Assembly (NCBI RefSeq): GCF_000332315.1
Contig: NZ_KB235941.1
Location: 879,202-943,201, forward strand
Length of the DNA: 64,000 nt
Direction of reading: 5' to 3'
Source: Prochlorothrix hollandica PCC 9006 = CALU 1027
GTDB taxonomy: Bacteria; Cyanobacteriota; Cyanobacteriia; Prochlorotrichales; Prochlorotrichaceae
A program made the position numbers and the translations under genes. This document shows positions 1 through 64,000 of the stretch, piece by piece; within the stretch, counting starts at the first letter, position 1; every line of letters starts with the position of its first letter. Under the pieces are notes generated by a model that did no database searches, was not told the DNA's origin, and saw nothing but the letters and a program-made list of their open reading frames with translations.

Positions 1-58
1 CAATGGCGGATCTTTGATCCGGCTGTTCCACGATCGCCCCCTCAAGAACGGTTGCCAT
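1..58 (-). CDS. Possible 5' end of a gene cut by the window edge
   Basis: An ATG on the minus strand at 58 opens a frame that stays open to the window edge, about 19 codons beginning M-A-T-V-L-E-G-A-I-V-E-Q. It includes a GCGATCG motif typical of coding DNA here. No family can be named from so few residues. It is listed because the frame is open and the codons look like those of neighbouring genes; it could equally be chance. Confidence 0.3.
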   Translation of the reverse strand, partial: MATVLEGAIVEQPDQRSAI

Positions 59-140
59 GGTCTAGGGAAATCCCCCACAGGCAGGGTTTAAACCCCATGG
101 TTTCCCAGTCCCGTCAGTGACTGAAGGACAACACCACATT

Positions 141-418
141 GACATGCTCCCCGACCTAAAGGTGCGGGGATTCTCCGACTAGGCGAATAGTCCAAGCTGT
201 TCGCTGTACGGCTGGCTAGACAAAGCAGTCGGATTGCCAGACATCCTGGTCTTACGCCCGTTCTTTGTCCATTTAGAGTCTTGGATTAGCTCCAACCCAG
301 ACTTTTATTGTGCTTTTATGCTAATTAAAATAGCATAGATGGAGAAGGCTGGATAGATCAGTTGCAGGAAGAAAAGCCGTCCTAGAAGGACGGGGCTTTA
401 GACCCAGATTTTAGGTAA
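141..418 (+). mobile_element. Transposase-less IS200/IS605-type element, copy 1
   Basis: A 278-bp non-coding unit nearly identical to 60678-60954. It begins at TTGAC, followed by a hairpin (CCCCGACCT with AGGTGCGGGG). It ends with a second hairpin (CCGTCC with GGACGG) inside GCTTTAGACCCAGATTTT. Subterminal hairpins, no terminal inverted repeats and a fixed short target on the left are hallmarks of IS200/IS605 ends. No tnpA or tnpB frame is present, so this is a non-autonomous derivative. The right-end hairpin region is where the omega RNA of tnpB-carrying relatives is encoded; whether an RNA is made here is unknown. Confidence 0.75.
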
Positions 419-475
419 TGAAAGAATTGTACCCAGATTACTGGCTTTCCTCCTATTGAGGGATAAACCTTTGGG

Positions 476-496
476 TACAGCAATCCTAAATCAGTT
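476..496. repeat. Solo end of the roughly 100-bp TA-flanked element family
   Basis: TACAGCAATCCTAAATCAGT matches one terminus of the elements at 19811, 24289, 35009 and 63815, but the rest of the element is missing. It looks like a truncated remnant, abutting the next repeat at 497. Confidence 0.5.
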
Positions 497-682
497 GGTC
501 ACCGTCCCAGGCTCAGGTTTGTAGTAGCGACTTCAGTCGCTCAGGTTTGTAGTAGCGACTTCAGTCGCTCTGGTTCATAGGTGCCTGGAGGGGAACGACT
601 GAAGTCGTTATTACGAACGTAACCGTACCAGGTATTTAACAAAGATTGAGGGTTTCAGCCTGAAATAGCTGAAACCCTTTGG
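497..682. repeat. Interspersed repeat with tandem TAGCGACTTCAGTCGCT hairpins, copy 1
   Basis: A composite repeat sharing its whole length with 12902-13114. It begins CACCGTCCCAGGCTC, carries two 29-bp tandem units containing the palindrome AGCGACTTCAGTCGCT, then GAACGACTGAAGTCGTT, and ends with a hairpin (GGTTTCAGCCTGAAATAGCTGAAACC region). That last hairpin lies just beyond the cysteine synthase stop codon and could act as its terminator. The other copy has three internal units. Confidence 0.75.
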
Positions 683-700
683 CTAGGGATAGTCGTCACC

Positions 701-1678
701 CTATTGTGGCATTGCTAATCCCTTCGTGGCCAACCACTCAGCATTGTAGAGGCGCGATTGATAGCGGGCACCTCCATCACACAGCACCGTGACAATGGTG
801 TGACCGGGACCCAGATCCTGGGCCAACTGCACCGCCGCCGCCACATTAATCCCCACTGATCCCCCCATAAACAGACCATCCTGCCGCAGCAACTGATATA
901 CCACCCGCAGGGCTTCGGGGTCATCCACTTGGATCGCATCATCCAGGGGCACCCCCTCCATATTGGCAGTGATGCGGCTGTTACCAATGCCCTCGGTGAT
1001 GGAACTGCCCTGGGGGTTGATTTCCCCAGTTTTAACATAGCTATAAAGACCACTTCCCAGGGGATCCGCCACCACACAGCGAATATCGGGGTTTTTCTCC
1101 TTGAGATAGAGGGCTACCCCGGCATAGGTACCCCCCGTGCCAGTGGCAGCAGTCCAGGCATCCACCTTGCCCTCCGTTTGTGCCCAGATTTCGGGTCCTG
1201 TGGTGTCGTAGTGGGAGAGGCGGTTGGCCAGGTTATCGAACTGGTTGGCCCAAATGGCGTTATCCAGTTCTGCCGCAAGGCGACCCGATAGCTTGACGTA
1301 GTTATTGGGATCGCTATAAGGAACGGCGGGCACCGTGCGCACTTCGGCCCCTAGGGTTCGCAAAAGGTCGATTTTCTCCTGGGATTGGGTATCGGGAATC
1401 ACAATCAGGCAGTTATAGCCCTTGGCGTTGCAAATATGGGCCAGTCCAATGCCCGTATTGCCAGCAGTGCCTTCCACCACGGTTCCCCCCGGTTTCAGTT
1501 GTCCCTGGCGTTCTGCTTGTTCGATGATGTAGAGCGCAGCCCGGTCTTTCACGGAACCCCCAGGGTTGAGAAACTCCGCCTTTCCCAGGATTTCGCACCC
1601 CGTTTCCCGGCTGAAACTATCCAAGCGAATGAGGGGAGTATTGCCAACTGTTCCGACAAAACCGCTTTTGATATCCAT
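701..1678 (-). CDS. cysK: Cysteine synthase (O-acetylserine sulfhydrylase)
   Basis: A PLP-dependent enzyme that makes L-cysteine from O-acetylserine and sulfide in the cytoplasm, the last step of sulfate assimilation. The 325-residue length is normal. The N-terminal GTVGNTPLIRL, the PLP lysine in NPGGSVKDR (about residue 44), the substrate loop EGTAGNTGIG and the phosphate-binding GTGTGGT are all present. The loop reads EGTAGNTG rather than the enterobacterial EPTSGNTG; I recall that variant from cyanobacterial homologues annotated as cysteine synthase A, but some fold-type II relatives use other sulfur donors, so the cysK symbol is by family. The ATG start fits the family N-terminus. It is monocistronic, with repeats on both sides. 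Confidence 0.9.
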   Translation of the reverse strand: MDIKSGFVGTVGNTPLIRLDSFSRETGCEILGKAEFLNPGGSVKDRAALYIIEQAERQGQLKPGGTVVEGTAGNTGIGLAHICNAKGYNCLIVIPDTQSQEKIDLLRTLGAEVRTVPAVPYSDPNNYVKLSGRLAAELDNAIWANQFDNLANRLSHYDTTGPEIWAQTEGKVDAWTAATGTGGTYAGVALYLKEKNPDIRCVVADPLGSGLYSYVKTGEINPQGSSITEGIGNSRITANMEGVPLDDAIQVDDPEALRVVYQLLRQDGLFMGGSVGINVAAAVQLAQDLGPGHTIVTVLCDGGARYQSRLYNAEWLATKGLAMPQ

Positions 1679-1704
1679 TGTTGAACGTTTTGAATGTGCT
1701 TGAT

Positions 1705-1788
1705 CGGGTTTACCGCTGAAAGCGGGACAAGATTAACGGGACAATGGGGCGCTCCGCGCCCCCCTGTCCCGGCTTAAGTTGATACCCC
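1705..1788. repeat. Palindromic repeat family P, copy A
   Basis: A unit reading ACCGCTGAAAGCGGGACAA, then a GC-rich palindrome (GGGGCGCTCCGCGCCCC type) and CTTAAGTTGATACCCC. Related copies lie at 11404, 25842, 29661 and 59635, with a fragment at 26775. Copy A is 27 bp upstream of the cysteine synthase start codon on the minus strand, so it may lie in that gene's leader. Confidence 0.75.
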
Positions 1789-1950
1789 TTGATCGTGTTG
1801 AAGGGAGGGGATGACATTGGCCTGGGTCTGACGAATTGCCGCCCATCCCATCCTATAGCAATGTGCGAAGCTAAAAATGCTGGCTCGGCAAGGGTCAGGG
1901 ATCCCAGGGCGTTGATACCCTTTCACTTAACTAATGCTGTTGGGAGATGG

Positions 1951-2300
1951 CGATCGCGTATCCCAGGGGGGATGGCCTGGGATTGTCGAGTTGTACTCAA
2001 CCCGAAGCCGACTACAAGTCGGCTCTCCCAGGGGGGATGGCCTGGGATTATCGAGTTGTACTCGACCCGAAGCCGACTACAAGTCGGCTCTCCCAGGGGG
2101 GATGGCCTGGGATTGTCGAGTTGTACTCGACCCGAAGCCGACTACAAGTCGGCTCTCCCAGGGGGGGATCGTCTGGGATTGTCGAGTTGTACTCGACCCG
2201 AAGCCGACTACAAGTCGGCTCTCCCAGGGGGGGATCGTCTGGGATTGTCGAGTTGTACTCGACCTGAAGCCGACTACAAGTCGGCTCTCCCAGGGGGGAT
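1951..2300. repeat. Tandem dual-hairpin array, locus 1 (five units of 65-66 bp)
   Basis: Five tandem units begin near 1985, 2050, 2115, 2181 and 2247. Each carries two perfect hairpins, GTCGAGT-TGT-ACTCGAC and AGCCGACT-ACA-AGTCGGCT, followed by CTCCCAGGGGGGAT and a short linker. Unit-to-unit differences are few (GATGGCCTGG versus GATCGTCTGG linkers). Open frames run through it in several phases only because the unit lacks stops; none looks like a protein. The gap between flanking genes (1679-2349) otherwise holds only family P copy A. Confidence 0.9.
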
Positions 2301-2349
2301 ATCAAAGGGGCTGACGGCAGAGGGACTTTAACGTTCTGGCTGCCCTAGA

Positions 2350-4581
2350 TTAGGCAATGCTATCTAGGGATCTGGCCCATTGCTGTAAATCCCCGGATAA
2401 ATGTTCTCGGCAGCGATCGCGGTAGAACTGGGCCGGACGATCCCCTAAGGTTGGGTCAACATCGGCAGTTTGCTCTAAAACCGTCTCGAAACAGGCCAGG
2501 GCAGTGCTATAGTCTTGGGCTTGGTAGGCGATCACTCCCGCCTTAAAGGGGGCGATCGTCATCTGTTTACAGTGGCGCAGAGCTGGGGGATCGGCGGCAT
2601 AGACTTCATAAATATCCACCGGTTCTTCCACTCCCCGCACCTTAGCCGCTGCTAAATAACGGTGATCATAGGACTGTTGCAACTGTTTCAGGGTAGAGCC
2701 ACTAATAATCAAATTGACCTGAAAATCCTTGGTTAAGCCTTCAATGCGGGAGGCTCGGTTAACATCACTGCCCATGACGGTGGTATCCCAGCGCTTTTCT
2801 CCCCCCAGGGTGCCGAGGGCGATCCAACCGGTGTGGATGCCGATGCCAATGCCAATGGGTTCCAAATATTGGCTTTGGCGCAGTTCGTTGTAGCTGGCTA
2901 ACTGGCGCACCATGGCTAAGCCTGCGGCCACGGCCCGATCGGGACTGTGATCCCCATTAAATAAGGCCATAATGGCATCACCAATGTATTTATCAATAAA
3001 GCCCCCCTGGTCCACAATGGCCGGTTCCATGTGGCTGAGGTAACCATTAATAAAGCGAAAGGTTTCGGCGGCGGTGAGGCGTTCGCTGATTTTGGTGAAG
3101 GATCGGATATCGGAAAACAGCACCGTCATGGGTAACAGTTGGCTATCCCCTAGGCGCACATCCATGGGGCGTTTGTGGCCCAGGGCTTGGAGAAAGTTGT
3201 AGGGCACAAAGTGGCTAAAGGCAATAAAGGAATCCCGCAGTTGGAAGGACATGGTCTCGAAGGATTGGCCCAGGCGATAGAGTTCAAAGGGATTTTTAGC
3301 AAGACTCATGCGCTTGATTTCCCCATCGTTATTGACGGCTTCAATGAGGTGTTGGGTGGCTTCTTCCAACTGGACAATGGGGGTGGCAATGCGTCCAGCA
3401 ATGCCTAGGCTGAATAACAGGGCAATGGCCAAAGAGAGGGCACAGAGGAGGAAGGTGATTTGATTGCCCCGATCGATGGTTCCCATGAAGTAGGAGCGGG
3501 GAATCACAATGTAAACGGTTCCCCGCAGGCCATAGTGTTCTTCAAAGGGCCAACTGGTCCAGAACAATTGCCCCGACTGCTCCAGGTGCAGGGCCGTATT
3601 GGGACGATCGGGGGGACGATCGGGGGGACTCAAGGTCACCAAGGTGCTGATAATGGAATCGGTGAGGGTGGCCGCTGGGCGGGTGACGGGGGTGCCGCCA
3701 TCGGGATCACAGTCGTCCAAGGTCTCATTGGAACTGACCAACAGTTCCCCGTCCCCGGAAACCACAAAAATTTCCCCCCCTTGGCCCACCTGCAACTGTT
3801 GCAATAAATCCCCCAAGAAGTCCCCCACATCGGAAAAGAGAAAGTCACTGCCCAACACGCCCCGCACTTGGCCATTGATGACAATGGGGCGCACAGCGGT
3901 AATGACAGGGCTGGCGGTGGTGCGATCGCAGTAGGGGGAACTCCAGCCCCCAGGGGGACCCTGAGCCTGGGCCATCTCCGAGGCCACCACCATGCCCCGT
4001 TGATACCAGGGACGGCGGGTGGGGTAATAGGGTTTACCCGTGGGGGGATCCAAGGGGTCACCGATGCTGCGGCCTTGGTCATCACTGGCATATTGCAGCA
4101 ACTCCTGGCCAGTGGAGGCATCAGCGCGGGAAATGGCGATAATTCTCTTGGAATTGGGATCCTGGCTGAGGCGAGGCCGATATTCTGCCCCCACAAACAG
4201 ATCTGTTGGAGTTCCCAGGTAAATATGGTTCAGGGAACGGCTCCAGTCATGCTGGGATTGGGACGCTTGGAGCACCGGACTGCTGGCAAAGGCGGCTTGA
4301 AATTCTTGGGCAAAATGTTGTTCCAGGATCCGGGGCTGATCCAGCCTGAGGCGACCGGACTCGATCGCTTGACCGGCAGATTGGTTAATGAAATGGGAGG
4401 TGGCCAGGTAGGTGCGTAGTTGCTGGCGGACGCGATCGGAGATTTGATCCATCAGGGTTTCCGCTAATGCCTCCACGGCCCGATGGCTGTTGTGGTAGGC
4501 CAAGGCACCCACCAGACTCGCCGGTACCAGGGTCAGGATGACAAAGGGAAGGGTAATGAAGGTACGAATGGAAATACCCAT
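2350..4581 (-). CDS. Membrane-bound class III adenylate/guanylate cyclase with extracellular Cache sensor
   Basis: A receptor-type nucleotidyl cyclase making a cyclic nucleotide in response to an external or periplasmic ligand. Order: transmembrane helix (about 7-28), a large extracytoplasmic Cache-like sensor (about 30-365), a second helix (about 375-395), HAMP (about 395-445), cyclase domain (about 475-650), short C-terminal helical tail. Metal-binding aspartates are in FSDIRSFT (about 486) and KYIGDAIMA (about 532); the VNRAS-R asparagine/arginine region is near 600. The lysine in DKYIGDA suggests ATP use, but substrate choice is not certain. The start chosen is the ATG just before the first helix; an in-frame ATG at 4635 would add 18 residues. 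A cNMP-binding exporter lies 12 kb away, which proves nothing but is worth noting. Confidence 0.9.
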   Translation of the reverse strand: MGISIRTFITLPFVILTLVPASLVGALAYHNSHRAVEALAETLMDQISDRVRQQLRTYLATSHFINQSAGQAIESGRLRLDQPRILEQHFAQEFQAAFASSPVLQASQSQHDWSRSLNHIYLGTPTDLFVGAEYRPRLSQDPNSKRIIAISRADASTGQELLQYASDDQGRSIGDPLDPPTGKPYYPTRRPWYQRGMVVASEMAQAQGPPGGWSSPYCDRTTASPVITAVRPIVINGQVRGVLGSDFLFSDVGDFLGDLLQQLQVGQGGEIFVVSGDGELLVSSNETLDDCDPDGGTPVTRPAATLTDSIISTLVTLSPPDRPPDRPNTALHLEQSGQLFWTSWPFEEHYGLRGTVYIVIPRSYFMGTIDRGNQITFLLCALSLAIALLFSLGIAGRIATPIVQLEEATQHLIEAVNNDGEIKRMSLAKNPFELYRLGQSFETMSFQLRDSFIAFSHFVPYNFLQALGHKRPMDVRLGDSQLLPMTVLFSDIRSFTKISERLTAAETFRFINGYLSHMEPAIVDQGGFIDKYIGDAIMALFNGDHSPDRAVAAGLAMVRQLASYNELRQSQYLEPIGIGIGIHTGWIALGTLGGEKRWDTTVMGSDVNRASRIEGLTKDFQVNLIISGSTLKQLQQSYDHRYLAAAKVRGVEEPVDIYEVYAADPPALRHCKQMTIAPFKAGVIAYQAQDYSTALACFETVLEQTADVDPTLGDRPAQFYRDRCREHLSGDLQQWARSLDSIA

Positions 4582-4777
4582 GGTGGTGCGATCGGGGTTA
4601 GAAGGGGGATCGTCCTGTGGTGCTAAGCCTACCATTGCAGGGGTTAACCTTAGGGAGTCGCGGGGTACGATCGCAGGTCGCGGCGATCGTCTTCAAAGCC
4701 CCAGAGCCAAAGCGATCAGCAGCGTGGTATAAGCTTAAGCCAGATCTAAGACCCTCTGTACTGTGCCCTTTTTGCCC

Positions 4778-5950
4778 ATGTTCGCAACCCTGCAATTCGT
4801 TCTCGAAATCCTTTTGCTGCTGTTGACCTGCGCGGCCTGGGGGTTTTATGGAGCCTGTGGCTGGTTCAGCCTGCGATTTTTCAGTCGCCACCGCAGCCAA
4901 CCCAGCTTTGATCCCCAGCCTGTCTCGATTCTGATTCCCGTGCGGGGGGTGGATCAAGGGGCATTAGCCAATTGGGACTCTTTTTGTAACCAGGACTATG
5001 GCACCTACGAAGTACTGTTTGGGGTCATGGATGCCGCAGATCCCGCCGTCCCGATTTTGCAAGGTTTAACGGAAAAATACCCCGATCGCGTTCGTCTACT
5101 TACCAATTTACCGGCGCGGGGGATTAATCACCAAATCAGTAACCTGTCCTATTTGGTGGAAGCAGCCCAGTATGAACAGGTGATCTTTGCCGATAGCGAC
5201 ATTCGGGTGACCCCCGATTATTTGCAGTGGGTGACGGCTCCCCTGGCGGATCCTGCCGTGGGGGTGGTGACCTGTGGCTATGTGGACCATCAGCCCCGCC
5301 GAGTGGGAGCAGCCATGGCTTCCCTGGGGCGGGGCATTGATTTTATCCCCAGTGTGCTGATTGCCCGTGCCCTGGATGGGGGGTTGAAATTTGCCCTGGG
5401 TCCCACCATTGCCACCCGGCGATCGGTATTGGCCGACTTTGGGGGGCTGGCCATGGTGTTCAACCGCATTGGCTCCGATTTCCACATTGGCCAGTTGGCC
5501 GTGGGAGCGGGCTACCGGGTGGAACTGTCCCCCTATGTGCTGGAAAATGACTGCGGCCAGGAACCCCTCCAGGAGGTCTTTCAGCGGGAATTGCGCTGGT
5601 GTCGCACCATTCGCTGGAATCGGGGTGCCCAATACTATGGCATCCTCTTCACCCATGGCACGGTCTACAGTGTGCTGTTGCTGCTGCTGTCGGGCTTTCA
5701 ACCCTGGGCTTGGGCGGTGGTGGGTCTGACCCTGGGGCTGCGCTGGCTCCAGGGAGCCATAACGGTACAATTGCTGCGATCGCCCGGTCTGCTGCCCTGG
5801 CTCTGGCTGCTGCCCTTCCGGGATCTGATGACCTTTGTGATCTGGCTGATGGGATCCCAGGGTCAAAATATTTTTTGGCGGGGCCGCTGGCTCCGGGTGG
5901 GGGACAAGGGGGCATTACAGGAAATGTCTTCCTCTACCAAGTCCTCCTAA
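4778..5950 (+). CDS. GT21-type (ceramide glucosyltransferase-like) membrane glycosyltransferase
   Basis: A processive-type GT2/GT21 glycosyltransferase that would transfer a sugar from a nucleotide donor to a lipid acceptor at the membrane. An N-terminal helix (about 1-25) precedes the catalytic domain (about 40-285), with the D1/D2/D3 and Q/RxxRW signature visible as ADSDIRV (about 141), GSDFHIG (about 232) and RELRWCRTIR (about 269). Several C-terminal hydrophobic helices follow (about 290-370). Length of about 390 is normal. A GTG at 4763 in the same frame is an alternative start. It diverges from the cyclase gene, so the two could share a promoter region. The substrate lipid cannot be told from sequence. 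Confidence 0.85.
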   Translation: MFATLQFVLEILLLLLTCAAWGFYGACGWFSLRFFSRHRSQPSFDPQPVSILIPVRGVDQGALANWDSFCNQDYGTYEVLFGVMDAADPAVPILQGLTEKYPDRVRLLTNLPARGINHQISNLSYLVEAAQYEQVIFADSDIRVTPDYLQWVTAPLADPAVGVVTCGYVDHQPRRVGAAMASLGRGIDFIPSVLIARALDGGLKFALGPTIATRRSVLADFGGLAMVFNRIGSDFHIGQLAVGAGYRVELSPYVLENDCGQEPLQEVFQRELRWCRTIRWNRGAQYYGILFTHGTVYSVLLLLLSGFQPWAWAVVGLTLGLRWLQGAITVQLLRSPGLLPWLWLLPFRDLMTFVIWLMGSQGQNIFWRGRWLRVGDKGALQEMSSSTKSS

Positions 5951-6329
5951 ACGGTTCCGGGGTGCATCCCGCTTTGGCTGCCCTCACCCTAAATCCCTCT
6001 CCCAGAACCTACCGTGTACAGATAACTCGGAGTATTTCTAATCCTCTGCGGCGATCGCCCGGTTAAACCACCCCTACCCCTCCCAAGGAGGGGAATCAGA
6101 TGGCATTTCTTCCCGAAATTGGGGGGCGAGGGGCGCTAGCATCAGGGGTTTGAGGTTTAGATCCATTTGTGTGTACACAGTAGCTCCCAGAACGGGAGAG
6201 GGACTTTGAATGGTCTGGCTCCCCTTCTCCCAGCCGATCTTGTAGGGTGCGTTACGCTACGCTAACGCACCACCTGATTACTGGCAAAAGGGTTGGGTGA
6301 CGATAAACTACTAGAACCCTCGAACAATC
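5951..6329. other. Gene-free spacer with interspersed repeats
   Basis: Contains a CTACCGTGTAC-family repeat (about 6009-6098, shared with 31144, 43349 and 57660), fragments of the CCCTCTCCC/GGGAGAGGG repeat seen in tandem at 43671, and at 6243-6272 the inverted repeat GTAGGGTGCGTTA with TAACGCACC, a common cyanobacterial palindrome also seen near 14326. No coding capacity is convincing. Confidence 0.6.
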
Positions 6330-6890
6330 ATGGCCGATCGATCTGCTCCAACCCCAAATCCAAATCCAAATCCAACTCCAACTCCAACTTCAACTTCAAC
6401 TTCAACCCCAACCCCAACCCCAACTCCAACTCCAATTCCAACTCCAACTTCAACCCCAAATCCAAATCCAACTCCAACCCCTGAACCCATACTGCCCTCC
6501 CCCAGCGGATCCCTCGCGGATTGTGTTCAAGCCTTAGCCCTGCCCCAGATCCAGCGCCATCTGTTCCTCTGCGCTGACCAAACCAAAGCCAAATGTTGCA
6601 GCCTAGCAGCCGGACTGGCCACCTGGGATTACCTCAAGGCACGGCTGAAGGAACTGCACTTAGATGTCCCCACCGCCGATCGCCCCACCTGTGTCTTTCG
6701 CACTAAAGCCAACTGTCTACGGGTTTGCCATCTGGGTCCGATTCTGCTGGTCTATCCCGAAGGGGTTTGGTACCACAGCGTCACCCCGGAGGTGATGGAA
6801 CGGATTATTCAAGAGCATCTGCTGGGCGATCGCATCGTCCAAGACTACGCTTTTTTAGCCCACTCCCTCCCCACCCCCGCAACCCTGTAA
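6330..6890 (+). CDS. Thioredoxin-like [2Fe-2S] ferredoxin-domain protein with a Pro-X repeat leader
   Basis: Residues 75-180 match the thioredoxin-fold [2Fe-2S] ferredoxin family: a first cysteine pair C81 and C89 (or C90), and a second pair in [10 protein letters not shown] (C129, C133) followed by [11 protein letters not shown], the typical family ending. It probably binds a [2Fe-2S] cluster for electron transfer. The N-terminal 9-52 is a run of alternating proline with asparagine, threonine or serine, encoded by a CCAANN hexanucleotide microsatellite. A leader of that kind is not part of the family and may be a flexible tether or an expansion hazard. The ATG at 6330 has no strong ribosome site. 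True translation could begin later, but no good internal methionine precedes the domain. Confidence 0.8.
6350..6483. repeat. CCAAAT/CCAACT/TCAACT hexanucleotide microsatellite inside a gene
   Basis: About 22 imperfect 6-bp units in tandem. Because the unit is a multiple of three, gain or loss of units keeps the reading frame and changes only the length of the Pro-X leader of the ferredoxin-like protein. Confidence 0.9.
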
Positions 6891-7070
6891 TTCTACCACC
6901 CTTCCCCCCTGCGACACTGACCGCTGTTGTCACAAACTACGCTTAAAAACATAGCAATTCTCCTCGATCGCTGAGTCCCGATCGCGGATCCCTACCGTAG
7001 AATCAAGGAGATAAGCGTTGACTGATTTGCCGCCACAGTAAATTCGTTGGATCACAAGGGAGTAAATGCC

Positions 7071-10000
7071 ATGTTTCTCAACCGTATCGCCTTGCTCGTG
7101 GGTTGTGGAGTCTTAGGGGCAAGTGGGGGCTGGGGTAGCTTAGGCCAGGGATCGAGACCCGTTTTGGCCCAATCCATTACTCCCGCAACGGATGGCACCG
7201 GGACGATCGTCACCCCCAACGGCAACCAATGGAACATTAGCGGCGGCACCAGCACCCAAGGCAATCTCTTCCATAGCTTTGGGCAATTTAACGTTAATAG
7301 CGGCGATATTGCTAACTTTTTAGCAGATCCTAGTATTCAAAATATCTTGGGGCGAGTCAGTGGCGGCGATGCCTCGGTGATCAACGGCTTGATCCAAGTC
7401 AGCGGCAGCGGGGCCAACCTCTATCTGATGAACCCGGCAGGGATGATCCTGGGACCGGGGGCGCAGCTTAATGTGGGGGGCAGCTTCATCGCCACCACCG
7501 CCAGCGCCCTGGGCTGGACGGGGGCACTGTGGCCGGGGGATGGTTCCGGGGATTATGCAGCCCTGGTGGGGAGTCCCAATCAATTTCTGTTTACGGGGGG
7601 GGAAGGGGCGATCGTCAATGGCGGTCATCTGGCCGTGCCCCCTGGTCAGGATTTGGCCCTGGTGGGGAACAGCGTGGTTAATACCGGCAGTGTGACGGCC
7701 CTAGGGGGCGAGGTGTTGCTGCTGTCGGTGCCCACCGCCCAAACCGTCACCCTGCGCCAGCCGGGGATGCTCCTCAGCCTGGACCTGGGTCCAACGGTGG
7801 CCAACCTGACCCAGCCCCTCCATGCCCTCGATCTCCCTGGCCTGTTGACCCATAGCCCTATCGGTAATGCCACCGGCTTAACCCTAAACCCCGATGGCAC
7901 GGTGAGCTTAACCGGTTCAGGCTTGGCCCTGTCCCCCACGGCGGGCCTGACCCTGGTCGCCGGGTCGATCGACACCAACGGGACGATCTGCGGATCGATC
8001 GCCGCCCTCGGCACCCAGGTTGCCCTCTTGGGGGCGGATTTGGACGCTTCGGGAGCCTTGGGGGGTGGGCAAATCCTGGTGGGGGGGGACTATAAGGGGG
8101 GCGGCAGCGTCCCCACGGCCCAGCAAACCTTGGTGGATCCCCAGGCGGTCTTGCGGGTCAGTGCCACAGAAGCCGGTCATGGGGGACGGGCGATCGTTTG
8201 GGCCGACGACAGTACCCGCTTTTTTGGCACGATCGCCGCCCAAGGGGGACCCCAAGGGGGCAATGGCGGCTTTGTGGAAGTGTCCGGCAAGAACTACCTC
8301 ACCTTCCAAGGTCAAGTCAACACCGCCGCCCCCCAAGGACTCCAGGGGCAATTACTGCTGGATCCCAGCTTTTTGCGCATTATTGATAGTGCGGCGACGA
8401 CGGGGGATTTTGATGCCTTCTTTACGGGTCATGCCTTTACGATTAACAGCAGTGATGCGGATCTGGGATCCAATACCATTTTCTGGGGATCGATCGTTAC
8501 CGCCACCAGCGCCGTCACCTTGGAAGCCACGGGGGATATTACGATCGCCAACATTTCCTCAGACCTCATTACCGTCCCCCAAGCCCTCACCCTGCGATCG
8601 ACCCAAGGCTCGATCGTCGCGGAAGATCCCAACGACACCATCAGCGTTGGCTCAGGGGATGACCTAACCCTGACTGCGGCCCAAAACGTGACGGTGGGCA
8701 ACCTTCTTACGTTCAGCAGCAGTCCCACTGCCCCCGGCGATATTGTGGTCACAGCTACCAGTGGTGACCTGACCGTGGGGGAGATCAGCATTTCCCAGAA
8801 AAGTTCTGGATCGGGAACCGTGACCCTCACCGCTCCCTCCGGTAACATTACCTTCCAAACCATTGACACCTCCTACAAGGGTACCGGCTCTAGTGCTGGA
8901 GGAGATGTGACCATCAGTACGAATCAAGGGGTAGTACGGGGGCTTGGCACCTTAAGCAGCGCGTCAACCATCAATACCAGTAGTACGTTTGGAACCCCCG
9001 GAACCATTAATATTACCCACGGCGGTGGACCCAGTAACTTTGACTTTGTGGTGGGGGACTCCAGCCTCAACGGCACCGCTGGGGAGATCGTTACCGATCC
9101 CGGTGATCCCATCGTCAGCGGCACCACCTTTGCCATGGCAGCCAGCGGTAGCACGAAAACCCCTCGCCCTGAGATCAGCATCACCAACATCAACAGCGCC
9201 CCCAGCCTTAGCCCCACCACCATTAATATCGGCGTTTCCAACAGCCCCATTACCTTCACCTTGGCCGGTCTCAGCGTCAGCGATGCCGATGGGGACACTA
9301 CCACCCTAGAAATCACCGCCATCTTGCAGGGTAGCTTAACCACTGCCGCAGGCGTTGCCCTGGGAGTAGGTGACTTCATCAGCACTACGGAAACCTTGAT
9401 TTACACCCCCCCCGATGGCACCACGGGGTCAGGACTCAGTGCCTTCCGCGTTCAAGCCGTGGACGAACACAATGGCAGCCCCAGCCTCTCCACCTCCAGT
9501 ACCTCCCTAGCGGTCTATGATGTCGCGGCAACGACTATAACTACGACCAACACTACAGAAACCGACACCAATTTTGACCCCACCTGCGATCTAGAGTCCT
9601 GCGAGCCAGAACCCGATCCCATCGGATCTGCCCTGACCCTAGAGAATGCCTGTAATAGCTATGATTCTGGCCTTGCGGCCCTGGATAACCGCTTTGCCAG
9701 CCGCTTTGAACAATACTTTGGTCTCACAGCCAGTAGCGGAGCCAGTAGCTTGGCTTCCGCCTGTCAAATGCTGGCCTCTGCCGCAGGACGGGGGGAAACA
9801 CCGGGCGTTATCTATGTCACCTTCTCCCCTGGCATCGGGGGATCTATGGCCTCAGTGCCGGTCTGGGAACAGTGGACGATGCCACCCCTGGAGGGGTGGG
9901 CAGATGCTTTGGGTGCGGATTTTTCAGGCTTGGCTCCTTTCAACTCCCTCTGGTCCGGCAGCAAGCAGCTAGACACCACCGCTGATCCAGCTAAAGCAGC

Positions 10001-11141
10001 GGAGCCAGCCCCAGGGTCAACTTCTGAAGCCACCGCAGAACCGGCCACCTTTACACCCCAACCTACGGATCAGCTAGAGCTAATGTTGCTGACCCCCGAT
10101 CGTGCCCCCGTGTTTTATCGATCGAACATTACCCGCAGCCAAGTAACCGCCATGGGGCAACAACTCCGGCGAGAAGTCAGCGATCCCAGCAATCTCCTCA
10201 ACAAACGCTATTTAGCCCCGGCCCAACGCCTCCACACCTGGCTGATCAAACCTTTAGCGGAAACCCTGGAGGCGGAGGAAGTGCGAAACCTGGTCTTTGT
10301 TTTGGATGATGGGATCCGAACCCTACCCCTGGCGGCTCTCCACGATGGGGAGGATTTTATTGTCGAACACTACAGTGTTGGTCTCATTCCCAGTTTGCGC
10401 CTCACGGAGTCGATCCATGTCGATCTCCAACCCGGTAGCCAGCAGGTGTTGGCCATGGGGGCATCCCTGTTTACCGACCAAGACCAAACACCGTTGCCAG
10501 CGGTGCCCCTAGAGCTATCCCTCATTAGCCAGGAACTGTGGCGCGGACCCCAACCCCTCTTAAACGAAGAGTTCACCCAGAATCACTTGGAGCAGGGACT
10601 TAAGAGCGATTTTGGCATTCTCCATTTAGCCACCCACGCCGCCATCCAACCGGGGGATCCTAGCAATTCCTATCTGCAACTGATCGATCGCCGCTTGCCC
10701 CTGCCAGAACTACGGCAATTACTCCTCAACAGTCCATCGGTGCGGGATCTGATGGTCCTCAGTGCCTGTCGCACGGCATTGGAAAGTGAAGAAGCAGAAC
10801 TGGGGTTTGCCGGATTGGCCTTTGGGGCGGGGGTCAACACAGCCTTAGCTAGCCTCTGGAATGTCAGCGACCTGGGTACCTTGGCTCTGATGGGGGGGTT
10901 CTATGGTAGTTTGGGGCAACCCAACCCAGAGACGGATAACCCTCGCATTAAGGCGGATGCCCTGCGATCGGCTCAGCTAGCCATGATCCACGGGCAAGTC
11001 AACATCGACAACGATCGTTTGACGATTCCCGGTGTATCCCAAGGGATTCCCCTCCCCCCCGATGTCAGCCATGGGGACAACGAAGACCTGTCCCATCCCT
11101 ATTTTTGGTCTGCCTTTACCCTGGTGGGTAATCCCTGGTAA
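7071..11141 (+). CDS. Secreted FHA-type (TpsA-like) protein with C-terminal CHAT caspase-like domain
   Basis: Residues 1-34 are a signal peptide ending PVLAQ. Residues about 36-260 form a two-partner-secretion domain (GNLFHSFGQFNV and NPAGMILGPGAQL motifs), the part recognised by a TpsB outer-membrane pore. A long beta-rich region and a cadherin-like segment (about 710-820) follow. The C-terminus from about 1015 is a CHAT peptidase domain with the His of HLATH (about 1186) and Cys of SACRTAL (about 1231), so the catalytic dyad is intact. The start chosen is the ATG at 7071, because AAGGGAG lies 8 bp upstream; an upstream TTG would add 8 residues. No TpsB gene is adjacent. Export of a caspase-like protease is the natural reading, but its target is unknown. 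Confidence 0.88.
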   Translation: MFLNRIALLVGCGVLGASGGWGSLGQGSRPVLAQSITPATDGTGTIVTPNGNQWNISGGTSTQGNLFHSFGQFNVNSGDIANFLADPSIQNILGRVSGGDASVINGLIQVSGSGANLYLMNPAGMILGPGAQLNVGGSFIATTASALGWTGALWPGDGSGDYAALVGSPNQFLFTGGEGAIVNGGHLAVPPGQDLALVGNSVVNTGSVTALGGEVLLLSVPTAQTVTLRQPGMLLSLDLGPTVANLTQPLHALDLPGLLTHSPIGNATGLTLNPDGTVSLTGSGLALSPTAGLTLVAGSIDTNGTICGSIAALGTQVALLGADLDASGALGGGQILVGGDYKGGGSVPTAQQTLVDPQAVLRVSATEAGHGGRAIVWADDSTRFFGTIAAQGGPQGGNGGFVEVSGKNYLTFQGQVNTAAPQGLQGQLLLDPSFLRIIDSAATTGDFDAFFTGHAFTINSSDADLGSNTIFWGSIVTATSAVTLEATGDITIANISSDLITVPQALTLRSTQGSIVAEDPNDTISVGSGDDLTLTAAQNVTVGNLLTFSSSPTAPGDIVVTATSGDLTVGEISISQKSSGSGTVTLTAPSGNITFQTIDTSYKGTGSSAGGDVTISTNQGVVRGLGTLSSASTINTSSTFGTPGTINITHGGGPSNFDFVVGDSSLNGTAGEIVTDPGDPIVSGTTFAMAASGSTKTPRPEISITNINSAPSLSPTTINIGVSNSPITFTLAGLSVSDADGDTTTLEITAILQGSLTTAAGVALGVGDFISTTETLIYTPPDGTTGSGLSAFRVQAVDEHNGSPSLSTSSTSLAVYDVAATTITTTNTTETDTNFDPTCDLESCEPEPDPIGSALTLENACNSYDSGLAALDNRFASRFEQYFGLTASSGASSLASACQMLASAAGRGETPGVIYVTFSPGIGGSMASVPVWEQWTMPPLEGWADALGADFSGLAPFNSLWSGSKQLDTTADPAKAAEPAPGSTSEATAEPATFTPQPTDQLELMLLTPDRAPVFYRSNITRSQVTAMGQQLRREVSDPSNLLNKRYLAPAQRLHTWLIKPLAETLEAEEVRNLVFVLDDGIRTLPLAALHDGEDFIVEHYSVGLIPSLRLTESIHVDLQPGSQQVLAMGASLFTDQDQTPLPAVPLELSLISQELWRGPQPLLNEEFTQNHLEQGLKSDFGILHLATHAAIQPGDPSNSYLQLIDRRLPLPELRQLLLNSPSVRDLMVLSACRTALESEEAELGFAGLAFGAGVNTALASLWNVSDLGTLALMGGFYGSLGQPNPETDNPRIKADALRSAQLAMIHGQVNIDNDRLTIPGVSQGIPLPPDVSHGDNEDLSHPYFWSAFTLVGNPW

Positions 11142-11532
11142 GGCCCAGGGTCTGGGTCTCAAGTCTCCGGGTTAGGACAGCACCCCTAGTCCAGGGGAGT
11201 CCAGGGGTTGGCTCGATCGCCAATTGACGGGCATTACCGGGACAAGGCATTACCGGGACGGGGCGTTAAGCTACTCAGCCCTAGCACTATGGCGATGTCT
11301 CAAATTCTGGAATCCTCCTATAGTGCTAAGCAGGCCATGGAGATGACGACAGCGTTGAGATAAGCTAAAGCCCTAACTCTACAACGACTACGCTTCGATC
11401 TTGGGGGTATCAACTTAAGCCGGGACAGTGGGGCGATCCGCGCCCCACTGTCCCGTTAATTTTGTCCCGCTTCCAGCGAAAACCCGATCTTGGCGCTTGA
11501 TGACCCTGATCTACCTACACCTGTAAACGTCT
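11142..11532. other. Gene-free spacer
   Basis: Holds palindromic family P copy B (11404-11488) about 45 bp before the flippase start. The rest is unremarkable apart from a doubled GGCATTACCGGGAC motif near 11229-11265. No small gene is supported. Confidence 0.5.
11404..11488. repeat. Palindromic repeat family P, copy B
   Basis: TATCAACTTAAGCCGGGACA, then GTGGGGCG and CGCCCCAC arms, then TGTCCCGTTAATTTTGTCCC and a small GCTTCCAGCG hairpin. Same layout as copies at 1705 (reversed), 25842, 29661 and 59635 (reversed). Confidence 0.8.
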
Positions 11533-12882
11533 ATGCAATCCCTTGAAAAAGCAGCCTTAAAAGGATCGATCTGGACCGTCGGAGGTTACGGAACGAGTCA
11601 AGTTCTCCGCTTTCTCAATAATGTTATTCTGGCCCGTCTCCTCACCCCTGAGTTGTTTGGTCTGATGACTCTGGTCAATACGTTTATTATGGGAGTCCAA
11701 CTCTTTTCAGATATAGGCATTGGCCAAAGTATTGTCCAAAATAAACGGGGAGATGATCCCGCATTTTTGAATACAGCCTGGACCTTACAAGGGATCCGAG
11801 GCATTGGGCTATGGTTTGTTTGCTTGGCACTGACCATACCCGTAGCCAATTTTTATGGCGAGGAGAGTTTAAAATATATTTTCCCAGTTTCGGGCTTAAA
11901 CATTATTTTAGTAGGGTTTACCTCAACGTCTTTGGCTATGCTCCAACGACAGTTAAAACAAGGCCGGAAAATTATTTTCACACTGATAGTCCAGGTCACC
12001 GGTCTGATAACCATGATTATCTGGGCCTTACTGAGTCCCACTATTTGGGCCTTAGTCGCGGGTTCCCTGATGAGTTCCCTAGTCAATGGCATTGGTAGTC
12101 ATTTTCTATTGTCAGATGTTAAAAACAAATTTCATATCGATCGGGAGGCGATGAAAGAGTTATTTAGCTATGGTAAATGGATTTTTGTGGCCACCCTGCT
12201 CTTCTTCTTTGCCCAACAGACCGATCGCCTAGTACTGGGGAAATTAGTTCCCCTGGAACTACTGGGTATCTATGGTATTGCCAGAGCGCTCTCCGATATT
12301 TTCCGGAATGTGGTTCTTAAACTCAATAATGAAATTGTTTTTCCCTTTGTTTCTCGCCTGTCTGATATCCCCCGTAGCGAACTTTACGAAAAGGTTAAAC
12401 CAACGCGGCAGAAATTCTTGTTGATTGCAGGTCTCGGCTTAGCGTTTCCAGTGTGCTTTGGAGATGTGGCGGTTAGTGTTTTATATGACGATCGTTATGT
12501 GGATGCCACCTGGATGTTACCCATTCTCTGCTTAGGGATTTGGTTCTCGGTGTTATTTCAAACCTGTGAGTCGAGTCTTAAGGGGTTGGGTAAACCCATT
12601 TATGCAGCTCAGGCTAATTTTGTGAAACTGGGGACGCTCTTTTTTGGTTTGCCCTGGAGTTTTCAGCAATACGGCATTCTAGGCTGTATTTTAACGATCG
12701 CCGCTAGCGAATTTTTCAGTTACCTCGCCGTGCAATATGGTCTGATCCGGGAACAGTTTGTCTTCCTAAAACAAGATGTGATCATGACCCTTTACACCGT
12801 GGGTATTATTGCCATCTTCGGGGTACTGCGGTGGTCTTTGGGGTTTGGTTTTTCCGTACAAAACCTGTGGCTCCCCGGTTAA
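11533..12882 (+). CDS. Polysaccharide flippase (Wzx/WzxC-like, MOP superfamily)
   Basis: A 449-residue integral membrane protein with about 12 hydrophobic segments and the N-terminal pattern of this family (KGSIWTVGGYGTSQVLRF, then LLTPELFGLMTLV). Such proteins move undecaprenyl-linked oligosaccharides across the cytoplasmic membrane during exopolysaccharide or O-antigen export. An O-antigen-ligase-like polymerase (24413) and two glycosyltransferases lie in the same window, though not in one operon. The gene is somewhat more AT-rich than its neighbours, common for surface-polysaccharide genes. The substrate is unknown. Confidence 0.88.
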   Translation: MQSLEKAALKGSIWTVGGYGTSQVLRFLNNVILARLLTPELFGLMTLVNTFIMGVQLFSDIGIGQSIVQNKRGDDPAFLNTAWTLQGIRGIGLWFVCLALTIPVANFYGEESLKYIFPVSGLNIILVGFTSTSLAMLQRQLKQGRKIIFTLIVQVTGLITMIIWALLSPTIWALVAGSLMSSLVNGIGSHFLLSDVKNKFHIDREAMKELFSYGKWIFVATLLFFFAQQTDRLVLGKLVPLELLGIYGIARALSDIFRNVVLKLNNEIVFPFVSRLSDIPRSELYEKVKPTRQKFLLIAGLGLAFPVCFGDVAVSVLYDDRYVDATWMLPILCLGIWFSVLFQTCESSLKGLGKPIYAAQANFVKLGTLFFGLPWSFQQYGILGCILTIAASEFFSYLAVQYGLIREQFVFLKQDVIMTLYTVGIIAIFGVLRWSLGFGFSVQNLWLPG

Positions 12883-12901
12883 CGATCGGCGGCACCCCAC
12901 C

Positions 12902-13158
12902 CGGTAACCGTCCCAGGCTCTGGTTTGTAGTAGCGACTTCAGTCGCTCTGGTTTGTAGTAGCGACTTCAGTCGCTCTGGTTTGTAGTAGCGACTTCAGTC
13001 GCTCTGGTTCATAGCTTCCTGGCGGGGAACGACTGAAGTCGTTATTACGAACGTAATCGTACCGGGCATTTAACGAAGATTGATCATTTCAGCCTGAAAT
13101 AGCTAAAACCCTTGAAACTTGTTCCCTACCAACCTTGATCGGAGTCTCTGGGACGGTT
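12902..13158. repeat. Interspersed repeat with TAGCGACTTCAGTCGCT hairpins, copy 2, bounded by short inverted ends
   Basis: The same composite repeat as 497-682, here with three tandem 29-bp units. The outer ends read GTAACCGTCCCAG at 12904 and its reverse complement CTGGGACGGTTAC at 13146-13158, suggesting a mobile unit of about 255 bp with 13-bp inverted ends. No coding capacity. Confidence 0.7.
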
Positions 13159-13221
13159 ACAAATAGGGTTTCCCCGCCCAATGCAGATGCTTTTGCCAGC
13201 TACCCAGAGTTACCCGTAACC

Positions 13222-13350
13222 GTTCAGGGGGGGAACGAAGTTAGTGCATTTCAGCCCTCCGATCGAGGGTTAAAATAGCCCGAAGTGCGACGATCCTAGA
13301 TTTTCAGAGCCTGAAACCCGCATTCCCGTGGACTCCTGAATAGTTACGAG
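13222..13350. repeat. Direct repeat flanking the RelE-like pair, left copy
   Basis: Shares GAACGAAGTTAGTGC, TTTCAGCCCTCCGATCGAGG, GCCCGAAGTGCGACGAT and a CTGAAACCCGCAT to GAATAGTTAC end with 14240-14407, in the same orientation. A reversed partial copy of the last section is found near 30955-31000. Confidence 0.75.
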
Positions 13351-13439
13351 CGGCGGCACAAGTTTATGAACTATAATGAGAGTGTTGAGTCAGTCCGTTG
13401 CAAGCCTTTGTTGGGCTGCGACGATGTAAAAATTGAGAG

Positions 13440-13775
13440 CTATTCATATCTTTTCTTCTTCGATTTAATAACATCGATTACATCATCATGTTTTTGTCCC
13501 TCAATGATATCTTTAAGATGAATTTGCTGATTAATATATTGGATATGAATGCGCCAACCTGAGACTTTATCGATATCAGCACGATAAATTGCCTGCTTTA
13601 CACCCTTTACTTTATGTAGCCTTGTCTTTGGAAATTTTCTCGTTCTATGACATTCGTTATCTTCAAGCTCCGCTAAAGCTTCGAGAAAATCAATTTTTAG
13701 TTTGTCACTTGGTAAAATTTTCATGGCTTCGTAAATAATGCCATATTCATCACAGAGATTAAGAGTTTGCACCAT
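13440..13775 (-). CDS. Small RelE/ParE-superfamily-like protein
   Basis: A 111-residue AT-rich gene, 8 bp downstream of the next gene on the same strand. The C-terminal half (KGVKQAIYRADID, then WRIHIQYINQQIHLKDIIEGQKHD) has the strand pattern ending in a conserved basic/His motif typical of RelE-fold proteins, but the assignment is by pattern only. No antitoxin-like DNA-binding gene is next to it. It may be a toxin, an immunity-like partner or a degraded member. Its base composition differs sharply from the GC-rich surroundings, suggesting acquisition. Confidence 0.6.
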   Translation of the reverse strand: MVQTLNLCDEYGIIYEAMKILPSDKLKIDFLEALAELEDNECHRTRKFPKTRLHKVKGVKQAIYRADIDKVSGWRIHIQYINQQIHLKDIIEGQKHDDVIDVIKSKKKRYE

Positions 13776-13783
13776 AAATGAAT

Positions 13784-14167
13784 TTACGAAACCTGAACCA
13801 TTTCTCGATCTTGATGAAGTAGCTCTTGGTACAAAGATTCCGATACACTTTTATGGGCTTCATCAAGGTCATCGCGTTTAATTACTCGAAAAAGAGTAAA
13901 GATGACCTGCCCAAAAATGGGATCTTCATCAATCGCTAAAATCATCCTTAATTCTCGAGAAACTTTTAGGGTGTAAAGCGATGACTCATAACCATTGAGA
14001 ACTGTCGGCAAGGGTAAACAATGTAGTTTACGATATACACCATCCTTTTTTTTTGGAAAAAGATTAGCATAAGCATTGATTTGCTGAATCGCTACTTTCT
14101 TATCACTGTCGCTTAGTTTGTCAAGATCTTTCTCAAAAGCATTGGTTGACTCAATTAAAATATCCAC
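13784..14167 (-). CDS. RelE/ParE-like toxin-family protein
   Basis: 127 residues. The core YTLKVSRELRMILAIDED followed by FTLFRVIKRDDLDEAH matches the beta-sheet core and C-terminal helix of RelE/ParE-type ribonuclease or gyrase toxins. The start appears to be GTG at 14167; an ATG two bases further out is in another frame. It is first of a two-gene unit with the 111-residue gene. Both are AT-rich and sit between direct repeats. No recognisable antitoxin (AbrB, Phd, RHH or HTH) is encoded beside them, so a working toxin-antitoxin system cannot be claimed. Confidence 0.65.
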   Translation of the reverse strand: MDILIESTNAFEKDLDKLSDSDKKVAIQQINAYANLFPKKKDGVYRKLHCLPLPTVLNGYESSLYTLKVSRELRMILAIDEDPIFGQVIFTLFRVIKRDDLDEAHKSVSESLYQELLHQDREMVQVS

Positions 14168-14239
14168 ATCGAAAACCGCCGATTTCAGATTTAACCGTCC
14201 AGTTCTAGTGTATCAAAAAAATCTGTTCGCCGGAGTAAT

Positions 14240-14407
14240 CATTCAAGGGGGGGACGAAGTTAGTGCGTTTCAGCCCTCCGATCGAGGGTTAGAATGGCCC
14301 GAAGTGCGACGATTGTTTAAGAAAGGTAAGGCGCGTTACATTTCATTAACGCACCCTACAATCGGAACTGAAACCCGCATATCCCCGTGAACCCCTGAAT
14401 AGTTACA
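14240..14407. repeat. Direct repeat flanking the RelE-like pair, right copy, with a nested palindrome
   Basis: Matches 13222-13350 but is split by an extra segment near 14310-14367 that contains the common palindrome GTAAGGCGCGTTA with TAACGCACCCTAC. The nested piece shows that one repeat inserted into another. Confidence 0.7.
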
Positions 14408-14488
14408 GTGAACCAGAGTTTTCTTCAAGCGGGGCAAAATTAACGGGAGACCCACGCTCCCGTCTTGAGTGCTAGCCTTTTAAACCCC

Positions 14489-15975
14489 TTAACTGCGCGA
14501 TCGCAGGCTATCCAACTTACGCACAAACAAATCCGTGATAAAGGTAATCACCGGACGCTTGCGGGTTTTGATGTTGACACTGACCGACATCCCCGACTGT
14601 AACATGATCTCCTGACCTTCAATGGGAATAAACTGCCGATCGAGGGAAACTTCTGCCGGAAATCGGTAAAAGGGATAAATTTCATCGGGGGGCAAAACAT
14701 CGGATCCCACCTTCACCAGCTTACCCTTCACATCCCCAAACTCACTGTAGGGGAAGGAATCAATGCGCACATCCACTTCGGGCTGAGCGGTTTCAGTATT
14801 GACGAAACCAATGTCTTGGTTCGTGATGAAAACCTGGGCAATGAGGGTGTCGTCGGGGACAATCTTCAGAATCGGTTCACTGGTATTGGCCACAAACCCC
14901 GGACCCGTGGGTTGCAAATCAAAGACAGTGCCCGCCACCGGTGCCCGCAGTTCTTGGTAGGTCAAGGTTTGGCGGGTTTGGCTGAGTTGACTGTCAAGAT
15001 CCTGGATCTGTTTCTCGTTTTCCAGAATCACTTTACTTAACTGGCTATCAATGTCCGCCAGCCGTTGATCATTGGCGGCAATACGGGTCAGAATATCGTC
15101 GGTGGACACGGCCTGGGTATTGGCCAGGGTTTCCTGGGCCTCTGACACGGCAAACTGGAGCCGTTTCTGTTCCTCCAGCAGGCGATCGTACTCGGCGGCG
15201 GCGGTGTCCACCTCCTGTTGTTGCCGCAACACCTGAATTTTGGCAATGCCCCCATCTTCCGCCAGGGGCAGGATGCGATCGAGAATTTCCTGGTTTACCT
15301 GAAGCTGATTGGCGGTGCTGGTGAGCTGCACCTGCACCTGACTCGACTGGCGCAGTACCTGTTCCACCCGGGACTGCGCCGCTGCTACCCGGGATTCCCG
15401 CTCTGCCTGGAACGAACTGAGGCGCTGCTGTTCTGCCAGGGACAGATAGACTGCGGAATCCCCCAGCATGGCCCGATAGAGGTTGTTTTCCGCCATGAGG
15501 GCCGCTCGGTTAGCAGTGAGGGCGGCGGCCTCTGGGGAAATGTTGGTGGGGGTGGGGTTCAGGGCGCTAGTGGTGCCACTGGCCATCTGGCTCCGGTAGT
15601 ACTGGTTTTCGGCATCCAAGGATTGGCGAATTTGCTCCAGTGACGTTTGCTGGGCTTGGGCCGTGGTTTGGTCAAAGCGAATCAGCACGGTTCCCGCTTC
15701 CACGCGATCGCCCTCCGCCACCTCAATGGTTTGCACCACCCCCCCCACGGGAGCTTGCACTGGCTGCACCGATCCCGCTGGCTCCAATTTGCCTTGGGCC
15801 GGAGGGGAACCCAGGGGGACTGGCGCAGGATGACGGGCTGATCAAAATGCTGAACGGCCAAGCTGGTGGACGACTGGGGAACCAGTCCCCCTTGGTGTTC
15901 TGGGGCTTGGCGAGCAAGGGCGCTGCTGTCTCCTTGGGGACGAGACGGGTTGGGAGGGATAGGCGATTGACTCAT
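14489..15975 (-). pseudogene. HlyD-family membrane fusion (periplasmic adaptor) gene, disrupted by an internal deletion
   Basis: From 15787 to 14489 an open frame of 432 residues gives the biotinyl-lipoyl part (EPAGSVQPVQAPVGGVVQTI), a long coiled coil (about 25-280) and the C-terminal beta-barrel of a type I secretion adaptor. The expected N-terminus begins at the ATG at 15975 in a different frame (M-S-Q-S-P-I-P-P) and reaches FDQPVILRQSPW. Family members then have an inner-membrane helix of about 30 residues before AQGKLEP; here RQSPW is followed almost at once by AQGKLEP in a shifted frame. The anchor helix is therefore missing and the frame broken near 15800-15820. The remainder might still be translated, but would lack its membrane anchor. 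It lies next to the exporter gene it would serve. Confidence 0.8.
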
Positions 15976-16391
15976 GGTGAAGCGGTGCTCTAGGGACAGA
16001 ATTAAACGAAGGGCAAGGAGGGACGCAGGATCAAAGGTCGGATCAACGCTAGGATCAAAGGTAGGATCAACGCTAGGCGGGGATCGCGATCGCGTCACCC
16101 AGGGGGGTATTGGGTTGTGTCCCTCAGCTAGAACTCGACAATTTCACCTTAGGAGAGGTGGCTTGCAGACGGGAAGGGGTCGAGTACAACTCGACCATCC
16201 CACCTTGACAAGCCCACCTTAGGAGAGGCGACTTGGAGGCGGATTGAAGAGGTCGAGTACAACTCGACCATCCCACCTCGACCATCCCACCTCGACCATC
16301 CCACCTTGACAAGCCCACCTTGGTAAGCCCACCTTAGGATAGCTGACTTACCGTCGGATTCAGCGGGGTGATGAACCCATTGGATGCCGGT
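15976..16391. repeat. Spacer with minisatellite and degenerate GTCGAG hairpin repeats
   Basis: About 16024-16080 has alternating 15-bp units (AGGATCAAAGGT and CGGATCAACGCT types). From 16190 to about 16350 there are copies of the hairpin GGTCGAGTACAACTCGACC, followed by tandem CATCCCACCTCGAC and AAGCCCACCTT units. These are decayed relatives of the dual-hairpin arrays at 1951 and 44954. No gene. Confidence 0.65.
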
Positions 16392-19382
16392 TTAAATCAC
16401 AGCGTCCTGCTGCTGGTACAGGCAATAGTAACGACCCCGCTGGGCCATCAGTTCATCATGGGTTCCGGTCTCCACAATACTGCCGTTATCCATCATCAAA
16501 ACTTGGTGGGCACGGCGCACGGTGCTGAGGCGATGGGTAATGAAAAAGACGGTGCGATCGCTAAACCAACCCATGAGATTTTCAAACACTTGGCGCTCCG
16601 TTTCATAGTCCAAGGCACTGGTGGCCTCATCCATAATCAACATTTGGGGATTTTGCAACACCGTGCGGGCAATGGCGATGCGTTGGCGCTGTCCCCCCGA
16701 TAGGGCCGATCCCTTCTCTCCGACACGGCTGTTATAGCCTGCTGGCAACCCCATAATAAAGTCATGGGCCACCGCAAGGCGAGCAGCCTCCACAATTTCT
16801 TCCACTGTGGCATTGGGACTGGCGAGGGCAATATTTTCTTCTACGGTGCCATCAAACAGCAAACTATCCTGGGGCACAATGCCCACCTGTCGCCGTAGGG
16901 AATATAGCTCCACCTTCGTGATGTCATATTGATCGATGAAAATACGCCCCGTTTCCGGTGCATAGAGACGGGCCAACAGCTTGACCAGGGTACTTTTTCC
17001 CGATCCACTTTGACCCACCACCCCCACAAAGGTACCGGGCAAAATCTCTAGGCTGACGTTGGCCAAGGACGGTGCCCCCTGATTATTGAAGCGAAAGGAG
17101 ACGTTTTCATACTGCACATGGCCTTGGATCAGGGGCATGGGAATATTGTTGCGCTCCTCTTCCGTGGATTCCTGGGGGGTGTCCACAATGTCGCTCAGGC
17201 GCTCTAGGGATAGGGCTGTTTCCTGGAAGTTTTGCCAGACCTGGGCCAAACGCAACACCGGACCGGTGACATAGCCCGCAATGATGCGAAACGCAATGAG
17301 TTGACCGAGGGTTAGCTCGTCATTGAGCACCAAATAGGCTCCGTACCACAACACAATCAACCCCGACAGCTTATTGAGGAAACCGCTGGCGGCACTGGAG
17401 AAGGTAGCGGTTTGGACTGTCTTAAAGCCAGCACTGACGTATTTACCGTAGAGTTCTTGCCAGCGCCACCGCGCCCGCAGTTCCACGTTTTGGGCCTTAA
17501 CCGTCTGAATCCCGGACACCACTTCCACTAGATGGGATTGGGTTTGGGCGTTGCGCTCTGCCTTAGTCCGCAATTGTCGCTGAATAATGGGGGCAAAAAT
17601 AGCCGTCAGCAACACAAACAGGGGAATGGTGGCTAGGGAAGCGGCGGTGAGTTTGGGGCTATAGAGCATCATCACCACCACGTAAATCACCGAGGACACG
17701 GCATCTAAAACCACGGTGAGGGCGGTGCCCGTTAAAAACTGACGGATACCCTCCAACTCATTAACCCGGCTGGACAGTTCCCCCACGGGACGACGATCGA
17801 AATAATTGAGGGGTAACCGCAACAGGTGATCAATAATGGCTGAACCCAGGGCCATATCAATGCGGTTGGTGGTGTCTGAAAACAGGTAACCCCGCAAATA
17901 GGTGAGGACTGCTTCAAAGAGGGCCACCACCACCAGAAAAAAGCCTAAAACCTGAAGGGTATCGGTGCTATTTTTGACGATGACCCGATCGATAATCACC
18001 TGGATAATCAGGGGATTGGCTAACCCAAATAACTGAATAAATAGGGAGGCAATGAAGACTAGGGCCAGTACACCCTTATAGCGTTGAATGATGGGCCAAA
18101 ACCACTGCAAGCCAAACTTTTGTTGGGGGGTCGATCGGGTCGCCTGGAGCAATAACACCTCCCCCTCGCTGCCCCAGGTTTTCAGAAAGTCCTGGGGTTT
18201 CCGGCGGATAATGCCCAACTCCGGCACCCCCAACACCAGCTCATGCTTATTGGCTTCATAGAGCACCGCAAACCCATCATCCCAGGACACCAATGCGGGG
18301 GTTTGCACCCGGGGTAAAACCTCCCCGGGCACCTTCACCAGTTGGGCCTTAATGCCCATCATTTCCGCCACTTGTCCACAGAGCACCAGGGTCAGGCTAC
18401 CGGTGCGGTTCAGTTGATCCTGCAATACCCGCCGCAGGGGTTCCCGCCGAAACCGTACTTCCAGATACTCCGCCACCATTTGGAAACAGGCCAGGGTGCC
18501 ATCCAAGGTGCCCCGCCCCTGGACATGGGGATAGGTGCGGTTCGATCGGGGCTGGAGATTATGGACATAGGGATCGGAGGAGGAGGGCAGTTGCTGCACC
18601 TCTGGGGGGGACAAAATGGGTAGGCTGTCGATGGCTATCGGCACTGGGGACTCGATAACGTCCGGCAACTGGGGATCCATCCAGAAGTTGGCAATGCCCA
18701 CCAAGCGCAGGGGTGCCGTGAGACCCTGGCGCAGGTGGTCTAGGGTGTCGGGGTGCTGAAGATCCAGGGGGGCATCGGGCAAGGGGCGACCATTGCTGGG
18801 AATGCTGCTGACAAACCAGGTACAGGCAGGGTCCAAAACGGGCAGAGGAACCGCATCGGGGGGGAGATAGCGCACCTGGGCCTGGGTTAGCAGTTCGGTT
18901 ACCAGTTGCTTCAGGTTCAGACCACTGCGGCTATGCTGTTGCACCTGGGGTCGCAGCAGGCTACACAGCTCGGCGGCAGCCACGGTTTCCTGGAAATGGG
19001 CGGCAAAGGGGGGGTGATCCTGGTATAGGTTGAGGAAGGTTTGGGCGGGCAAAATTAGACAAATGCTGGGTTCGGAGGCGATCGCAATTTCACAGGCACT
19101 GCGCCGCAGCAATCCGGGCCAGCCCAGCATTTCCCCTGGTCCCAACAGTTGCAGGGTGAAGTTTTTCTGGGTCAGGGGATCCAGCCCCAAAAGGCGTATT
19201 CGTCCTTCCAAGACAACCCAGACATAGTAGGGCAGGGATTCATCGCCGAGGATCGAGTCCCCCACCCCGTAGCGCACCAGTCGCCCCTGCTCCACTAAGG
19301 AATCCCGCAGGTTGGGGGGCAGATGTTGAAAGGGAAGGGTGTTACTTAAGAAGTCCTGGAGGGAAGGGCGGGTATAGGTCAT
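16392..19382 (-). CDS. Type I secretion ABC exporter with cNMP-binding and C39-like domains
   Basis: A 996-residue HlyB-like exporter. Residues about 1-150 form a cyclic-nucleotide-binding-like domain. About 285-420 is a C39-peptidase-like domain; about 430-720 six membrane helices; about 750-990 an ATPase with Walker A GQSGSGKST (about 792), signature LSGGQRQRIA and Walker B LIMDEATSALD. In the C39-like domain the motif reads LDGTLACFQM where active peptidases have a DCG-type cysteine; the catalytic position aligns with Gly, so leader cleavage is unlikely and it probably acts as a binding domain as in HlyB. It pairs with the broken HlyD gene 0.4 kb downstream. Cargo is likely a leaderless calcium-binding protein such as the one at 20514. 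Confidence 0.88.
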   Translation of the reverse strand: MTYTRPSLQDFLSNTLPFQHLPPNLRDSLVEQGRLVRYGVGDSILGDESLPYYVWVVLEGRIRLLGLDPLTQKNFTLQLLGPGEMLGWPGLLRRSACEIAIASEPSICLILPAQTFLNLYQDHPPFAAHFQETVAAAELCSLLRPQVQQHSRSGLNLKQLVTELLTQAQVRYLPPDAVPLPVLDPACTWFVSSIPSNGRPLPDAPLDLQHPDTLDHLRQGLTAPLRLVGIANFWMDPQLPDVIESPVPIAIDSLPILSPPEVQQLPSSSDPYVHNLQPRSNRTYPHVQGRGTLDGTLACFQMVAEYLEVRFRREPLRRVLQDQLNRTGSLTLVLCGQVAEMMGIKAQLVKVPGEVLPRVQTPALVSWDDGFAVLYEANKHELVLGVPELGIIRRKPQDFLKTWGSEGEVLLLQATRSTPQQKFGLQWFWPIIQRYKGVLALVFIASLFIQLFGLANPLIIQVIIDRVIVKNSTDTLQVLGFFLVVVALFEAVLTYLRGYLFSDTTNRIDMALGSAIIDHLLRLPLNYFDRRPVGELSSRVNELEGIRQFLTGTALTVVLDAVSSVIYVVVMMLYSPKLTAASLATIPLFVLLTAIFAPIIQRQLRTKAERNAQTQSHLVEVVSGIQTVKAQNVELRARWRWQELYGKYVSAGFKTVQTATFSSAASGFLNKLSGLIVLWYGAYLVLNDELTLGQLIAFRIIAGYVTGPVLRLAQVWQNFQETALSLERLSDIVDTPQESTEEERNNIPMPLIQGHVQYENVSFRFNNQGAPSLANVSLEILPGTFVGVVGQSGSGKSTLVKLLARLYAPETGRIFIDQYDITKVELYSLRRQVGIVPQDSLLFDGTVEENIALASPNATVEEIVEAARLAVAHDFIMGLPAGYNSRVGEKGSALSGGQRQRIAIARTVLQNPQMLIMDEATSALDYETERQVFENLMGWFSDRTVFFITHRLSTVRRAHQVLMMDNGSIVETGTHDELMAQRGRYYCLYQQQDAVI

Positions 19383-19772
19383 AGGTCTAGGCAGGGAATG
19401 TTTGTCAAGGAACGATAGCGGCCCATAACCGCAGCAGGGTCAAGATTACGATCGGGAGCCGGACGAATACCCCCTATCCTCTGGGTCTTTTTACTAAACT
19501 GTCAAGATAATGGGATACAACCTGGGGGACGGAGGCTAGTACCACCCCATCAACCGTGATGGTTCAATAGAAAGGATTGGCGAGGCAGACAACAGGTAAA
19601 AATGGATACTTCTGGAAAGTAGTTACAAATTGAAAAGTAGTTGATCCTCCTGATATCTGGATGTAGAATGTATAATCGGACACAAATTAAAGATTAGAAT
19701 CCTAGTTTATGGGACAGCCAAACAGTTGATATAAGATGGCTAGTGTGATATCTTTGCTGGGGACATATCAGG

Positions 19773-19945
19773 AGAGTCTAAGAGTCTAAGAGTCTAAGAG
19801 TCTAAGAGTCTACAGCAGTCCTAAATGGGTCGTGTGGTGTGCCCCCGGAGAGGGCACACCACGCCAAGGGTTTCAGCCGTCGAGATCCTTACAACTGATT
19901 TAGGGTTGCTGTAAGAGTCTAAGAGTCTAAGAGTCTAAGAGTCTT
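19773..19945. repeat. AGAGTCTA tandem array split by an inserted element
   Basis: Five perfect 8-bp units (19773-19812) and four more (19914-19945), the last with one change, flank the inserted element. Removing the element and one TA joins the two halves in perfect phase. Confidence 0.95.
19811..19913. mobile_element. Roughly 100-bp non-autonomous element with TA target duplication, copy 1
   Basis: A 99-bp unit starting CAGCAGTCCTAAAT and ending ATTTAGGGTTGCTG (imperfect inverted termini) is bounded by TA on both sides. An inner hairpin pairs GTGTGGTGTGCCC with GGGCACACCAC. TA duplication and small size fit a MITE mobilised by an IS630/Tc1-mariner-type transposase, which is not in this window. 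Other copies: 24289, 35009 and 63815. Confidence 0.85.
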
Positions 19946-20513
19946 GCCAATGCTATCTCGTTAACTTCCAGTACTTCCATCCAAAAAAACCAAACTTTCT
20001 AAATATAACGCCTCCGATAAAGTTTCCAAAGCAAGCTTCTTTCATGAATGTTGAGGTTTATCCTGACCAATCAGCCTCTTCATGAAAACTTCAACATTTA
20101 AGACTGAATCTGAACCTGACTCTAAACCTGCACCAGTAGTTCATTATCTTGCAGTTTCTATTCGATAGGCTGATCATTATCTGATGATTCTGTCGAATAA
20201 AAACTAAACCTCCTTTGAGAATAACCTTGATCCTATGGCAGACAAGGTTGGGATGTGATGGAAATTTTTCTGACTTCCTAACCATCTGGTTTTTTGTTGG
20301 CTACTAATTGTTAGCTATGAATAAGCTACATCAGGATCGGGATTCCTATAGACGTTTAGGTGATGCAAGATATGCGCTCTGACCTATAGCGATCGCCTTA
20401 GCTAAAACTCAAAATCCAGAGGTTTAAGCAAGGATTGTCCCCTATAGGCTCAGCGTCTGGGAACGGTATGACGATCGGCCTCAATCTAGAACATTCTGGA
20501 CATCAATCCAATT

Positions 20514-23153
20514 ATGGCTACCCTTACTTCGGTTACCCCGACCATCAACTCAGCATCTGCGGCCCTCAACGCAAATATTACCCTCAACTTTGATACGGCT
20601 GTTAATACCGCCACAGTCACCCCCAGCAATATCCGCATCCAGGGCAGCATTAGTGGGCTGTTTACAGGTAGCTTCAGTTTTACTAATGGCAACAAGTCTA
20701 TCGTTTTCGATCCGAGCAAGAATTTTCAAGCCGGTGAAGAAATCCAAGTTACCATAACCAATGCCGTCACGGATACCAGTGGCTCTGCTGTCGGTAAGTC
20801 TGTCCATACGTTCCGGGCAGGTGTTAACTTTCTATCGTCAGGAATTCTGACCAGTAACGGGCAATCCCTGAATCCAGGGGTCACCAGTGATGATCCTGTT
20901 TTAGGTGACTTTGATGGAGATGGTGACCTAGACGTTTTCATTGTTAATGCTACAGGGCAAGGACCCTTTGCAGGGGATGCCACTAATTTAGTGTTGCTTA
21001 ATGATGGTACAGGTCAATTTAGCCCTGGGCCAACCATTGCAGTTTCAGCAGCGGTTGAAGCCTACCTGGCTTCCATCGGGTTTACAGGTCCAGGATTTTT
21101 AGCGGGTGCCACTGGTAGTGAAGGATTTGCCGGAGACTTAGATGGCGATGGAGACCTTGATATCTTCGCCTCCAATTTTGGATCTGATGGTGTTTATCTT
21201 AATGATGGCACAGGCAAATTTACCCTAACCCAACTTCTACCCGGCAAAATCAATCCCGGAACCTTGTCGGCAATCGCGGGAGGAGACATTAGCAGTGGTG
21301 TTGATCTGGGGGACATAGATGGAGACGGAGATATTGATGCCGTCACGTCTAACTTTGGAGGTAGTCGTGTTTATCTCAATGATGGAACGGGTTTCTTTAC
21401 GGACACAGATCAAAACCTAGGTAACTCCTATGCCGCTGGCATTGATCTCGGTGATTTAGATGGGGATGGAGACTTGGATATGGCAGTGGGTAGTTTTCCC
21501 GGTGCCCATGATCCAAAAGAATATCTATATGGCCAGCCCGGTCCCTTTCAAGGTCTATCACCCGTTACACCACCCACCAATGGTGCTAATACCATCTGGA
21601 AAAATGATGGTAATGGAAACTTTACCCTGTTCCAGGAACTAGAACCCGATGTCCGCAGCGCCGTCATGAAGTTAGGCGATCTGGATGGAGACGGTGACTT
21701 AGATGCGGTAAGCGCTAACCTCGGCCCTGGTAATTTAGGGGATCCCGCTTTTCGGAATACTCCATTAGGGAATCAAGTCTGGATCAACACAGGCAACGGT
21801 TTCTTTACCAAAGGTCAACTGATTGGCAACGAAATTAGTAATGGAGTTGACCTGGGAGACTTTGACGGAGATGGAGATCTGGATGTTTTTGCTGTTAACT
21901 TTGGAACCTTTCCTGCCACTGGGGAAGCCAACCGACTGTGGCTGAATGATGGTTCCGGAAATTTCACTGATTCAGGTCAACTTTTCGGTGACAACGTCAG
22001 CGCTAACGTAGCCATTGGGGATTTGGATGGGGATGGTTCCTTGGATGTGTTTGTGGCTAATTACTATGCCCAAGCTAACCAGGTTTATCTCAACTCCATT
22101 AACACCAGTAAGCCTAATGCGATCGTAGATGCCATCAGCAATGTGATCACGGCTAACAAGGCTTCCAACTTCAAATTCAAGATCCAAAGCGTCAATGCTA
22201 AGGCCGTCAACGAGGTGGGTTTCTTCGTGGTGCGGGATAACAACGGCACCATCACCAGCGACAGCGGCCAAAGCCTAACCCCCGGCCAAGATGGCTACAC
22301 CGCAGCAGCCATGAAACAGGCCACAGTTTTGTTTGCGGCCCTGGGGAACGCGCCCGCAGGCTTTGATGCCACCAGCCTCGATCGCATCGTCGGAGCCTTG
22401 GGCGGCACCGAAGGAGTCTTTGCCGGGGGGGCTAAACTGGTGTTTTACTTCCTCCAAGAAGGCAGCACCGACGGAGTCATTGGCGGTAAAATTGACACCA
22501 GCAAAGTGTTATTTGGTTCCACCTTTGCCAGCAACGCCTTCCAATCCCTGCAACTGACCGACAACGGCAACGGCAAATTCACCCTCGGCTGGAAATCCAG
22601 CAGCAGTTCCAGCACCTTTGATGACCTCGTTCTCACCCTGGAATCCACCACCGATGCAGTGCCTTTCGGTTCAGGGCTGCAAGGCGGCAACCAACTGGAG
22701 ATTCTGGACTTAACCAACGAAACTCAAGATGTCTCCGTGTCCATCAACGTTTACCGGGAAGCCGCCTTTGATAACTTGGTGGGCTTCTACATCATTGATG
22801 ACATCAACGGCACCGTGGGCGGCGTGAAAGTGGGAGATGCGGGTTACACCGCCGCAGTGCTGCAAAATCGCGTCCAAACCTTAGACTTCCTGTCAGTGGG
22901 CAATGGATCCCAGACTAGCTTCACCGGCACCCTCACCGCCGGGAAATATCTGGCCCCCTTCATCATCGTTGATGGCACCCTAGCTGAAGCGCAAGCAGGC
23001 AACGCCCAGCTTTACACCGCCTTCCTGGGAGCCAACTCCGATGGCTTCGATCATGTGCGCCTGTTGGGGAGCAACGTCTTCGGCTTTGAAGACCTGGCCG
23101 GTGGGGGCGATGCCGACTACCAGGACTTGGTGATCCAAATTTCCAAAGCCTAA
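20514..23153 (+). CDS. FG-GAP/VCBS-repeat protein with DUF4114 domains, probable type I secretion cargo
   Basis: An 879-residue protein without a signal peptide. Residues about 1-105 resemble a bacterial Ig-like (Big_5/SbsA) domain. About 110-545 hold seven calcium-binding repeats of the type GDFDGDGDLDVF. About 550-720 and 740-879 are two DUF4114-like segments, the last ending FGFEDLAGGGDADYQDLVI, the hallmark of that domain. Such proteins are commonly exported by type I systems with C-terminal, uncleaved signals, and an HlyB-like exporter lies 1.1 kb upstream on the other strand. A surface or extracellular adhesive role is inferred, not shown. The 3' third has higher GC and stricter codon bias than the 5' part, hinting at a mosaic gene. 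Confidence 0.88.
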   Translation: MATLTSVTPTINSASAALNANITLNFDTAVNTATVTPSNIRIQGSISGLFTGSFSFTNGNKSIVFDPSKNFQAGEEIQVTITNAVTDTSGSAVGKSVHTFRAGVNFLSSGILTSNGQSLNPGVTSDDPVLGDFDGDGDLDVFIVNATGQGPFAGDATNLVLLNDGTGQFSPGPTIAVSAAVEAYLASIGFTGPGFLAGATGSEGFAGDLDGDGDLDIFASNFGSDGVYLNDGTGKFTLTQLLPGKINPGTLSAIAGGDISSGVDLGDIDGDGDIDAVTSNFGGSRVYLNDGTGFFTDTDQNLGNSYAAGIDLGDLDGDGDLDMAVGSFPGAHDPKEYLYGQPGPFQGLSPVTPPTNGANTIWKNDGNGNFTLFQELEPDVRSAVMKLGDLDGDGDLDAVSANLGPGNLGDPAFRNTPLGNQVWINTGNGFFTKGQLIGNEISNGVDLGDFDGDGDLDVFAVNFGTFPATGEANRLWLNDGSGNFTDSGQLFGDNVSANVAIGDLDGDGSLDVFVANYYAQANQVYLNSINTSKPNAIVDAISNVITANKASNFKFKIQSVNAKAVNEVGFFVVRDNNGTITSDSGQSLTPGQDGYTAAAMKQATVLFAALGNAPAGFDATSLDRIVGALGGTEGVFAGGAKLVFYFLQEGSTDGVIGGKIDTSKVLFGSTFASNAFQSLQLTDNGNGKFTLGWKSSSSSSTFDDLVLTLESTTDAVPFGSGLQGGNQLEILDLTNETQDVSVSINVYREAAFDNLVGFYIIDDINGTVGGVKVGDAGYTAAVLQNRVQTLDFLSVGNGSQTSFTGTLTAGKYLAPFIIVDGTLAEAQAGNAQLYTAFLGANSDGFDHVRLLGSNVFGFEDLAGGGDADYQDLVIQISKA

Positions 23154-23222
23154 GAGTCCACACCCCAGCCTGAGACCCGCTCTGTAGAGACTGTAACCCT
23201 AGAGACTGTAACCCTAGGGTCT

Positions 23223-24182
23223 CTACAGGGTGTGACCCTGAGCCTGGGCTAACCAAACGCCCCGATCGTGGCCCTGATCCCCCAAAGCCGGACTTTCCGG
23301 TAGGTGGGGCGGGTAGCGATCGGCGGCAAACCCCAACCCCGACGGTCGCCAAACCTGGGCCAGCCACCCCTGATCCTGGAGCCAAGACTGGGGCCGATCG
23401 CAGCCAAACTGCCAATGGCGCACCACCCGACCCCGCCCCTGTTGGCGCAGATCCTGGGCCGCCGCGATCGACCCCCGCCGCACCCCATCCAGGGCCAACT
23501 GGCTCCCCGGTCCACTGAGGGTTGCCAGCCCCTGGATTAGGGCGATCGCCGCCGTTTCCCGCAGATACATCACCACCCCTTCCAATAGCCAAAACGTGGC
23601 CCGGTGGGGCTGAAACCCTGCCTGAAGGAGGGCCGATCGCCAGCGATCGACCTCCGTTAAATCCCCTGCAAGGGCATGATACTGGGCCGCAATGGGCTGT
23701 AAACCCTGTAAACCTTGCCGTTTCTGATCTAAGACTTCCACCTGCTCCACCTCATAGACCCTGGCAGATGCCAACGCCCCTAGGCGAAACCCACGGGTAT
23801 CCAACCCCGATCCCAGCAGCACCACCTGGGAGTCCCCGTGTAGATGACAGAACGTTGTGATTAAGTCATCAAAAAAACGGGTCCGCACCGCCACATAACG
23901 GGTCCGTTTCGCAATCACGTCCCCCAAGGACACCTGCTGCCGTTGGGCCACCGCCTCCCACCGCTCCAACAGGTGCTGGCATTCTGCCCCCACCAACCGC
24001 TCACCATAGGGATCCCACACCAGGGGCTGGGGATTATACTGTTCTAAAACCCGCTTAGCAGCCACGATCGTCGCTGTATAACCCACGGCCTGATCGATCG
24101 CTGGCCCTCTGTCCTCAGAATTCTCTACCACTCTACCTCCAGGGGCGTAGTTGCTAAACTGTTGATCCCCTTCGATCGCCAT
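23223..24182 (-). CDS. SAM-dependent methyltransferase, leucine carboxyl methyltransferase-like (TIGR00027 type)
   Basis: 319 residues. The SAM-binding motif I is QVVLLGSGLDTRGFRL (about 115-130), followed by the acidic VYEVEQVEVLDQK loop, and a later WLLEGVVMYL segment typical of this family. These are putative small-molecule or protein O-methyltransferases whose substrates are mostly unknown. The last 15 or so residues are atypical (DQGHDRGVWLAQAQGHT) and may be read-through of spacer. Convergent with the FG-GAP gene; the 70-bp gap has a doubled GAGACTGTAACCCTA motif. Confidence 0.85.
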   Translation of the reverse strand: MAIEGDQQFSNYAPGGRVVENSEDRGPAIDQAVGYTATIVAAKRVLEQYNPQPLVWDPYGERLVGAECQHLLERWEAVAQRQQVSLGDVIAKRTRYVAVRTRFFDDLITTFCHLHGDSQVVLLGSGLDTRGFRLGALASARVYEVEQVEVLDQKRQGLQGLQPIAAQYHALAGDLTEVDRWRSALLQAGFQPHRATFWLLEGVVMYLRETAAIALIQGLATLSGPGSQLALDGVRRGSIAAAQDLRQQGRGRVVRHWQFGCDRPQSWLQDQGWLAQVWRPSGLGFAADRYPPHLPESPALGDQGHDRGVWLAQAQGHTL

Positions 24183-24288
24183 AAAATTCTCATTTTCCCC
24201 TTTCCCCTAGGTCCAATCATTGTAACCTATCTATCACCGATCATTTCCTCTGAGGAACTGAGACGCATAACATAGATTCCTGCAAAAC

Positions 24289-24391
24289 TACAGCAGTCCG
24301 AGATAGGTTGTGTGGTGTTTGCCCTCCAGGCACACATCACACAAAGGGTTTCAGCAACCGAGATCCTTACGACTGATTTAGGATTGCTGTA
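24289..24391. mobile_element. Roughly 100-bp TA-flanked element, copy 2
   Basis: TA, then CAGCAGTCCGAGATAGGTTG to GGATTGCTG, then TA. It is diverged from the other copies in the inner hairpin. It ends 21 bp before the start codon of the O-antigen-ligase-like gene, so it forms most of that gene's leader. Confidence 0.85.
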
Positions 24392-24412
24392 AATATCAAA
24401 ACTAAATATTTT

Positions 24413-25834
24413 ATGCGCATTACAAAATCACAGATCTTAACCGTTGAATATGTCACTGCCATCATCGGTCTGCTGTTCTATACCGGTGCTTTAGGTAAAC
24501 TCTTAGTGACTAGCTTTCACTTTCCACGACCAACCATAACCTTGATAAGATATGGAATCTTACTGCCAGGGCTGGTAACGTTTTTCTTGCAACCCAAGGC
24601 CGTACTCAATGCTATTCTCCAAGGAAAATTGGCCTGGATAGTCATGGCGATGGCAACCCTTTCATTCGCTTGGTCAGTTAATTCCGGAAGTTCTTTTGGT
24701 TCTATTAGAACTGAATTATTACCAATGTCAATTTTTAGTCTTTATTTGTCTATTCGTTTTCCCCTGAAACTACAGTTTTCCATCCTATTAATAATTCTAC
24801 AATTTGTGTCTTTTGTGAGTATTTTCTATGCGATCGCCGTTCCTAGCATAGGTCAACATTCAGCGATGACTCCTTGGCCCGGTAGCTGGAAGGGATTATT
24901 CGTCCATAAAAATGCCTTTGGCTCCTTCATGACCTTAACCGCAGGGATGATCTTTATCAAAATCTGGTTTACGCAACATAAACAACCAATCATATTTGTA
25001 CCCCTATTATTATTGATTATTGCCGCCCTTTTTTCAGGCTCTAAAGGAGCACTTATTCTGTCTCAAGTTTTTTGCATTTTAATCTTTTCTTATACCTTGA
25101 TTCGATGGCGAGGTAAAAGAGGATTAATATTCATCTATATCTTAGTAGTTACTAGTATTTTAGTCATAGGGATCTTAACAGCTATTTGGAATCCCTTGAT
25201 GCTGGCTATTGGCAAGGATCCAACCATGTCTGCTCGGACTGAAATTTGGAAGTATATTAGGCTACAGTTATCCAGTAGTCCTATTTTAGGATTTGGCCGA
25301 GGAGCATTTTGGATAACCCCCAGATTTCTATCAGGTATCTGGCAAGCCACTGGAGATGTCCCTGCGAATGCCCATAATGGATTTTATGAGCTAGCTTTAG
25401 ATATAGGATATTTAGGTTTATTAGTCTTCTTTGCCAGTTTTTTTGTAAATGTTGGCAAAGCCTTAAAACTAGCTTATAAAGCTAAAAAACCTGAATATAT
25501 GTGGCCTTTAGCATTTCTAACATTTATTATCATGCAAAATATGTTGGAAAGTTTTCTAATGAGACAGGAAAGTTTCAATTGGGTTATGTATCTTGTTGTT
25601 TCTTCGTCGTTAGATAAGTGGAATCACGATCGCCAGTGGCTAGAGAACAAGGAGAAGACAAACCAGCAGTCCCCCACCACAGAACCTCTACACCGAGTTC
25701 TGAATCCTCAGTTCAAACCTTTGTATCAACTGAAAGCAGAAGCTGGAGTTAACCAAACCGAAACCAGTTTACCTCACAGTAAACTAACCGATTCAACAAT
25801 GACTAGAGCAGATCTAACAGGCCCAAAATCGTGA
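24413..25834 (+). CDS. O-antigen ligase/polymerase-like membrane protein (Wzy_C family)
   Basis: 473 residues with about 10-11 membrane helices and the large loop typical of Wzy/WaaL proteins. The conserved segments are PGSWKGLFVHKNAFGSF (about 160) and PANAHNGFYELALDIGYLGL (about 315-335). It would polymerise or ligate surface polysaccharide units on the periplasmic side. The last 70 residues are hydrophilic and poorly conserved-looking. The gene is AT-rich compared with neighbours, as is the GT25-like gene facing it, so this may be an acquired surface-polysaccharide block. The ATG follows a mobile element by 21 bp, with no clear ribosome site. Confidence 0.87.
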   Translation: MRITKSQILTVEYVTAIIGLLFYTGALGKLLVTSFHFPRPTITLIRYGILLPGLVTFFLQPKAVLNAILQGKLAWIVMAMATLSFAWSVNSGSSFGSIRTELLPMSIFSLYLSIRFPLKLQFSILLIILQFVSFVSIFYAIAVPSIGQHSAMTPWPGSWKGLFVHKNAFGSFMTLTAGMIFIKIWFTQHKQPIIFVPLLLLIIAALFSGSKGALILSQVFCILIFSYTLIRWRGKRGLIFIYILVVTSILVIGILTAIWNPLMLAIGKDPTMSARTEIWKYIRLQLSSSPILGFGRGAFWITPRFLSGIWQATGDVPANAHNGFYELALDIGYLGLLVFFASFFVNVGKALKLAYKAKKPEYMWPLAFLTFIIMQNMLESFLMRQESFNWVMYLVVSSSLDKWNHDRQWLENKEKTNQQSPTTEPLHRVLNPQFKPLYQLKAEAGVNQTETSLPHSKLTDSTMTRADLTGPKS

Positions 25835-25841
25835 GTATCGG

Positions 25842-25911
25842 CTATCAACTTAAGCCGGGACAGTGGGGCGCGGAGCGCCCCACTGTCCCGTTAATCTAAG
25901 CGGAGACCCAG
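25842..25911. repeat. Palindromic repeat family P, copy C, between convergent genes
   Basis: TATCAACTTAAGCC followed by a perfect inverted repeat GGGACAGTGGGGCGC / GCGCCCCACTGTCCC with a 3-bp loop. It starts 8 bp after the wzy-like stop codon and lies before the end of the facing gene, so it may serve as a two-way terminator; there is no clean T-run. Confidence 0.85.
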
Positions 25912-25975
25912 TATCAAGGGGGTCATCATGGAAAAGGGAGAGGCTTGCATCCTATTGAGCAATGCGATCAAGTGT

Positions 25976-26740
25976 TCATTCCCCTGAACGGTTACGAGCA
26001 GAAGTTGAGCTGAGGAGACGCTTAAGACTTCTCGCAATCCCTAGCTTCCGTAAGAACTCTACAAGAGATCTTAGAATCACGAATTTATCGAACCACTTGG
26101 GTGTTACATCACTGTAAGAACTCCGTTGGCTGCCAAAAACAGGAACAGAAATAAGTCGGGTAATATCAGGATTTTGCCAATTATATACATTAATAGCACC
26201 ATCAATAGGCATTGGCCCTCCTAAGGGATCACCTAGAGGTCGTTGAATCAAAGTCTCTAGGAATTCGAGAAATTGATCAATACTTTTACCATTAACAGCA
26301 AAAAAGTGCGCACCAATCAGCGATTCATTAAACACCTGAAAACTGCAAAATTTTGAGTCTTGAGGTTGGCAGTGTTGTTCGGGCATATAACCAAATTGAA
26401 CAATATCCCATTCAGTTTGATTTAGTTTTTTGAGTAGCTCAGCCTCATTATCTTTGAAGTACGGAGAAAATGTAATATCGTCTTGCAAAATTAATACATT
26501 TCTAGATTTCTCAGACTGTGCAATTTTAAGCATTGCGATTACGCTCAAAAAGCAACCCTTTGAACCTAGTTTATGGAAAGGTTCTTTGTGATCAGGTCGA
26601 ATTCCTGGGAAAAACTCTACTCTGCCTGGTATAAGAGGGATGTTTATATTCTCTAGCTCCTTAATTGTAGCCTCTTTACGATCAGTGCGATGGGGGAGAT
26701 TGATTATATAGATACGATCAAAGAAGTCAATGAGTCTCAT
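25976..26740 (-). CDS. Glycosyltransferase family 25-like (LPS/exopolysaccharide) protein
   Basis: 254 residues. Family marks: the N-terminal DRIYIINLPHRTDRK, a GCFLSVIAMLKIA helix (about 82-95) and the acidic LILQDDITFSP (about 103), the likely metal-nucleotide-sugar site. The family transfers galactose or glucose to lipooligosaccharide or similar glycans. The motif reads QDD where many relatives have EDD, but the two aspartates remain. AT-rich relative to the window average. It converges on the O-antigen-ligase-like gene. Confidence 0.82.
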   Translation of the reverse strand: MRLIDFFDRIYIINLPHRTDRKEATIKELENINIPLIPGRVEFFPGIRPDHKEPFHKLGSKGCFLSVIAMLKIAQSEKSRNVLILQDDITFSPYFKDNEAELLKKLNQTEWDIVQFGYMPEQHCQPQDSKFCSFQVFNESLIGAHFFAVNGKSIDQFLEFLETLIQRPLGDPLGGPMPIDGAINVYNWQNPDITRLISVPVFGSQRSSYSDVTPKWFDKFVILRSLVEFLRKLGIARSLKRLLSSTSARNRSGE

Positions 26741-27099
26741 ATTTTCTCCCTTTTTTCTCTTTTATATATTTGGGTTATCAACTTAAGCCAGGACAGTGGG
26801 AGCGTTTAGCACTGCATTCTATGATTACCATACTAAGTAGGTCAGGATAATTAATCCGAGGTAGACATGAAAACAGAGTGAGGACTGCTGGATTGACCAA
26901 CGATGCTGCATTGGGCGGGGAAACCCCGACCCTACAAGGTTTTGGTCAGGGTAGGGGTCAGGTTTCCTGACCCTCCTGCTGGGTTTGAGTTTTGCTCAGG
27001 AGTGAGGTTTTTAGCCACTTCCAACCCTGTGTATTTTACCCAGCCTACTTAACGTGGCGCTTGCTTAGGCTACCACTACCTTAGGTTCACTACCAAGGT
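26741..27099. other. Gene-free spacer with repeat fragments
   Basis: Has a partial family P repeat (26775-26804) and a block around 26913-26985 with GGGGAAACCCCGACCCTAC and a GGGTCAGGTTTCCTGACCC palindrome that recurs near 28005-28030 and 44790-44815. No gene is supported. Confidence 0.55.
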
Positions 27100-27756
27100 T
27101 CACGATCGCACCCGCACCACCCAGCCTTCTTCTACGGCTCCATAGAGTTCCAAGATATCTTGGTTGCGCATCCGGATGCAGCCGTGGGATACCGCTTGAC
27201 CCAGGAGATCTTCATTGGGGGTGCCGTGGAAACCAATGTGCTGCTTGCCATCCACAAAGAAGCCAATCCAAGCGGCCCCCAGGGGGTTATCCGGGCCGGG
27301 GGGAACCACTTTATCGCGAATGATGGGATGTTGCCAAGATGGGTTCTTTTTGGTGTACAGCACATGGAAGACCCCCACGGGGGTTTCCCAACCATCTTGG
27401 CCCACGGCAATGGGATAGCTTTTGTAGACCTGGCCATTTTCTTGCCAGTAGAGACGACGATCGCTCAGATCAACCACCAATTCAGGCACAGTGGCACGGG
27501 GAGGCTGGGCTAGGGGAGGATCAGCCTCGACGGCTGGGGGGGCAGCAGCGTCGCCGAGGGGCGGGGGGGAATCGCCGATGCGGATTAGGTTGCTGGTACT
27601 GGGCTGGGTATTGGGCTGGGTTTGCTCCGATCGGGCCAAGGCGATGGACTGTCCCGTGATCCATCGGCTGACGCTATGGAGTGGCAACAGGGAGAGGAGA
27701 GATGCGCCGAAGCACAGCACCATCACCTGGGTAGCTAGGGATGAAGCATTAGGCAT
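27100..27756 (-). CDS. L,D-transpeptidase (YkuD domain)
   Basis: An exported peptidoglycan-modifying enzyme that forms 3-3 cross-links or attaches partners to meso-diaminopimelate. An N-terminal hydrophobic segment (about 8-25) directs it to the periplasm. A low-complexity Pro/Ala/Ser linker spans about 35-85. The YkuD domain occupies about 88-218, with the catalytic motif IGFHGTP then SHGCIRM (Cys near 197). The ATG at 27756 directly precedes the signal segment and is preferred; the same frame continues upstream to a TTG at 27804. Monocistronic. Confidence 0.9.
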   Translation of the reverse strand: MPNASSLATQVMVLCFGASLLSLLPLHSVSRWITGQSIALARSEQTQPNTQPSTSNLIRIGDSPPPLGDAAAPPAVEADPPLAQPPRATVPELVVDLSDRRLYWQENGQVYKSYPIAVGQDGWETPVGVFHVLYTKKNPSWQHPIIRDKVVPPGPDNPLGAAWIGFFVDGKQHIGFHGTPNEDLLGQAVSHGCIRMRNQDILELYGAVEEGWVVRVRS

Positions 27757-28302
27757 AGGTCTAAGGGGGATCCAGTCCGGATCGCCATAATCTGGGGTTT
27801 GCAAAGCCAGGTGGGAAGCTAGGTTTTGGGAATCTAGGTTTTGATTTAGAGACCCTTGGTTTTATGGTACAACTCCCTCCCGGATGCGGGGAACATCATC
27901 TCCCCCCTCCATACGCATCACCACGCATCACCATCCATCCCTGGGAAAACCCATCTCCTAGGGAGTTGATCGACTGACAAAACTTGCCAGAACCCCACCC
28001 CAGTGGCAGGGTCAGGAAACCTGACTCCTCTGAAGATACAAGGGGCGGGGTTTCTCCGCCCAAGGGAGAATCGTGGGTCAGTCAGCCAGCCAGCCAGCCA
28101 GCCTAGGGAGAGTCCTACGGGACATCCCCCAGGGAACCTCAAGGGATGTTGTTCCGTCCTTGTGCCCTAGACCTGCCCCAAAAGCCCAGCAGCGATCCGG
28201 TCTTGCAGCCAGGGAGATCATCCCTGAACTTGAAGCCCCGGCTGGATCCATCTGTTCGGTCTGGCATGGATTCAATGGGACGTTTTGCAACAAAGGCTAG
28301 CC
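27757..28302. other. Spacer before sigG
   Basis: Contains repeat fragments (GGGTCAGGAAACCTGAC near 28010), a CAGC tetranucleotide run (about 28083-28103) and the leader of the sigma factor gene. AAAGG at about 28293 is a plausible ribosome site for the ATG at 28303. Open frames here are short, mutually overlapping and featureless. Confidence 0.5.
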
Positions 28303-28959
28303 ATGACTTCTTCCTTACCCTTATCCTGGCTTACGGTTGAGATCAACGCAGCTCGGACTCCTGTGCAAGCAACCGAATTGTCTAACTATGACCTCATTGT
28401 GCGCTGTCAAACAGGGGTGCGACCCGATCGTGTGGCCTTTGCAGAATTGGTCAAGCGTTACCAGAGCCACGTCGATCGCCTGCTCTATCACCTTGCCCCC
28501 GATTGGTTCGATCGCGCCGACCTCGCCCAGGAAGTTTGGATTCGGGTTTATCGCCACCTGAACCGCCTTCAGGAGCCTGGAAAATTTCGCAGTTGGTTGA
28601 GCCGGATTGTCACCAACCTGTTTTATGACGAACTGCGCAAGCGGAAACGGCACAGCACGCCCCTATCCCTGGATGCGCCCCGCCATGTCAATACGGAGGA
28701 AATGGAATGGGAACTGCCCTCTGAGGATCCCAGCCCCGATGAAATTTTGGTGACCGAAGAGTTCTATAGCCAGTTGCAGGCGGCAATCCACCGTCTCCCT
28801 GACACATTCCGTACCACAATTGTCTTACGGGAATTACAGGGACTCTCCTACGAAGAAATTGCAGAGATTACAGGGGTGTCCTTAGGGACTGTCAAGTCTC
28901 GCATCGCTCGGGCACGCTACCGTCTTCAGCAGGATCTTCAGCCCTATTTGGATAGTTGA
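28303..28959 (+). CDS. sigG: ECF RNA polymerase sigma factor, SigG type
   Basis: 218 residues. Region 2 spans about 40-115 (AFAELVKRYQSHVDRL, DRADLAQEVWIRVYRHL and FRSWLSRIVTNLFYDELRK). Region 4 spans about 160-215 (LPDTFRTTIVLRELQGLSYE, then EIAEITGVSLGTVKSRIARA, the -35-recognising helix-turn-helix). It directs transcription of a stress regulon, often envelope- or redox-related in this group. The start is the ATG at 28303 with AAGG upstream; an upstream TTG at 28285 is less likely. The membrane anti-sigma factor gene follows 83 bp downstream, the usual arrangement. Confidence 0.92.
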   Translation: MTSSLPLSWLTVEINAARTPVQATELSNYDLIVRCQTGVRPDRVAFAELVKRYQSHVDRLLYHLAPDWFDRADLAQEVWIRVYRHLNRLQEPGKFRSWLSRIVTNLFYDELRKRKRHSTPLSLDAPRHVNTEEMEWELPSEDPSPDEILVTEEFYSQLQAAIHRLPDTFRTTIVLRELQGLSYEEIAEITGVSLGTVKSRIARARYRLQQDLQPYLDS

Positions 28960-29042
28960 CCTGTTGACCAGAGGATTGGATTACCCATCTTTTCGTGTTA
29001 AAAATCAAAGATGGCTATTGTTAGCCCTGGGGGTGCAAAACC

Positions 29043-29651
29043 ATGAACCCAACCGATTCGGAGTTGTCAGTCACGTCTACTCAATCTCACGCTATAGGCC
29101 AGAGTCACACCATGGAAGGGTCTTCCTCTCTTTTGCTGCGCGATCGCTTTGAACTGTTGAGCGCTTATCTCGATGGTGAGTTAACTGCACCGGAACGACA
29201 GCAGGTGGAACACTGGCTCGACAAAGAGCCGGATGTGCAGTGCTTGTACCGTCGCCTGTTGACCTTGCGCCAGGGATTGCAAACCTTGCCGGAGCCAGTG
29301 GCAGCCATAGCCCCCGATCGCCTGGTGCAGGGGGTGTTTGCCGGTGTTGATCACCAGCGTCGCCAACGGTGGCTCTGGCGCATGGGACCCGTGGCGGCAG
29401 CGGTAGTGGGGGTGTGTACGGGCCTATGGTTAACGGTTTCAGGCCGATCGCCCCTGCCCCAGTTTGCCGAAGAACCCCAACCCGTTCCCACGGTGGTCAC
29501 CCCTAAGGCATCCTTGGCTATTTCCTTGGATCAGCCCATTATCGAGTTTGATTTCGCTGAAACTGAAGCCCTCCCCGCCGTTTCCCCTGGGGCTGTTTCT
29601 ATCCCTACGACGCAACAGAACGGGGCACAACCGGCTCCTGTTGCCCCTTGA
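29043..29651 (+). CDS. Membrane-anchored anti-sigma factor of the SigG-type sigma
   Basis: 202 residues. An N-terminal anti-sigma domain (about 34-85) includes LLSAYLDGELTAPERQQVEH and VQCLYRRLLTLRQGL. A single transmembrane helix (about 117-138) follows, then a Pro/Ala-rich periplasmic tail (about 145-202). The zinc-binding HxxxCxxC motif of many anti-sigma factors is absent: the equivalent helix reads LYRRLLTLRQGL, so it should be redox-insensitive and act through membrane anchoring and proteolysis. Role inferred from position and architecture. An in-frame ATG at 29112 is an alternative start. Confidence 0.85.
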   Translation: MNPTDSELSVTSTQSHAIGQSHTMEGSSSLLLRDRFELLSAYLDGELTAPERQQVEHWLDKEPDVQCLYRRLLTLRQGLQTLPEPVAAIAPDRLVQGVFAGVDHQRRQRWLWRMGPVAAAVVGVCTGLWLTVSGRSPLPQFAEEPQPVPTVVTPKASLAISLDQPIIEFDFAETEALPAVSPGAVSIPTTQQNGAQPAPVAP

Positions 29652-29660
29652 TTTGAAGAC

Positions 29661-29742
29661 GGGTATCAACTGAAACCGGGACAGTGGGGTACGAAGCGCC
29701 CCACTGTCCTGTTAGTCTTGTCCCGGTTAAAGCGGGAACCCC
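29661..29742. repeat. Palindromic repeat family P, copy D, between convergent genes
   Basis: GGGTATCAACTGAAACCGGG, then an imperfect GACAGTGGGG/CCCCACTGTC palindrome and the TTGTCCCGGTTAAAGC end. It fills almost the whole gap between the anti-sigma and cbiD stop codons, as copy C does between another convergent pair. Confidence 0.8.
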
Positions 29743-30882
29743 TTAAGACGGAAGCCAGGGTTGGAGAATTTTTTGGCCCTGGGGGCTGGTGACAATAATC
29801 TGGCGCTGGCGATCGAACAACAAACAGCCCACCACGGGCAAGCGGCGATCGCCGCTCGTCGTAACGTGTTTAGCCATATAGCCTTGGGCCTGGTCATCAA
29901 TGCGCTGGGCTAGGCTGTCGTAAAGTTGGGTAGCCCAATCGATGGGATCCCCTTGGGAGCGCGATCGCACTAAAGCCAGAGCCGCTTCCACCGTGCCACT
30001 GTTGAGGAGCTGGGGCAGCATCCCTGGGGGCAAGCCCAAAGCGCCAGCATGGGCCGTCAGAATTTCCAAGCGACCATCCGCCACATGATGATGGGTGTGG
30101 AAAATGCCCCCCGCCAGCTTAATCAACTTGCCATGGTAGCCAAACAGCAGAATTTCCTGCACCCCGTTCAGGGCAGCGGCCACCAGTAAGGGGCCAAGCC
30201 AGTTGGCGGTTTTCAAGGTTTGCTCTGGGGGGATTCCCAGGGTTTTAGCCAAATCAAGGCCATTTTCCCCCACACAAAAGACGAGGCTCCGGTATTGTTG
30301 GGCTTTTTGTTCCAGATCCTGCTGGAATTGGGTCAGTTGTTCCGGGGAACTGAGGGGCTGGGATAGGCCACTGGTGCCCAACAGGGACAGACCCTCCACC
30401 ACCCCAAAGGCCGCATTGGAGGTGCGTTGGGCCAGGGCTTGGCCTTCCGGCAAAATGAGGGTGACCCGGAGGCGATCGCCCGCTGCTAACTGCTCCGCCA
30501 GGGTTTGCTGCAACAGGTGCCGAGCATAGCGATAGATGGCCGCTGCGCCGGAGCTTTGGTGATGACCGATGCCCTCCCCCCCCTGGATCACGATCGTCGC
30601 CGTTTGTCCCAGGGGATTCAACTCCACCTGTGCCCAAATGGGAGTGTGGCGGGTCAGATCCAGATTATCGCCAGGATCGCTACGGGTAATGGCCAGGGCC
30701 ACCTGGGGCTGAAGTTGGGCCACCTGTTCAATGGCAATGGTGGCGGTTTCCGGGGGATCGATCAGGGGTAAGCTGACCTGGGTAATGGGGGGATCCCCCC
30801 CAGATCGTTGGAGGTGCTTCAAGGCAGCAAGGGCCGCAGCACAGGCAAAAACAGGGAGCGTGTAGCCGGAACGGGGAGCCAT
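29743..30882 (-). CDS. cbiD: Cobalt-precorrin-5B C1-methyltransferase
   Basis: CbiD methylates C1 of cobalt-precorrin-5B during anaerobic-type cobalamin synthesis. About 379 residues, normal for the family. Visible marks: RSGYTLPVFACAAALAAL at the N-terminus, the Gly-rich VIQGGEGIGHHQSSGAAAI segment (about 95-115) and the HTHHHVADGRLE region (about 265-280). The ATG at 30882 is chosen because the family begins just before SGYT; a TTG at 30918 would add 12 residues. It faces away from the GNAT-cobM pair, which contains another cobalamin gene. Confidence 0.92.
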   Translation of the reverse strand: MAPRSGYTLPVFACAAALAALKHLQRSGGDPPITQVSLPLIDPPETATIAIEQVAQLQPQVALAITRSDPGDNLDLTRHTPIWAQVELNPLGQTATIVIQGGEGIGHHQSSGAAAIYRYARHLLQQTLAEQLAAGDRLRVTLILPEGQALAQRTSNAAFGVVEGLSLLGTSGLSQPLSSPEQLTQFQQDLEQKAQQYRSLVFCVGENGLDLAKTLGIPPEQTLKTANWLGPLLVAAALNGVQEILLFGYHGKLIKLAGGIFHTHHHVADGRLEILTAHAGALGLPPGMLPQLLNSGTVEAALALVRSRSQGDPIDWATQLYDSLAQRIDDQAQGYMAKHVTTSGDRRLPVVGCLLFDRQRQIIVTSPQGQKILQPWLPS

Positions 30883-31203
30883 GGCTAGGGTCGGGGCAAT
30901 AAATGGCTGGAAAAACAATACTCAAAAACCTATGCAACTGGCTACGATCGGGTCATTATTCAGGGGGTCACGGGAGAATGAGGGTTTCAGGCTTCAGAAA
31001 ACAGACCTGAGGCGATGGGAGAGGGTCTATTTCACCTGGGCAGATTCCCCGATTTTGGTAGGGGCAATCCCCCCGTGGTTGCCCCGGCTGTGGGTCGCCA
31101 ATTGTTCCCCTCCTGGGTCGGGGTTAGAGATGGGTTAGACCTTGCGATCGCAGCAGAAGATTAGAAAGACTTCCAGTGATGTGTACACGGTAGCCCATTT
31201 CCC
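30883..31203. other. Divergent intergenic region cbiD/GNAT
   Basis: Near 30955-31000 is a reversed partial copy of the direct repeat seen at 13222 and 14240 (TGAATAAT, CCCGTGACCCCC, GCCTGAAACCC). The last part (31144-31193) is a CTACCGTGTAC-family repeat. I see no cobalamin riboswitch consensus here. Confidence 0.5.
31144..31193 (-). repeat. CTACCGTGTAC-family repeat upstream of the GNAT gene
   Basis: Read on the minus strand: CTACCGTGTACACATCACTG, TCTTTCTAATCTTCTGCTGC and GATCGC, matching 6009, 43349 and 57660. It ends 10 bp before the acetyltransferase ATG. Confidence 0.7.
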
Positions 31204-32583
31204 ATGATTCCTCCCCTTCCCCCATCCCTCGCCTACGGCGTTCCTGCCCCAGCCGATCACAACGCCCTGACCCATCTCTTAACCCAAGCCTTTGTGGCCC
31301 CTCCCCAGGCAGAATCCAGCTATATCCGCAATTTTGGCTTAGATCAGTTTCGAGTTTTGCGCCAGGGTAGCCAAATTTTGGGAACCTTAGCGTTGATTCC
31401 CATGGGTCAATGGTATGGGGGGCGACGGGTTCCCATAGTGGGGGTGGCTTCCGTGGCGATCGCCCCCGAACACCGCAGCCAAGGCCGAGGAGTGGCGCTA
31501 ATGGAGGCGGCCCTGGGGGAGATGCAACAGCAGGGCACGGCCCTATCGGTGTTGTACCCCGCAACCCAACGGCTCTATGGCAAAGTGGGTTATGGGCCGG
31601 GGGGCAGCCGCTGGGGTTGGACCTTAGCCACCGCCGGACTGAGGCTGGGATCACCGCCGCTGTCGGTCTATCCCTTGGATATCCCCCCAAATTTACCCCT
31701 GTCTGGGTTGACCGCCTGGGAAGGAAACAGAGTCGAGCCGCGATCGCCCCAGTCCCCCAATGGTTCAGCCCTGGATAATGGTTCAGCCCTGGATAATGGT
31801 TCAGCCCTGGATACAAATCCAGACCTTGGACTGGCTATAGACCCTGGAGCGACGACCCTGCAAACCCTGCAACGGTTATATCAAGCCTATGCCCGCCACC
31901 ACAATGGACCCCTCGATCGAGCCTGGGGACTGTGGCGTAGCCGCCTCAACCCGGCTCAACCCAAGGCGTTGTATGGCTATGGCCTGGGTACGCCGAGCCA
32001 ACCCCAGGGCTATGTGATGTTTAGCCAAAATCGCAGCCCCGTCCCAGCCCAGATCGCTACCCAGATCGCCCCCCAGATCGCTATTGAAGATTGGGCCTAT
32101 ACCAGCCCGGAAGCAGGGCTTAGTCTCTGGGCTTTTCTGGGATCCATGGGGTCCCAAATTCAGGGGATTACCTGGTGGGGTGGGGCGATCGATCCCCTCA
32201 CCCTGTTATTACCCGAACTAGCCCTTCAGCCCCACGGCCATCAACGTTGGTTTCTGCGCCTGGTTAACCTGCCCGCTGCCCTCACGGCACGGGGCTATCC
32301 CCCCGGATTGGCGGGGGAACTGCATCTGAAGGTCACCGATGCCCTGCTGCCTGCTAACCAAGGCTCCTGGATTTTGACCCTCGATCGGGGCCAGGGCCAA
32401 GTGACCCCAGGGGGCCGGGGCGATGTGCAGATAGCCATCGATAGCTTGGCTTCCCTGTATAGTGGCTTCTTGACCGCCCACCAGCTTCAGAGCCTGGGGC
32501 AGGTAACCGGATCATCGCAGTCCCTAGCCTGGGCCAGTCAAGTCTTTGGCGGTTCCGCCCCCTGGATGCCCGATCTGTTTTAA
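31204..32583 (+). CDS. GNAT-family N-acetyltransferase, Eis-like with sterol-carrier-like C-terminus
   Basis: 459 residues. An N-terminal GNAT domain (about 10-150) has the acetyl-CoA loop VASVAIAPEHRSQGRGVALM. A second GNAT-like middle region and a C-terminal SCP2-like part (about 340-455) give the three-domain layout of Eis proteins, which acetylate amines on proteins or drugs. Residues about 182-200 hold three tandem NGSALD units encoded by an 18-bp direct repeat, likely a recent expansion in a loop. The ATG has a repeat 10 bp upstream and no clear ribosome site. The natural substrate is unknown. cobM follows 53 bp downstream. Confidence 0.85.
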   Translation: MIPPLPPSLAYGVPAPADHNALTHLLTQAFVAPPQAESSYIRNFGLDQFRVLRQGSQILGTLALIPMGQWYGGRRVPIVGVASVAIAPEHRSQGRGVALMEAALGEMQQQGTALSVLYPATQRLYGKVGYGPGGSRWGWTLATAGLRLGSPPLSVYPLDIPPNLPLSGLTAWEGNRVEPRSPQSPNGSALDNGSALDNGSALDTNPDLGLAIDPGATTLQTLQRLYQAYARHHNGPLDRAWGLWRSRLNPAQPKALYGYGLGTPSQPQGYVMFSQNRSPVPAQIATQIAPQIAIEDWAYTSPEAGLSLWAFLGSMGSQIQGITWWGGAIDPLTLLLPELALQPHGHQRWFLRLVNLPAALTARGYPPGLAGELHLKVTDALLPANQGSWILTLDRGQGQVTPGGRGDVQIAIDSLASLYSGFLTAHQLQSLGQVTGSSQSLAWASQVFGGSAPWMPDLF

Positions 32584-32636
32584 GACCCACCCGACCCACC
32601 CCATTTTTTTAAGACCCACCCAACCTTGGATTATTC

Positions 32637-33497
32637 ATGGCTGCTGACCCTTCGACCCCCGTTGCTCCCCTCCCTGCCACCGTCTCCATCACCCCAACCC
32701 AGCCTCTCCCCCCAGCGGTCTACATTGTGGGGGCTGGTCCCGGCGATCCCGAACTCCTGACCCTCAAAGCATTGCGGTTGCTGGCCAGCGCCGATGTCAT
32801 CCTCTATGCCGATTCCCTGGTTCCAGCCCAAATTTTGGAGTCCATCGGCTCCCAGGCCGAAACCATTCCCACCGCCAATAAAACCCTGGAGCAGATTTTG
32901 CCCCTGATGATCGATCGGGTGCGCCAAGGTCAGTCCGTGGTGCGGCTCCACTCCGGGGATCCCTGTCTCTATGGGGCGGTCCATGAACAAATGCAAGCCT
33001 TGGTCACCGCCGGCATTCCCTTCGAGGTGGTACCGGGCATCAGTGCTTTTCAAACCGCCGCCGCCAAGTTGGGGGTGGAACTAACGGTGCCGGGGTTGGT
33101 GCAAACCATTATTCTGACCCGCATCAGTGGCCGAACCCATGTGCCGGAACCGGAAGAATTAGCCAGCCTTGCGGCCCATAAAGCTAGCTTATGCCTCTAT
33201 TTGGCGGCTCGCCATGTGGAACGGGCGCAGGAGGCGTTATTGCTCCACTACGATCGCGATACCCCCGTGGCCATTTGTTACCGGCTGGACTGGCCCGATG
33301 AGCAACTGTGGGTTGTTCCCCTCCACCAAATGGCAGAGGTGACCCGACGGGAAGACCTGATTCGGACGACGCTCTATGTCATCAGTCCGGCCCTGGCGGT
33401 GCGGCCCCAGGCTGGGGAATCGGGGGGAGACGATCGGCGATCGCAGCTCTACAACCCCACCCACAGCCACCTGTTCCGTCCCCGTGCCCAGGTCTAG
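32637..33497 (+). CDS. cobM: Precorrin-4 C11-methyltransferase
   Basis: An SAM-dependent uroporphyrinogen-III methylase-superfamily enzyme acting in cobalamin ring synthesis. The marks are VYIVGAGPGDPELLTLKAL (about 29-47), VVRLHSGDPCLYGA (about 100-114) and FEVVPGISAFQTAAA (about 128-142). The N-terminal 25 residues are a Pro/Thr-rich extension. 286 residues is slightly longer than the usual 250-270. Likely co-transcribed with the GNAT gene; functionally linked to cbiD on the other strand. Confidence 0.93.
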   Translation: MAADPSTPVAPLPATVSITPTQPLPPAVYIVGAGPGDPELLTLKALRLLASADVILYADSLVPAQILESIGSQAETIPTANKTLEQILPLMIDRVRQGQSVVRLHSGDPCLYGAVHEQMQALVTAGIPFEVVPGISAFQTAAAKLGVELTVPGLVQTIILTRISGRTHVPEPEELASLAAHKASLCLYLAARHVERAQEALLLHYDRDTPVAICYRLDWPDEQLWVVPLHQMAEVTRREDLIRTTLYVISPALAVRPQAGESGGDDRRSQLYNPTHSHLFRPRAQV

Positions 33498-33793
33498 TCC
33501 ACCCCGGCATACTCGTCTCTCCAACTGGGGAAAAGGTTTGCGCCGATCGCAGCGATGGGTCAGCGGTCGAGGGGGTCTCTTCCAGCGGAAACGGGGGACA
33601 GGGAATGCTGCTGCGGCAGGGTTTCGGGTGCCCGGTGGAAGCCCAGGAACAGCCCCAGGGTCTGGGATCGCCCGGATCCGTCTCCACCCTGGCTCCGGCG
33701 ATCGCCCCCATGGACTCCAGAGATACCCGTGGAGGTGGGGTTAAAGCCGCCGCCGTCAAGCCACTGTAAAACCCCTGTAACCTGGTGTTAGTC
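33498..33793. other. Spacer between convergent cobM and asd
   Basis: A GC-rich 296-bp gap. It contains GGGAATGC, CGGTGGAAGCCC, CAGCCCC and CCAGAGATACCCG in that order on the plus strand, faintly recalling a cobalamin riboswitch but without the conserved core. There is no gene downstream in that orientation. Open frames here are featureless. Confidence 0.4.
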
Positions 33794-34840
33794 CTAGGCC
33801 GTCGTCACCGCAGACCGCGATCGGCCTAGTAAGTCCTGGGCCACCAATAGCTCCGCAATCTGCACAGCATTGAGAGCAGCCCCCTTGCGAATCTGATCCC
33901 CACTCAGCCACAGTTCCAGACCATTGGCATTAGAAATATCCTGGCGAATCCGGCCCACCAGCACATCATCCTGGCCGCTGGCCTCCAAGGGCATGGGGAA
34001 ATAGTTACGGCTCCAGTCTTCCAGCAACTGGACTCCGGGAGCTGCCGCGATCAACTCACGGGCCTCCGCCACGGGGAATGGCTCCCCAAACTCCACATTG
34101 ATGGCTTCGGAATGGGCACGCAACACGGGCACCCGCACACAGGTCGCCGTGACCCGCAGATCGGGCACGCCAAAAATCTTGCGGGTTTCATGGACCATTT
34201 TCAGTTCCTCCTCACAGTAGCCATTGGCGTTGAGGGGTGAGTTGTGGGGAAACAGATTAAAGGCCAGGGGATAGGGCAGAATCTCCGGTACAGGTGTTTC
34301 GCCGTTGAGGATGGCCTGACTTTGGGTTTTCAGTTCCGCCATGGCCCGTGCCCCCGCCCCACTGGCGGATTGATAGGTGGCCACCACCACGCGCTGAATG
34401 GGACGCACCTGATGTAAGGGCCACAGGGCCACCCCCATGAGGATGGTGGTGCAATTGGGGTTGGCAATAATGCCCTGGTGCTGGCGAGCCGCTGCGGGGT
34501 TAATTTCCGGGACCACCAGGGGCACAGTGGGATCCATGCGGAAGGCACTGGAGTTATCAATGACGATCGCCCCCGCCGCCACAGCCTTGGGTGCCCAAAC
34601 CTTGGAGATGCTACCCCCCGCCGAAGCCAGCACTAGATCCACCCCCTCAAGGGTCTCCTCGCTGACCGCTTCCACGGTAATCTCCCGGTCCCCATAGGCC
34701 AGGGATGTGCCCGCCGATCGCGGTGAAGCCAATAATTTAAGGTCGCTAATGGGAAACTGGCGCTGGTGCAACAATGCCAATAATTCGGTACCCACGGCTC
34801 CGGTGGCACCCAGAATGGCGACTCGGTAGGATTGGGACAA
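33794..34840 (-). CDS. asd: Aspartate-semialdehyde dehydrogenase
   Basis: Reduces aspartyl phosphate to aspartate semialdehyde with NADPH, feeding threonine, methionine, lysine and diaminopimelate synthesis (thrB of the threonine branch is at 60957). 348 residues. Rossmann motif VAILGATGAVG (about 7-17), catalytic cysteine in NPNCTT (about 128), and the conserved HSEAINVEF histidine region are present. The start is a TTG at 34840: the family N-terminus (SQSYRVAILGATG) begins exactly there, and a strong GGAGGAAG ribosome site lies 4 bp upstream. Stops and repeats follow at both ends; monocistronic. Confidence 0.95.
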   Translation of the reverse strand: MSQSYRVAILGATGAVGTELLALLHQRQFPISDLKLLASPRSAGTSLAYGDREITVEAVSEETLEGVDLVLASAGGSISKVWAPKAVAAGAIVIDNSSAFRMDPTVPLVVPEINPAAARQHQGIIANPNCTTILMGVALWPLHQVRPIQRVVVATYQSASGAGARAMAELKTQSQAILNGETPVPEILPYPLAFNLFPHNSPLNANGYCEEELKMVHETRKIFGVPDLRVTATCVRVPVLRAHSEAINVEFGEPFPVAEARELIAAAPGVQLLEDWSRNYFPMPLEASGQDDVLVGRIRQDISNANGLELWLSGDQIRKGAALNAVQIAELLVAQDLLGRSRSAVTTA

Positions 34841-34844
34841 GGGA

Positions 34845-34852
34845 CTTCCTCC
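34845..34852 (-). promoter_or_regulatory. Strong Shine-Dalgarno for the TTG start of asd
   Basis: On the minus strand GGAGGAAG stands 4 bp before TTG at 34840. Most genes in this window have no such strong site, so it decides the unusual start. Confidence 0.8.
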
Positions 34853-35008
34853 AAAACTGAAACGGGGACGATCGGCAACCGGGGGATTTCGCTTCCCTCC
34901 GACGATCGGGGAGGGGGTTGGTCTAGATCACCAACTCTGGGGCTGAATACACCATGCCCCGGTGTCGATCGCCATGCCTATTGCAATCATGCGTATCACA
35001 ATCATGCA

Positions 35009-35111
35009 TACAGCAGTCCTAAATGGGTCGTGTGGTGTGCCCCCTCCGGGGGCACACCACACCAAGGGTTTCAGCCATCGAGATCCTTACAACTGATTTA
35101 GGAGTGCTGTA
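35009..35111. mobile_element. Roughly 100-bp TA-flanked element, copy 3
   Basis: Near-identical to the copy at 19811: CAGCAGTCCTAAATGGGTCG at the left, GGAGTGCTG at the right, TA on both sides, with the inner palindrome GTGTGCCCCC/GGGGGCACAC. It interrupts a short ATCATGCAT repeat: ATCATGCA-TA on the left, TA-TCACAATCATGCAT on the right. Confidence 0.88.
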
Positions 35112-35390
35112 TCACAATCATGCATATCAAAATACAGAAGCTGATCTTACCCTGAATCCTGGGGGTCTCCCCGCGATCGGGAGAAGTCTGATGCCCCATC
35201 CTCCCCCATCCTCAGAGTGAGGAACCATCACCCCCATAACCCCAGCTCCTGGCCCGCCGTGACCCCAGAATTCATAAAGTTTCCCCCATCTGCTAGCGTC
35301 AAGACCGGACTTTGGGTTAGGATCGACCACTGCGGCATTGATAAGTGCAGTTTGTAAGTGCGGTAGTAGAAGTCGCCTTGGGATCCATGA

Positions 35391-35446
35391 TTAACTAGTG
35401 GTTATTAGCTAGTGGTTATTAGCTAGTGGTTATTAGCTAGTGGTTC
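35391..35446. repeat. 15-bp tandem repeat TTAGCTAGTGGTTAT upstream of tig
   Basis: About three and a half units directly before the trigger factor leader. The position suggests possible influence on the promoter, but nothing more can be read. Confidence 0.8.
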
Positions 35447-35509
35447 CCCAGTCCCTCTGCAACGGCTTACGCCCCATTGCCCGATCGTTATCCGGTAAAA
35501 TCACAACCC

Positions 35510-37003
35510 ATGAAAGTCACTCAGGAAAGCCTCCCCGCCAGTCAAGTTCAGCTCGAAATCGAAGTCCCGGCAGACGTATCTGGGCAGGTGTACGAATCAA
35601 CCCTGAGGCAGGTGGCTCAGCAGGTGCAGATTCCCGGTTTTCGCAAAGGCAAGGTTCCCCGCAAGATCCTAGTGCAGAAAATGGGGCAAGCCCATCTCAA
35701 AGCCAAAGCCCTGGAAGAATTGTTGGACAAGGCCGTTAAAGATGCCACCAAAGCTGAAAAAATCCCGGTGTTGGGGAACTATAGCTTTGCTGAAACCTTT
35801 GACGAAATGGTGGCGAACTATAACCCTGGGCAACCCCTCACCTTCACCGTGACAGCGGATGTGTTCCCAGAATTAAAGGTTAAACAATACACGGATCTCA
35901 CCATTCAGGCCGTGGAAGTGTTCTACGATCCAGCCCAAATGGACACCGCCATTGAAAACCAGCGCAAGCAAATGTCTACCCTGGTGCCCGTGGAAGACCG
36001 AGCAGCGGAAATGGGCGATGTGGCAACCGTAGACTTTACGGGTCGTTATCAAGAGCCAGCCGAGGGAGAAGCCCCGGAAATCCCCAACGCCTCCGCCACG
36101 GATATGCAAGTGGAACTGGCCGATGGCCGCATGATTCCCGGCTTTGTGGAAGGGATTGTGGGCATGAAGCCGGGGGAGACCAAAACCGTTGCAGCCACCT
36201 TCCCCGATGCCTATGCTGATGCAACCTTGGCCGGTCGTGCCGCCGAATTTGAGATCACCCTCTACGAACTCAAAATCCGGGAGCTACCGCCCCTAGACGA
36301 TGAATTCGCCAAAAATCTCCAGTATGAGAGCCTGGACGATCTGCGCGAGAAACTGACCGATCGCTACCAAAAAGAGGCCAAAACCGCCTCGGAAACCAAC
36401 CGCAACGAGGCTATCATCCGAGCCTTGGCAGAACAAATGGAGGTGGAATTCCCTGTCACCCTCATTGACCAGGAATCCAAACGCCTGGTGAACCAGATGT
36501 TTAACCAGTTGAAGCAATCGGGGCAAAACATCAATCAACTGATGTCTGATGAACTGATCGGCCACCTCCTTCGCGAGGCACGCCCCCAAGCCATTGAATC
36601 CCTCAAACAGACCCTAGCGGTGCAGGAAGTGGCTCGGGTCGAAAAGATGACGGTGGACAGCGCACGGGTCAATCAAGAAGTAGCGACCATCATAGCCACC
36701 GTCAAGGATCCCAAAAAGGTCAATATGGCCAACCTCAAGGAAGTGGTGGAGTTGGATCTGCTGCAACAACAGGTGATGGAGTGGTGTGCAGCCCACAACA
36801 CCATTGAATGGATCACCCAAGAGGAAGCCGCTGCCCTGGCTGCCGCTGCCAAGGATTTAGCCGAGGGAACGGTGGCGGTGGATGCTGAAACCGTGGATGC
36901 TGAAACCGTAGACGCTGAAGCCGTGGAGGCTGAAACCGTAGACGCTGAAGCCGCAGACGCTGAAGCCGTAGATGCTGAAACCGTGGCCGCTGAAGACGAT
37001 TAA
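35510..37003 (+). CDS. tig: Trigger factor (ribosome-associated chaperone/prolyl isomerase) with repeat-expanded acidic tail
   Basis: Binds nascent chains at the ribosome exit. The ribosome-binding domain (about 1-140) has the signature PGFRKGKVPRKI (about 43-54). The FKBP-type PPIase domain spans about 155-245 (DVATVDFTGRYQ) and the C-terminal chaperone arms about 260-445. The ATG at 35510 begins MKVTQESLP, as in relatives; a TTG at 35477 is not needed. The final 40 or so residues are tandem DAEAV/DAETV units encoded by a 15-bp repeat. Similar units carry on in frame beyond the stop codon and again after a 131-bp inserted element. First gene of tig-clpP-clpX, a conserved proteostasis cluster. 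Confidence 0.95.
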   Translation: MKVTQESLPASQVQLEIEVPADVSGQVYESTLRQVAQQVQIPGFRKGKVPRKILVQKMGQAHLKAKALEELLDKAVKDATKAEKIPVLGNYSFAETFDEMVANYNPGQPLTFTVTADVFPELKVKQYTDLTIQAVEVFYDPAQMDTAIENQRKQMSTLVPVEDRAAEMGDVATVDFTGRYQEPAEGEAPEIPNASATDMQVELADGRMIPGFVEGIVGMKPGETKTVAATFPDAYADATLAGRAAEFEITLYELKIRELPPLDDEFAKNLQYESLDDLREKLTDRYQKEAKTASETNRNEAIIRALAEQMEVEFPVTLIDQESKRLVNQMFNQLKQSGQNINQLMSDELIGHLLREARPQAIESLKQTLAVQEVARVEKMTVDSARVNQEVATIIATVKDPKKVNMANLKEVVELDLLQQQVMEWCAAHNTIEWITQEEAAALAAAAKDLAEGTVAVDAETVDAETVDAEAVEAETVDAEAADAEAVDAETVAAEDD

Positions 37004-37289
37004 GCTGTGGACCCTAAAACTAGGGACGCTGAAGCCGTAGACGCTGAAGCCGTGGATTCTGAAGTCTGCTTGACTGACGCAACTTCTGAAAGGCTTATGT
37101 TCCCGTAGGTTGGGTTGAGGTACGAAACCCAACACAACCATTGTGGCTGTTGGGTTTCGTACCTCAACCCAACCTACAGCGACCATCTTGTGTCAGTCAA
37201 CCAGCGCTGAAGCCGTGGACGCTGAAGCCGTGGACACCGCAGAAGTCGTTGAGGATCCAGCGATCGCGGATCCAGACACCACAGCCTAG
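37004..37289 (+). other. Decayed continuation of the tig tail interrupted by an element
   Basis: After the tig TAA, codons continue in the same frame as A-V-D-P-K-T-R then DAEAVDAEAVDSEV up to 37069. A 131-bp element follows. From 37206 DAEAVDTAEVVEDPAIADPD-type codons resume and end at TAG near 37289, now one base out of frame with tig. Either the tail was once longer, or the minisatellite spread past the stop. Confidence 0.7.
37070..37200. mobile_element. 131-bp element with TTGACTGACRCAA inverted ends
   Basis: Left end TTGACTGACGCAA and right end TTGTGTCAGTCAA are inverted copies with one mismatch. Inside is a perfect 30-bp inverted repeat (37105-37134 and 37148-37177; GTAGGTTGGGTTGAGGTACG type), a common cyanobacterial palindrome, so one repeat is nested in another. 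Related CTGACTGACACAAG and CTGTCAGTCAACC ends are seen near 52920-53090 and 46388-46614. No clear target duplication. Confidence 0.75.
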
Positions 37290-37659
37290 GGCCAGCCAAC
37301 AGCAGCGATTTCTGGGGTTCCCCATGGCCCACGGAATGGGATCCATCAACCTAAGGGGTTCCTTCACCCCAGATGTCCCTGAGACCGATAGACTGGAACA
37401 AGGAAATGGGGCAGAGTTTCACCCCAGCCCCGGCACCCTTGTCCCAGATCTGTGGCAGGATTGACCCAACGTCACCCCAGTCCGTCCGGTGGCTCCGTTC
37501 CTGATGGCCCGGTTTTGCAGCCTCAGCATCCAGAGGATATTGTCCGTTAGTTCCCTAGCCAGGGGATAACACTGGGATAATACCCATGGGGATCACACCA
37601 ACCCATAAGTTGATTTCCACCTCTTTCAACCCTTCAATTGCCAAGGTATTGCCAAGGTT
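37290..37659. other. tig-clpP spacer
   Basis: 370 bp with no gene and no strong repeat. It probably holds a clpP promoter: CACTGGGATAATACC near 37570 offers a GATAAT -10-like hexamer, without a convincing -35. Confidence 0.4.
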
Positions 37660-38382
37660 ATGTTGACCTCTCGATCCAACTCCACCATCTCGTCCCAAAC
37701 CCACTCGGCGGGTCTCACCAGTTTCAATAGCCAAGGGGAAACCCTAGCCTCCCTCGCACCCTTGGGCATTGTCCCCACCGTGGTGGAACAATCAGGGCGG
37801 GGAGAACGGGCCTTTGATATCTATTCCCGGCTGTTGCGGGAGCGGATTATCTTTCTGGGAACCCCGGTGGATGATAATGTTGCCGATTCCATTGTGGCCC
37901 AGTTGCTCTTTTTGGAATCCGAAGATCCGGAAAAAGATGTGCAGATCTACATCAACTCACCGGGGGGATCGGTTACGGCAGGGATGGCAATTTATGACAC
38001 AATGCAACAGATTGCTCCTGATGTCGTCACCATTTGTTTTGGTCTAGCTGCTAGTATGGGAGCATTTCTCCTAGCCGGCGGTACCTCAGGTAAGCGTCTC
38101 TCCCTGCCCAGCTCACGGATTATGATTCACCAGCCCCTTGGGGGTGCCCAGGGTCAAGCCGTTGACATTGAGATTCAAGCCCGGGAAATTCTGTACCACA
38201 AAGCCAAGCTCAATGAGTTATTGGCGGGGCACACTGGTCAACCCCTGGAACGCATTGAAGCTGACACAGAACGTGACTTTTTCATGTCCGCTGTGGAAGC
38301 CTGTGAGTATGGTCTTATCGATCGGGTTCTGACCAAACCTGGGACTGCTCCATCCGCCAACCCTATTGCTGTAGTCAGCTAA
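37660..38382 (+). CDS. clpP: ATP-dependent Clp protease proteolytic subunit
   Basis: Serine protease ring subunit that works with ClpX or other Clp ATPases. 240 residues, with an N-terminal extension of about 35-40 residues rich in Ser/Thr compared with the usual 195-200. Catalytic Ser is in [10 protein letters not shown] (about 131) and His in SSRIMIHQP (about 156); the Asp is near 205. An ATG at 37660 is used; a later start would cut into the extension only. The 9-bp gap to clpX implies co-transcription. Confidence 0.96.
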
Positions 38383-38391
38383 GAGGCAGCT

Positions 38392-39726
38392 ATGTCTAAA
38401 TATGACTCCCATTTAAAGTGTTCCTTTTGTGGGAAATCCCAGGAACAGGTTCGCAAACTGATTGCAGGGCCGGGGGTCTACATTTGTGACGAGTGTGTGG
38501 ATTTATGTAACGAAATTTTGGATGAGGAGCTGTTTGACTCTGGGGCAACCCCTAGCCAAGCGACACCGCGCCGGGAACCCACCCCTGAAAAGCGGAAAAC
38601 CCGCTCCTCACCCATTACGATGGCCCAAATCCCCAAGCCCCGCGAAATTAAAAAGTATTTAGATTCCAATGTCATTGGCCAGGATGAGGCTAAAAAAGTC
38701 CTGGCGGTGGCGGTTTATAACCACTACAAACGCCTCAGCTACTTGGAGCAAAGTGGTAGCCGAGATGCGGGGGCAGTGGACTTACAAAAATCCAATATTT
38801 TGATGATTGGTCCCACGGGCTGCGGCAAGACCTTGTTGGCCCAGACCCTAGCTAAGTTGCTGGATGTGCCCTTTGCCGTTGCTGATGCCACCACCCTGAC
38901 GGAAGCGGGCTATGTGGGGGAGGATGTGGAAAACATTCTGCTGCGGCTGCTCCAGATGTCGGATTTGGACGTGGAAGAGGCCCAGCGGGGTATTATTTAC
39001 ATTGACGAAATCGATAAGATCGCCCGCAAAAGTGAGAATCCATCCATTACCCGCGATGTGTCTGGGGAAGGGGTACAGCAGGCGCTGCTGAAAATGCTAG
39101 AGGGGACTGTGGCCAATGTGCCGCCCCAGGGGGGACGCAAGCACCCCTACCAAGACTGCATTCAAATTGATACCCGCAATATTTTGTTTATCTGTGGCGG
39201 TGCCTTTGTGGGGTTGGAGAAGGTGGTGGAGCGGCGCATGGGCAAGAAGTCCATTGGCTTTGTCCAGGGCAATGATACCCAAACCCGCGATCGCCGCATG
39301 GCGGATATTCTCAGCCATACGGAGCCGGAGGATTTGGTTAAATTCGGCCTGATTCCAGAGTTTATTGGCCGGATGCCTGTCACGGCCCAGGTGGAACCCT
39401 TGGATGAGGATGCCCTGACCCAGATTTTGACGGAGCCTCGGGATGCCTTGGTCAAGCAATACCAAAAGCTGATGCTGATGGATAATGTGCAACTGGATTT
39501 CCGTCCCGAAGCCCTGCGGGCGATCGCCCGGGAAGCCTACCGCCGCAAGACCGGTGCCCGTGCCCTGCGCAGCATCGTCGAGGAGATCATGCTGGATGTG
39601 ATGTATGAATTGCCCTCCCGCAAAGATGTGACCCGCTGTTTAATTACCAAGGAAATGGTGGAAGAGCGTTCCTCGGCGGAATTATTAATCCACCCCTCGT
39701 CCATGCCCAAGCCTGAGTCTGCTTAA
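38392..39726 (+). CDS. clpX: ATP-dependent Clp protease ATP-binding subunit ClpX
   Basis: AAA+ unfoldase feeding ClpP. 444 residues. N-terminal C4 zinc finger CSFCGK (about 10-15) with CDECV (about 34-38), Walker A GPTGCGKT (about 141-148), Walker [12 protein letters not shown], a sensor region with [10 protein letters not shown], and a C-terminal small domain with [15 protein letters not shown]. All key elements are intact. AGAGG lies upstream of the ATG. The next gene begins 14 bp after its stop. Confidence 0.97.
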
Positions 39727-39740
39727 CCAACCCTGATCCT

Positions 39741-40793
39741 ATGCCCTATCTTGCGGTCCATGGTGTGGACCATTACTACCAATGGATGACGGCTAAGGGG
39801 ATCGATCGCGATCCCGCCAAGCCTGTCATGGTTTTTATCCATGGTTGGGGCGGATCAAGCCGCTACTGGCAAAGTACGGCCCAAGCCCTGACCCCCGATT
39901 ATGACTGCTTGTTGTACGATTTGCGGGGTTTTGGGCGATCGACCCAAGCCGGTGTCTCTGAAACCCCTGGCGATCGTCAGCCTGCGGATCCCAAGGCTGT
40001 GGATCCCAAGGCTGTAGATCCCACAGCATTAGATCCCGGCGCTGTGAATCCCGGCGCGATGAATCCTAACGCTGTGGATTCTAAGGGTAATGCCCCGCAA
40101 CCGATCGCCGAACCCTGGGCAGGCTATAGCCTGGAATCCTATGGGGAAGATCTCCGGGAATTATTGGATCAGTTAGGGCTGGAGCGCATTAGCCTCAATG
40201 CCCACTCCCTGGGGGCTTCCATGGCCCTGTTATTTTTGAATCGTTATCCCCAACGCCTCGATCGGGCCATCCTCACCTGTAACGGGTTGTTGGAATACAA
40301 CGCCTTGGCCTTCCGACTGTTCCACATTTTCAGTCGCTATGTGGTGCTGTTCCGGCCCCGCTGGTTTTTGCAGGTGCCGGGGTTAGATCGGATGTTTATG
40401 TCCCGGTTTTTGCATCGATCGATTCCCAGCAGCGAGCGGCGGGCTTTTCTGGAAGACTTTCTCGATGCGGACTTTGAAGCGGCCTTGGGTACCGCTGTTA
40501 AAACCGTGAGCCAAGCCATGGCCGAAGCCACCCCCCAGGAATACCAGCAGTTACAAGTCCCCACCCTGTTGGTGTCGGGGCAATATGATCAAATCATCAC
40601 CGCCCCCATGGGAGAAGCGGCAGCGGCCCTCAACCCCCAGGTGCAATACCGTCGGGTGGCTCGCACCGGCCATTTCCCCATGTTGGAGGATGCCCCCACC
40701 TATTTGGACTATGTGAGGGAATTTCTGCGATCGGTACCGTCATCTGCCGCAGATCCCACTCTCAAGGATCCCCTGCCCCCGGAGGTCGCCTAA
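39741..40793 (+). CDS. Alpha/beta-fold hydrolase with DPxAV repeat insert
   Basis: 350 residues. The oxyanion HGWGGSSRYW (about 34-43), nucleophile elbow NAHSLGAS (Ser about 155), acid SGQYDQ (about 277) and histidine TGHFPMLE (about 313) form a complete triad. Between about 82 and 114 is an insert of tandem DPKAV/DPTAL/NPGAM pentapeptides from a 15-bp repeat, placed where the family has a short loop. The substrate is unknown. Only 14 bp after clpX and 7 bp before the LRAT-like gene, so probably co-transcribed with both. Confidence 0.88.
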   Translation: MPYLAVHGVDHYYQWMTAKGIDRDPAKPVMVFIHGWGGSSRYWQSTAQALTPDYDCLLYDLRGFGRSTQAGVSETPGDRQPADPKAVDPKAVDPTALDPGAVNPGAMNPNAVDSKGNAPQPIAEPWAGYSLESYGEDLRELLDQLGLERISLNAHSLGASMALLFLNRYPQRLDRAILTCNGLLEYNALAFRLFHIFSRYVVLFRPRWFLQVPGLDRMFMSRFLHRSIPSSERRAFLEDFLDADFEAALGTAVKTVSQAMAEATPQEYQQLQVPTLLVSGQYDQIITAPMGEAAAALNPQVQYRRVARTGHFPMLEDAPTYLDYVREFLRSVPSSAADPTLKDPLPPEVA

Positions 40794-40800
40794 CACCCCT

Positions 40801-41538
40801 ATGGCTAAGGGCGATCATCTCTACGTTTATCGCAACTGGGGTACCCTGACCCACCATGGTCTCGATTGCGGCGATGGCACCGTGATCCACTACCGGGATG
40901 GGGATGCCATTGTGCGATCGACCCTAGCCAGTTTCAGCGCCGGACAGCAGCTTTACAGTAAACCCTATGCCCAGGCCGATGCCCCTAATATCGCCATTAA
41001 ACGGGCCTTTAGCCGCCTAGGGGAACGGGATTACCACATCGTCTTTAATAACTGTGAGCATTTTGTGGTCTGGTGCAAAACCGGCCAACACCAAAGCCAG
41101 CAGGTCAACCGCGCCCTCCAAACGTCCCTCGTGGGGGGGATTCTGGGGGGGATGGCCCTGGGATCGGTGTTTGCCATCCCCGCAGTGGCGGCGGCAGGGG
41201 CTTATGGTCTCCACAAACGGTTTGAGCAAGCCAATGAAGCCAAGGATCCCCAGCAGGCAGCAGCCAGCTTGCGATCGGCCCTGGGGGACCTGGAACGCCT
41301 GGAGCAACAACTCCAACCCCAACTGGATCACGCCCTCCGGGAAGCCTACCGCTGGGACTGCACCGCACGGCTGGCCCTGAGACGACAACGGGAGGATCTG
41401 GCGAAAGCGGCCCTGGCCAAAAAACAGCCCTTCAAAAAAGAAGCCCTCGCCCTCCATGGCCAACTGCAAGAGGTGCAAGCCTTAGCCCACCGTTTACACC
41501 AAGCCCTACCGTCGTTGGATCGGGGAGAGTGGGTTTGA
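40801..41538 (+). CDS. LRAT (lecithin:retinol acyltransferase)-domain protein
   Basis: 245 residues. Residues about 1-105 have the NlpC/P60-related LRAT signature: His in LTHHGLD (about 18-19), a second His in TVIHYRDG (about 30) and the catalytic Cys in NNCEHFVVWC (about 85). A Gly/Ala-rich hydrophobic segment (about 112-138) likely binds membrane. The rest is a charged helical coiled coil (about 140-240). LRAT enzymes move acyl chains through a Cys thioester; in bacteria the substrate is mostly unknown. Tight coupling to the alpha/beta hydrolase gene hints at shared lipid or acyl chemistry. Confidence 0.88.
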   Translation: MAKGDHLYVYRNWGTLTHHGLDCGDGTVIHYRDGDAIVRSTLASFSAGQQLYSKPYAQADAPNIAIKRAFSRLGERDYHIVFNNCEHFVVWCKTGQHQSQQVNRALQTSLVGGILGGMALGSVFAIPAVAAAGAYGLHKRFEQANEAKDPQQAAASLRSALGDLERLEQQLQPQLDHALREAYRWDCTARLALRRQREDLAKAALAKKQPFKKEALALHGQLQEVQALAHRLHQALPSLDRGEWV

Positions 41539-41574
41539 TGGGCCGGTCACTAGTGATCTCGTGATCTGAGCCGC

Positions 41575-41940
41575 CTAGGGTTCCACGGCATAGCCGTTCA
41601 GTTCAGACAGGGAGGCATACTCTAAGGTGCTGGCATGGGTAGACTCCAACACCACCTTGGGGGCCATGCCCGCATCCAAGGCTTCCTTCCAGCGGGAGGC
41701 ACAGAGGCACCAACGATCCCCCGGTTTCAGTCCCGGAAACTGGTAGGCCGGCACCGGGGTGGAAAGGTCATTGCCCTGGGCTTTGCTAAAGGCCAAAAAG
41801 TCGGCAGTCACCTCAGCGCAGACCGTGTGGGCACCATAGTCTCCCGCCCCGGTATTGCAACAGCCATCCCGATAGAAGCCCGTCATGGGATCCAAGGAAC
41901 AGGGCTGGAGGGGGGTGCCTAAAACATTGCTTGCATTCAT
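41575..41940 (-). CDS. DUF2237 family protein
   Basis: 121 residues, typical length. Family pattern LGTPLQPCS, DPMTGFYRDGCCNTGAGDYG, FPGLKPGDRWCLCASRW and the ending with STHASTLEYASL are all clear, with conserved cysteines that could bind metal. Function is not known. The ATG at 41940 is right for the family; the frame runs upstream only because an IS200/IS605-type element lies against it. The leader and any ribosome site must therefore come from the element. Confidence 0.88.
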   Translation of the reverse strand: MNASNVLGTPLQPCSLDPMTGFYRDGCCNTGAGDYGAHTVCAEVTADFLAFSKAQGNDLSTPVPAYQFPGLKPGDRWCLCASRWKEALDAGMAPKVVLESTHASTLEYASLSELNGYAVEP

Positions 41941-42240
41941 CAAAAATTTGGGTAGAAACCCCGTGCTGAAGCACGGCTTTACATAGAACCCTTGCGGGTA
42001 CTGGTTTTTAATTGCCGATAAGGCCGAGAACCAGCAAACTCGTTTAAGTCCCCTCCCACAACACAACTAAGATGTCTTGTCTCACAACGCCCTACCAATA
42101 AGGCTTAGAGGGAATCCGAACTGGGGAAGTATTCGGAGGTCTGTGCCAAGTTGTGTCTCAGTGTGGTAGTCGCTACTTACGTTGCCTAAATTGGTTTAGG
42201 CAAGCTCCGTCCTTTAGGGCGGAGTTAGTGACCTCTAAGC
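41941..42240 (-). mobile_element. Transposase-less IS200/IS605-type element, copy 3 (distinct subtype)
   Basis: Read on the minus strand: TTGAC at 42245-42241, then a left hairpin region CTCCGCCCTAAAGGACGGAG, about 200 bp of unique non-coding sequence, a right hairpin CCGTGCTTCAGCACGG, and the end GTTTCTACCCAAATTTTTG directly before the DUF2237 ATG. The right end resembles the GACCCAGATTTT end of copies 1 and 2, but the body differs. No transposase or tnpB frame. Confidence 0.7.
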
Positions 42241-42437
42241 GTCAACGTCCTTACGAGAGTTCTACGGAATGGAGCTAAGGACTGACCAGGGTCAAGGGCA
42301 TGATCAGCGGCAATCCTAGGCGAAATTATAGCCTATGGCCGGATCCCCCTTGTCTGTGAGTTGGGGAACCGTCGTCTGTGGCCGATCGCCCGTAACATTT
42401 TTTCATATTTGTTTCATTTTTTCTGGAGATAGACCTT

Positions 42438-42443
42438 TATACT
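42438..42443 (+). promoter_or_regulatory. Possible -10 (TATACT) of the Mn-type ATPase gene
   Basis: TATACT lies 47 bp before the ATG at 42491 in an AT-rich stretch with repeated TTTCAT motifs (42401-42418). The ribosome site GGACGGAG precedes the ATG by 5 bp. No -35 at ideal spacing, so the call is tentative. Confidence 0.4.
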
Positions 42444-42490
42444 GGGAACAAGATCATTTTTCATAATGCTTTCATAAAGGACGGAGTCCC

Positions 42491-43312
42491 ATGGTTGATC
42501 GTCGTTTCCAGCCCCGCCCCTCCCACCTCAGCGCCCTGCCCTCCTGTTCTTTGCCGGGGATTGCCGCCGCTCCTGGGCTGGAACCGATCGCCGTCAACAA
42601 CCTCACCGTGGCCTATCGAGATGTCAGAGCCTTGGAAAACATCACCCTCACGGTGGAACCGGGCCAGTTGACGGGGTTGATCGGACCCAATGGGGCGGGC
42701 AAAAGTACGTTGATTAAAGCCATGTTGGGGCTGGTGCCCAGGGTTGAGGGGGGTGTGGTCTATGGCGATCGTCCCCTGGCGGACCAGCTCGATCGGGTGG
42801 CCTATGTGCCCCAGCGATCGCAAATTGACTGGACCTATCCGGCTACGGTCTGGGATGTGGTCTTGATGGGTCGCGTCAAAAAAACCGGCTGGCTGCGGCC
42901 TTTTTCTGGCATCAGTCGGCGCACTGCCCTCCATGCCTTGGATCGGGTGGGCATGGCGGATCTGCGGCACCGTCCCATTGGGGCTTTGTCCGGTGGCCAG
43001 CAACAGCGGGTGTTCCTGGCCCGATCCTTAGCCCAAGAAGCAGAGATTTTCTGTTTTGACGAACCCTTTGTGGGGGTGGATCAGAAAACTGAAACGGTTC
43101 TCTTTGAGATCTTCCGGGAACTGGCCCACCAAGGCAAAGTGGTGTTGGTGGTGAACCATGATCTAGGGGAGTCCATTACCAATTTTGATGCCTTAATTTT
43201 GCTGAATCGGAGTTTGGTGGCGATCGGTCCCCGGAGCCAGGTCATCCAACAGGACAATCTCCACCGGGCCTATGGGGGACAGGTGCAATTCTTTGGGGCG
43301 CAAGCAGCCTAG
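42491..43312 (+). CDS. Manganese/zinc-type ABC transporter ATP-binding protein
   Basis: 273 residues of the MntA/ZnuC ATPase family. Walker A GLIGPNGAGKST (about 62-73), Q-loop VAYVPQRSQIDWTYP (about 99-113), signature LSGGQQQRVF (about 170-179) and Walker B EIFCFDEPFVGVD are intact. The pattern PQRSQIDWTYPATVWDVV is characteristic of cluster-9 metal importers. The N-terminal 28 residues are a Pro/Ser-rich extension. A permease of the same family follows 550 bp downstream; no periplasmic metal-binding protein gene is in the window. Confidence 0.88.
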   Translation: MVDRRFQPRPSHLSALPSCSLPGIAAAPGLEPIAVNNLTVAYRDVRALENITLTVEPGQLTGLIGPNGAGKSTLIKAMLGLVPRVEGGVVYGDRPLADQLDRVAYVPQRSQIDWTYPATVWDVVLMGRVKKTGWLRPFSGISRRTALHALDRVGMADLRHRPIGALSGGQQQRVFLARSLAQEAEIFCFDEPFVGVDQKTETVLFEIFRELAHQGKVVLVVNHDLGESITNFDALILLNRSLVAIGPRSQVIQQDNLHRAYGGQVQFFGAQAA

Positions 43313-43348
43313 AATCCCCGATGTCCCAACCGCTGACCTCGGTAAATT

Positions 43349-43407
43349 CACCGTATACCCATCACTCGAAATATTGCGAATCCTCTGCTGTGATCCCCAG
43401 GTTAAGG
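43349..43407. repeat. CTACCGTGTAC-family repeat
   Basis: ACCGTATACCCATCACTCGA, then AATCCTCTGCTGTGATCCCC and GGTTAAGG match the copies at 6009 and 57660. Confidence 0.6.
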
Positions 43408-43670
43408 GGCGCATGTCAGGGTTGGGGGGGTGCATCGTAGGGGCGAAGCATGGGCGGCAAAACTTGGGGCGATCACCCAGAGAATACCTGCGCCCATGCT
43501 TCGCCCGTACCCAAAATGGGGGCATTGACCTCCCCTGATTTCAATCCGATCCTGCCCCCCCAATGACGAGATGCGCCCCAGGTTAAGCCCACCCCTAACC
43601 CCGACCCAGTGGGGAACAAGATTGTATTCCCCCCAAAATCGGGGTAAATGGGGAGCCAGAATTCTTCAAA

Positions 43671-43823
43671 GTCCCTCTCCCGTTCTGGGAGAGGGATTTA
43701 GGGTGAGGGTTTTCGGCAAAGTCCCTCTCCCGTTCTGGGAGAGGGATTTAGGGTGAGGGTCTTCGGCAAAGTCACCCCTTCCCGTTCTGGGAGAGGGATT
43801 TAGGGTGAGGGTCTTCGGCAAAG
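43671..43823. repeat. 50-bp tandem repeat with CTCTCCC/GGGAGAG hairpin
   Basis: Three units starting at 43671, 43721 and 43771 read GTCCCTCTCCCGTTCTGGGA, then GAGGGATTTAGGGTGAGGGT and CTTCGGCAAA. The array ends 42 bp before the permease ATG and separates it from its ATPase gene. With the repeat at 43349 it fills most of the 550-bp gap (43313-43865). Confidence 0.9.
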
Positions 43824-43865
43824 TCGCCCCTTGCATCATTACTTCAAGGTATCTAGGACAGGGAT

Positions 43866-44753
43866 ATGGGCCATTGGATTTTAGAGCCATTGCAATATGG
43901 CTTTATGCAGCGATCGCTGGTGGTGGCCATTGTGGTGGGCATTATCTGCGCCCTGGTGGGCAGTTACCTGATGGTGCAACGGTTGGCCCTCCTGGGGGAT
44001 GCCATCAGCCATTCCGTATTGCCCGGTTTAGCCATTGCCTTTTTGTTGGATATCAATATTTTTGTGGGGGCATTCCTAGCGGGGATCCTCAGTACGGTAT
44101 TGATTACCTGGATTCACACCCGATCGCCCATCAAAGAAGATGCCGCCATGGGCATTGTCTTTTCAGCCTTTTTTGCCCTCGGCATTACCCTGATCACCGT
44201 GATCCAAAAGGAAAACAAAATCGATCTCAACCATTTTCTCTTTGGTAATATTCTGGGGGTTACCCCTGGGGATGTGCGGGATACAGCCATTATTGCGGTG
44301 GTGATTATCACCGTAGTTGTACTGATCTACAAAGAGTTGCTGTTTTACACCTTTGATCCCCTGGGTGCCCAGGCTTCCGGTCTGCCGGTAAACCTCCTCA
44401 GCTTTGGCTTAATGGTGCTGATTGCCTTGACGGTGGTGGCCAGTCTCAAGGCTGTGGGCGTAATTTTGGTGCTATCCCTGTTAATTACCCCCAGTGCCAC
44501 CGCCTATCTCCTCGTGCCCCGTCTGCACCAAGTAATGCTACTGGGATCGGCCATTGGTACGGTGTCCAGCATCAGCGGTATGTATTTAAGCTACTGGTAC
44601 AATTTGCCCTCTGGCCCTGCCATTGTTTTAGTGGCTTCGGGATTTTTCACCCTGGCCCTGCTGTTCAGTCCCCGCCATGGTCTACTGACCCGGTTTTTGG
44701 GGCGACTATGGGGGGCGAAGGGGCTATTAAAGGGATCGAGGGAGAAGGATTGA
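43866..44753 (+). CDS. Manganese/zinc-type ABC transporter permease
   Basis: 295 residues with about eight membrane helices of the cluster-9 (MntB/ZnuB) permease family. The N-terminal ALVGSYLMVQRLALLGDAIS (about 37-56) with SHSVLPGLAIAFLL (about 56-69) is the family hallmark, and the ATPase-contact loop reads PLGAQASGLP (about 165-174). The final 20 residues are basic and variable. Likely partner of the ATPase encoded at 42491, but the second ATPase (45369) is also a candidate. No clear ribosome site at the ATG. Confidence 0.9.
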   Translation: MGHWILEPLQYGFMQRSLVVAIVVGIICALVGSYLMVQRLALLGDAISHSVLPGLAIAFLLDINIFVGAFLAGILSTVLITWIHTRSPIKEDAAMGIVFSAFFALGITLITVIQKENKIDLNHFLFGNILGVTPGDVRDTAIIAVVIITVVVLIYKELLFYTFDPLGAQASGLPVNLLSFGLMVLIALTVVASLKAVGVILVLSLLITPSATAYLLVPRLHQVMLLGSAIGTVSSISGMYLSYWYNLPSGPAIVLVASGFFTLALLFSPRHGLLTRFLGRLWGAKGLLKGSREKD

Positions 44754-44953
44754 GGGCGCGGGAACCATGCTCCTACCGGGTTTTGGTCGGTGTAGGGGTC
44801 AGGTTTCCTGACCCTGCGGGGTGAACTTTCCGAGAGTTTTACTCAAATAATGCTGTTTGGGGATGGAGATCGCTAGCATCTGTTGGCCTGGGTCGTGATG
44901 CCTAATCACATTGGCTGGATCCTGTTGAACGTTGTTCAGTCCTGGATGGGATT

Positions 44954-45132
44954 GTCGAGTTGTACTCGACCCAAAGCCGACTACAAGTCGGCTCTCCCAG
45001 GGGGATGGTCGAGTTGTACTCGACCCAAAGCCGACTACAAGTCGGCTCTCCCAGGAGGATTGTCGAGTTGTACTCGACCCAAAGCCGACTACAAGTCGGC
45101 TCTCCCAGGGGGATTGTCGAGTTGTACTCGAC
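44954..45132. repeat. Tandem dual-hairpin array, locus 2 (54-bp units)
   Basis: GTCGAGTTGTACTCGAC hairpins start at 44954, 45008, 45062 and 45116, exactly 54 bp apart; the first three are followed by AGCCGACTACAAGTCGGCT. Same hairpins as locus 1 (1951), but with a shorter linker and CCCAAAG instead of CCCGAAG. Free of variable spacers, so not CRISPR. Confidence 0.92.
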
Positions 45133-45152
45133 ATTATTGGAGTGAAACTCTC
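45109..45152 (+). repeat. 44-bp perfect inverted repeat, left arm
   Basis: From GGGGATTGTCGAGTTG to GGAGTGAAACTCTC; the reverse complement occurs without mismatch at 46430-46473. It contains the last GTCGAG hairpin of array locus 2 plus 20 bp of unrelated sequence. Confidence 0.95.
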
Positions 45153-45368
45153 GACTTCTCTGCATTGGGTAAGGATTGAGGGCGCGGAAACTCCGTAGAG
45201 ACGGGGTTTTTCGTGAAACCTTGCCGCTGTCGGGGTTTCCATGGCTCCGTGATATTACTGATAATCCTCCTGGCTGTGTTGCTGTAATTCTCCCTAAAAC
45301 TTCGTTAAACCTGAGGTGAACAGATCCGGGATCTAACGGATGGCAACTATTCTCTGATCTTTTAAGCT

Positions 45369-46232
45369 TTAGACCAGTTGCATATTCTCAAGAGTCCCAG
45401 CCCCCCAGTTGGGACTTTTTTCATGGGTAGCGGTACTGGGATCCAAACTGGGATTTAAGACACTGGGCAGAAATGTACCAGGCAGAAACGCACCAGGCAG
45501 AAACGCACCGGGCAGAAACGCACCGGGCGGTAAGCCCCAACTGTCCCCATAGGCCCGCTGGAGGTTATCCCAGGTCAACACCTGTTGGGGTCGATCGTCG
45601 GCAATAATCTGGCGATTGAGTAAAATCAGGCGATCGTAGCGGTAGAGGGATTCGTTCCAGGTGTGGCTACAGACCAGCAAGGCTTTGCCCGCCGATCGCA
45701 AGTTGGCCAGTACCTCCCATAAAATCCGCTCTGTGCGCTGATCAACCCCCGTAAAGGGTTCATCCAAGAGGAAGAGATCAGCATTTTGGGCAATGGCCCG
45801 GGCCAGGAACACCCGTTGCTGTTGTCCTCCGGAGAGTTCCCCGATCGATCGCCGTCGCAAGTCCCACAGTTCCACCTGTTCCAAGGCCGCCCTGGCCCGT
45901 TCCTGAGCCGCCCCATCAGCCTGCCACCGCCACCCCTGGGAGCAAGCCAACAGCACCGCCTGCCAGGGGGTAATGGGATAGTCCCAATCCACCTGGGAAC
46001 GCTGGGGCACATAGGCCACGGTTTTGGCTCTCCGCCGCAGCGGTTTCCCTTGCCACAACACTTGGCCTTGGCGGCGGGGCAACAGTCCTAAAATACTTTT
46101 GATTAAGGTACTTTTTCCGGCCCCATTGGGTCCAATCAGTCCTACCCACTCCTGAGGCCCAAGGCGTAGGTTGATATCGACAAGAGCAGGAACACCGGGA
46201 TAGGCGGCACTGAGGTGGCAAACGTCTAACAT
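45369..46232 (-). CDS. Zinc-type (ZnuC-like) ABC transporter ATP-binding protein
   Basis: 287 residues. Walker A GLIGPNGAGKST (about 32-43), Q-loop AYVPQRSQVDWDYP, signature LSGGQQQRVFLARAIA and Walker B LFLLDEPFTGVD are intact. The C-terminus after about 235 has tandem PGAFL units from a 15-bp repeat and then a Ser/Pro/Asn-rich tail, unlike the family. The start MLDVCHLSAAYPG at 46232 matches relatives; the frame extends upstream through repeats but is not coding there. A Zur/Fur-like palindrome sits 9 bp upstream, and a Zur-type regulator gene follows the same strand upstream. No permease follows it on this strand. Confidence 0.88.
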   Translation of the reverse strand: MLDVCHLSAAYPGVPALVDINLRLGPQEWVGLIGPNGAGKSTLIKSILGLLPRRQGQVLWQGKPLRRRAKTVAYVPQRSQVDWDYPITPWQAVLLACSQGWRWQADGAAQERARAALEQVELWDLRRRSIGELSGGQQQRVFLARAIAQNADLFLLDEPFTGVDQRTERILWEVLANLRSAGKALLVCSHTWNESLYRYDRLILLNRQIIADDRPQQVLTWDNLQRAYGDSWGLPPGAFLPGAFLPGAFLPGTFLPSVLNPSLDPSTATHEKSPNWGAGTLENMQLV

Positions 46233-46240
46233 GGGGCACA

Positions 46241-46268
46241 GGGAATAATAATCATTCTCATTATTCCC
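46241..46268. promoter_or_regulatory. Zur/Fur-like operator before the ZnuC-like gene
   Basis: A 28-bp inverted repeat GGGAATAAT ... ATTATTCCC (arms perfect). Its centre holds TAATAATCATTCTCA, one mismatch from the 7-1-7 Zur-type pattern TGAnAATnATTnTCA. It lies 9-36 bp before the ATPase ATG, so a bound repressor would block the promoter or early transcription. Strong by sequence and by the neighbouring regulator gene; not experimentally shown. Confidence 0.75.
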
Positions 46269-46334
46269 AACTTTAGCAGATGGGGGACAGAACGCTAGCA
46301 ATTTCGGAACAGATAAAAAATCGAGCATCCAGTT

Positions 46335-46382
46335 CAGTACACCTGTCAGTACACCTGTCAGTACACCTGTCAGTACACCTGA
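46335..46382. repeat. 12-bp tandem repeat CAGTACACCTGT
   Basis: Four units (last slightly changed) directly upstream of the operator region. Coding in the minus frame as G-V-L-T units, but that stretch is before the chosen start of the ATPase. Confidence 0.9.
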
Positions 46383-46429
46383 GGGCATGACACAAGTTCC
46401 TGAAGTAACGCAAACCCATACCAAAATTT

Positions 46430-46473
46430 GAGAGTTTCACTCCAATAATGTCGAGTACAACTCGACAATCCCC
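46430..46473 (-). repeat. 44-bp perfect inverted repeat, right arm
   Basis: Exact reverse complement of 45109-45152. The two arms enclose the ZnuC-like gene and its operator, about 1.28 kb between arms. Confidence 0.95.
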
Positions 46474-46580
46474 TTTAATGTCGAGTACAACTCGACAATC
46501 CCCTTGGGAGACTCGACAATCCCCCTGGGAGAGCCGACTTGTAGTCGGCTTAGGGTCGAGTACAACTCGACAATCCCATC
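46448..46580 (-). repeat. Dual-hairpin repeats, locus 3 (reverse orientation)
   Basis: GTCGAGTACAACTCGAC hairpins at 46450, about 46484 and 46555, with one AGCCGACTTGTAGTCGGCT between the last two. A rearranged, partly deleted relative of loci 1 and 2. Confidence 0.85.
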
Positions 46581-46634
46581 TCATCAAGGGTTGCAGGAGA
46601 TCTGTCAGTCAACCCGCTAGGACACCCTGGCGGG

Positions 46635-47039
46635 CTAGCCCTGGGGTACCTGGATTCCTGCTGCCTGACAGTCGGTGCAAATACCGAAAAACTCCAGGGT
46701 GTGATAGTAGATTTTGAACTGATGCTGCTGTCGCAACTGGGTTTCCAACTGATGCACCGGGCATTGATCCAGTTCTATGGAATTGCCACAGTGGAGACAG
46801 GTGAGGTGGTGGCGATCTTCGTGGCTAGAACTGTAGAGGGATTCCCCAGAGGCCAGAGTTCGCACCTGAATCGAACCCGCCAGTTTCAGCCCGTCTAAGG
46901 CGCGGTAAACTGTAGCCAGTCCCATGCCCTGCTTGCGTTGGCGCAGCTCCAGATAAAGGTCCTGGGCAGATAGGGCACGATCGCTGGCATCTAATAATTT
47001 AAGGATGCGCTCTTGGCTCCGGGTAAGATGGGGGGACAT
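46635..47039 (-). CDS. zur: Fur-family transcriptional regulator, Zur type
   Basis: 134 residues. A winged-helix DNA-binding half (about 1-80) has LSAQDLYLELRQRKQGMGLATVYRALDGL. A metal-binding dimerisation half has EDRHHLTCLHCGN (about 84-96) and FFGICTDCQ (about 118-126), the two CxxC pairs of the structural zinc site. The family controls zinc or iron uptake; the assignment to Zur rests on the adjacent ZnuC-like gene and its operator. The start is the ATG at 47039, since the family begins LTRSQE; upstream residues in frame are repeat-derived. Confidence 0.88.
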   Translation of the reverse strand: MSPHLTRSQERILKLLDASDRALSAQDLYLELRQRKQGMGLATVYRALDGLKLAGSIQVRTLASGESLYSSSHEDRHHLTCLHCGNSIELDQCPVHQLETQLRQQHQFKIYYHTLEFFGICTDCQAAGIQVPQG

Positions 47040-47499
47040 AAGGGCCAGGAATCGGAAAGGGCTAAGGAATCGAAACGGGCTTAAGGAATAGGATGGCAGA
47101 GAACCGGGCAGTCCTGCATAAAACGGCAACGCTATAGCCACCAGATCTAGCCACCAGATCTAGCCACCAGAATAGGGGACAACGCGGCGGCTGACCCAGA
47201 CGGTCACCGCCCCCCACCCCCAGGGCGATCGGTCCCTGGATCCCCTGGGACTTCCCCCATCCTCTCATTTTTCTTAAAATCCCCTTCCCTGAAGAGGGCA
47301 GAAACCCTATAATTTAGGCTGAAGGTAAAGAAACATAAATATCTCTCTCATTTCGCAACCGACTAGGATAAGGCAACCATGATTCACGGGCTAGGCGGGG
47401 TAACTTCCCCTGGCTCTGGGATTATTGTTCCCCTCCTCGGAACCGTGATGAGCCGCACTCTTACCTGTACATGAGTCAATTTCTTTGGAGTTCCCTGCA
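47040..47499. other. Divergent region zur/psbD
   Basis: Contains tandem AGCCACCAGAT units (about 47133-47175) and the psbD promoter region. The roughly 180-nt psbD leader after the TATAAT at 47308 has no recognised RNA family. Confidence 0.5.
47308..47313 (+). promoter_or_regulatory. Probable psbD -10 box (TATAAT)
   Basis: A perfect TATAAT lies about 187 bp before the psbD ATG. A good -35 is not obvious at 17 bp, consistent with an activator-dependent or light-regulated promoter. The implied long leader is common for psbD. Confidence 0.55.
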
Positions 47500-48555
47500 A
47501 TGACAACTGCAGTAGGTCGTATTAGCGATCGGGGATGGTTTGATGTCCTCGATGATTGGTTGAAGCGCGATCGCTTCGTCTTCGTGGGTTGGTCCGGATT
47601 GCTGCTCTTCCCCTGCGCCTACATGGCCATCGGGGGCTGGCTCACCGGCACCACCTTCGCCACGTCCTGGTATACCCACGGCATCGCCTCCTCCTACCTG
47701 GAAGGCTGTAACTTTCTGACCGTGGCCATCAGCACCCCCGCCGACAGCATGGGCCACGCCCTCTTGCTGCTGTGGGGACCCGAAGCCCAGGGTGCCTTTG
47801 TGCGCTGGGTTCAGTTAGGTGGTTTGTGGACCTTCACCGCCCTCCACGGTGCCTTCGCCCTGATTGGCTTCATGCTGCGTCAGTTCGAGATTGCCCGTTT
47901 GGTGGGTGTGCGTCCCTACAACGCCATCGCCTTTTCGGCCCCCATCGCCCTGTTTGTGAGCGTGTTCCTGATTTACCCCCTGGGTCAATCCAGTTGGTTC
48001 TTCGCTCCCAGCTTCGGTGTGGCGGCGATTTTCCGTTTCATTCTCTTCTTCCAAGGCTTCCATAACTGGACCTTGAACCCCTTCCACATGATGGGAGTGG
48101 CCGGTGTCTTGGGTGGAGCGTTGCTGTGCGCCATCCACGGTGCCACGGTGGAGAACACCCTGTTTGAAGATGGTGACGATGCCACCACCTTCCGGGGTTT
48201 TGAACCCACCCAGTCGGAAGAAACCTACTCCATGGTGACTGCAAACCGATTCTGGTCTCAGATTTTCGGGATTGCCTTCTCCAACAAGCGTTGGTTGCAC
48301 TTCTTCATGCTCTTTGTGCCCGTCATGGGTCTGTGGATGAGCGCCATTGGCGTGGTGGGTTTGGCTCTGAACCTGCGGTCCTATGACTTCGTTTCCCAGG
48401 AAATCCGCGCTGCGGAAGATCCTGAGTTTGAAACCTTCTACACCAAAAACATTCTGCTGAACGAGGGTCTCCGTGCCTGGATGGCTCCCCAAGATCAGCC
48501 CCACGAAAACTTTATCTTCCCCGAAGAAGTGCTACCTCGCGGTAACGCTCTCTAA
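47500..48555 (+). CDS. psbD: Photosystem II reaction centre protein D2
   Basis: D2 binds the photosystem II electron-transfer cofactors with D1 in the thylakoid membrane. The sequence [20 protein letters not shown] through LPRGNAL is full length (351 residues) with the chlorophyll and iron ligand regions [35 protein letters not shown] and [10 protein letters not shown]. The ATG at 47500 has GGAG 8-11 bp upstream. Codon bias is strong, as expected for a highly expressed gene. In most cyanobacteria a psbD copy overlaps psbC; here no psbC follows and a terminator closes the unit, so this looks like a free-standing second copy (psbD2 type). Confidence 0.98.
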
Positions 48556-48642
48556 GGCGGATGCGGTTTGGCGGGGGGATAAACCTCAGGGGCATTACCC
48601 TTGTTAGCCCATGCCAATGAACCCCGCAATTTGAAACCCATG

Positions 48643-48670
48643 GGCGTAGCGATCGAGCTACGCCTTTTTT
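48643..48670 (+). terminator. Rho-independent terminator after psbD
   Basis: Perfect stem GGCGTAGC / GCTACGCC with loop GATCGA, followed by six T. It lies about 90 bp after the psbD stop codon and 40 bp before the kinase ATG. Confidence 0.92.
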
Positions 48671-48709
48671 GATGGCACCCAGCTTGTCCTCTGAGACCCC
48701 ACCAGCACC

Positions 48710-51700
48710 ATGACCCCTTTGCTTCAGGATCCCAAACTGTTGCCTGCTATCCAAACCGATGTGTTACAGGTTGCCTACGATCGCCCCGTTCTGGAGGTGA
48801 TTTTGACCATGTACCAAGCCCACAGTAGCTATGCCTTGGTGGTGGAAGCGGGCAAGCCCCTGGGGATTTTCACCGAGCGGGATTTAGTGGCGATCGCCAA
48901 CCAACCCTGGGATCTCCGCAATCAAGCCATTGGCGAGATCATGACCCATCCCGTCATCAGTTTGTCCGAGAACAGTGACCACACTCTTTTTTCCCTCCTA
49001 GCCCTGCTCCAAGACTCCCATATCCGCCACCTACCCATCACCAGCAGCAGCGGCCACCTCCTGGGGATCATCACCCTCCACAGTCTGCGACAAATTCTGG
49101 AACCCGCCGATCTGCTGCAAATGCGCCGAGTCGGGGATCTCAATCTTCGGGTGCCCCTGACGATTCTGCCCACTGCCGATTTAGCCGCCGTTGCCCACCT
49201 CATGGCTAGCCATCGCCGCAGTTGTGTGATCGTTATCGATTCCCCCAGCACAGAACACCCCTGGCGCATGAACACCATTACGCCCTTGGGGATTATCACC
49301 GAGCGGGATATTGTCCAATTTATGGCAATGGAACTGGATCTACGGGACATACCAGCCCAGGCGGTGATGAGTTCTCCCTTGATTCCCGTCTATGGGGAAA
49401 TGACCCTGTGGGATGTGAAAACCTTAATGGAGCGCCACCACATTCGGCGCTTAGTGGTGTTGGGGGAAAACCAAGGCTTGGTGGGCATTATCACCCAAAC
49501 GGACTTGATGCACGCCCTCGATCCCTTGGAAATGTTGCGCACGATCGCCGCCCTGCGGGACTCCGAACGGCAGAAAACCCAAGCACTGCGCACCAGTCAG
49601 GCCAGTTTAGCTGCCGCCCAGCGCGTAGCACGGGTTGGCAGTTGGCAGTTAAATCTAAAAAGCCAAGTCTTCGAGGGATTTGAAGAAACCTTAGCCATTT
49701 TTGGTTTAGATCCCCAGTTGACCTCCATCAGCCATGCTCAACTGCAAGCCTTGATGGGACCGGACGATCGCGCCCTCTGGCAACAAACCCTGGCGGAAGC
49801 CAGCCGCCATCAACAATGTTTCCAGGTGGACTTTCGCATCTGCCGCCCCGATGGCACCCTGCGCTATGTGGAAGCACGGGGAGAACCCCTGTTTGAGGGC
49901 GATCGATCCATGGCCCTGGATAAACTTCAGTCCCCTGACGTATTCTTTGGCACCCTTTTGGATATCACTAGCCGCAAAGTAGCGGCGATCGCCTTAGAGG
50001 AAAAGGAACAGTTTCTACGCAGTATCTATGAAGGGGCAGACGTGGGAATCGTCATTGTGGCGGTACAGGATCAAAACCCACGCTTTATTTACCAAAGGGC
50101 CAACCCCACCTATGAGCGCCTCACCTACATCAAGGAGGCACAGATCTGGGGCAAGGAACCCCAGGATCTTTGGGATCCGATCACAGCACAACAGGCCGTC
50201 ACCCACTACCAACGCTGTTTGGACAGCGGCGATCGGGTGACCTACGAAGAATGTCGCATCATCCAAGGCCAAGAACTATGCTGGCTCACCACCCTTAGCC
50301 CCCTCCGCACGAGCCAGGGGCGCATTAACCAGATCATCGTCACCATTAGTAACATTACTGCCCAAAAACAGCGGGAGCAGGCGCTACAGTTCATTGTGGA
50401 GGGTACTGCCGCCACTACCGGCCAAGCCTTTTTCCGTTCCTGTGTCTATTACTTAGCGAAAGTCTTGAATCTACGCTATGCCCTCGTGGCCCAGGTCGTG
50501 GGTTCCGTCGGCAATGCCCCACCCTCCCCTCAACCCCTTCAGCCTCAGCCTGTTGCCCATCCCGTCCCCCATAAAGTGCGCACCCTAGCCTTTTGGCAGG
50601 GGGAAGATTGGGCCGCTTCAGAAATCTATGATGTGACCAATACCCCCTGTGGCCAAACCCTCCAGGGGGATACTTGCTATTACCGTGACGGGGTGCAAGC
50701 CCACTTTCCCCAGCACCCCATCCTCCAACACTGGAACGTAGAGGGGTATTTAGGCATTCCCCTCCGCCATTCCCATGGAGAGATTTTAGGCCATTTAGCG
50801 GTCATGCACACAGAACCCCTGATCCAGGACAGTACCCAAGCCCTAATTCTCAAGATCTTTGCGGCAAGGGCAGCGGCGGAGCTGGAGCGGCAAACCATGG
50901 AGGATGCTTTGGCCGTCAGTGAGGGGCAATACCGGGACTTGGTGCAAACCGTGGATTGTATTATTCTGCGCTGTGACACTCAAGGACGAATCCGGTTTTT
51001 GAATGAGTATGGTCAGCGTTTCTTCGGGTTTAGCCTAGGGGAATTACAGGGGCGATCGGTCTTAGGCACCATTGTTCCCAGGACGGAATCCTCCGGTCGC
51101 GACTTGGCTTTTTTGATGGAGGACATTTACATCAACCCTGAACTCTATCGCTCCAATGACCATGAAAACCTCAAGGCCAACGGCGATCGGGTGTGGGTTA
51201 GCTGGCGTAATCGACCGGTGTTTAATGATCAGGGTGACTTACTGGAAATGCTGTCCATCGGTACTGATATTACGGCTCAGAAACAGGCAGAAGAAGAAAT
51301 GAAACGCCACAATGTCCAGTTGCAAAAGGCAACCCAAGAAGCCAATGCGGCTAATCGGGTTAAAAGCGAATTTCTAGCCAACATGAGCCATGAGCTACGC
51401 ACTCCCCTCAATGCTATCTTAGGCTTTAGTCAACTGTTAGCGCGGGATAATAATTTAACCGCAGATCACCATAAAAAGCTGCAAATCATCAACAACAGTG
51501 GTGAGCATTTGCTGCGGCTGATTAATGATGTCCTGGAAATGTCCAAAATCGAAGCCGGTCAGACTCAAATTACCGTAACCCCCTGTGATCTCTTTAGTCT
51601 ACTGGAAACCCTAGAGCAAATGTTTTCCCTGAAGACGAAGGCCAAGGGGTTAGTCCTGTCCTTTAGTCGCACGGCGGAGGTGCCCCGATCGGTGCTCATC

Positions 51701-52810
51701 GACGAAGGAAAATTGCGCCAAGTGCTGATTAACCTGTTGGGCAATGCCATTAAGTTTACCGATCGCGGTTCCATTCACCTGCGGGTCAGTGCCCTGCTTA
51801 ATCCCCATGTTCCGTCCCATGTCCCGCTGCCCAGGGTAACCCCCGCCCCCACGGGTTCCGCCTCGCCTGACCCCACCTGCATTCTCATTTTTGAGGTGGA
51901 GGACACGGGTCCCGGCATTGCCCCAGCCGATCAAGCCGCTGTTTTCCAGTCCTTTGTCCAAAGCAGTTCAGCGGTGTCCTCCGATGCCGGTACGGGTCTA
52001 GGGTTGGCCATCAGTCAGCGGTATGTCAACCTGCTGGGGGGGGAGATTTCCGTAGACAGCCAGGTGGGCCAAGGCACCTGCTTTAGTTTTGCGGTTCCGG
52101 CGGCGGTAGTTGCGGCCTCCCTCTCAGCCCCCGTCACCCAGGGCCAGGTCCTGAGCCTAGCGCCGGGGCAACCCAGCTACCGGATTTTGGTGGTGGAAGA
52201 TCGCTGGGAAAGTCGAGAATTTCTGGTGCAGTTGCTGCGCAGTACGGGATTTGAGGTGCGGGAAGCCAGTAATGGCCAAGAGGCGATCGCCCAGTGGGAG
52301 CAGTGGCACCCCCATCTGATTTTCATGGATATGCGGATGCCGGTGATGGATGGCTATGAGGCTACCCGCTATATTAAGTCCCATCTCCAGGGGCAGGCCA
52401 CGGTCATTGTGGCCCTCACCGCCAGCGCCCTAGAGGAGGAGCGATCCCTGGTGCTGTCGGCGGGTTGTGATGACTTTATGCGCAAGCCCTTTCGGGAAAC
52501 TGTGTTATTTGACAAAATTGCCCAGTATCTTCAGGTGGACTATATCCGGGCTACCCCCGATCGCCCTCAGCCCAGATCCTCCTCGGAACCCACCTTAGCC
52601 TGGGATCCAGCTCAAGTGATAGCCCACCTCGATTCCCAGTGGGTGGCCCAACTCCACGCAGCCTCCAAGCTGGCGGATGAGGAAGTGACCCTCCATCTGT
52701 TGACCAGTCTGGGTTCAGACCAGAGCCAACTGGCCGCGACCCTGCAACAATGGGTAGAGGAGTTCCGGTACGATCTGATCATGGCTCTGACCCTTCCCTC
52801 CCTGTCCTAG
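48710..52810 (+). CDS. Hybrid sensor histidine kinase with CBS, PAS and GAF domains
   Basis: A 1366-residue soluble sensor. Order: two CBS pairs (about 5-280, e.g. SYALVVEAGKPLGIFTERDL), PAS/PAC (about 310-430), PAS (about 435-560), GAF-like (about 565-745), PAS (about 750-870). HisKA follows with FLANMSHELRTPLNAILGFS (His about 899), then HATPase with N, G1 (DTGPGI) and G2 (GTGLGLAIS) boxes (about 1000-1130), a receiver domain with phospho-acceptor DMRMPVMDG (Asp about 1208) and a helical tail. CBS pairs usually bind adenine nucleotides, so it may read energy state; no membrane helices are seen. All catalytic residues are present. Separated from psbD by a terminator, so linkage to it is positional only. 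Confidence 0.93.
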   Translation: MTPLLQDPKLLPAIQTDVLQVAYDRPVLEVILTMYQAHSSYALVVEAGKPLGIFTERDLVAIANQPWDLRNQAIGEIMTHPVISLSENSDHTLFSLLALLQDSHIRHLPITSSSGHLLGIITLHSLRQILEPADLLQMRRVGDLNLRVPLTILPTADLAAVAHLMASHRRSCVIVIDSPSTEHPWRMNTITPLGIITERDIVQFMAMELDLRDIPAQAVMSSPLIPVYGEMTLWDVKTLMERHHIRRLVVLGENQGLVGIITQTDLMHALDPLEMLRTIAALRDSERQKTQALRTSQASLAAAQRVARVGSWQLNLKSQVFEGFEETLAIFGLDPQLTSISHAQLQALMGPDDRALWQQTLAEASRHQQCFQVDFRICRPDGTLRYVEARGEPLFEGDRSMALDKLQSPDVFFGTLLDITSRKVAAIALEEKEQFLRSIYEGADVGIVIVAVQDQNPRFIYQRANPTYERLTYIKEAQIWGKEPQDLWDPITAQQAVTHYQRCLDSGDRVTYEECRIIQGQELCWLTTLSPLRTSQGRINQIIVTISNITAQKQREQALQFIVEGTAATTGQAFFRSCVYYLAKVLNLRYALVAQVVGSVGNAPPSPQPLQPQPVAHPVPHKVRTLAFWQGEDWAASEIYDVTNTPCGQTLQGDTCYYRDGVQAHFPQHPILQHWNVEGYLGIPLRHSHGEILGHLAVMHTEPLIQDSTQALILKIFAARAAAELERQTMEDALAVSEGQYRDLVQTVDCIILRCDTQGRIRFLNEYGQRFFGFSLGELQGRSVLGTIVPRTESSGRDLAFLMEDIYINPELYRSNDHENLKANGDRVWVSWRNRPVFNDQGDLLEMLSIGTDITAQKQAEEEMKRHNVQLQKATQEANAANRVKSEFLANMSHELRTPLNAILGFSQLLARDNNLTADHHKKLQIINNSGEHLLRLINDVLEMSKIEAGQTQITVTPCDLFSLLETLEQMFSLKTKAKGLVLSFSRTAEVPRSVLIDEGKLRQVLINLLGNAIKFTDRGSIHLRVSALLNPHVPSHVPLPRVTPAPTGSASPDPTCILIFEVEDTGPGIAPADQAAVFQSFVQSSSAVSSDAGTGLGLAISQRYVNLLGGEISVDSQVGQGTCFSFAVPAAVVAASLSAPVTQGQVLSLAPGQPSYRILVVEDRWESREFLVQLLRSTGFEVREASNGQEAIAQWEQWHPHLIFMDMRMPVMDGYEATRYIKSHLQGQATVIVALTASALEEERSLVLSAGCDDFMRKPFRETVLFDKIAQYLQVDYIRATPDRPQPRSSSEPTLAWDPAQVIAHLDSQWVAQLHAASKLADEEVTLHLLTSLGSDQSQLAATLQQWVEEFRYDLIMALTLPSLS

Positions 52811-53241
52811 GTTGCGTTGGCTATCAACTTAAGCAAAGACAGGTTAAGCAAAGACAGGTTAAGCCGAAACAGGAGTCCCACTGCTGATTGAAGTCCCACT
52901 GCTGATTGAAGTCCCACTGCTGACTGACTGACTGACACAAGTCCCTGATTAGACAAGGGCTTGGCTAGACAAGGGGCTTGGTTAGACAAGGGGCTTAAGC
53001 CCCTTGTTCCTGACTGACACAAGTCCCTGAAGCGACGCAAACTCATAACGAGATTTCAAGGGTTTCAAGAAATCTGTCAGTCAACCAGGTTCCACTGTCC
53101 CGTTAATCTTGTCCCGTTAATCTTGTCCCGTTAATCTTGTCCCGTTAATCTTGTCCCGCTTTCAGCGGTAAGCCCGTTTTCTGCCCTGACGATCGTCCTG
53201 CCCCTTGCCCTCACCGTTTCCTTAACCCTGGCCTTAACGCT
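52811..53241. repeat. Repeat-only spacer between kinase and pcrA
   Basis: Mosaic of tandem pieces: AAGCAAAGACAGGTT twice, a TGAAGTCCCACTGCTGAT unit three times (about 52870-52922), CTGACTGACACAAGTCC ends twice, CTTGGCTAGACAAGG-type units, and TCTTGTCCCGTTAA four times (about 53100-53160). It contains split parts of palindromic family P (TATCAACTTAAGC at 52814 and the CCCGCTTTCAGCGG end at 53155). No gene. Confidence 0.8.
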
Positions 53242-55617
53242 ATGTCTACCGTCGCCCCCTTTCTCAGCCACCTCAATCCCTCCCAGCGCCGTGCCGTGGA
53301 GCATTTTTGTGGTCCCCTGTTGGTGGTGGCGGGGGCAGGCTCTGGCAAAACCCGTGCCCTCACCTATCGGGTTGCCAACCTGATCCGCTATCACCATGTG
53401 GATCCCGCCAATATTCTAGCGGTCACCTTCACCAACAAAGCCGCTAAGGAAATGAAAGAACGCATCGAGCGGCTTTTTTCCCAACAGGTGGCGGAGGATG
53501 AGTATGGCAAACCCCTCTCGGCCCTACCGGAACGGGAGCAAGTTCAGTTGCGATCGCGGGTCTATAAAACCTATGTTAAAGATCTCTGGGTCGGCACCTT
53601 CCATGCCCTCTGTGCCCGCATTTTACGCTTTGACATTGATAAATACAAAGACGATCGCGGTAACACTTGGACCAAGCAGTTTTCCATTTTTGACGAATCC
53701 GATGCCCAAACCCTGGTGAAATCCATTGTCACCGGAGATCTCAACCTAGATTCCAAGACCTTTGAACCGCGATCGGTGCGCTATGCCATTAGTAACGCCA
53801 AAAACCGGGGCTTAAGTCCCGAAGAATTTCAGCAGGATCAGCCCAACTACCGAGGTCGAGTCATTGCCGATGTCTATGGCCGCTACATCACCAAGTTAGC
53901 GGAAAATAACGCCCTCGACTTTGACGATCTGCTCCTGATTCCAGTACGACTGTTTCAGCAAAATGAAAGCATTTTGGGCTATTGGCACCACCGTTTTCGC
54001 CATGTGTTAGTGGATGAATACCAGGACACCAACCGCACCCAGTATGATCTAATTCGCCTCTTGGTCACCAATGGGGAACCCGCCCGCACCTATGGTAATT
54101 GGAATCAGCGATCGGCTTTTGTGGTGGGTGATGTGGATCAATCCATTTACTCCTTTCGGGCCGCTGACTTCACCATTTTAATGGAGTTTCAACATGACTT
54201 TGGCGATGGCCTGGACGATAAGGAAACCCAAACCTTAGTTAAATTAGAAGAGAACTATCGCTCCACCGAAAACATTCTCCAGATGGCCAATGCCCTGATC
54301 CAAAATAATAGCCAACGCATTGATAAGGTGTTGCGACCCACCCGTGGTACCGGGGAAAGCATTATTTGTCACCGGGCCGATGATGAAATTGCTGAAGCCC
54401 AATATGTGGTGGGGCAAATTCGCGCCATGGAACAGGAACACCCCGACTTAAATTGGCGGGACTTTGCCATTTTATATCGTACTAATGCCCAATCCCGTGC
54501 TTTTGAGGAAGTGTTGGTTCAATGGGCTGTTCCTTACTCCGTGGTGGGGGGTCTGCGGTTTTACGATCGCAAAGAAGTCAAAGACATTCTGGCCTACTTA
54601 CGCATGGTGGTGAACCCCTGCGACACTGTCAGCCTGTTGCGCATCATCAATACCCCCCGGCGGGGCATTGGCAAAACCACGATCGATCGCCTTGTCAATG
54701 CCGCCCAAGAACTCAATCTGCCCCTCTGGGAAGTCTTGGTCGATGAAGGGCTAGTCAAAACCTATGGAGGGCGATCGGCCCGAGGTCTCACCACCTTTGC
54801 TCAGCAACTCCAACAGTGGCAGGCAGTGGCCGATGATCTGCCCGCCTCGGCCTTAGTCCAACGGGTTATGGAAGAATCCGGCTATGTCCAAGACCTCATC
54901 AGCCAAGGAACAGATGAAGCCGACGATCGCCGCAAAAACCTAGATGAACTGCGCAATGCCGCCCTCCAATTTGAAGATGAAAATGAGGATGCCGGCCTGC
55001 TGACCTTCCTCGGCAGTGCTTCCCTGGCCTCCGATGCCGACAGCAAGGATGACCTGTCCAATCGCGTCTCCCTCATGACCCTCCATTCCTCCAAGGGGCT
55101 AGAGTTTCCCGTGGTGTTCCTGGTGGGGCTGGAGCAGGGGCTATTCCCCAACTATCGCTCCATGGATGACCCTGCCGCCCTGGAGGAGGAGCGCCGCCTC
55201 TGCTATGTGGGCATCACCCGCGCCCAGGAGCAACTGTTCATCACCCATGCCAACGCCCGCCGCCTCTGGGGTTCCCGGGAACCCGCCGTCCCCTCCCTAT
55301 TCCTCAATGAACTGCCCCAGGAGTTGGTGCTGGGCCAATTGCCCCATGCCGGTCGCCGCCAACGCCCCCCTGCCCCTAGCCGCTCCGCTGCTAGCTCCGC
55401 AACCCGTTCCCCCAAAACCCGTCCCCCTGCCCGCCCCGCCGCCCCGCCCCACAACTGGCAGGTGGGGGAGAAGGTGCTGCACCGCGCCTTTGGAGTGGGC
55501 CAGATCACCCATGTCTTCGGCAGCGGTGACAAGCAATCGATCGCCGTCCGCTTCCCCGGCAGCATTGGCCAAAAGGTCCTAGACCCCAAGTTGGCCCCCC
55601 TCGATCGCCTCCCCTAA
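53242..55617 (+). CDS. pcrA: ATP-dependent DNA helicase, PcrA/UvrD family
   Basis: Superfamily 1A 3'-5' helicase for repair and replication restart. 791 residues. Motif I GAGSGKT (about 31-37), Ia AVTFTNKAAKEMKER, II DEYQDTNRTQ (about 258), III-IV region GDVDQSIYSFRAADF, V/VI with VSLMTLHSSKGLEFPVVF and LCYVGITRAQEQLFIT are present. A Pro/Ala-rich linker (about 710-745) precedes a Tudor-like C-terminal domain (GEKVLHRAFGVGQI, about 750-790), as in PcrA. The ATG fits the family N-terminus. Nothing is missing. Confidence 0.96.
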   Translation: MSTVAPFLSHLNPSQRRAVEHFCGPLLVVAGAGSGKTRALTYRVANLIRYHHVDPANILAVTFTNKAAKEMKERIERLFSQQVAEDEYGKPLSALPEREQVQLRSRVYKTYVKDLWVGTFHALCARILRFDIDKYKDDRGNTWTKQFSIFDESDAQTLVKSIVTGDLNLDSKTFEPRSVRYAISNAKNRGLSPEEFQQDQPNYRGRVIADVYGRYITKLAENNALDFDDLLLIPVRLFQQNESILGYWHHRFRHVLVDEYQDTNRTQYDLIRLLVTNGEPARTYGNWNQRSAFVVGDVDQSIYSFRAADFTILMEFQHDFGDGLDDKETQTLVKLEENYRSTENILQMANALIQNNSQRIDKVLRPTRGTGESIICHRADDEIAEAQYVVGQIRAMEQEHPDLNWRDFAILYRTNAQSRAFEEVLVQWAVPYSVVGGLRFYDRKEVKDILAYLRMVVNPCDTVSLLRIINTPRRGIGKTTIDRLVNAAQELNLPLWEVLVDEGLVKTYGGRSARGLTTFAQQLQQWQAVADDLPASALVQRVMEESGYVQDLISQGTDEADDRRKNLDELRNAALQFEDENEDAGLLTFLGSASLASDADSKDDLSNRVSLMTLHSSKGLEFPVVFLVGLEQGLFPNYRSMDDPAALEEERRLCYVGITRAQEQLFITHANARRLWGSREPAVPSLFLNELPQELVLGQLPHAGRRQRPPAPSRSAASSATRSPKTRPPARPAAPPHNWQVGEKVLHRAFGVGQITHVFGSGDKQSIAVRFPGSIGQKVLDPKLAPLDRLP

Positions 55618-55734
55618 AACTTCCATCCAGCCTAGGAATGGTCTCCAGAATGATAGATGTGGAGGGTAGTCATTGCGACGGCTGGGGGGCGATCGGGGTA
55701 GAATCACAGGCAGTTGACCGGGGAGACAATTGCC

Positions 55735-56346
55735 ATGGCCGCAGTGGACTATCAGAAAAACAGCCTGGGGTGGCAGTGGGAACAGGGGACTCGGCGCATG
55801 GGGGAGTGGTGGGAACAGCGGTTTTCCCGGTTGGGGGATGCTGATCTGCCGGATTTGTCCCAGTGGTCTAGCCCAGAGTGGCTGGCGCGGGGACTGTTTG
55901 CCTTGATCGTGGGGGGATTGGTGGGCTGGTTGGGCTGGCACCTGTGGAAACTGCTGCGGCCCCAGTGGCAGCGCTGGCGACAACGCCAGGGGTTCTATGG
56001 CCCAGGGGCGATGGCTGCGCCCCACCCCAGTGCGGATCAGTTGATGCGCCAAGCCCAGCACTTCCAGCGTCAGGGAGACTATCAAGCTGCCTGTCGAGCT
56101 TTGTATTTGGGGTTTTTGCAATGGTTGGCCGATCGCCCCCAACCCCATCAATCCATTCCCCAACAGCCCAGCCGCACCGATGGGGAATATGGGCAACTGT
56201 TGGAACCGGAACCCCAGGCCGCTGCGGGGCAAGTATTGCTGAAAACCCATGAGCGTTTGTGTTTCAGCAGTGCCCAGTTGACGGAGGCAGACTACCGAGC
56301 CTGTGAGGAAGCCTATGGTCGGTATACCCAGGGGAGGGCGGACTAA
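55735..56346 (+). CDS. DUF4129 domain membrane protein
   Basis: About 203 residues. A membrane helix (about 54-76) is followed by a cytoplasmic DUF4129 segment (about 100-200; LMRQAQHFQRQGDYQAACRA, then QTHERL-like and YRACEEAYGRY). Function unknown. The family normally sits with DUF4350, MoxR ATPase and DUF58 genes in a membrane-associated chaperone-like cluster. GGGGAG precedes the ATG at 55735, preferred over a TTG at 55714. It overlaps the next gene by one base (TAATG). Confidence 0.85.
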   Translation: MAAVDYQKNSLGWQWEQGTRRMGEWWEQRFSRLGDADLPDLSQWSSPEWLARGLFALIVGGLVGWLGWHLWKLLRPQWQRWRQRQGFYGPGAMAAPHPSADQLMRQAQHFQRQGDYQAACRALYLGFLQWLADRPQPHQSIPQQPSRTDGEYGQLLEPEPQAAAGQVLLKTHERLCFSSAQLTEADYRACEEAYGRYTQGRAD

Positions 56347-57509
56347 TGCAGGGGGGTGTGATGGGGGGACAACTGAAGGGCAGGATCTGGGCGGGGGTGG
56401 CGATCGCCGGGGCGGTGCTAGCCTTCGTCATGGTGTTGTGGGCACCGGTCCAGGGGAGCGGCAACCTACGGGGTTCCACCTATAGTCTTGCCCCCAGTGG
56501 CTATGGAGCTTGGTATGCCTATATGGCGGAACGGGGAACGCCGGTTCAGCGTTGGGAGAAATCGATCGATGCCTGGACTGAAACAACTCCTGAGACGACT
56601 ACGACATTAATACGCATTAACGCTCAATCTCCCCGCGACTATGATGCCTACTTGGATCAACAGGAACTGGAGGATTGGGTGGCGACAGGCCATCGGTTGG
56701 TGGTGGTGGGGCGATCGGCTCCAGTAACCGAGGCTCCCTTTCGTACAGTACATGGCACCGATCAGGGGACGGTGGTGGTGGAAACAGCTCGCCGTCAGTC
56801 CCCAGGTTTAGACCAGGAGATTGTGTTAGGGGATGGGTTTGGGGCGATCGTCACTCGCACTACCCTAGGTGAGGGGCAGTTGGTTGTGATCAATCCTCCC
56901 TATTTGGGGGCTAACGCTTACCAGGGTGCGTCGGGTAACTTTGAATTTCTGGCCCAGGTGGTGAGTTCAGGGGAGGGTCCAGTGTGGGTGGATGAGTATC
57001 TCCATGGTTACCAGGAACTGGAGGCAGACGCTGGGGCAACCGCCACGGAATCGGGGGATTGGATCCAGTATCTGCTGGCCACGCCCCTGGGATTGATCCT
57101 GTTCCAGGGACTGGTGGCCCTAGGCTTAGGGGTGATCGCCCGTAACCGCCGTTTTGGGGTCAAGCTGCCCCTGGTGTCGCCAGTGGAGGACAACACAGCG
57201 GCCTATGTTCAAGCCCTAGGGGGGGTGTTGCGCAAGGCGGAGAGCCATGACTTTGTGGTGCAGATGCTCCAGCAGGCGGAGTTACAGCAGGTGTGTCGCC
57301 GCTTGGGGGTTGTGCCGCCAAAGGGGGAGGCAATGCCCGATCGCGATGCCTTACTCCAAGCCTGGTGCGACCAAACCGGTGGGTCGGCGGCGGATCTGGA
57401 GCCGTTACTGGATCCCCAGGGGCAACAGGGGGGAAGACGATGGACGGAAACCCAGTTATTGCGCTGGTTGGCCACGATCGCCCAGGTGCGCCGCCGCTTG
57501 CATCTCTAA
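56346..57509 (+). CDS. DUF4350 domain membrane protein
   Basis: 387 residues. An N-terminal helix (about 12-32), an extracytoplasmic DUF4350 domain (about 40-225; SYSLAPSGYGAWYAYM-like start and YLHGYQE region), a second helix (about 240-262) and a cytoplasmic C-terminal part (about 265-387). Translationally coupled to DUF4129. In other genomes a MoxR-type AAA+ ATPase gene follows; here the next gene is convergent, so the cluster is incomplete at this site. Confidence 0.85.
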   Translation: MQGGVMGGQLKGRIWAGVAIAGAVLAFVMVLWAPVQGSGNLRGSTYSLAPSGYGAWYAYMAERGTPVQRWEKSIDAWTETTPETTTTLIRINAQSPRDYDAYLDQQELEDWVATGHRLVVVGRSAPVTEAPFRTVHGTDQGTVVVETARRQSPGLDQEIVLGDGFGAIVTRTTLGEGQLVVINPPYLGANAYQGASGNFEFLAQVVSSGEGPVWVDEYLHGYQELEADAGATATESGDWIQYLLATPLGLILFQGLVALGLGVIARNRRFGVKLPLVSPVEDNTAAYVQALGGVLRKAESHDFVVQMLQQAELQQVCRRLGVVPPKGEAMPDRDALLQAWCDQTGGSAADLEPLLDPQGQQGGRRWTETQLLRWLATIAQVRRRLHL

Positions 57510-57608
57510 CAAAAGACCCTATTCTCCCCCTCCTTGGATCTACCGGCTCTCCTTCGATTTAGGTGCAAATAGTATAGCTGGATACAAACTAAAGAGCTGA
57601 AACGGTAG

Positions 57609-57645
57609 GTTTATGGTGGGGGCGCTTAGCGCCCCCACCATAAAC
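57609..57645. repeat. 37-bp perfect palindrome between convergent genes
   Basis: Arms GTTTATGGTGGGGGCGC and GCGCCCCCACCATAAAC with loop TTA. Its placement between the DUF4350 and DUF3352 stops suggests a two-way terminator, without a long T-run. Confidence 0.85.
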
Positions 57646-57659
57646 TCAGGAGAGCCGAT

Positions 57660-57753
57660 CTACCGTGTACCCATAACGCGGAGGATGGCTAATCCTCTGC
57701 TGCGATCGCCCGGTCAAACCCACCCCTAGCCCCTCCGGAGGAGGGGAACAGGA
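57660..57753. repeat. CTACCGTGTAC-family repeat
   Basis: TACCGTGTACCCATAACGCG, then GGAGGATGGCTAATCCTCTG, CTGCGATCGCCCGGTCAA and CCCCTCCGGAGGAGGGGA hairpin; the same order of parts as at 6009-6098. Confidence 0.75.
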
Positions 57754-57754
57754 T

Positions 57755-59428
57755 CTAGGGAGTTGACGTAGCGGGGGGTTCCAGGGAAACAAAGAGATCG
57801 ATTTGACTGGTGTGGCGATCGCGTTGAGTGGTGGTGATCCCTAAGCTTTGGAGGGATTGCAGGGCCAAATCTGTTTCGCCGGGGAGTTGCTTGAGGGGTC
57901 CCAGCAGGGGGCTTTGGCTGAGTTGGGCCTCGCTACCGGCCACATTGAGGTAAAAATAGCCAGAATTGCGCTCCGGCAAGGCAGTAACCACAGCTTGGAA
58001 GGCGGGACTATCCTGAAGACCACTGGTTTGGGGGGTGGTCATGGCTTCCACGGCGCTGGATCCGAGACCCATAAACAGGGAGTCCCCATCCAGCCAGCCA
58101 TAGCCCAACAGCACCTCATTTTGGAAAAAGCCTTCCGGTAAGATCCACTGGGTCAGGGGTTGGCCAGCGTCAGTGGTGGACTGTTGCACCTGGAGATTAC
58201 TGCGTTCCGCCAGACGATCGAGCTTGACCAGGGTGGCTTCGGTGGTGGGGCGATCGTTGCTATCCAAGATCAACGCAGCCCCCAGACCCACTTGGCCCAT
58301 AATGCCGCCACTGCTGGGCAGTGCCCCCAGGGCAAACTCCCCCGTCATCCAACTGAAGAGATCGCGATCGGGATCCAAATCAAATTCCTGGAACCGACGG
58401 CGCACATTGTCCAAGGTTAGGGCCAACTGGGGGTTGCCCTCCGACTGTTGCACATAGGTTTGCCAGAGGCTCCCTAGATTTTGGCCATTGAACAGGGCCA
58501 CGGTGGAGGCGGGAAAATGCTCCAGGACCTGACCGGGGGCTGGCTCAAAGGCGACCCCTTCCAGGCTGGGATCCAGCTTGACCACGGCCTGAAAGCGCAC
58601 CCCTTGATCCTCCAAGGCTAGGGCGGCACTAACCCCCCCAAACTGTTGTAACTGGCTCAGGGTTTCGGGGGGCAAGGGGGCCGCATTGGGGGAAGCCACC
58701 AATAACTGGTTCAGCAGCGCCCCATAGTCGGGGACATAGACCTGGAGCACCGGGTTGTCCAGGTTGAGGGTTCCCTGGAGGGCTTGGGTTACCCCTGGTT
58801 GATCCCCCAGGGCATCTCCCCCTTGGAAGGTGTCGATCGTTTGCTCAATGGATTGTCGCTCCAGGGATAGGGCCAAAAAATTGCCCAGTACCGCACTATA
58901 GAGGGTCTGATCATCCAGGGTGAGGGCCGACACCTCCACCCCCTGATAGTCACTGGTTTGCAGTTGAGTGTCGGGTTGTTCCTGAAGCTGGCGAGCAAAG
59001 GCTTGGGCCTTGAGGGGATCACCAATGCCCACCAACAGCAACAGGTTAAAATCCCCGTCAGACCGCACCGCCATGGGGGGCAACAGGGACAGCATCACCC
59101 CATTGACCCAGGGTTGAACATCGGCGGCATAGGTCAGGTTCCGGGATCCCAGCACCTCCTGCTCTAGGGTGGCCAAGGGTTCAGTCACTAGGGCTTGCAG
59201 TGCCGGGTTGTCCAGGGATTGCCACTGGCTCCAGGGTTCGTCCTGGGTCGAGACATAGGTGGCCATGAGGGCTTGGGACGGTAGGAGGGCAGCGGCCCCC
59301 AACAGGCGATCGCGATCGCCCAGGGCCGTGGGACGGAGACGGAAATACCAATAGCCCGCTGCCCCTGTGGCGGCGATCGCCAGGGCAGCAGCCCCCACTT
59401 TCAGGATGCGTTTTCCCCCGTAACTCAT
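57755..59428 (-). CDS. DUF3352 domain protein
   Basis: 557 residues. An N-terminal hydrophobic segment (about 8-27) serves as signal anchor; the rest is a soluble extracytoplasmic DUF3352 domain, recognisable from LLPSQALMATYVSTQDEPWS at its start, repeated NLLLLVGIGDP and ALFNGQNLGSLW segments, and the end with FYLNVAG and KQLPGETDLAL. The family is common in cyanobacteria and has no known function. The ATG precedes SYGGKRILKVG as in relatives. Confidence 0.87.
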   Translation of the reverse strand: MSYGGKRILKVGAAALAIAATGAAGYWYFRLRPTALGDRDRLLGAAALLPSQALMATYVSTQDEPWSQWQSLDNPALQALVTEPLATLEQEVLGSRNLTYAADVQPWVNGVMLSLLPPMAVRSDGDFNLLLLVGIGDPLKAQAFARQLQEQPDTQLQTSDYQGVEVSALTLDDQTLYSAVLGNFLALSLERQSIEQTIDTFQGGDALGDQPGVTQALQGTLNLDNPVLQVYVPDYGALLNQLLVASPNAAPLPPETLSQLQQFGGVSAALALEDQGVRFQAVVKLDPSLEGVAFEPAPGQVLEHFPASTVALFNGQNLGSLWQTYVQQSEGNPQLALTLDNVRRRFQEFDLDPDRDLFSWMTGEFALGALPSSGGIMGQVGLGAALILDSNDRPTTEATLVKLDRLAERSNLQVQQSTTDAGQPLTQWILPEGFFQNEVLLGYGWLDGDSLFMGLGSSAVEAMTTPQTSGLQDSPAFQAVVTALPERNSGYFYLNVAGSEAQLSQSPLLGPLKQLPGETDLALQSLQSLGITTTQRDRHTSQIDLFVSLEPPATSTP

Positions 59429-59764
59429 GGATAGATGTTCTCCTGCGGCTATGAAACAAGACTGGAATGCCCCCTAGTCTAGGGTATATCTCCCCTGGGT
59501 TCAGGAACTGTGGCCTAAGATCTCCAGACCCCCACCCTCCCCCAGCGGCCCTAGGGGGACAGAGGCGGTATACACTGACAAAGGTTGGTACCCCCCCCAA
59601 CCTCAGCCACCGTCATCCGGCTGACCGCTTCAATCGGGACAAGATTCACGGGACAAGATTCACGGGATAATGGGGCGCTCCGCGCCCCACTGTCCTGGCT
59701 GAAGTTGATACCCCGTCATCCTAGCCCTAGAGAGTTCCCAAGTCCCCTATGTTCCCTTGTTTTC
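59429..59764. other. Spacer DUF3352/lgt with palindromic repeat family P copy E
   Basis: Family P copy E lies at 59635-59714 in reverse orientation (a tandem AAGATTCACGGGAC unit, then TGGGGCGCTCCGCGCCCCA and CTGAAGTTGATACCCC). It ends 50 bp before the lgt start. No gene. Confidence 0.75.
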
Positions 59765-60610
59765 ATGTATCCACCTGTCGATCCCATTATTTTTGAAGTC
59801 GGTCCCCTGGCCCTGCGCTGGTATGGACTGCTGATGGTCACTGCCATTTTCACCGGATCGACCCTAGCCAGCCGCTTCCTGAGCCGTAACGGTCAGGATC
59901 CCGATGACTTTTGGGATATGTTGGTGTGGGTACTGATCCCCAGCCTGATAGGGGCGCGGCTCTACTATGTCTTTATCCAATCGCCCCGAGGACCTGAAGG
60001 GCTGGGCTACTACCTCAGCCACCCCGCTAGTATTTTCCGAGTTTGGGAAGGGGGGATCCATATTTTTGGAGCCTTGATCGTGGGAGGCGCGGCGGTGTGG
60101 CTCTATAGCCGGGTGCGTCAGTTGCCGGTGTTGCTCTATTTGGATGCGATCGGCCTTGCCCTACCCCTATCCCAAGCCATCGGACGTTGGGGTAATTTCA
60201 TTAACCAAGAACTCTATGGTCCCCCCACCACCCTACCCTGGGGATTGCGCATTGATGCCCCCCACCGTATCCCTCCCTTCACGGATCTGGTGACCTATCC
60301 CGACACGGTGCGGTTTCATCCCCTCTTTCTCTATGAATCCCTCTGGAATTTTTTGGGATTCGCCCTCCTGTTTTGGATCTCCCGCCGCTTTGCTCAACAC
60401 CTGAAACCGGGGGATTTGATCTTGTCTTATCTGATGGTTTATCCCCTGGGGCGCTTTTTCATAGAGTTGCTGCGGACAGATTCCTGGTTTTTTCCCGGTA
60501 CCCCGTTTAATGCCGTTCATATTTTCTGTGCCATTGCCGTGGTGGGGGCTGGTATCACCCTCTATAACCGCCATGGTGAAGCCCTGAGACAGGCATTCAA
60601 GGGTCATTAA
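59765..60610 (+). CDS. lgt: Prolipoprotein diacylglyceryl transferase
   Basis: Transfers diacylglycerol from phosphatidylglycerol to the lipobox cysteine of prelipoproteins. 281 residues with about seven membrane helices. Signature GRWGNFINQELYG (about 139-151), the early RWYGLLMV, a HIFGALIVGG region, and the late YPLGRFFIELLRTDSWF are intact. The ATG at 59765 begins MYPPVDPIIF, matching relatives; the upstream frame is repeat sequence. Next gene downstream is thrB, separated by an inserted element. Confidence 0.95.
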   Translation: MYPPVDPIIFEVGPLALRWYGLLMVTAIFTGSTLASRFLSRNGQDPDDFWDMLVWVLIPSLIGARLYYVFIQSPRGPEGLGYYLSHPASIFRVWEGGIHIFGALIVGGAAVWLYSRVRQLPVLLYLDAIGLALPLSQAIGRWGNFINQELYGPPTTLPWGLRIDAPHRIPPFTDLVTYPDTVRFHPLFLYESLWNFLGFALLFWISRRFAQHLKPGDLILSYLMVYPLGRFFIELLRTDSWFFPGTPFNAVHIFCAIAVVGAGITLYNRHGEALRQAFKGH

Positions 60611-60677
60611 GGGGGTGCCGCTTTGGCAGCCCTCACCTTGCCTAGTCCCACCCCCTCTATGTCCCTGTTGCGTCTTT

Positions 60678-60954
60678 GACATGCTCCCCGACCTAAAGGT
60701 GCGGGGATTCTCCGACTAGGCGAATAGTCCAAGCTGTTCGCTGTACGGCTGGCTAGACAAAGCAGTCGGATTGCCAGAATACTGGTCTTACGCCCGTTCT
60801 TTGTCCATTTAGAGTCTTGGATTAGCTCCAACCCAGACTTTTATCGTGCTTTTATGCCAATTAAAATAGCATAGATGGAGAAGGCTGGATAGATCAGTTG
60901 CAGGAAGAAAAGCCGTCCTAGAAGGACGGGGCTTTAGACCCAGATTTTAGGTAA
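60678..60954 (+). mobile_element. Transposase-less IS200/IS605-type element, copy 2, against the thrB start codon
   Basis: 277 bp, nearly identical to 141-418 (a few substitutions and one single-base length difference). Preceded by TT of the TTGAC target and ending GACCCAGATTTTAGGTAA, two bases before the thrB ATG. Left and right subterminal hairpins are intact. It supplies the whole thrB 5' leader including whatever ribosome site is used (TTTTAGG is the only purine-rich piece nearby). Confidence 0.85.
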
Positions 60955-60956
60955 CC

Positions 60957-61877
60957 ATGGCCATTACTGTCACTGTTCCCGCCACCACCGCCAACCTTGG
61001 ACCCGGTTTTGACTGTCTGGGAGCCGCCCTCAGCCTCTATAATTCCTTCACCTTCAGCCTTTTAGCCCCAGAAACTCAGGACTATCCCCAGATTTTTGTG
61101 GAAGGCTCCGGTTCTTCCAGTCTGTCCCTGGGCAGTGACAACTTGCTCTACCAGGCCATTGTGCGGTTTTATCAAGCTTTGGGGCAAACCCCCCCTCCCC
61201 TGCACATCAGCATCCAGATGGGGGTGCCCTTGGCGCGGGGATTGGGTAGTTCCGCCACGGCGATCGTGGGGGGGCTGGTGGGAGCCAATGTCCTGGCCGG
61301 AGAGCCACTGAGTCCAGCCCAGATCAGGGACCTCGCCATTGAACTGGAGGGGCATCCGGACAATGTGGTGCCCGCCCAACAGGGGGGCTGTTGCCTTGCG
61401 GCCACAGGTATGGCGGGGGATCAGGATTGGCAAATTTCTGAGGTTCCCTGGCACCCTGCCCTGGTGCCGGTGGTGGCCATCCCCCAGTTTGAGCTATCCA
61501 CGGAAAAAGCCCGTCAGGTCTTGCCCAGCACCTACAGCCGCGCCGATGCCATCTTTAATGCGGCCCATGTGGGGCTATTGCTGCGGGGATTGGACAGTGG
61601 CCATGGGCCTTGGTTACGGGCAGCGCTCCAGGATCGGATCCACCAGCCCTACCGCCAGAGTTTGATCCCTGGGTTTGCGGCGGTCCACCAGGCCGCGATC
61701 GCCGCCGGAGCCTATGGACTGGTGATCAGTGGAGCTGGACCCACCCTCTTAGCCTTAACCACGCCAGACAAGGGGGAGGGGGTGGCCCAGGCCATGGCCC
61801 AGGCTTGGGAGTCGGCCCAGGCGACGGTGCAGGTGCTGGCCTTGGATCGATCGGGGGCCAAGGTTCAGGTGACCTAG
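60957..61877 (+). CDS. thrB: Homoserine kinase
   Basis: Phosphorylates homoserine for threonine synthesis. 306 residues, GHMP-kinase family. N-terminus [23 protein letters not shown] loop [16 protein letters not shown] (about 88-103), and the C-terminal [14 protein letters not shown] (about 261-274) are present, so the protein looks intact. The ATG at 60957 is exactly where the family starts, and a mobile element ends two bases before it. Its 3' end runs into a 12-bp tandem repeat that also reaches the facing ABC gene. Confidence 0.95.
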
Positions 61878-61942
61878 GGGTGCTTTAGGCGTGAGCTAGA
61901 GGTGAGCTAGAGGTGAGCTAGGAGTGACCTAGGGGTGACCTA
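61869..61942. repeat. GTGAGCTAGAG-type 12-bp tandem repeat at converging gene ends
   Basis: Five to six imperfect units (GTGACCTAGGG, GTGAGCTAGAG) span the thrB stop codon and the stop codon of the ABC exporter gene. Each unit carries a CTAG and a possible stop, so copy changes would barely affect either protein. Confidence 0.8.
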
Positions 61943-63736
61943 AGATCGCACCACCGCTTCCAGGGTTTGCCGATCCCACAGCGATCGATACAATCCCCCC
62001 TCTGCCAATAAGTCCTGATGGCTGCCAGCCTGGATAATGCGGCCTTGATCCATGACCAAAATGCGATCGGCGATGGCCGCTGCGGATAGCTGGTGGGAAA
62101 TAAAGATCACCGTCTTGCGCTGGCTACCCTGGGAGAGGTTGTGCAAAATGGCGGTGGCGGTTTGATTGTCCACACTGGACAGAGCATCATCCAGAATCAA
62201 AATCGGCGCATCCATCAACAGGGCGCGGGCCAGGGCGGTGCGTTGCCGTTGTCCCCCCGATAGGGTAATGCCCCGCTCCCCCACCAGGGTGTCATAGGTT
62301 TGGGGGAAATTGAGAATTTCTAGGTGGATTTGGGCTGCTTGGGCCGCTGCTTGCACCTCATCTTGGCTGCGCAGGGGATCCCCATAGCGGACATTCTCCC
62401 GAATCGTTGTGCTGAATAAAAAGCTCTCCTGGGGCACATAGGCGATGACCCGCCGCAGGCTATCTAAGGTAATGCGGGTGACATCGATGCCCTCCAAAAA
62501 CAATTGTCCGGGGGCAACATTCAACAGCCGAGGCAGCACATTGGCCAAGGTGGACTTACCGGAACCAATGGGACCGACGATCGCCACGGTTTCCCCCGGC
62601 GCAATCTGGAAGGACACCTCCTGGAGGGCGGGAGTCGCCGCACCGGGATAGGTCAGGGTCAGATGGTCGGCCTTCAGCCACCCTTGCACCTCTGCGGGAT
62701 CCAAGACGAGGGCATCCGCTGCATCCCGAATCTTGGTTTCCGCTAAAAGAATGGTCTCAATGCGATCGATGCTCACTTCCCCCCGTTGATAGGCGGTCAG
62801 GGTGAACCCCAACAGCGCCGTGGGAAAAACCATGCGTTCCGCATAGAGAATGAGGGCGATGAAGCTGCCCACCGTCAGGCTCCCGGCAGGCATGGGGGCG
62901 GTGGACTCCAGAGTAATGGATCCCGCGCCAAAGGCCAGCAACACCAACAGACTGACACTGGCCAGCCCCTCCAGCAGGGGAAACAGCATGTTGCGGGTTT
63001 TAGCCAGTTTGAGATTGGCCTGGAGCAGGCGATCGTTAATGACCCGGAAAGCCCGCCGCTCGTTGTCTTCCTGGGCGTAAATCTTGATCAGTCCGATGCC
63101 GCTGAGATCTTCCTGCACCAGTTCGCTGAGGTGGGACAGGGCTTCCTGCACGTCTCCCTGCTGCACCCGCAGGCGATCGCTAAACAACATCACCATGAAT
63201 AACATCAGGGGATAGACGGCGATCGCCATTAAACTCAGGCGCACATTAATCAAGAGCATCATGGGCAGGGTGAAGCCATAGGCAAAGAAGGTATTGACTA
63301 AGCTCAACACCGCAAACCCCAGTAACCGCCGAATATTGTCCACATCGCTGGTGGAGCGGTTAATAAGGTCGCCAATGGTATTGCGGGCAAAGTAGGCCGG
63401 GTCTAAGGTGAGCAAATGCTCGAAAATCGTTTGCTTCAGGTCAAATTCCACCCGACGACCCACCCCAAAGATCAACATGCGGGAGGTCATGCGCATCACC
63501 CACATCACCGAAGCCAACACCAACACCAGGGGCACCAAGGCCAGGAGGCGATCGAGGTTGAAGTCGCCTTGCAATTCATCCACCCCGTCCCGAATGATCA
63601 GGGGAATATAGACCCCCAACAGGTTCACCCCCAACAGAGTAACAATGCCGGCAATCGTGACGGTGCGGTGGGTTCGGAGGTAGCCCAGCAGTTTGCGGAA
63701 ACGACTGTAGGAACCAGATGCAGGGGAATAAGCCAT
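61940..63736 (-). CDS. ABC exporter, MsbA/MdlB-like (fused membrane and ATPase domains)
   Basis: 598 residues. Six membrane helices span about 20-320; the ATPase spans about 355-590 with Walker A GPIGSGKST (about 393-401), Q-loop YVPQESFLFSTTIREN, signature LSGGQRQRTALA and Walker B PILILDDALSSVD, H-loop FISHQLSAA. A half-transporter that should homodimerise or pair with another half to export lipids, drugs or peptides. Substrate unknown. The Walker B acid reads DD where Glu is usual after LILDD, a variation found in other heterodimeric exporters' degenerate sites, so pairing with a second half is possible. Confidence 0.92.
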   Translation of the reverse strand: MAYSPASGSYSRFRKLLGYLRTHRTVTIAGIVTLLGVNLLGVYIPLIIRDGVDELQGDFNLDRLLALVPLVLVLASVMWVMRMTSRMLIFGVGRRVEFDLKQTIFEHLLTLDPAYFARNTIGDLINRSTSDVDNIRRLLGFAVLSLVNTFFAYGFTLPMMLLINVRLSLMAIAVYPLMLFMVMLFSDRLRVQQGDVQEALSHLSELVQEDLSGIGLIKIYAQEDNERRAFRVINDRLLQANLKLAKTRNMLFPLLEGLASVSLLVLLAFGAGSITLESTAPMPAGSLTVGSFIALILYAERMVFPTALLGFTLTAYQRGEVSIDRIETILLAETKIRDAADALVLDPAEVQGWLKADHLTLTYPGAATPALQEVSFQIAPGETVAIVGPIGSGKSTLANVLPRLLNVAPGQLFLEGIDVTRITLDSLRRVIAYVPQESFLFSTTIRENVRYGDPLRSQDEVQAAAQAAQIHLEILNFPQTYDTLVGERGITLSGGQRQRTALARALLMDAPILILDDALSSVDNQTATAILHNLSQGSQRKTVIFISHQLSAAAIADRILVMDQGRIIQAGSHQDLLAEGGLYRSLWDRQTLEAVVRS

Positions 63737-63814
63737 GGATAACGGGGGTGCAAAAGGGGAACGGGGTTTGGGAAGGCAGAACGCTGTCGCGCCCTAACCG
63801 GGGGTTTCTGAGTC

Positions 63815-63912
63815 TATAGCAATCCTAAATCAGTTGTAGGCATCTCTATGGCTGAAACCCTTGGTGTGCCCCCGCAGGGGGCACACCACACGACCCATTT
63901 CGGACTGCTGTA
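63815..63912. mobile_element. Roughly 100-bp TA-flanked element, copy 4 (reverse orientation)
   Basis: TA, then TAGCAATCCTAAATCAG, an inner palindrome GTGTGCCCCC/GGGGGCACAC, ACGACCCATTTCGGACTGCTG, then TA. The inverse of the copy at 35009. It lies upstream of the ABC exporter gene. Confidence 0.85.
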
Positions 63913-63962
63913 TAGCAATTGTAGACGGGATAGTGGGGGTGGCAGCGTCGGGGTGAGGGGGG

Positions 63963-64000
63963 CTACGAACCCAGGGCTAGGATCAGCCCCGCCAGGGTTG
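63963..64000 (-). CDS. Possible 3' end of a gene cut by the window edge
   Basis: On the minus strand the last 12 codons before a TAG at 63963 read T-L-A-G-L-I-L-A-L-G-S, a hydrophobic C-terminus. Too short to identify; may be chance. Confidence 0.25.
   Translation of the reverse strand, partial: TLAGLILALGS

Follow-up and report, generated by a model that had tools for sequence, protein, structure and literature searches.

A 99-bp MITE family with IS630-type ends in Prochlorothrix hollandica and the two orientations of its palindrome loop

ISY100 (ISTcSa) of Synechocystis PCC 6803 is an IS630/Tc1-mariner element with 24-bp imperfect ends which duplicates TA. It inserts at TA, and besides the transposase about 24-30 bp at either end suffice (PMC2170065). 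Mini-transposons reduced to the ends retain full activity, as a MITE would require, and in this respect the cyanobacterial ISY100 resembles the system described here, by description and not letter for letter (PMC2170065). MITEs have been reported in several cyanobacteria: Anabaena sp. 90 contains 147, for which the parent IS was not recognised (PMC3542288); Microcystis harbours a 187-bp MITE linked to ISL3, with 8-bp duplications (PMC11448079); and Nezha is a further cyanobacterial MITE as cited in PMC10969869, here likened by description. For ERIC in Photorhabdus, 711 copies are reported (PMC10969869).

A second set of precedents concerns the loops of hairpins. Minute inversions at hairpin loops occur in chloroplast DNA, e.g. 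at trnH-psbA (PMC2903610), and template switching between arms is known to invert spacers (PMC8604942). A proposal also exists that RNA hairpins arise and are maintained through template switching; loop inversions, the clearest mark of the process, were rare in a survey of rRNA (69 events), and its authors connect this rarity with loop conservation (PMC8794818).

The element analyzed here in Prochlorothrix hollandica resembles the MITEs of Anabaena sp. 90 and Microcystis as well as Nezha: it is short, non-coding, bounded by terminal inverted repeats, able to form stem-loops, present in many copies and mostly intergenic. It differs from the Anabaena sp. 90 elements in that its parent family is identified, and from the Microcystis element in its link to IS630 and its TA duplication. 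Its extrapolated copy number (about 500) exceeds those of both, and is below that of ERIC. We consider it, with a probability of about 95%, to be a MITE, i.e. a non-autonomous DNA transposon that relies in trans on a transposase of IS630/Tc1-mariner type from an element in the same genome. As such it is an ordinary kind of element, a fresh family of a known type. With many MITE copies, the IS630 partner and the empty sites all in one genome, it makes a clean and well-documented transposon case. A separate observation, the behaviour of the loop in its central palindrome, matters more. As in chloroplast minute inversions and template-switch loop inversions, a loop between inverted-repeat arms has been turned recurrently, here between GGA and TCC. 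Such events are rare in the rRNA survey, whereas here orientation is fully randomised over 143 copies of one element in one genome.

The 99-bp element and its copies

The window, i.e. the whole stretch of 64,000 nucleotides that was analyzed, contains an array of the 8-bp unit AGAGTCTA interrupted by a 99-bp element without coding capacity (19813-19911, + strand); the length, position and sequence given in the earlier note were recovered unchanged. The left half of the array (19773-19812, five units, no strand assigned) ends in the target TA at 19811-19812. The right half (19912-19944, likewise without strand) starts with a second TA at 19912-19913 and comprises three full units and part of another; as had been noted, the phase of the array is regained when the element and one TA are removed. 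No further AGAGTCTA array was found in 2.06 Mb of the genome. The element begins with CAGCAGTCC and ends with GGGTTGCTG, and matches the family profile over positions 1-99 with 108 bits. Its left end CAGCAGTCCTAAATGGGTCGT (19813-19833, +) agrees with that of the IS630 element at 20 of 21 positions, and its right end, read inward as CAGCAACCCTAAATCAGTTGTAAGG (19887-19911, -), has CAGTTGTAAGG in common with the right end of that element. Between the ends lies a palindrome (19832-19864, +), with arms at 19832-19846 and 19850-19864 and a 3-nt loop at 19847-19849. The loop is GGA in this copy, and 2 of the 15 positions of the right arm deviate from a perfect palindrome.

Four full copies and one solo end had been claimed for the window, and the same number was found, with full copies starting at 19813, 24291 and 35011 on the + strand and at 63817 on the - strand, and the solo end at 478. 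The second copy (24291-24389, +) is more diverged and has TA on both sides; the third (35011-35109, +, loop TCC) is located within a 15-bp array (CAATCATGCATATCA); the fourth (63817-63910, -), also bordered by TA on both sides, is 94 bp long. The solo end (CAGCAATCCTAAATCAGTTG, 478-497, +) has TA on its outer side, and the remainder of the element is absent. A 14-mer end motif (up to 2 mismatches) occurs 13 times in the window against 1.4 expected, a number reached by 0 of 100 shuffles. Over the whole genome (5.65 Mb, 13 contigs) TA followed by the end motif is present 1,104 times at up to 1 mismatch and 1,248 times at up to 2, while the reversed pattern gives 0-7 matches.

Full copies were counted with a profile built from 48 distinct copies and searched in 2.06 Mb, i.e. 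contig C1 and part of contig C9. This search gave 184 full copies, which extrapolates to about 500 in the 5.65 Mb genome. The length is 99 bp in 156 of the 184; the element contains no transposase gene, and its terminal inverted repeats are CAGCARYCCTAAAT at either end. For only 6 of the 184 do both flanks fall within a long open frame, although such frames make up about 79% of the sequence: the copies are almost all intergenic. Some are inserted into a second repeat family, and one lies inside another copy of the MITE itself (C9:974340). The same family was present in none of the named genomes by pattern scan and protein scan of contigs, and a search of a plasmid collection gave no match to it.

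Target-site duplication and target choice

TA is present on both sides of 177 of the 184 full copies (2.06 Mb), and the profile does not model the flanks. The flanks show a palindromic preference, with A/C before TA and T/G after TA. The earlier note had held that the array at 19773-19944 proves both the boundaries of the element and the TA duplication. The array alone is no proof of 2 bp, because with a period of 8 bp duplications of 2, 10 and 18 bp all restore the phase; the TA duplication itself stood, on empty sites in unique sequence and on arrays of other periods. For the empty sites, whose search had been proposed beforehand, the flanks of every copy were joined and searched, giving 17 usable sites in unique sequence. 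At 14 of these the best fit is a duplication of exactly 2 bp, and 10 bp is the best fit at none; at the remaining 3 the junction carries indels or lies next to another copy. Twelve copies are located in tandem arrays, with periods of 8, 11, 13, 14, 15, 16 and 17 bp, and in each of them the phase is regained when the array is rejoined at a single TA. Since seven different periods behave in this way, 2 bp is the sole short duplication which fits all 12. Insertion of the MITE is thus shown to duplicate exactly TA.

These results also bear on the reading in which the array was extended to either side of an element already inserted, or in which the element is itself a unit of the array, so that the locus would say nothing of insertion. 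Tandem arrays of 8-17 bp are indeed common in the genome, but the same 99-bp unit is found in hundreds of unrelated flanks, and filled and empty copies of unrelated repeats were matched. We regard this reading as extremely improbable: it is refuted for the family, and expansion of the array at the 19773-19944 locus alone is possible. Arrays as a preferred target were considered and rejected, with 12 of 177 copies (6.8%) in arrays against 6.7% of intergenic TA sites.

The IS630-type partner element

An IS630-type transposase with the same termini had been predicted, and four elements of this kind were found in the same genome. They have inverted ends of about 20-30 bp (CAGCAGTCCCAAATGGGTCGT...CCTTACAACTGACTTGTGACTGCTG) placed exactly between TA dinucleotides, and these ends are identical in all four copies checked. 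The two copies free of gaps are 1,173 bp long and 98.9% identical; the remaining two are interrupted by 100-N assembly gaps, one of them also carrying a frameshift. The transposase frame is open in 3 of the 4 copies checked, in one of the three across a gap of N. The intact frame encodes 376 aa and matches NCBIfam NF033545 (165.4 bits, cut-off 100) and Pfam DDE_3 (61 bits, above cut-off); no solved structure was found for it by sequence. Assembly gaps obscure part of at least two more copies. A candidate at C1:1441230, examined as an internally deleted IS that would be an intermediate on the way to a MITE, is really a copy of the IS with a 100-N assembly gap. At L032 442-2052 the IS630 element is so inserted that the frame of the upstream gene runs on into that of the transposase, and the fused frame has 536 aa.

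The MITE and the IS630 element have in common the left end CAGCAGTCCyAAATGGGTCGT (20 of 21 positions match) and, in the right end read inward, CAGTTGTAAGG, with the same asymmetry between the two ends; their interiors are unrelated. Relatives in other genomes of the class (46-57% identity) are about 1.1 to 1.3 kb long, with ends like TATAGCARYCCTAAAT. Two other genomes of the class carry MITE families of their own with TATAGCARYCCTAAAT ends (G015 contig 1 and G051 contig 1). That of G051 follows the same plan, i.e. an end, a long palindrome with a 3-nt loop and an end, whereas both families differ from the present one in their internal sequence and palindrome; in G015 the palindrome is short and the loop, by eye, mostly in one orientation. 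The common ends, these relatives and genomes with their own MITEs, and the fact that ISY100 needs only ends and transposase give good support to the present transposase as the one that probably moves the MITE. The right ends differ, however (CAGCAACCCTAAAT in the MITE, CAGCAGTCACAAGT in the IS), and, the ends not being identical, the present IS630 element may be a cousin of the one that amplified the family. By analogy with ISY100 biochemistry, the transposase would bind the ends of about 21-25 bp and excise the element through double-strand cuts; the 3' ends would be joined to staggered positions at TA, preferably with A/C before and T/G after, and gap repair would duplicate the TA. Copies persist mainly between genes.

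Another way to read the ends is that an element of 101 bp (the 99 bp plus TA) was inserted beside a TA without duplication, in the manner of IS200/IS605-type elements or REP/RAYT. At a single site a duplicated TA and a carried TA are indeed indistinguishable. However, inverted repeats form the two ends and TA closes each of them, the flank preference (A/C-TA-T/G) is palindromic at both sides, and the IS with the same ends encodes a transposase of the IS630 family, which is known to duplicate TA. REP/RAYT and IS200/IS605-type elements are without inverted terminal repeats and without target duplication, and the MITE has both. We therefore judge the 101-bp reading very improbable.

Loop orientation in the central palindrome

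The consensus palindrome of the MITE consists of 15-bp arms (GTGTGGTGTGCCCCC) around a 3-nt loop at MITE positions 35-37. Among the 156 copies of 99 bp (C1 and C9), 72 have a GGA loop and 71 the reverse complement, TCC. Orientation of the loop shows an r2 of at most 0.03 with every other variable site, whereas these sites are linked to one another with r2 up to 0.91, including pairs which span the loop. Of 156 pairs of copies without a difference outside the loop, 50% are discordant in the loop. On a tree built without the loop, its state has to change 38 times; with shuffled labels the mean is 41, and 12 of 100 shuffles come out as low. On the same tree four other sites require 8-18 changes, where shuffled labels give means of 27-37 and 0 of 100 come out as low. 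The lack of linkage, the discordance of 50% and a number of changes near that of shuffled labels indicate that the loop alone is inverted, and its inversion far outpaces base substitution. In the one segmental duplication whose flanks are identical the loops agree (GGA/GGA), which says little on flipping.

An artefact of assembly is unlikely, because the loop is unlinked to sites 16 bp away, which any read or k-mer keeps in phase. A second argument comes from another, unrelated palindromic family of the genome, with 16-bp arms, which also has both loops (26 GGA, 17 TCC): in 45 pairs of its copies differing at one position at most there is no loop disagreement, so that near-identical copies all hold one loop. 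A third is that both loop forms are also present in the related MITE of G051 (20-bp arms; GAA 6, TTC 4, AAA 2 and TTT 1 in a sample of 16 copies). The youngest copies of the MITE are already mixed for the loop, those of the second family uniform.

The inversion is probably due to template switching of the polymerase between the arms during replication, by which the palindrome would be inverted repeatedly at its 3-nt loop. Families with arms of 8-11 bp are mostly in a single orientation (e.g. 54:0, 15:0, 12:0), with one 8-bp family at 6:2; long arms accompany flipping, which fits template switching between arms. We think it rather likely that the loop inverts in place, and so fast that its orientation is at a 1:1 equilibrium without memory of history, even among copies identical at the other 96 positions. 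Flipping may instead occur during transposition, or the mixture of loops may stem from two source copies and gene conversion. If flipping in place is true, the 500 or so copies serve as a natural assay for template switching at a palindrome within a bacterial chromosome, on a loop that is neutral and escapes the RNA selection by which such events are masked in rRNA genes. A neutral loop in hundreds of copies would give a direct measure of the frequency of palindrome inversion in bacteria and of its dependence on arm length, and the same system would indicate how far paired stem changes arise without RNA selection.

The stem bears on a further reading, in which the element would owe its persistence chiefly to a role as functional RNA or regulatory hairpin rather than to mobility. 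Its fold is better than that of shuffled sequences (z -4.1), and there are changes on both sides of the stem, e.g. C-G to G-C at MITE positions 31/41. Template switching also produces paired stem changes, however, and the two-sided change at 31/41 could come from it rather than from RNA selection. Moreover, loop orientation is random, unlike a conserved RNA loop; Rfam gave no family match, the sole hit being a chance one below threshold and outside the element; and the hundreds of copies are in unrelated contexts with the end structure of a transposon. Maintenance as a functional RNA or hairpin is accordingly considered quite unlikely, and we retain the MITE interpretation. At the 31/41 stem pair, 93 copies have C-G and 47 G-C, with few intermediates.

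The second palindromic family was matched in 55 copies (2.06 Mb), for example at C1:211521 and at 182150 of the C9 part (GTATCAACTTAAGC CGGGACAGTGGGGCGC GGA ...). Its ends are of the form GGGTATC..., with target duplications, estimated by eye, of about 8 bp or more. A partial ORF in L034 (2187-2639), beside an IS630 copy, resembles by eye an ISL3 transposase; on the basis of this ORF the second family is possibly an ISL3-type MITE. The AGCCGACT family has a short-arm loop without flips (54:0). Dispersed tandem and palindromic repeats of the types GTCGAGTTGTACTCGAC and AGCCGACTACAAGTCGGCT are frequent, in the window at 1961-2300, 44948-45132 and 46446-46505, and elsewhere. Palindromes GCGATCGC, whose abundance is a known habit of cyanobacteria, number 42 in the window against 0.5 expected.
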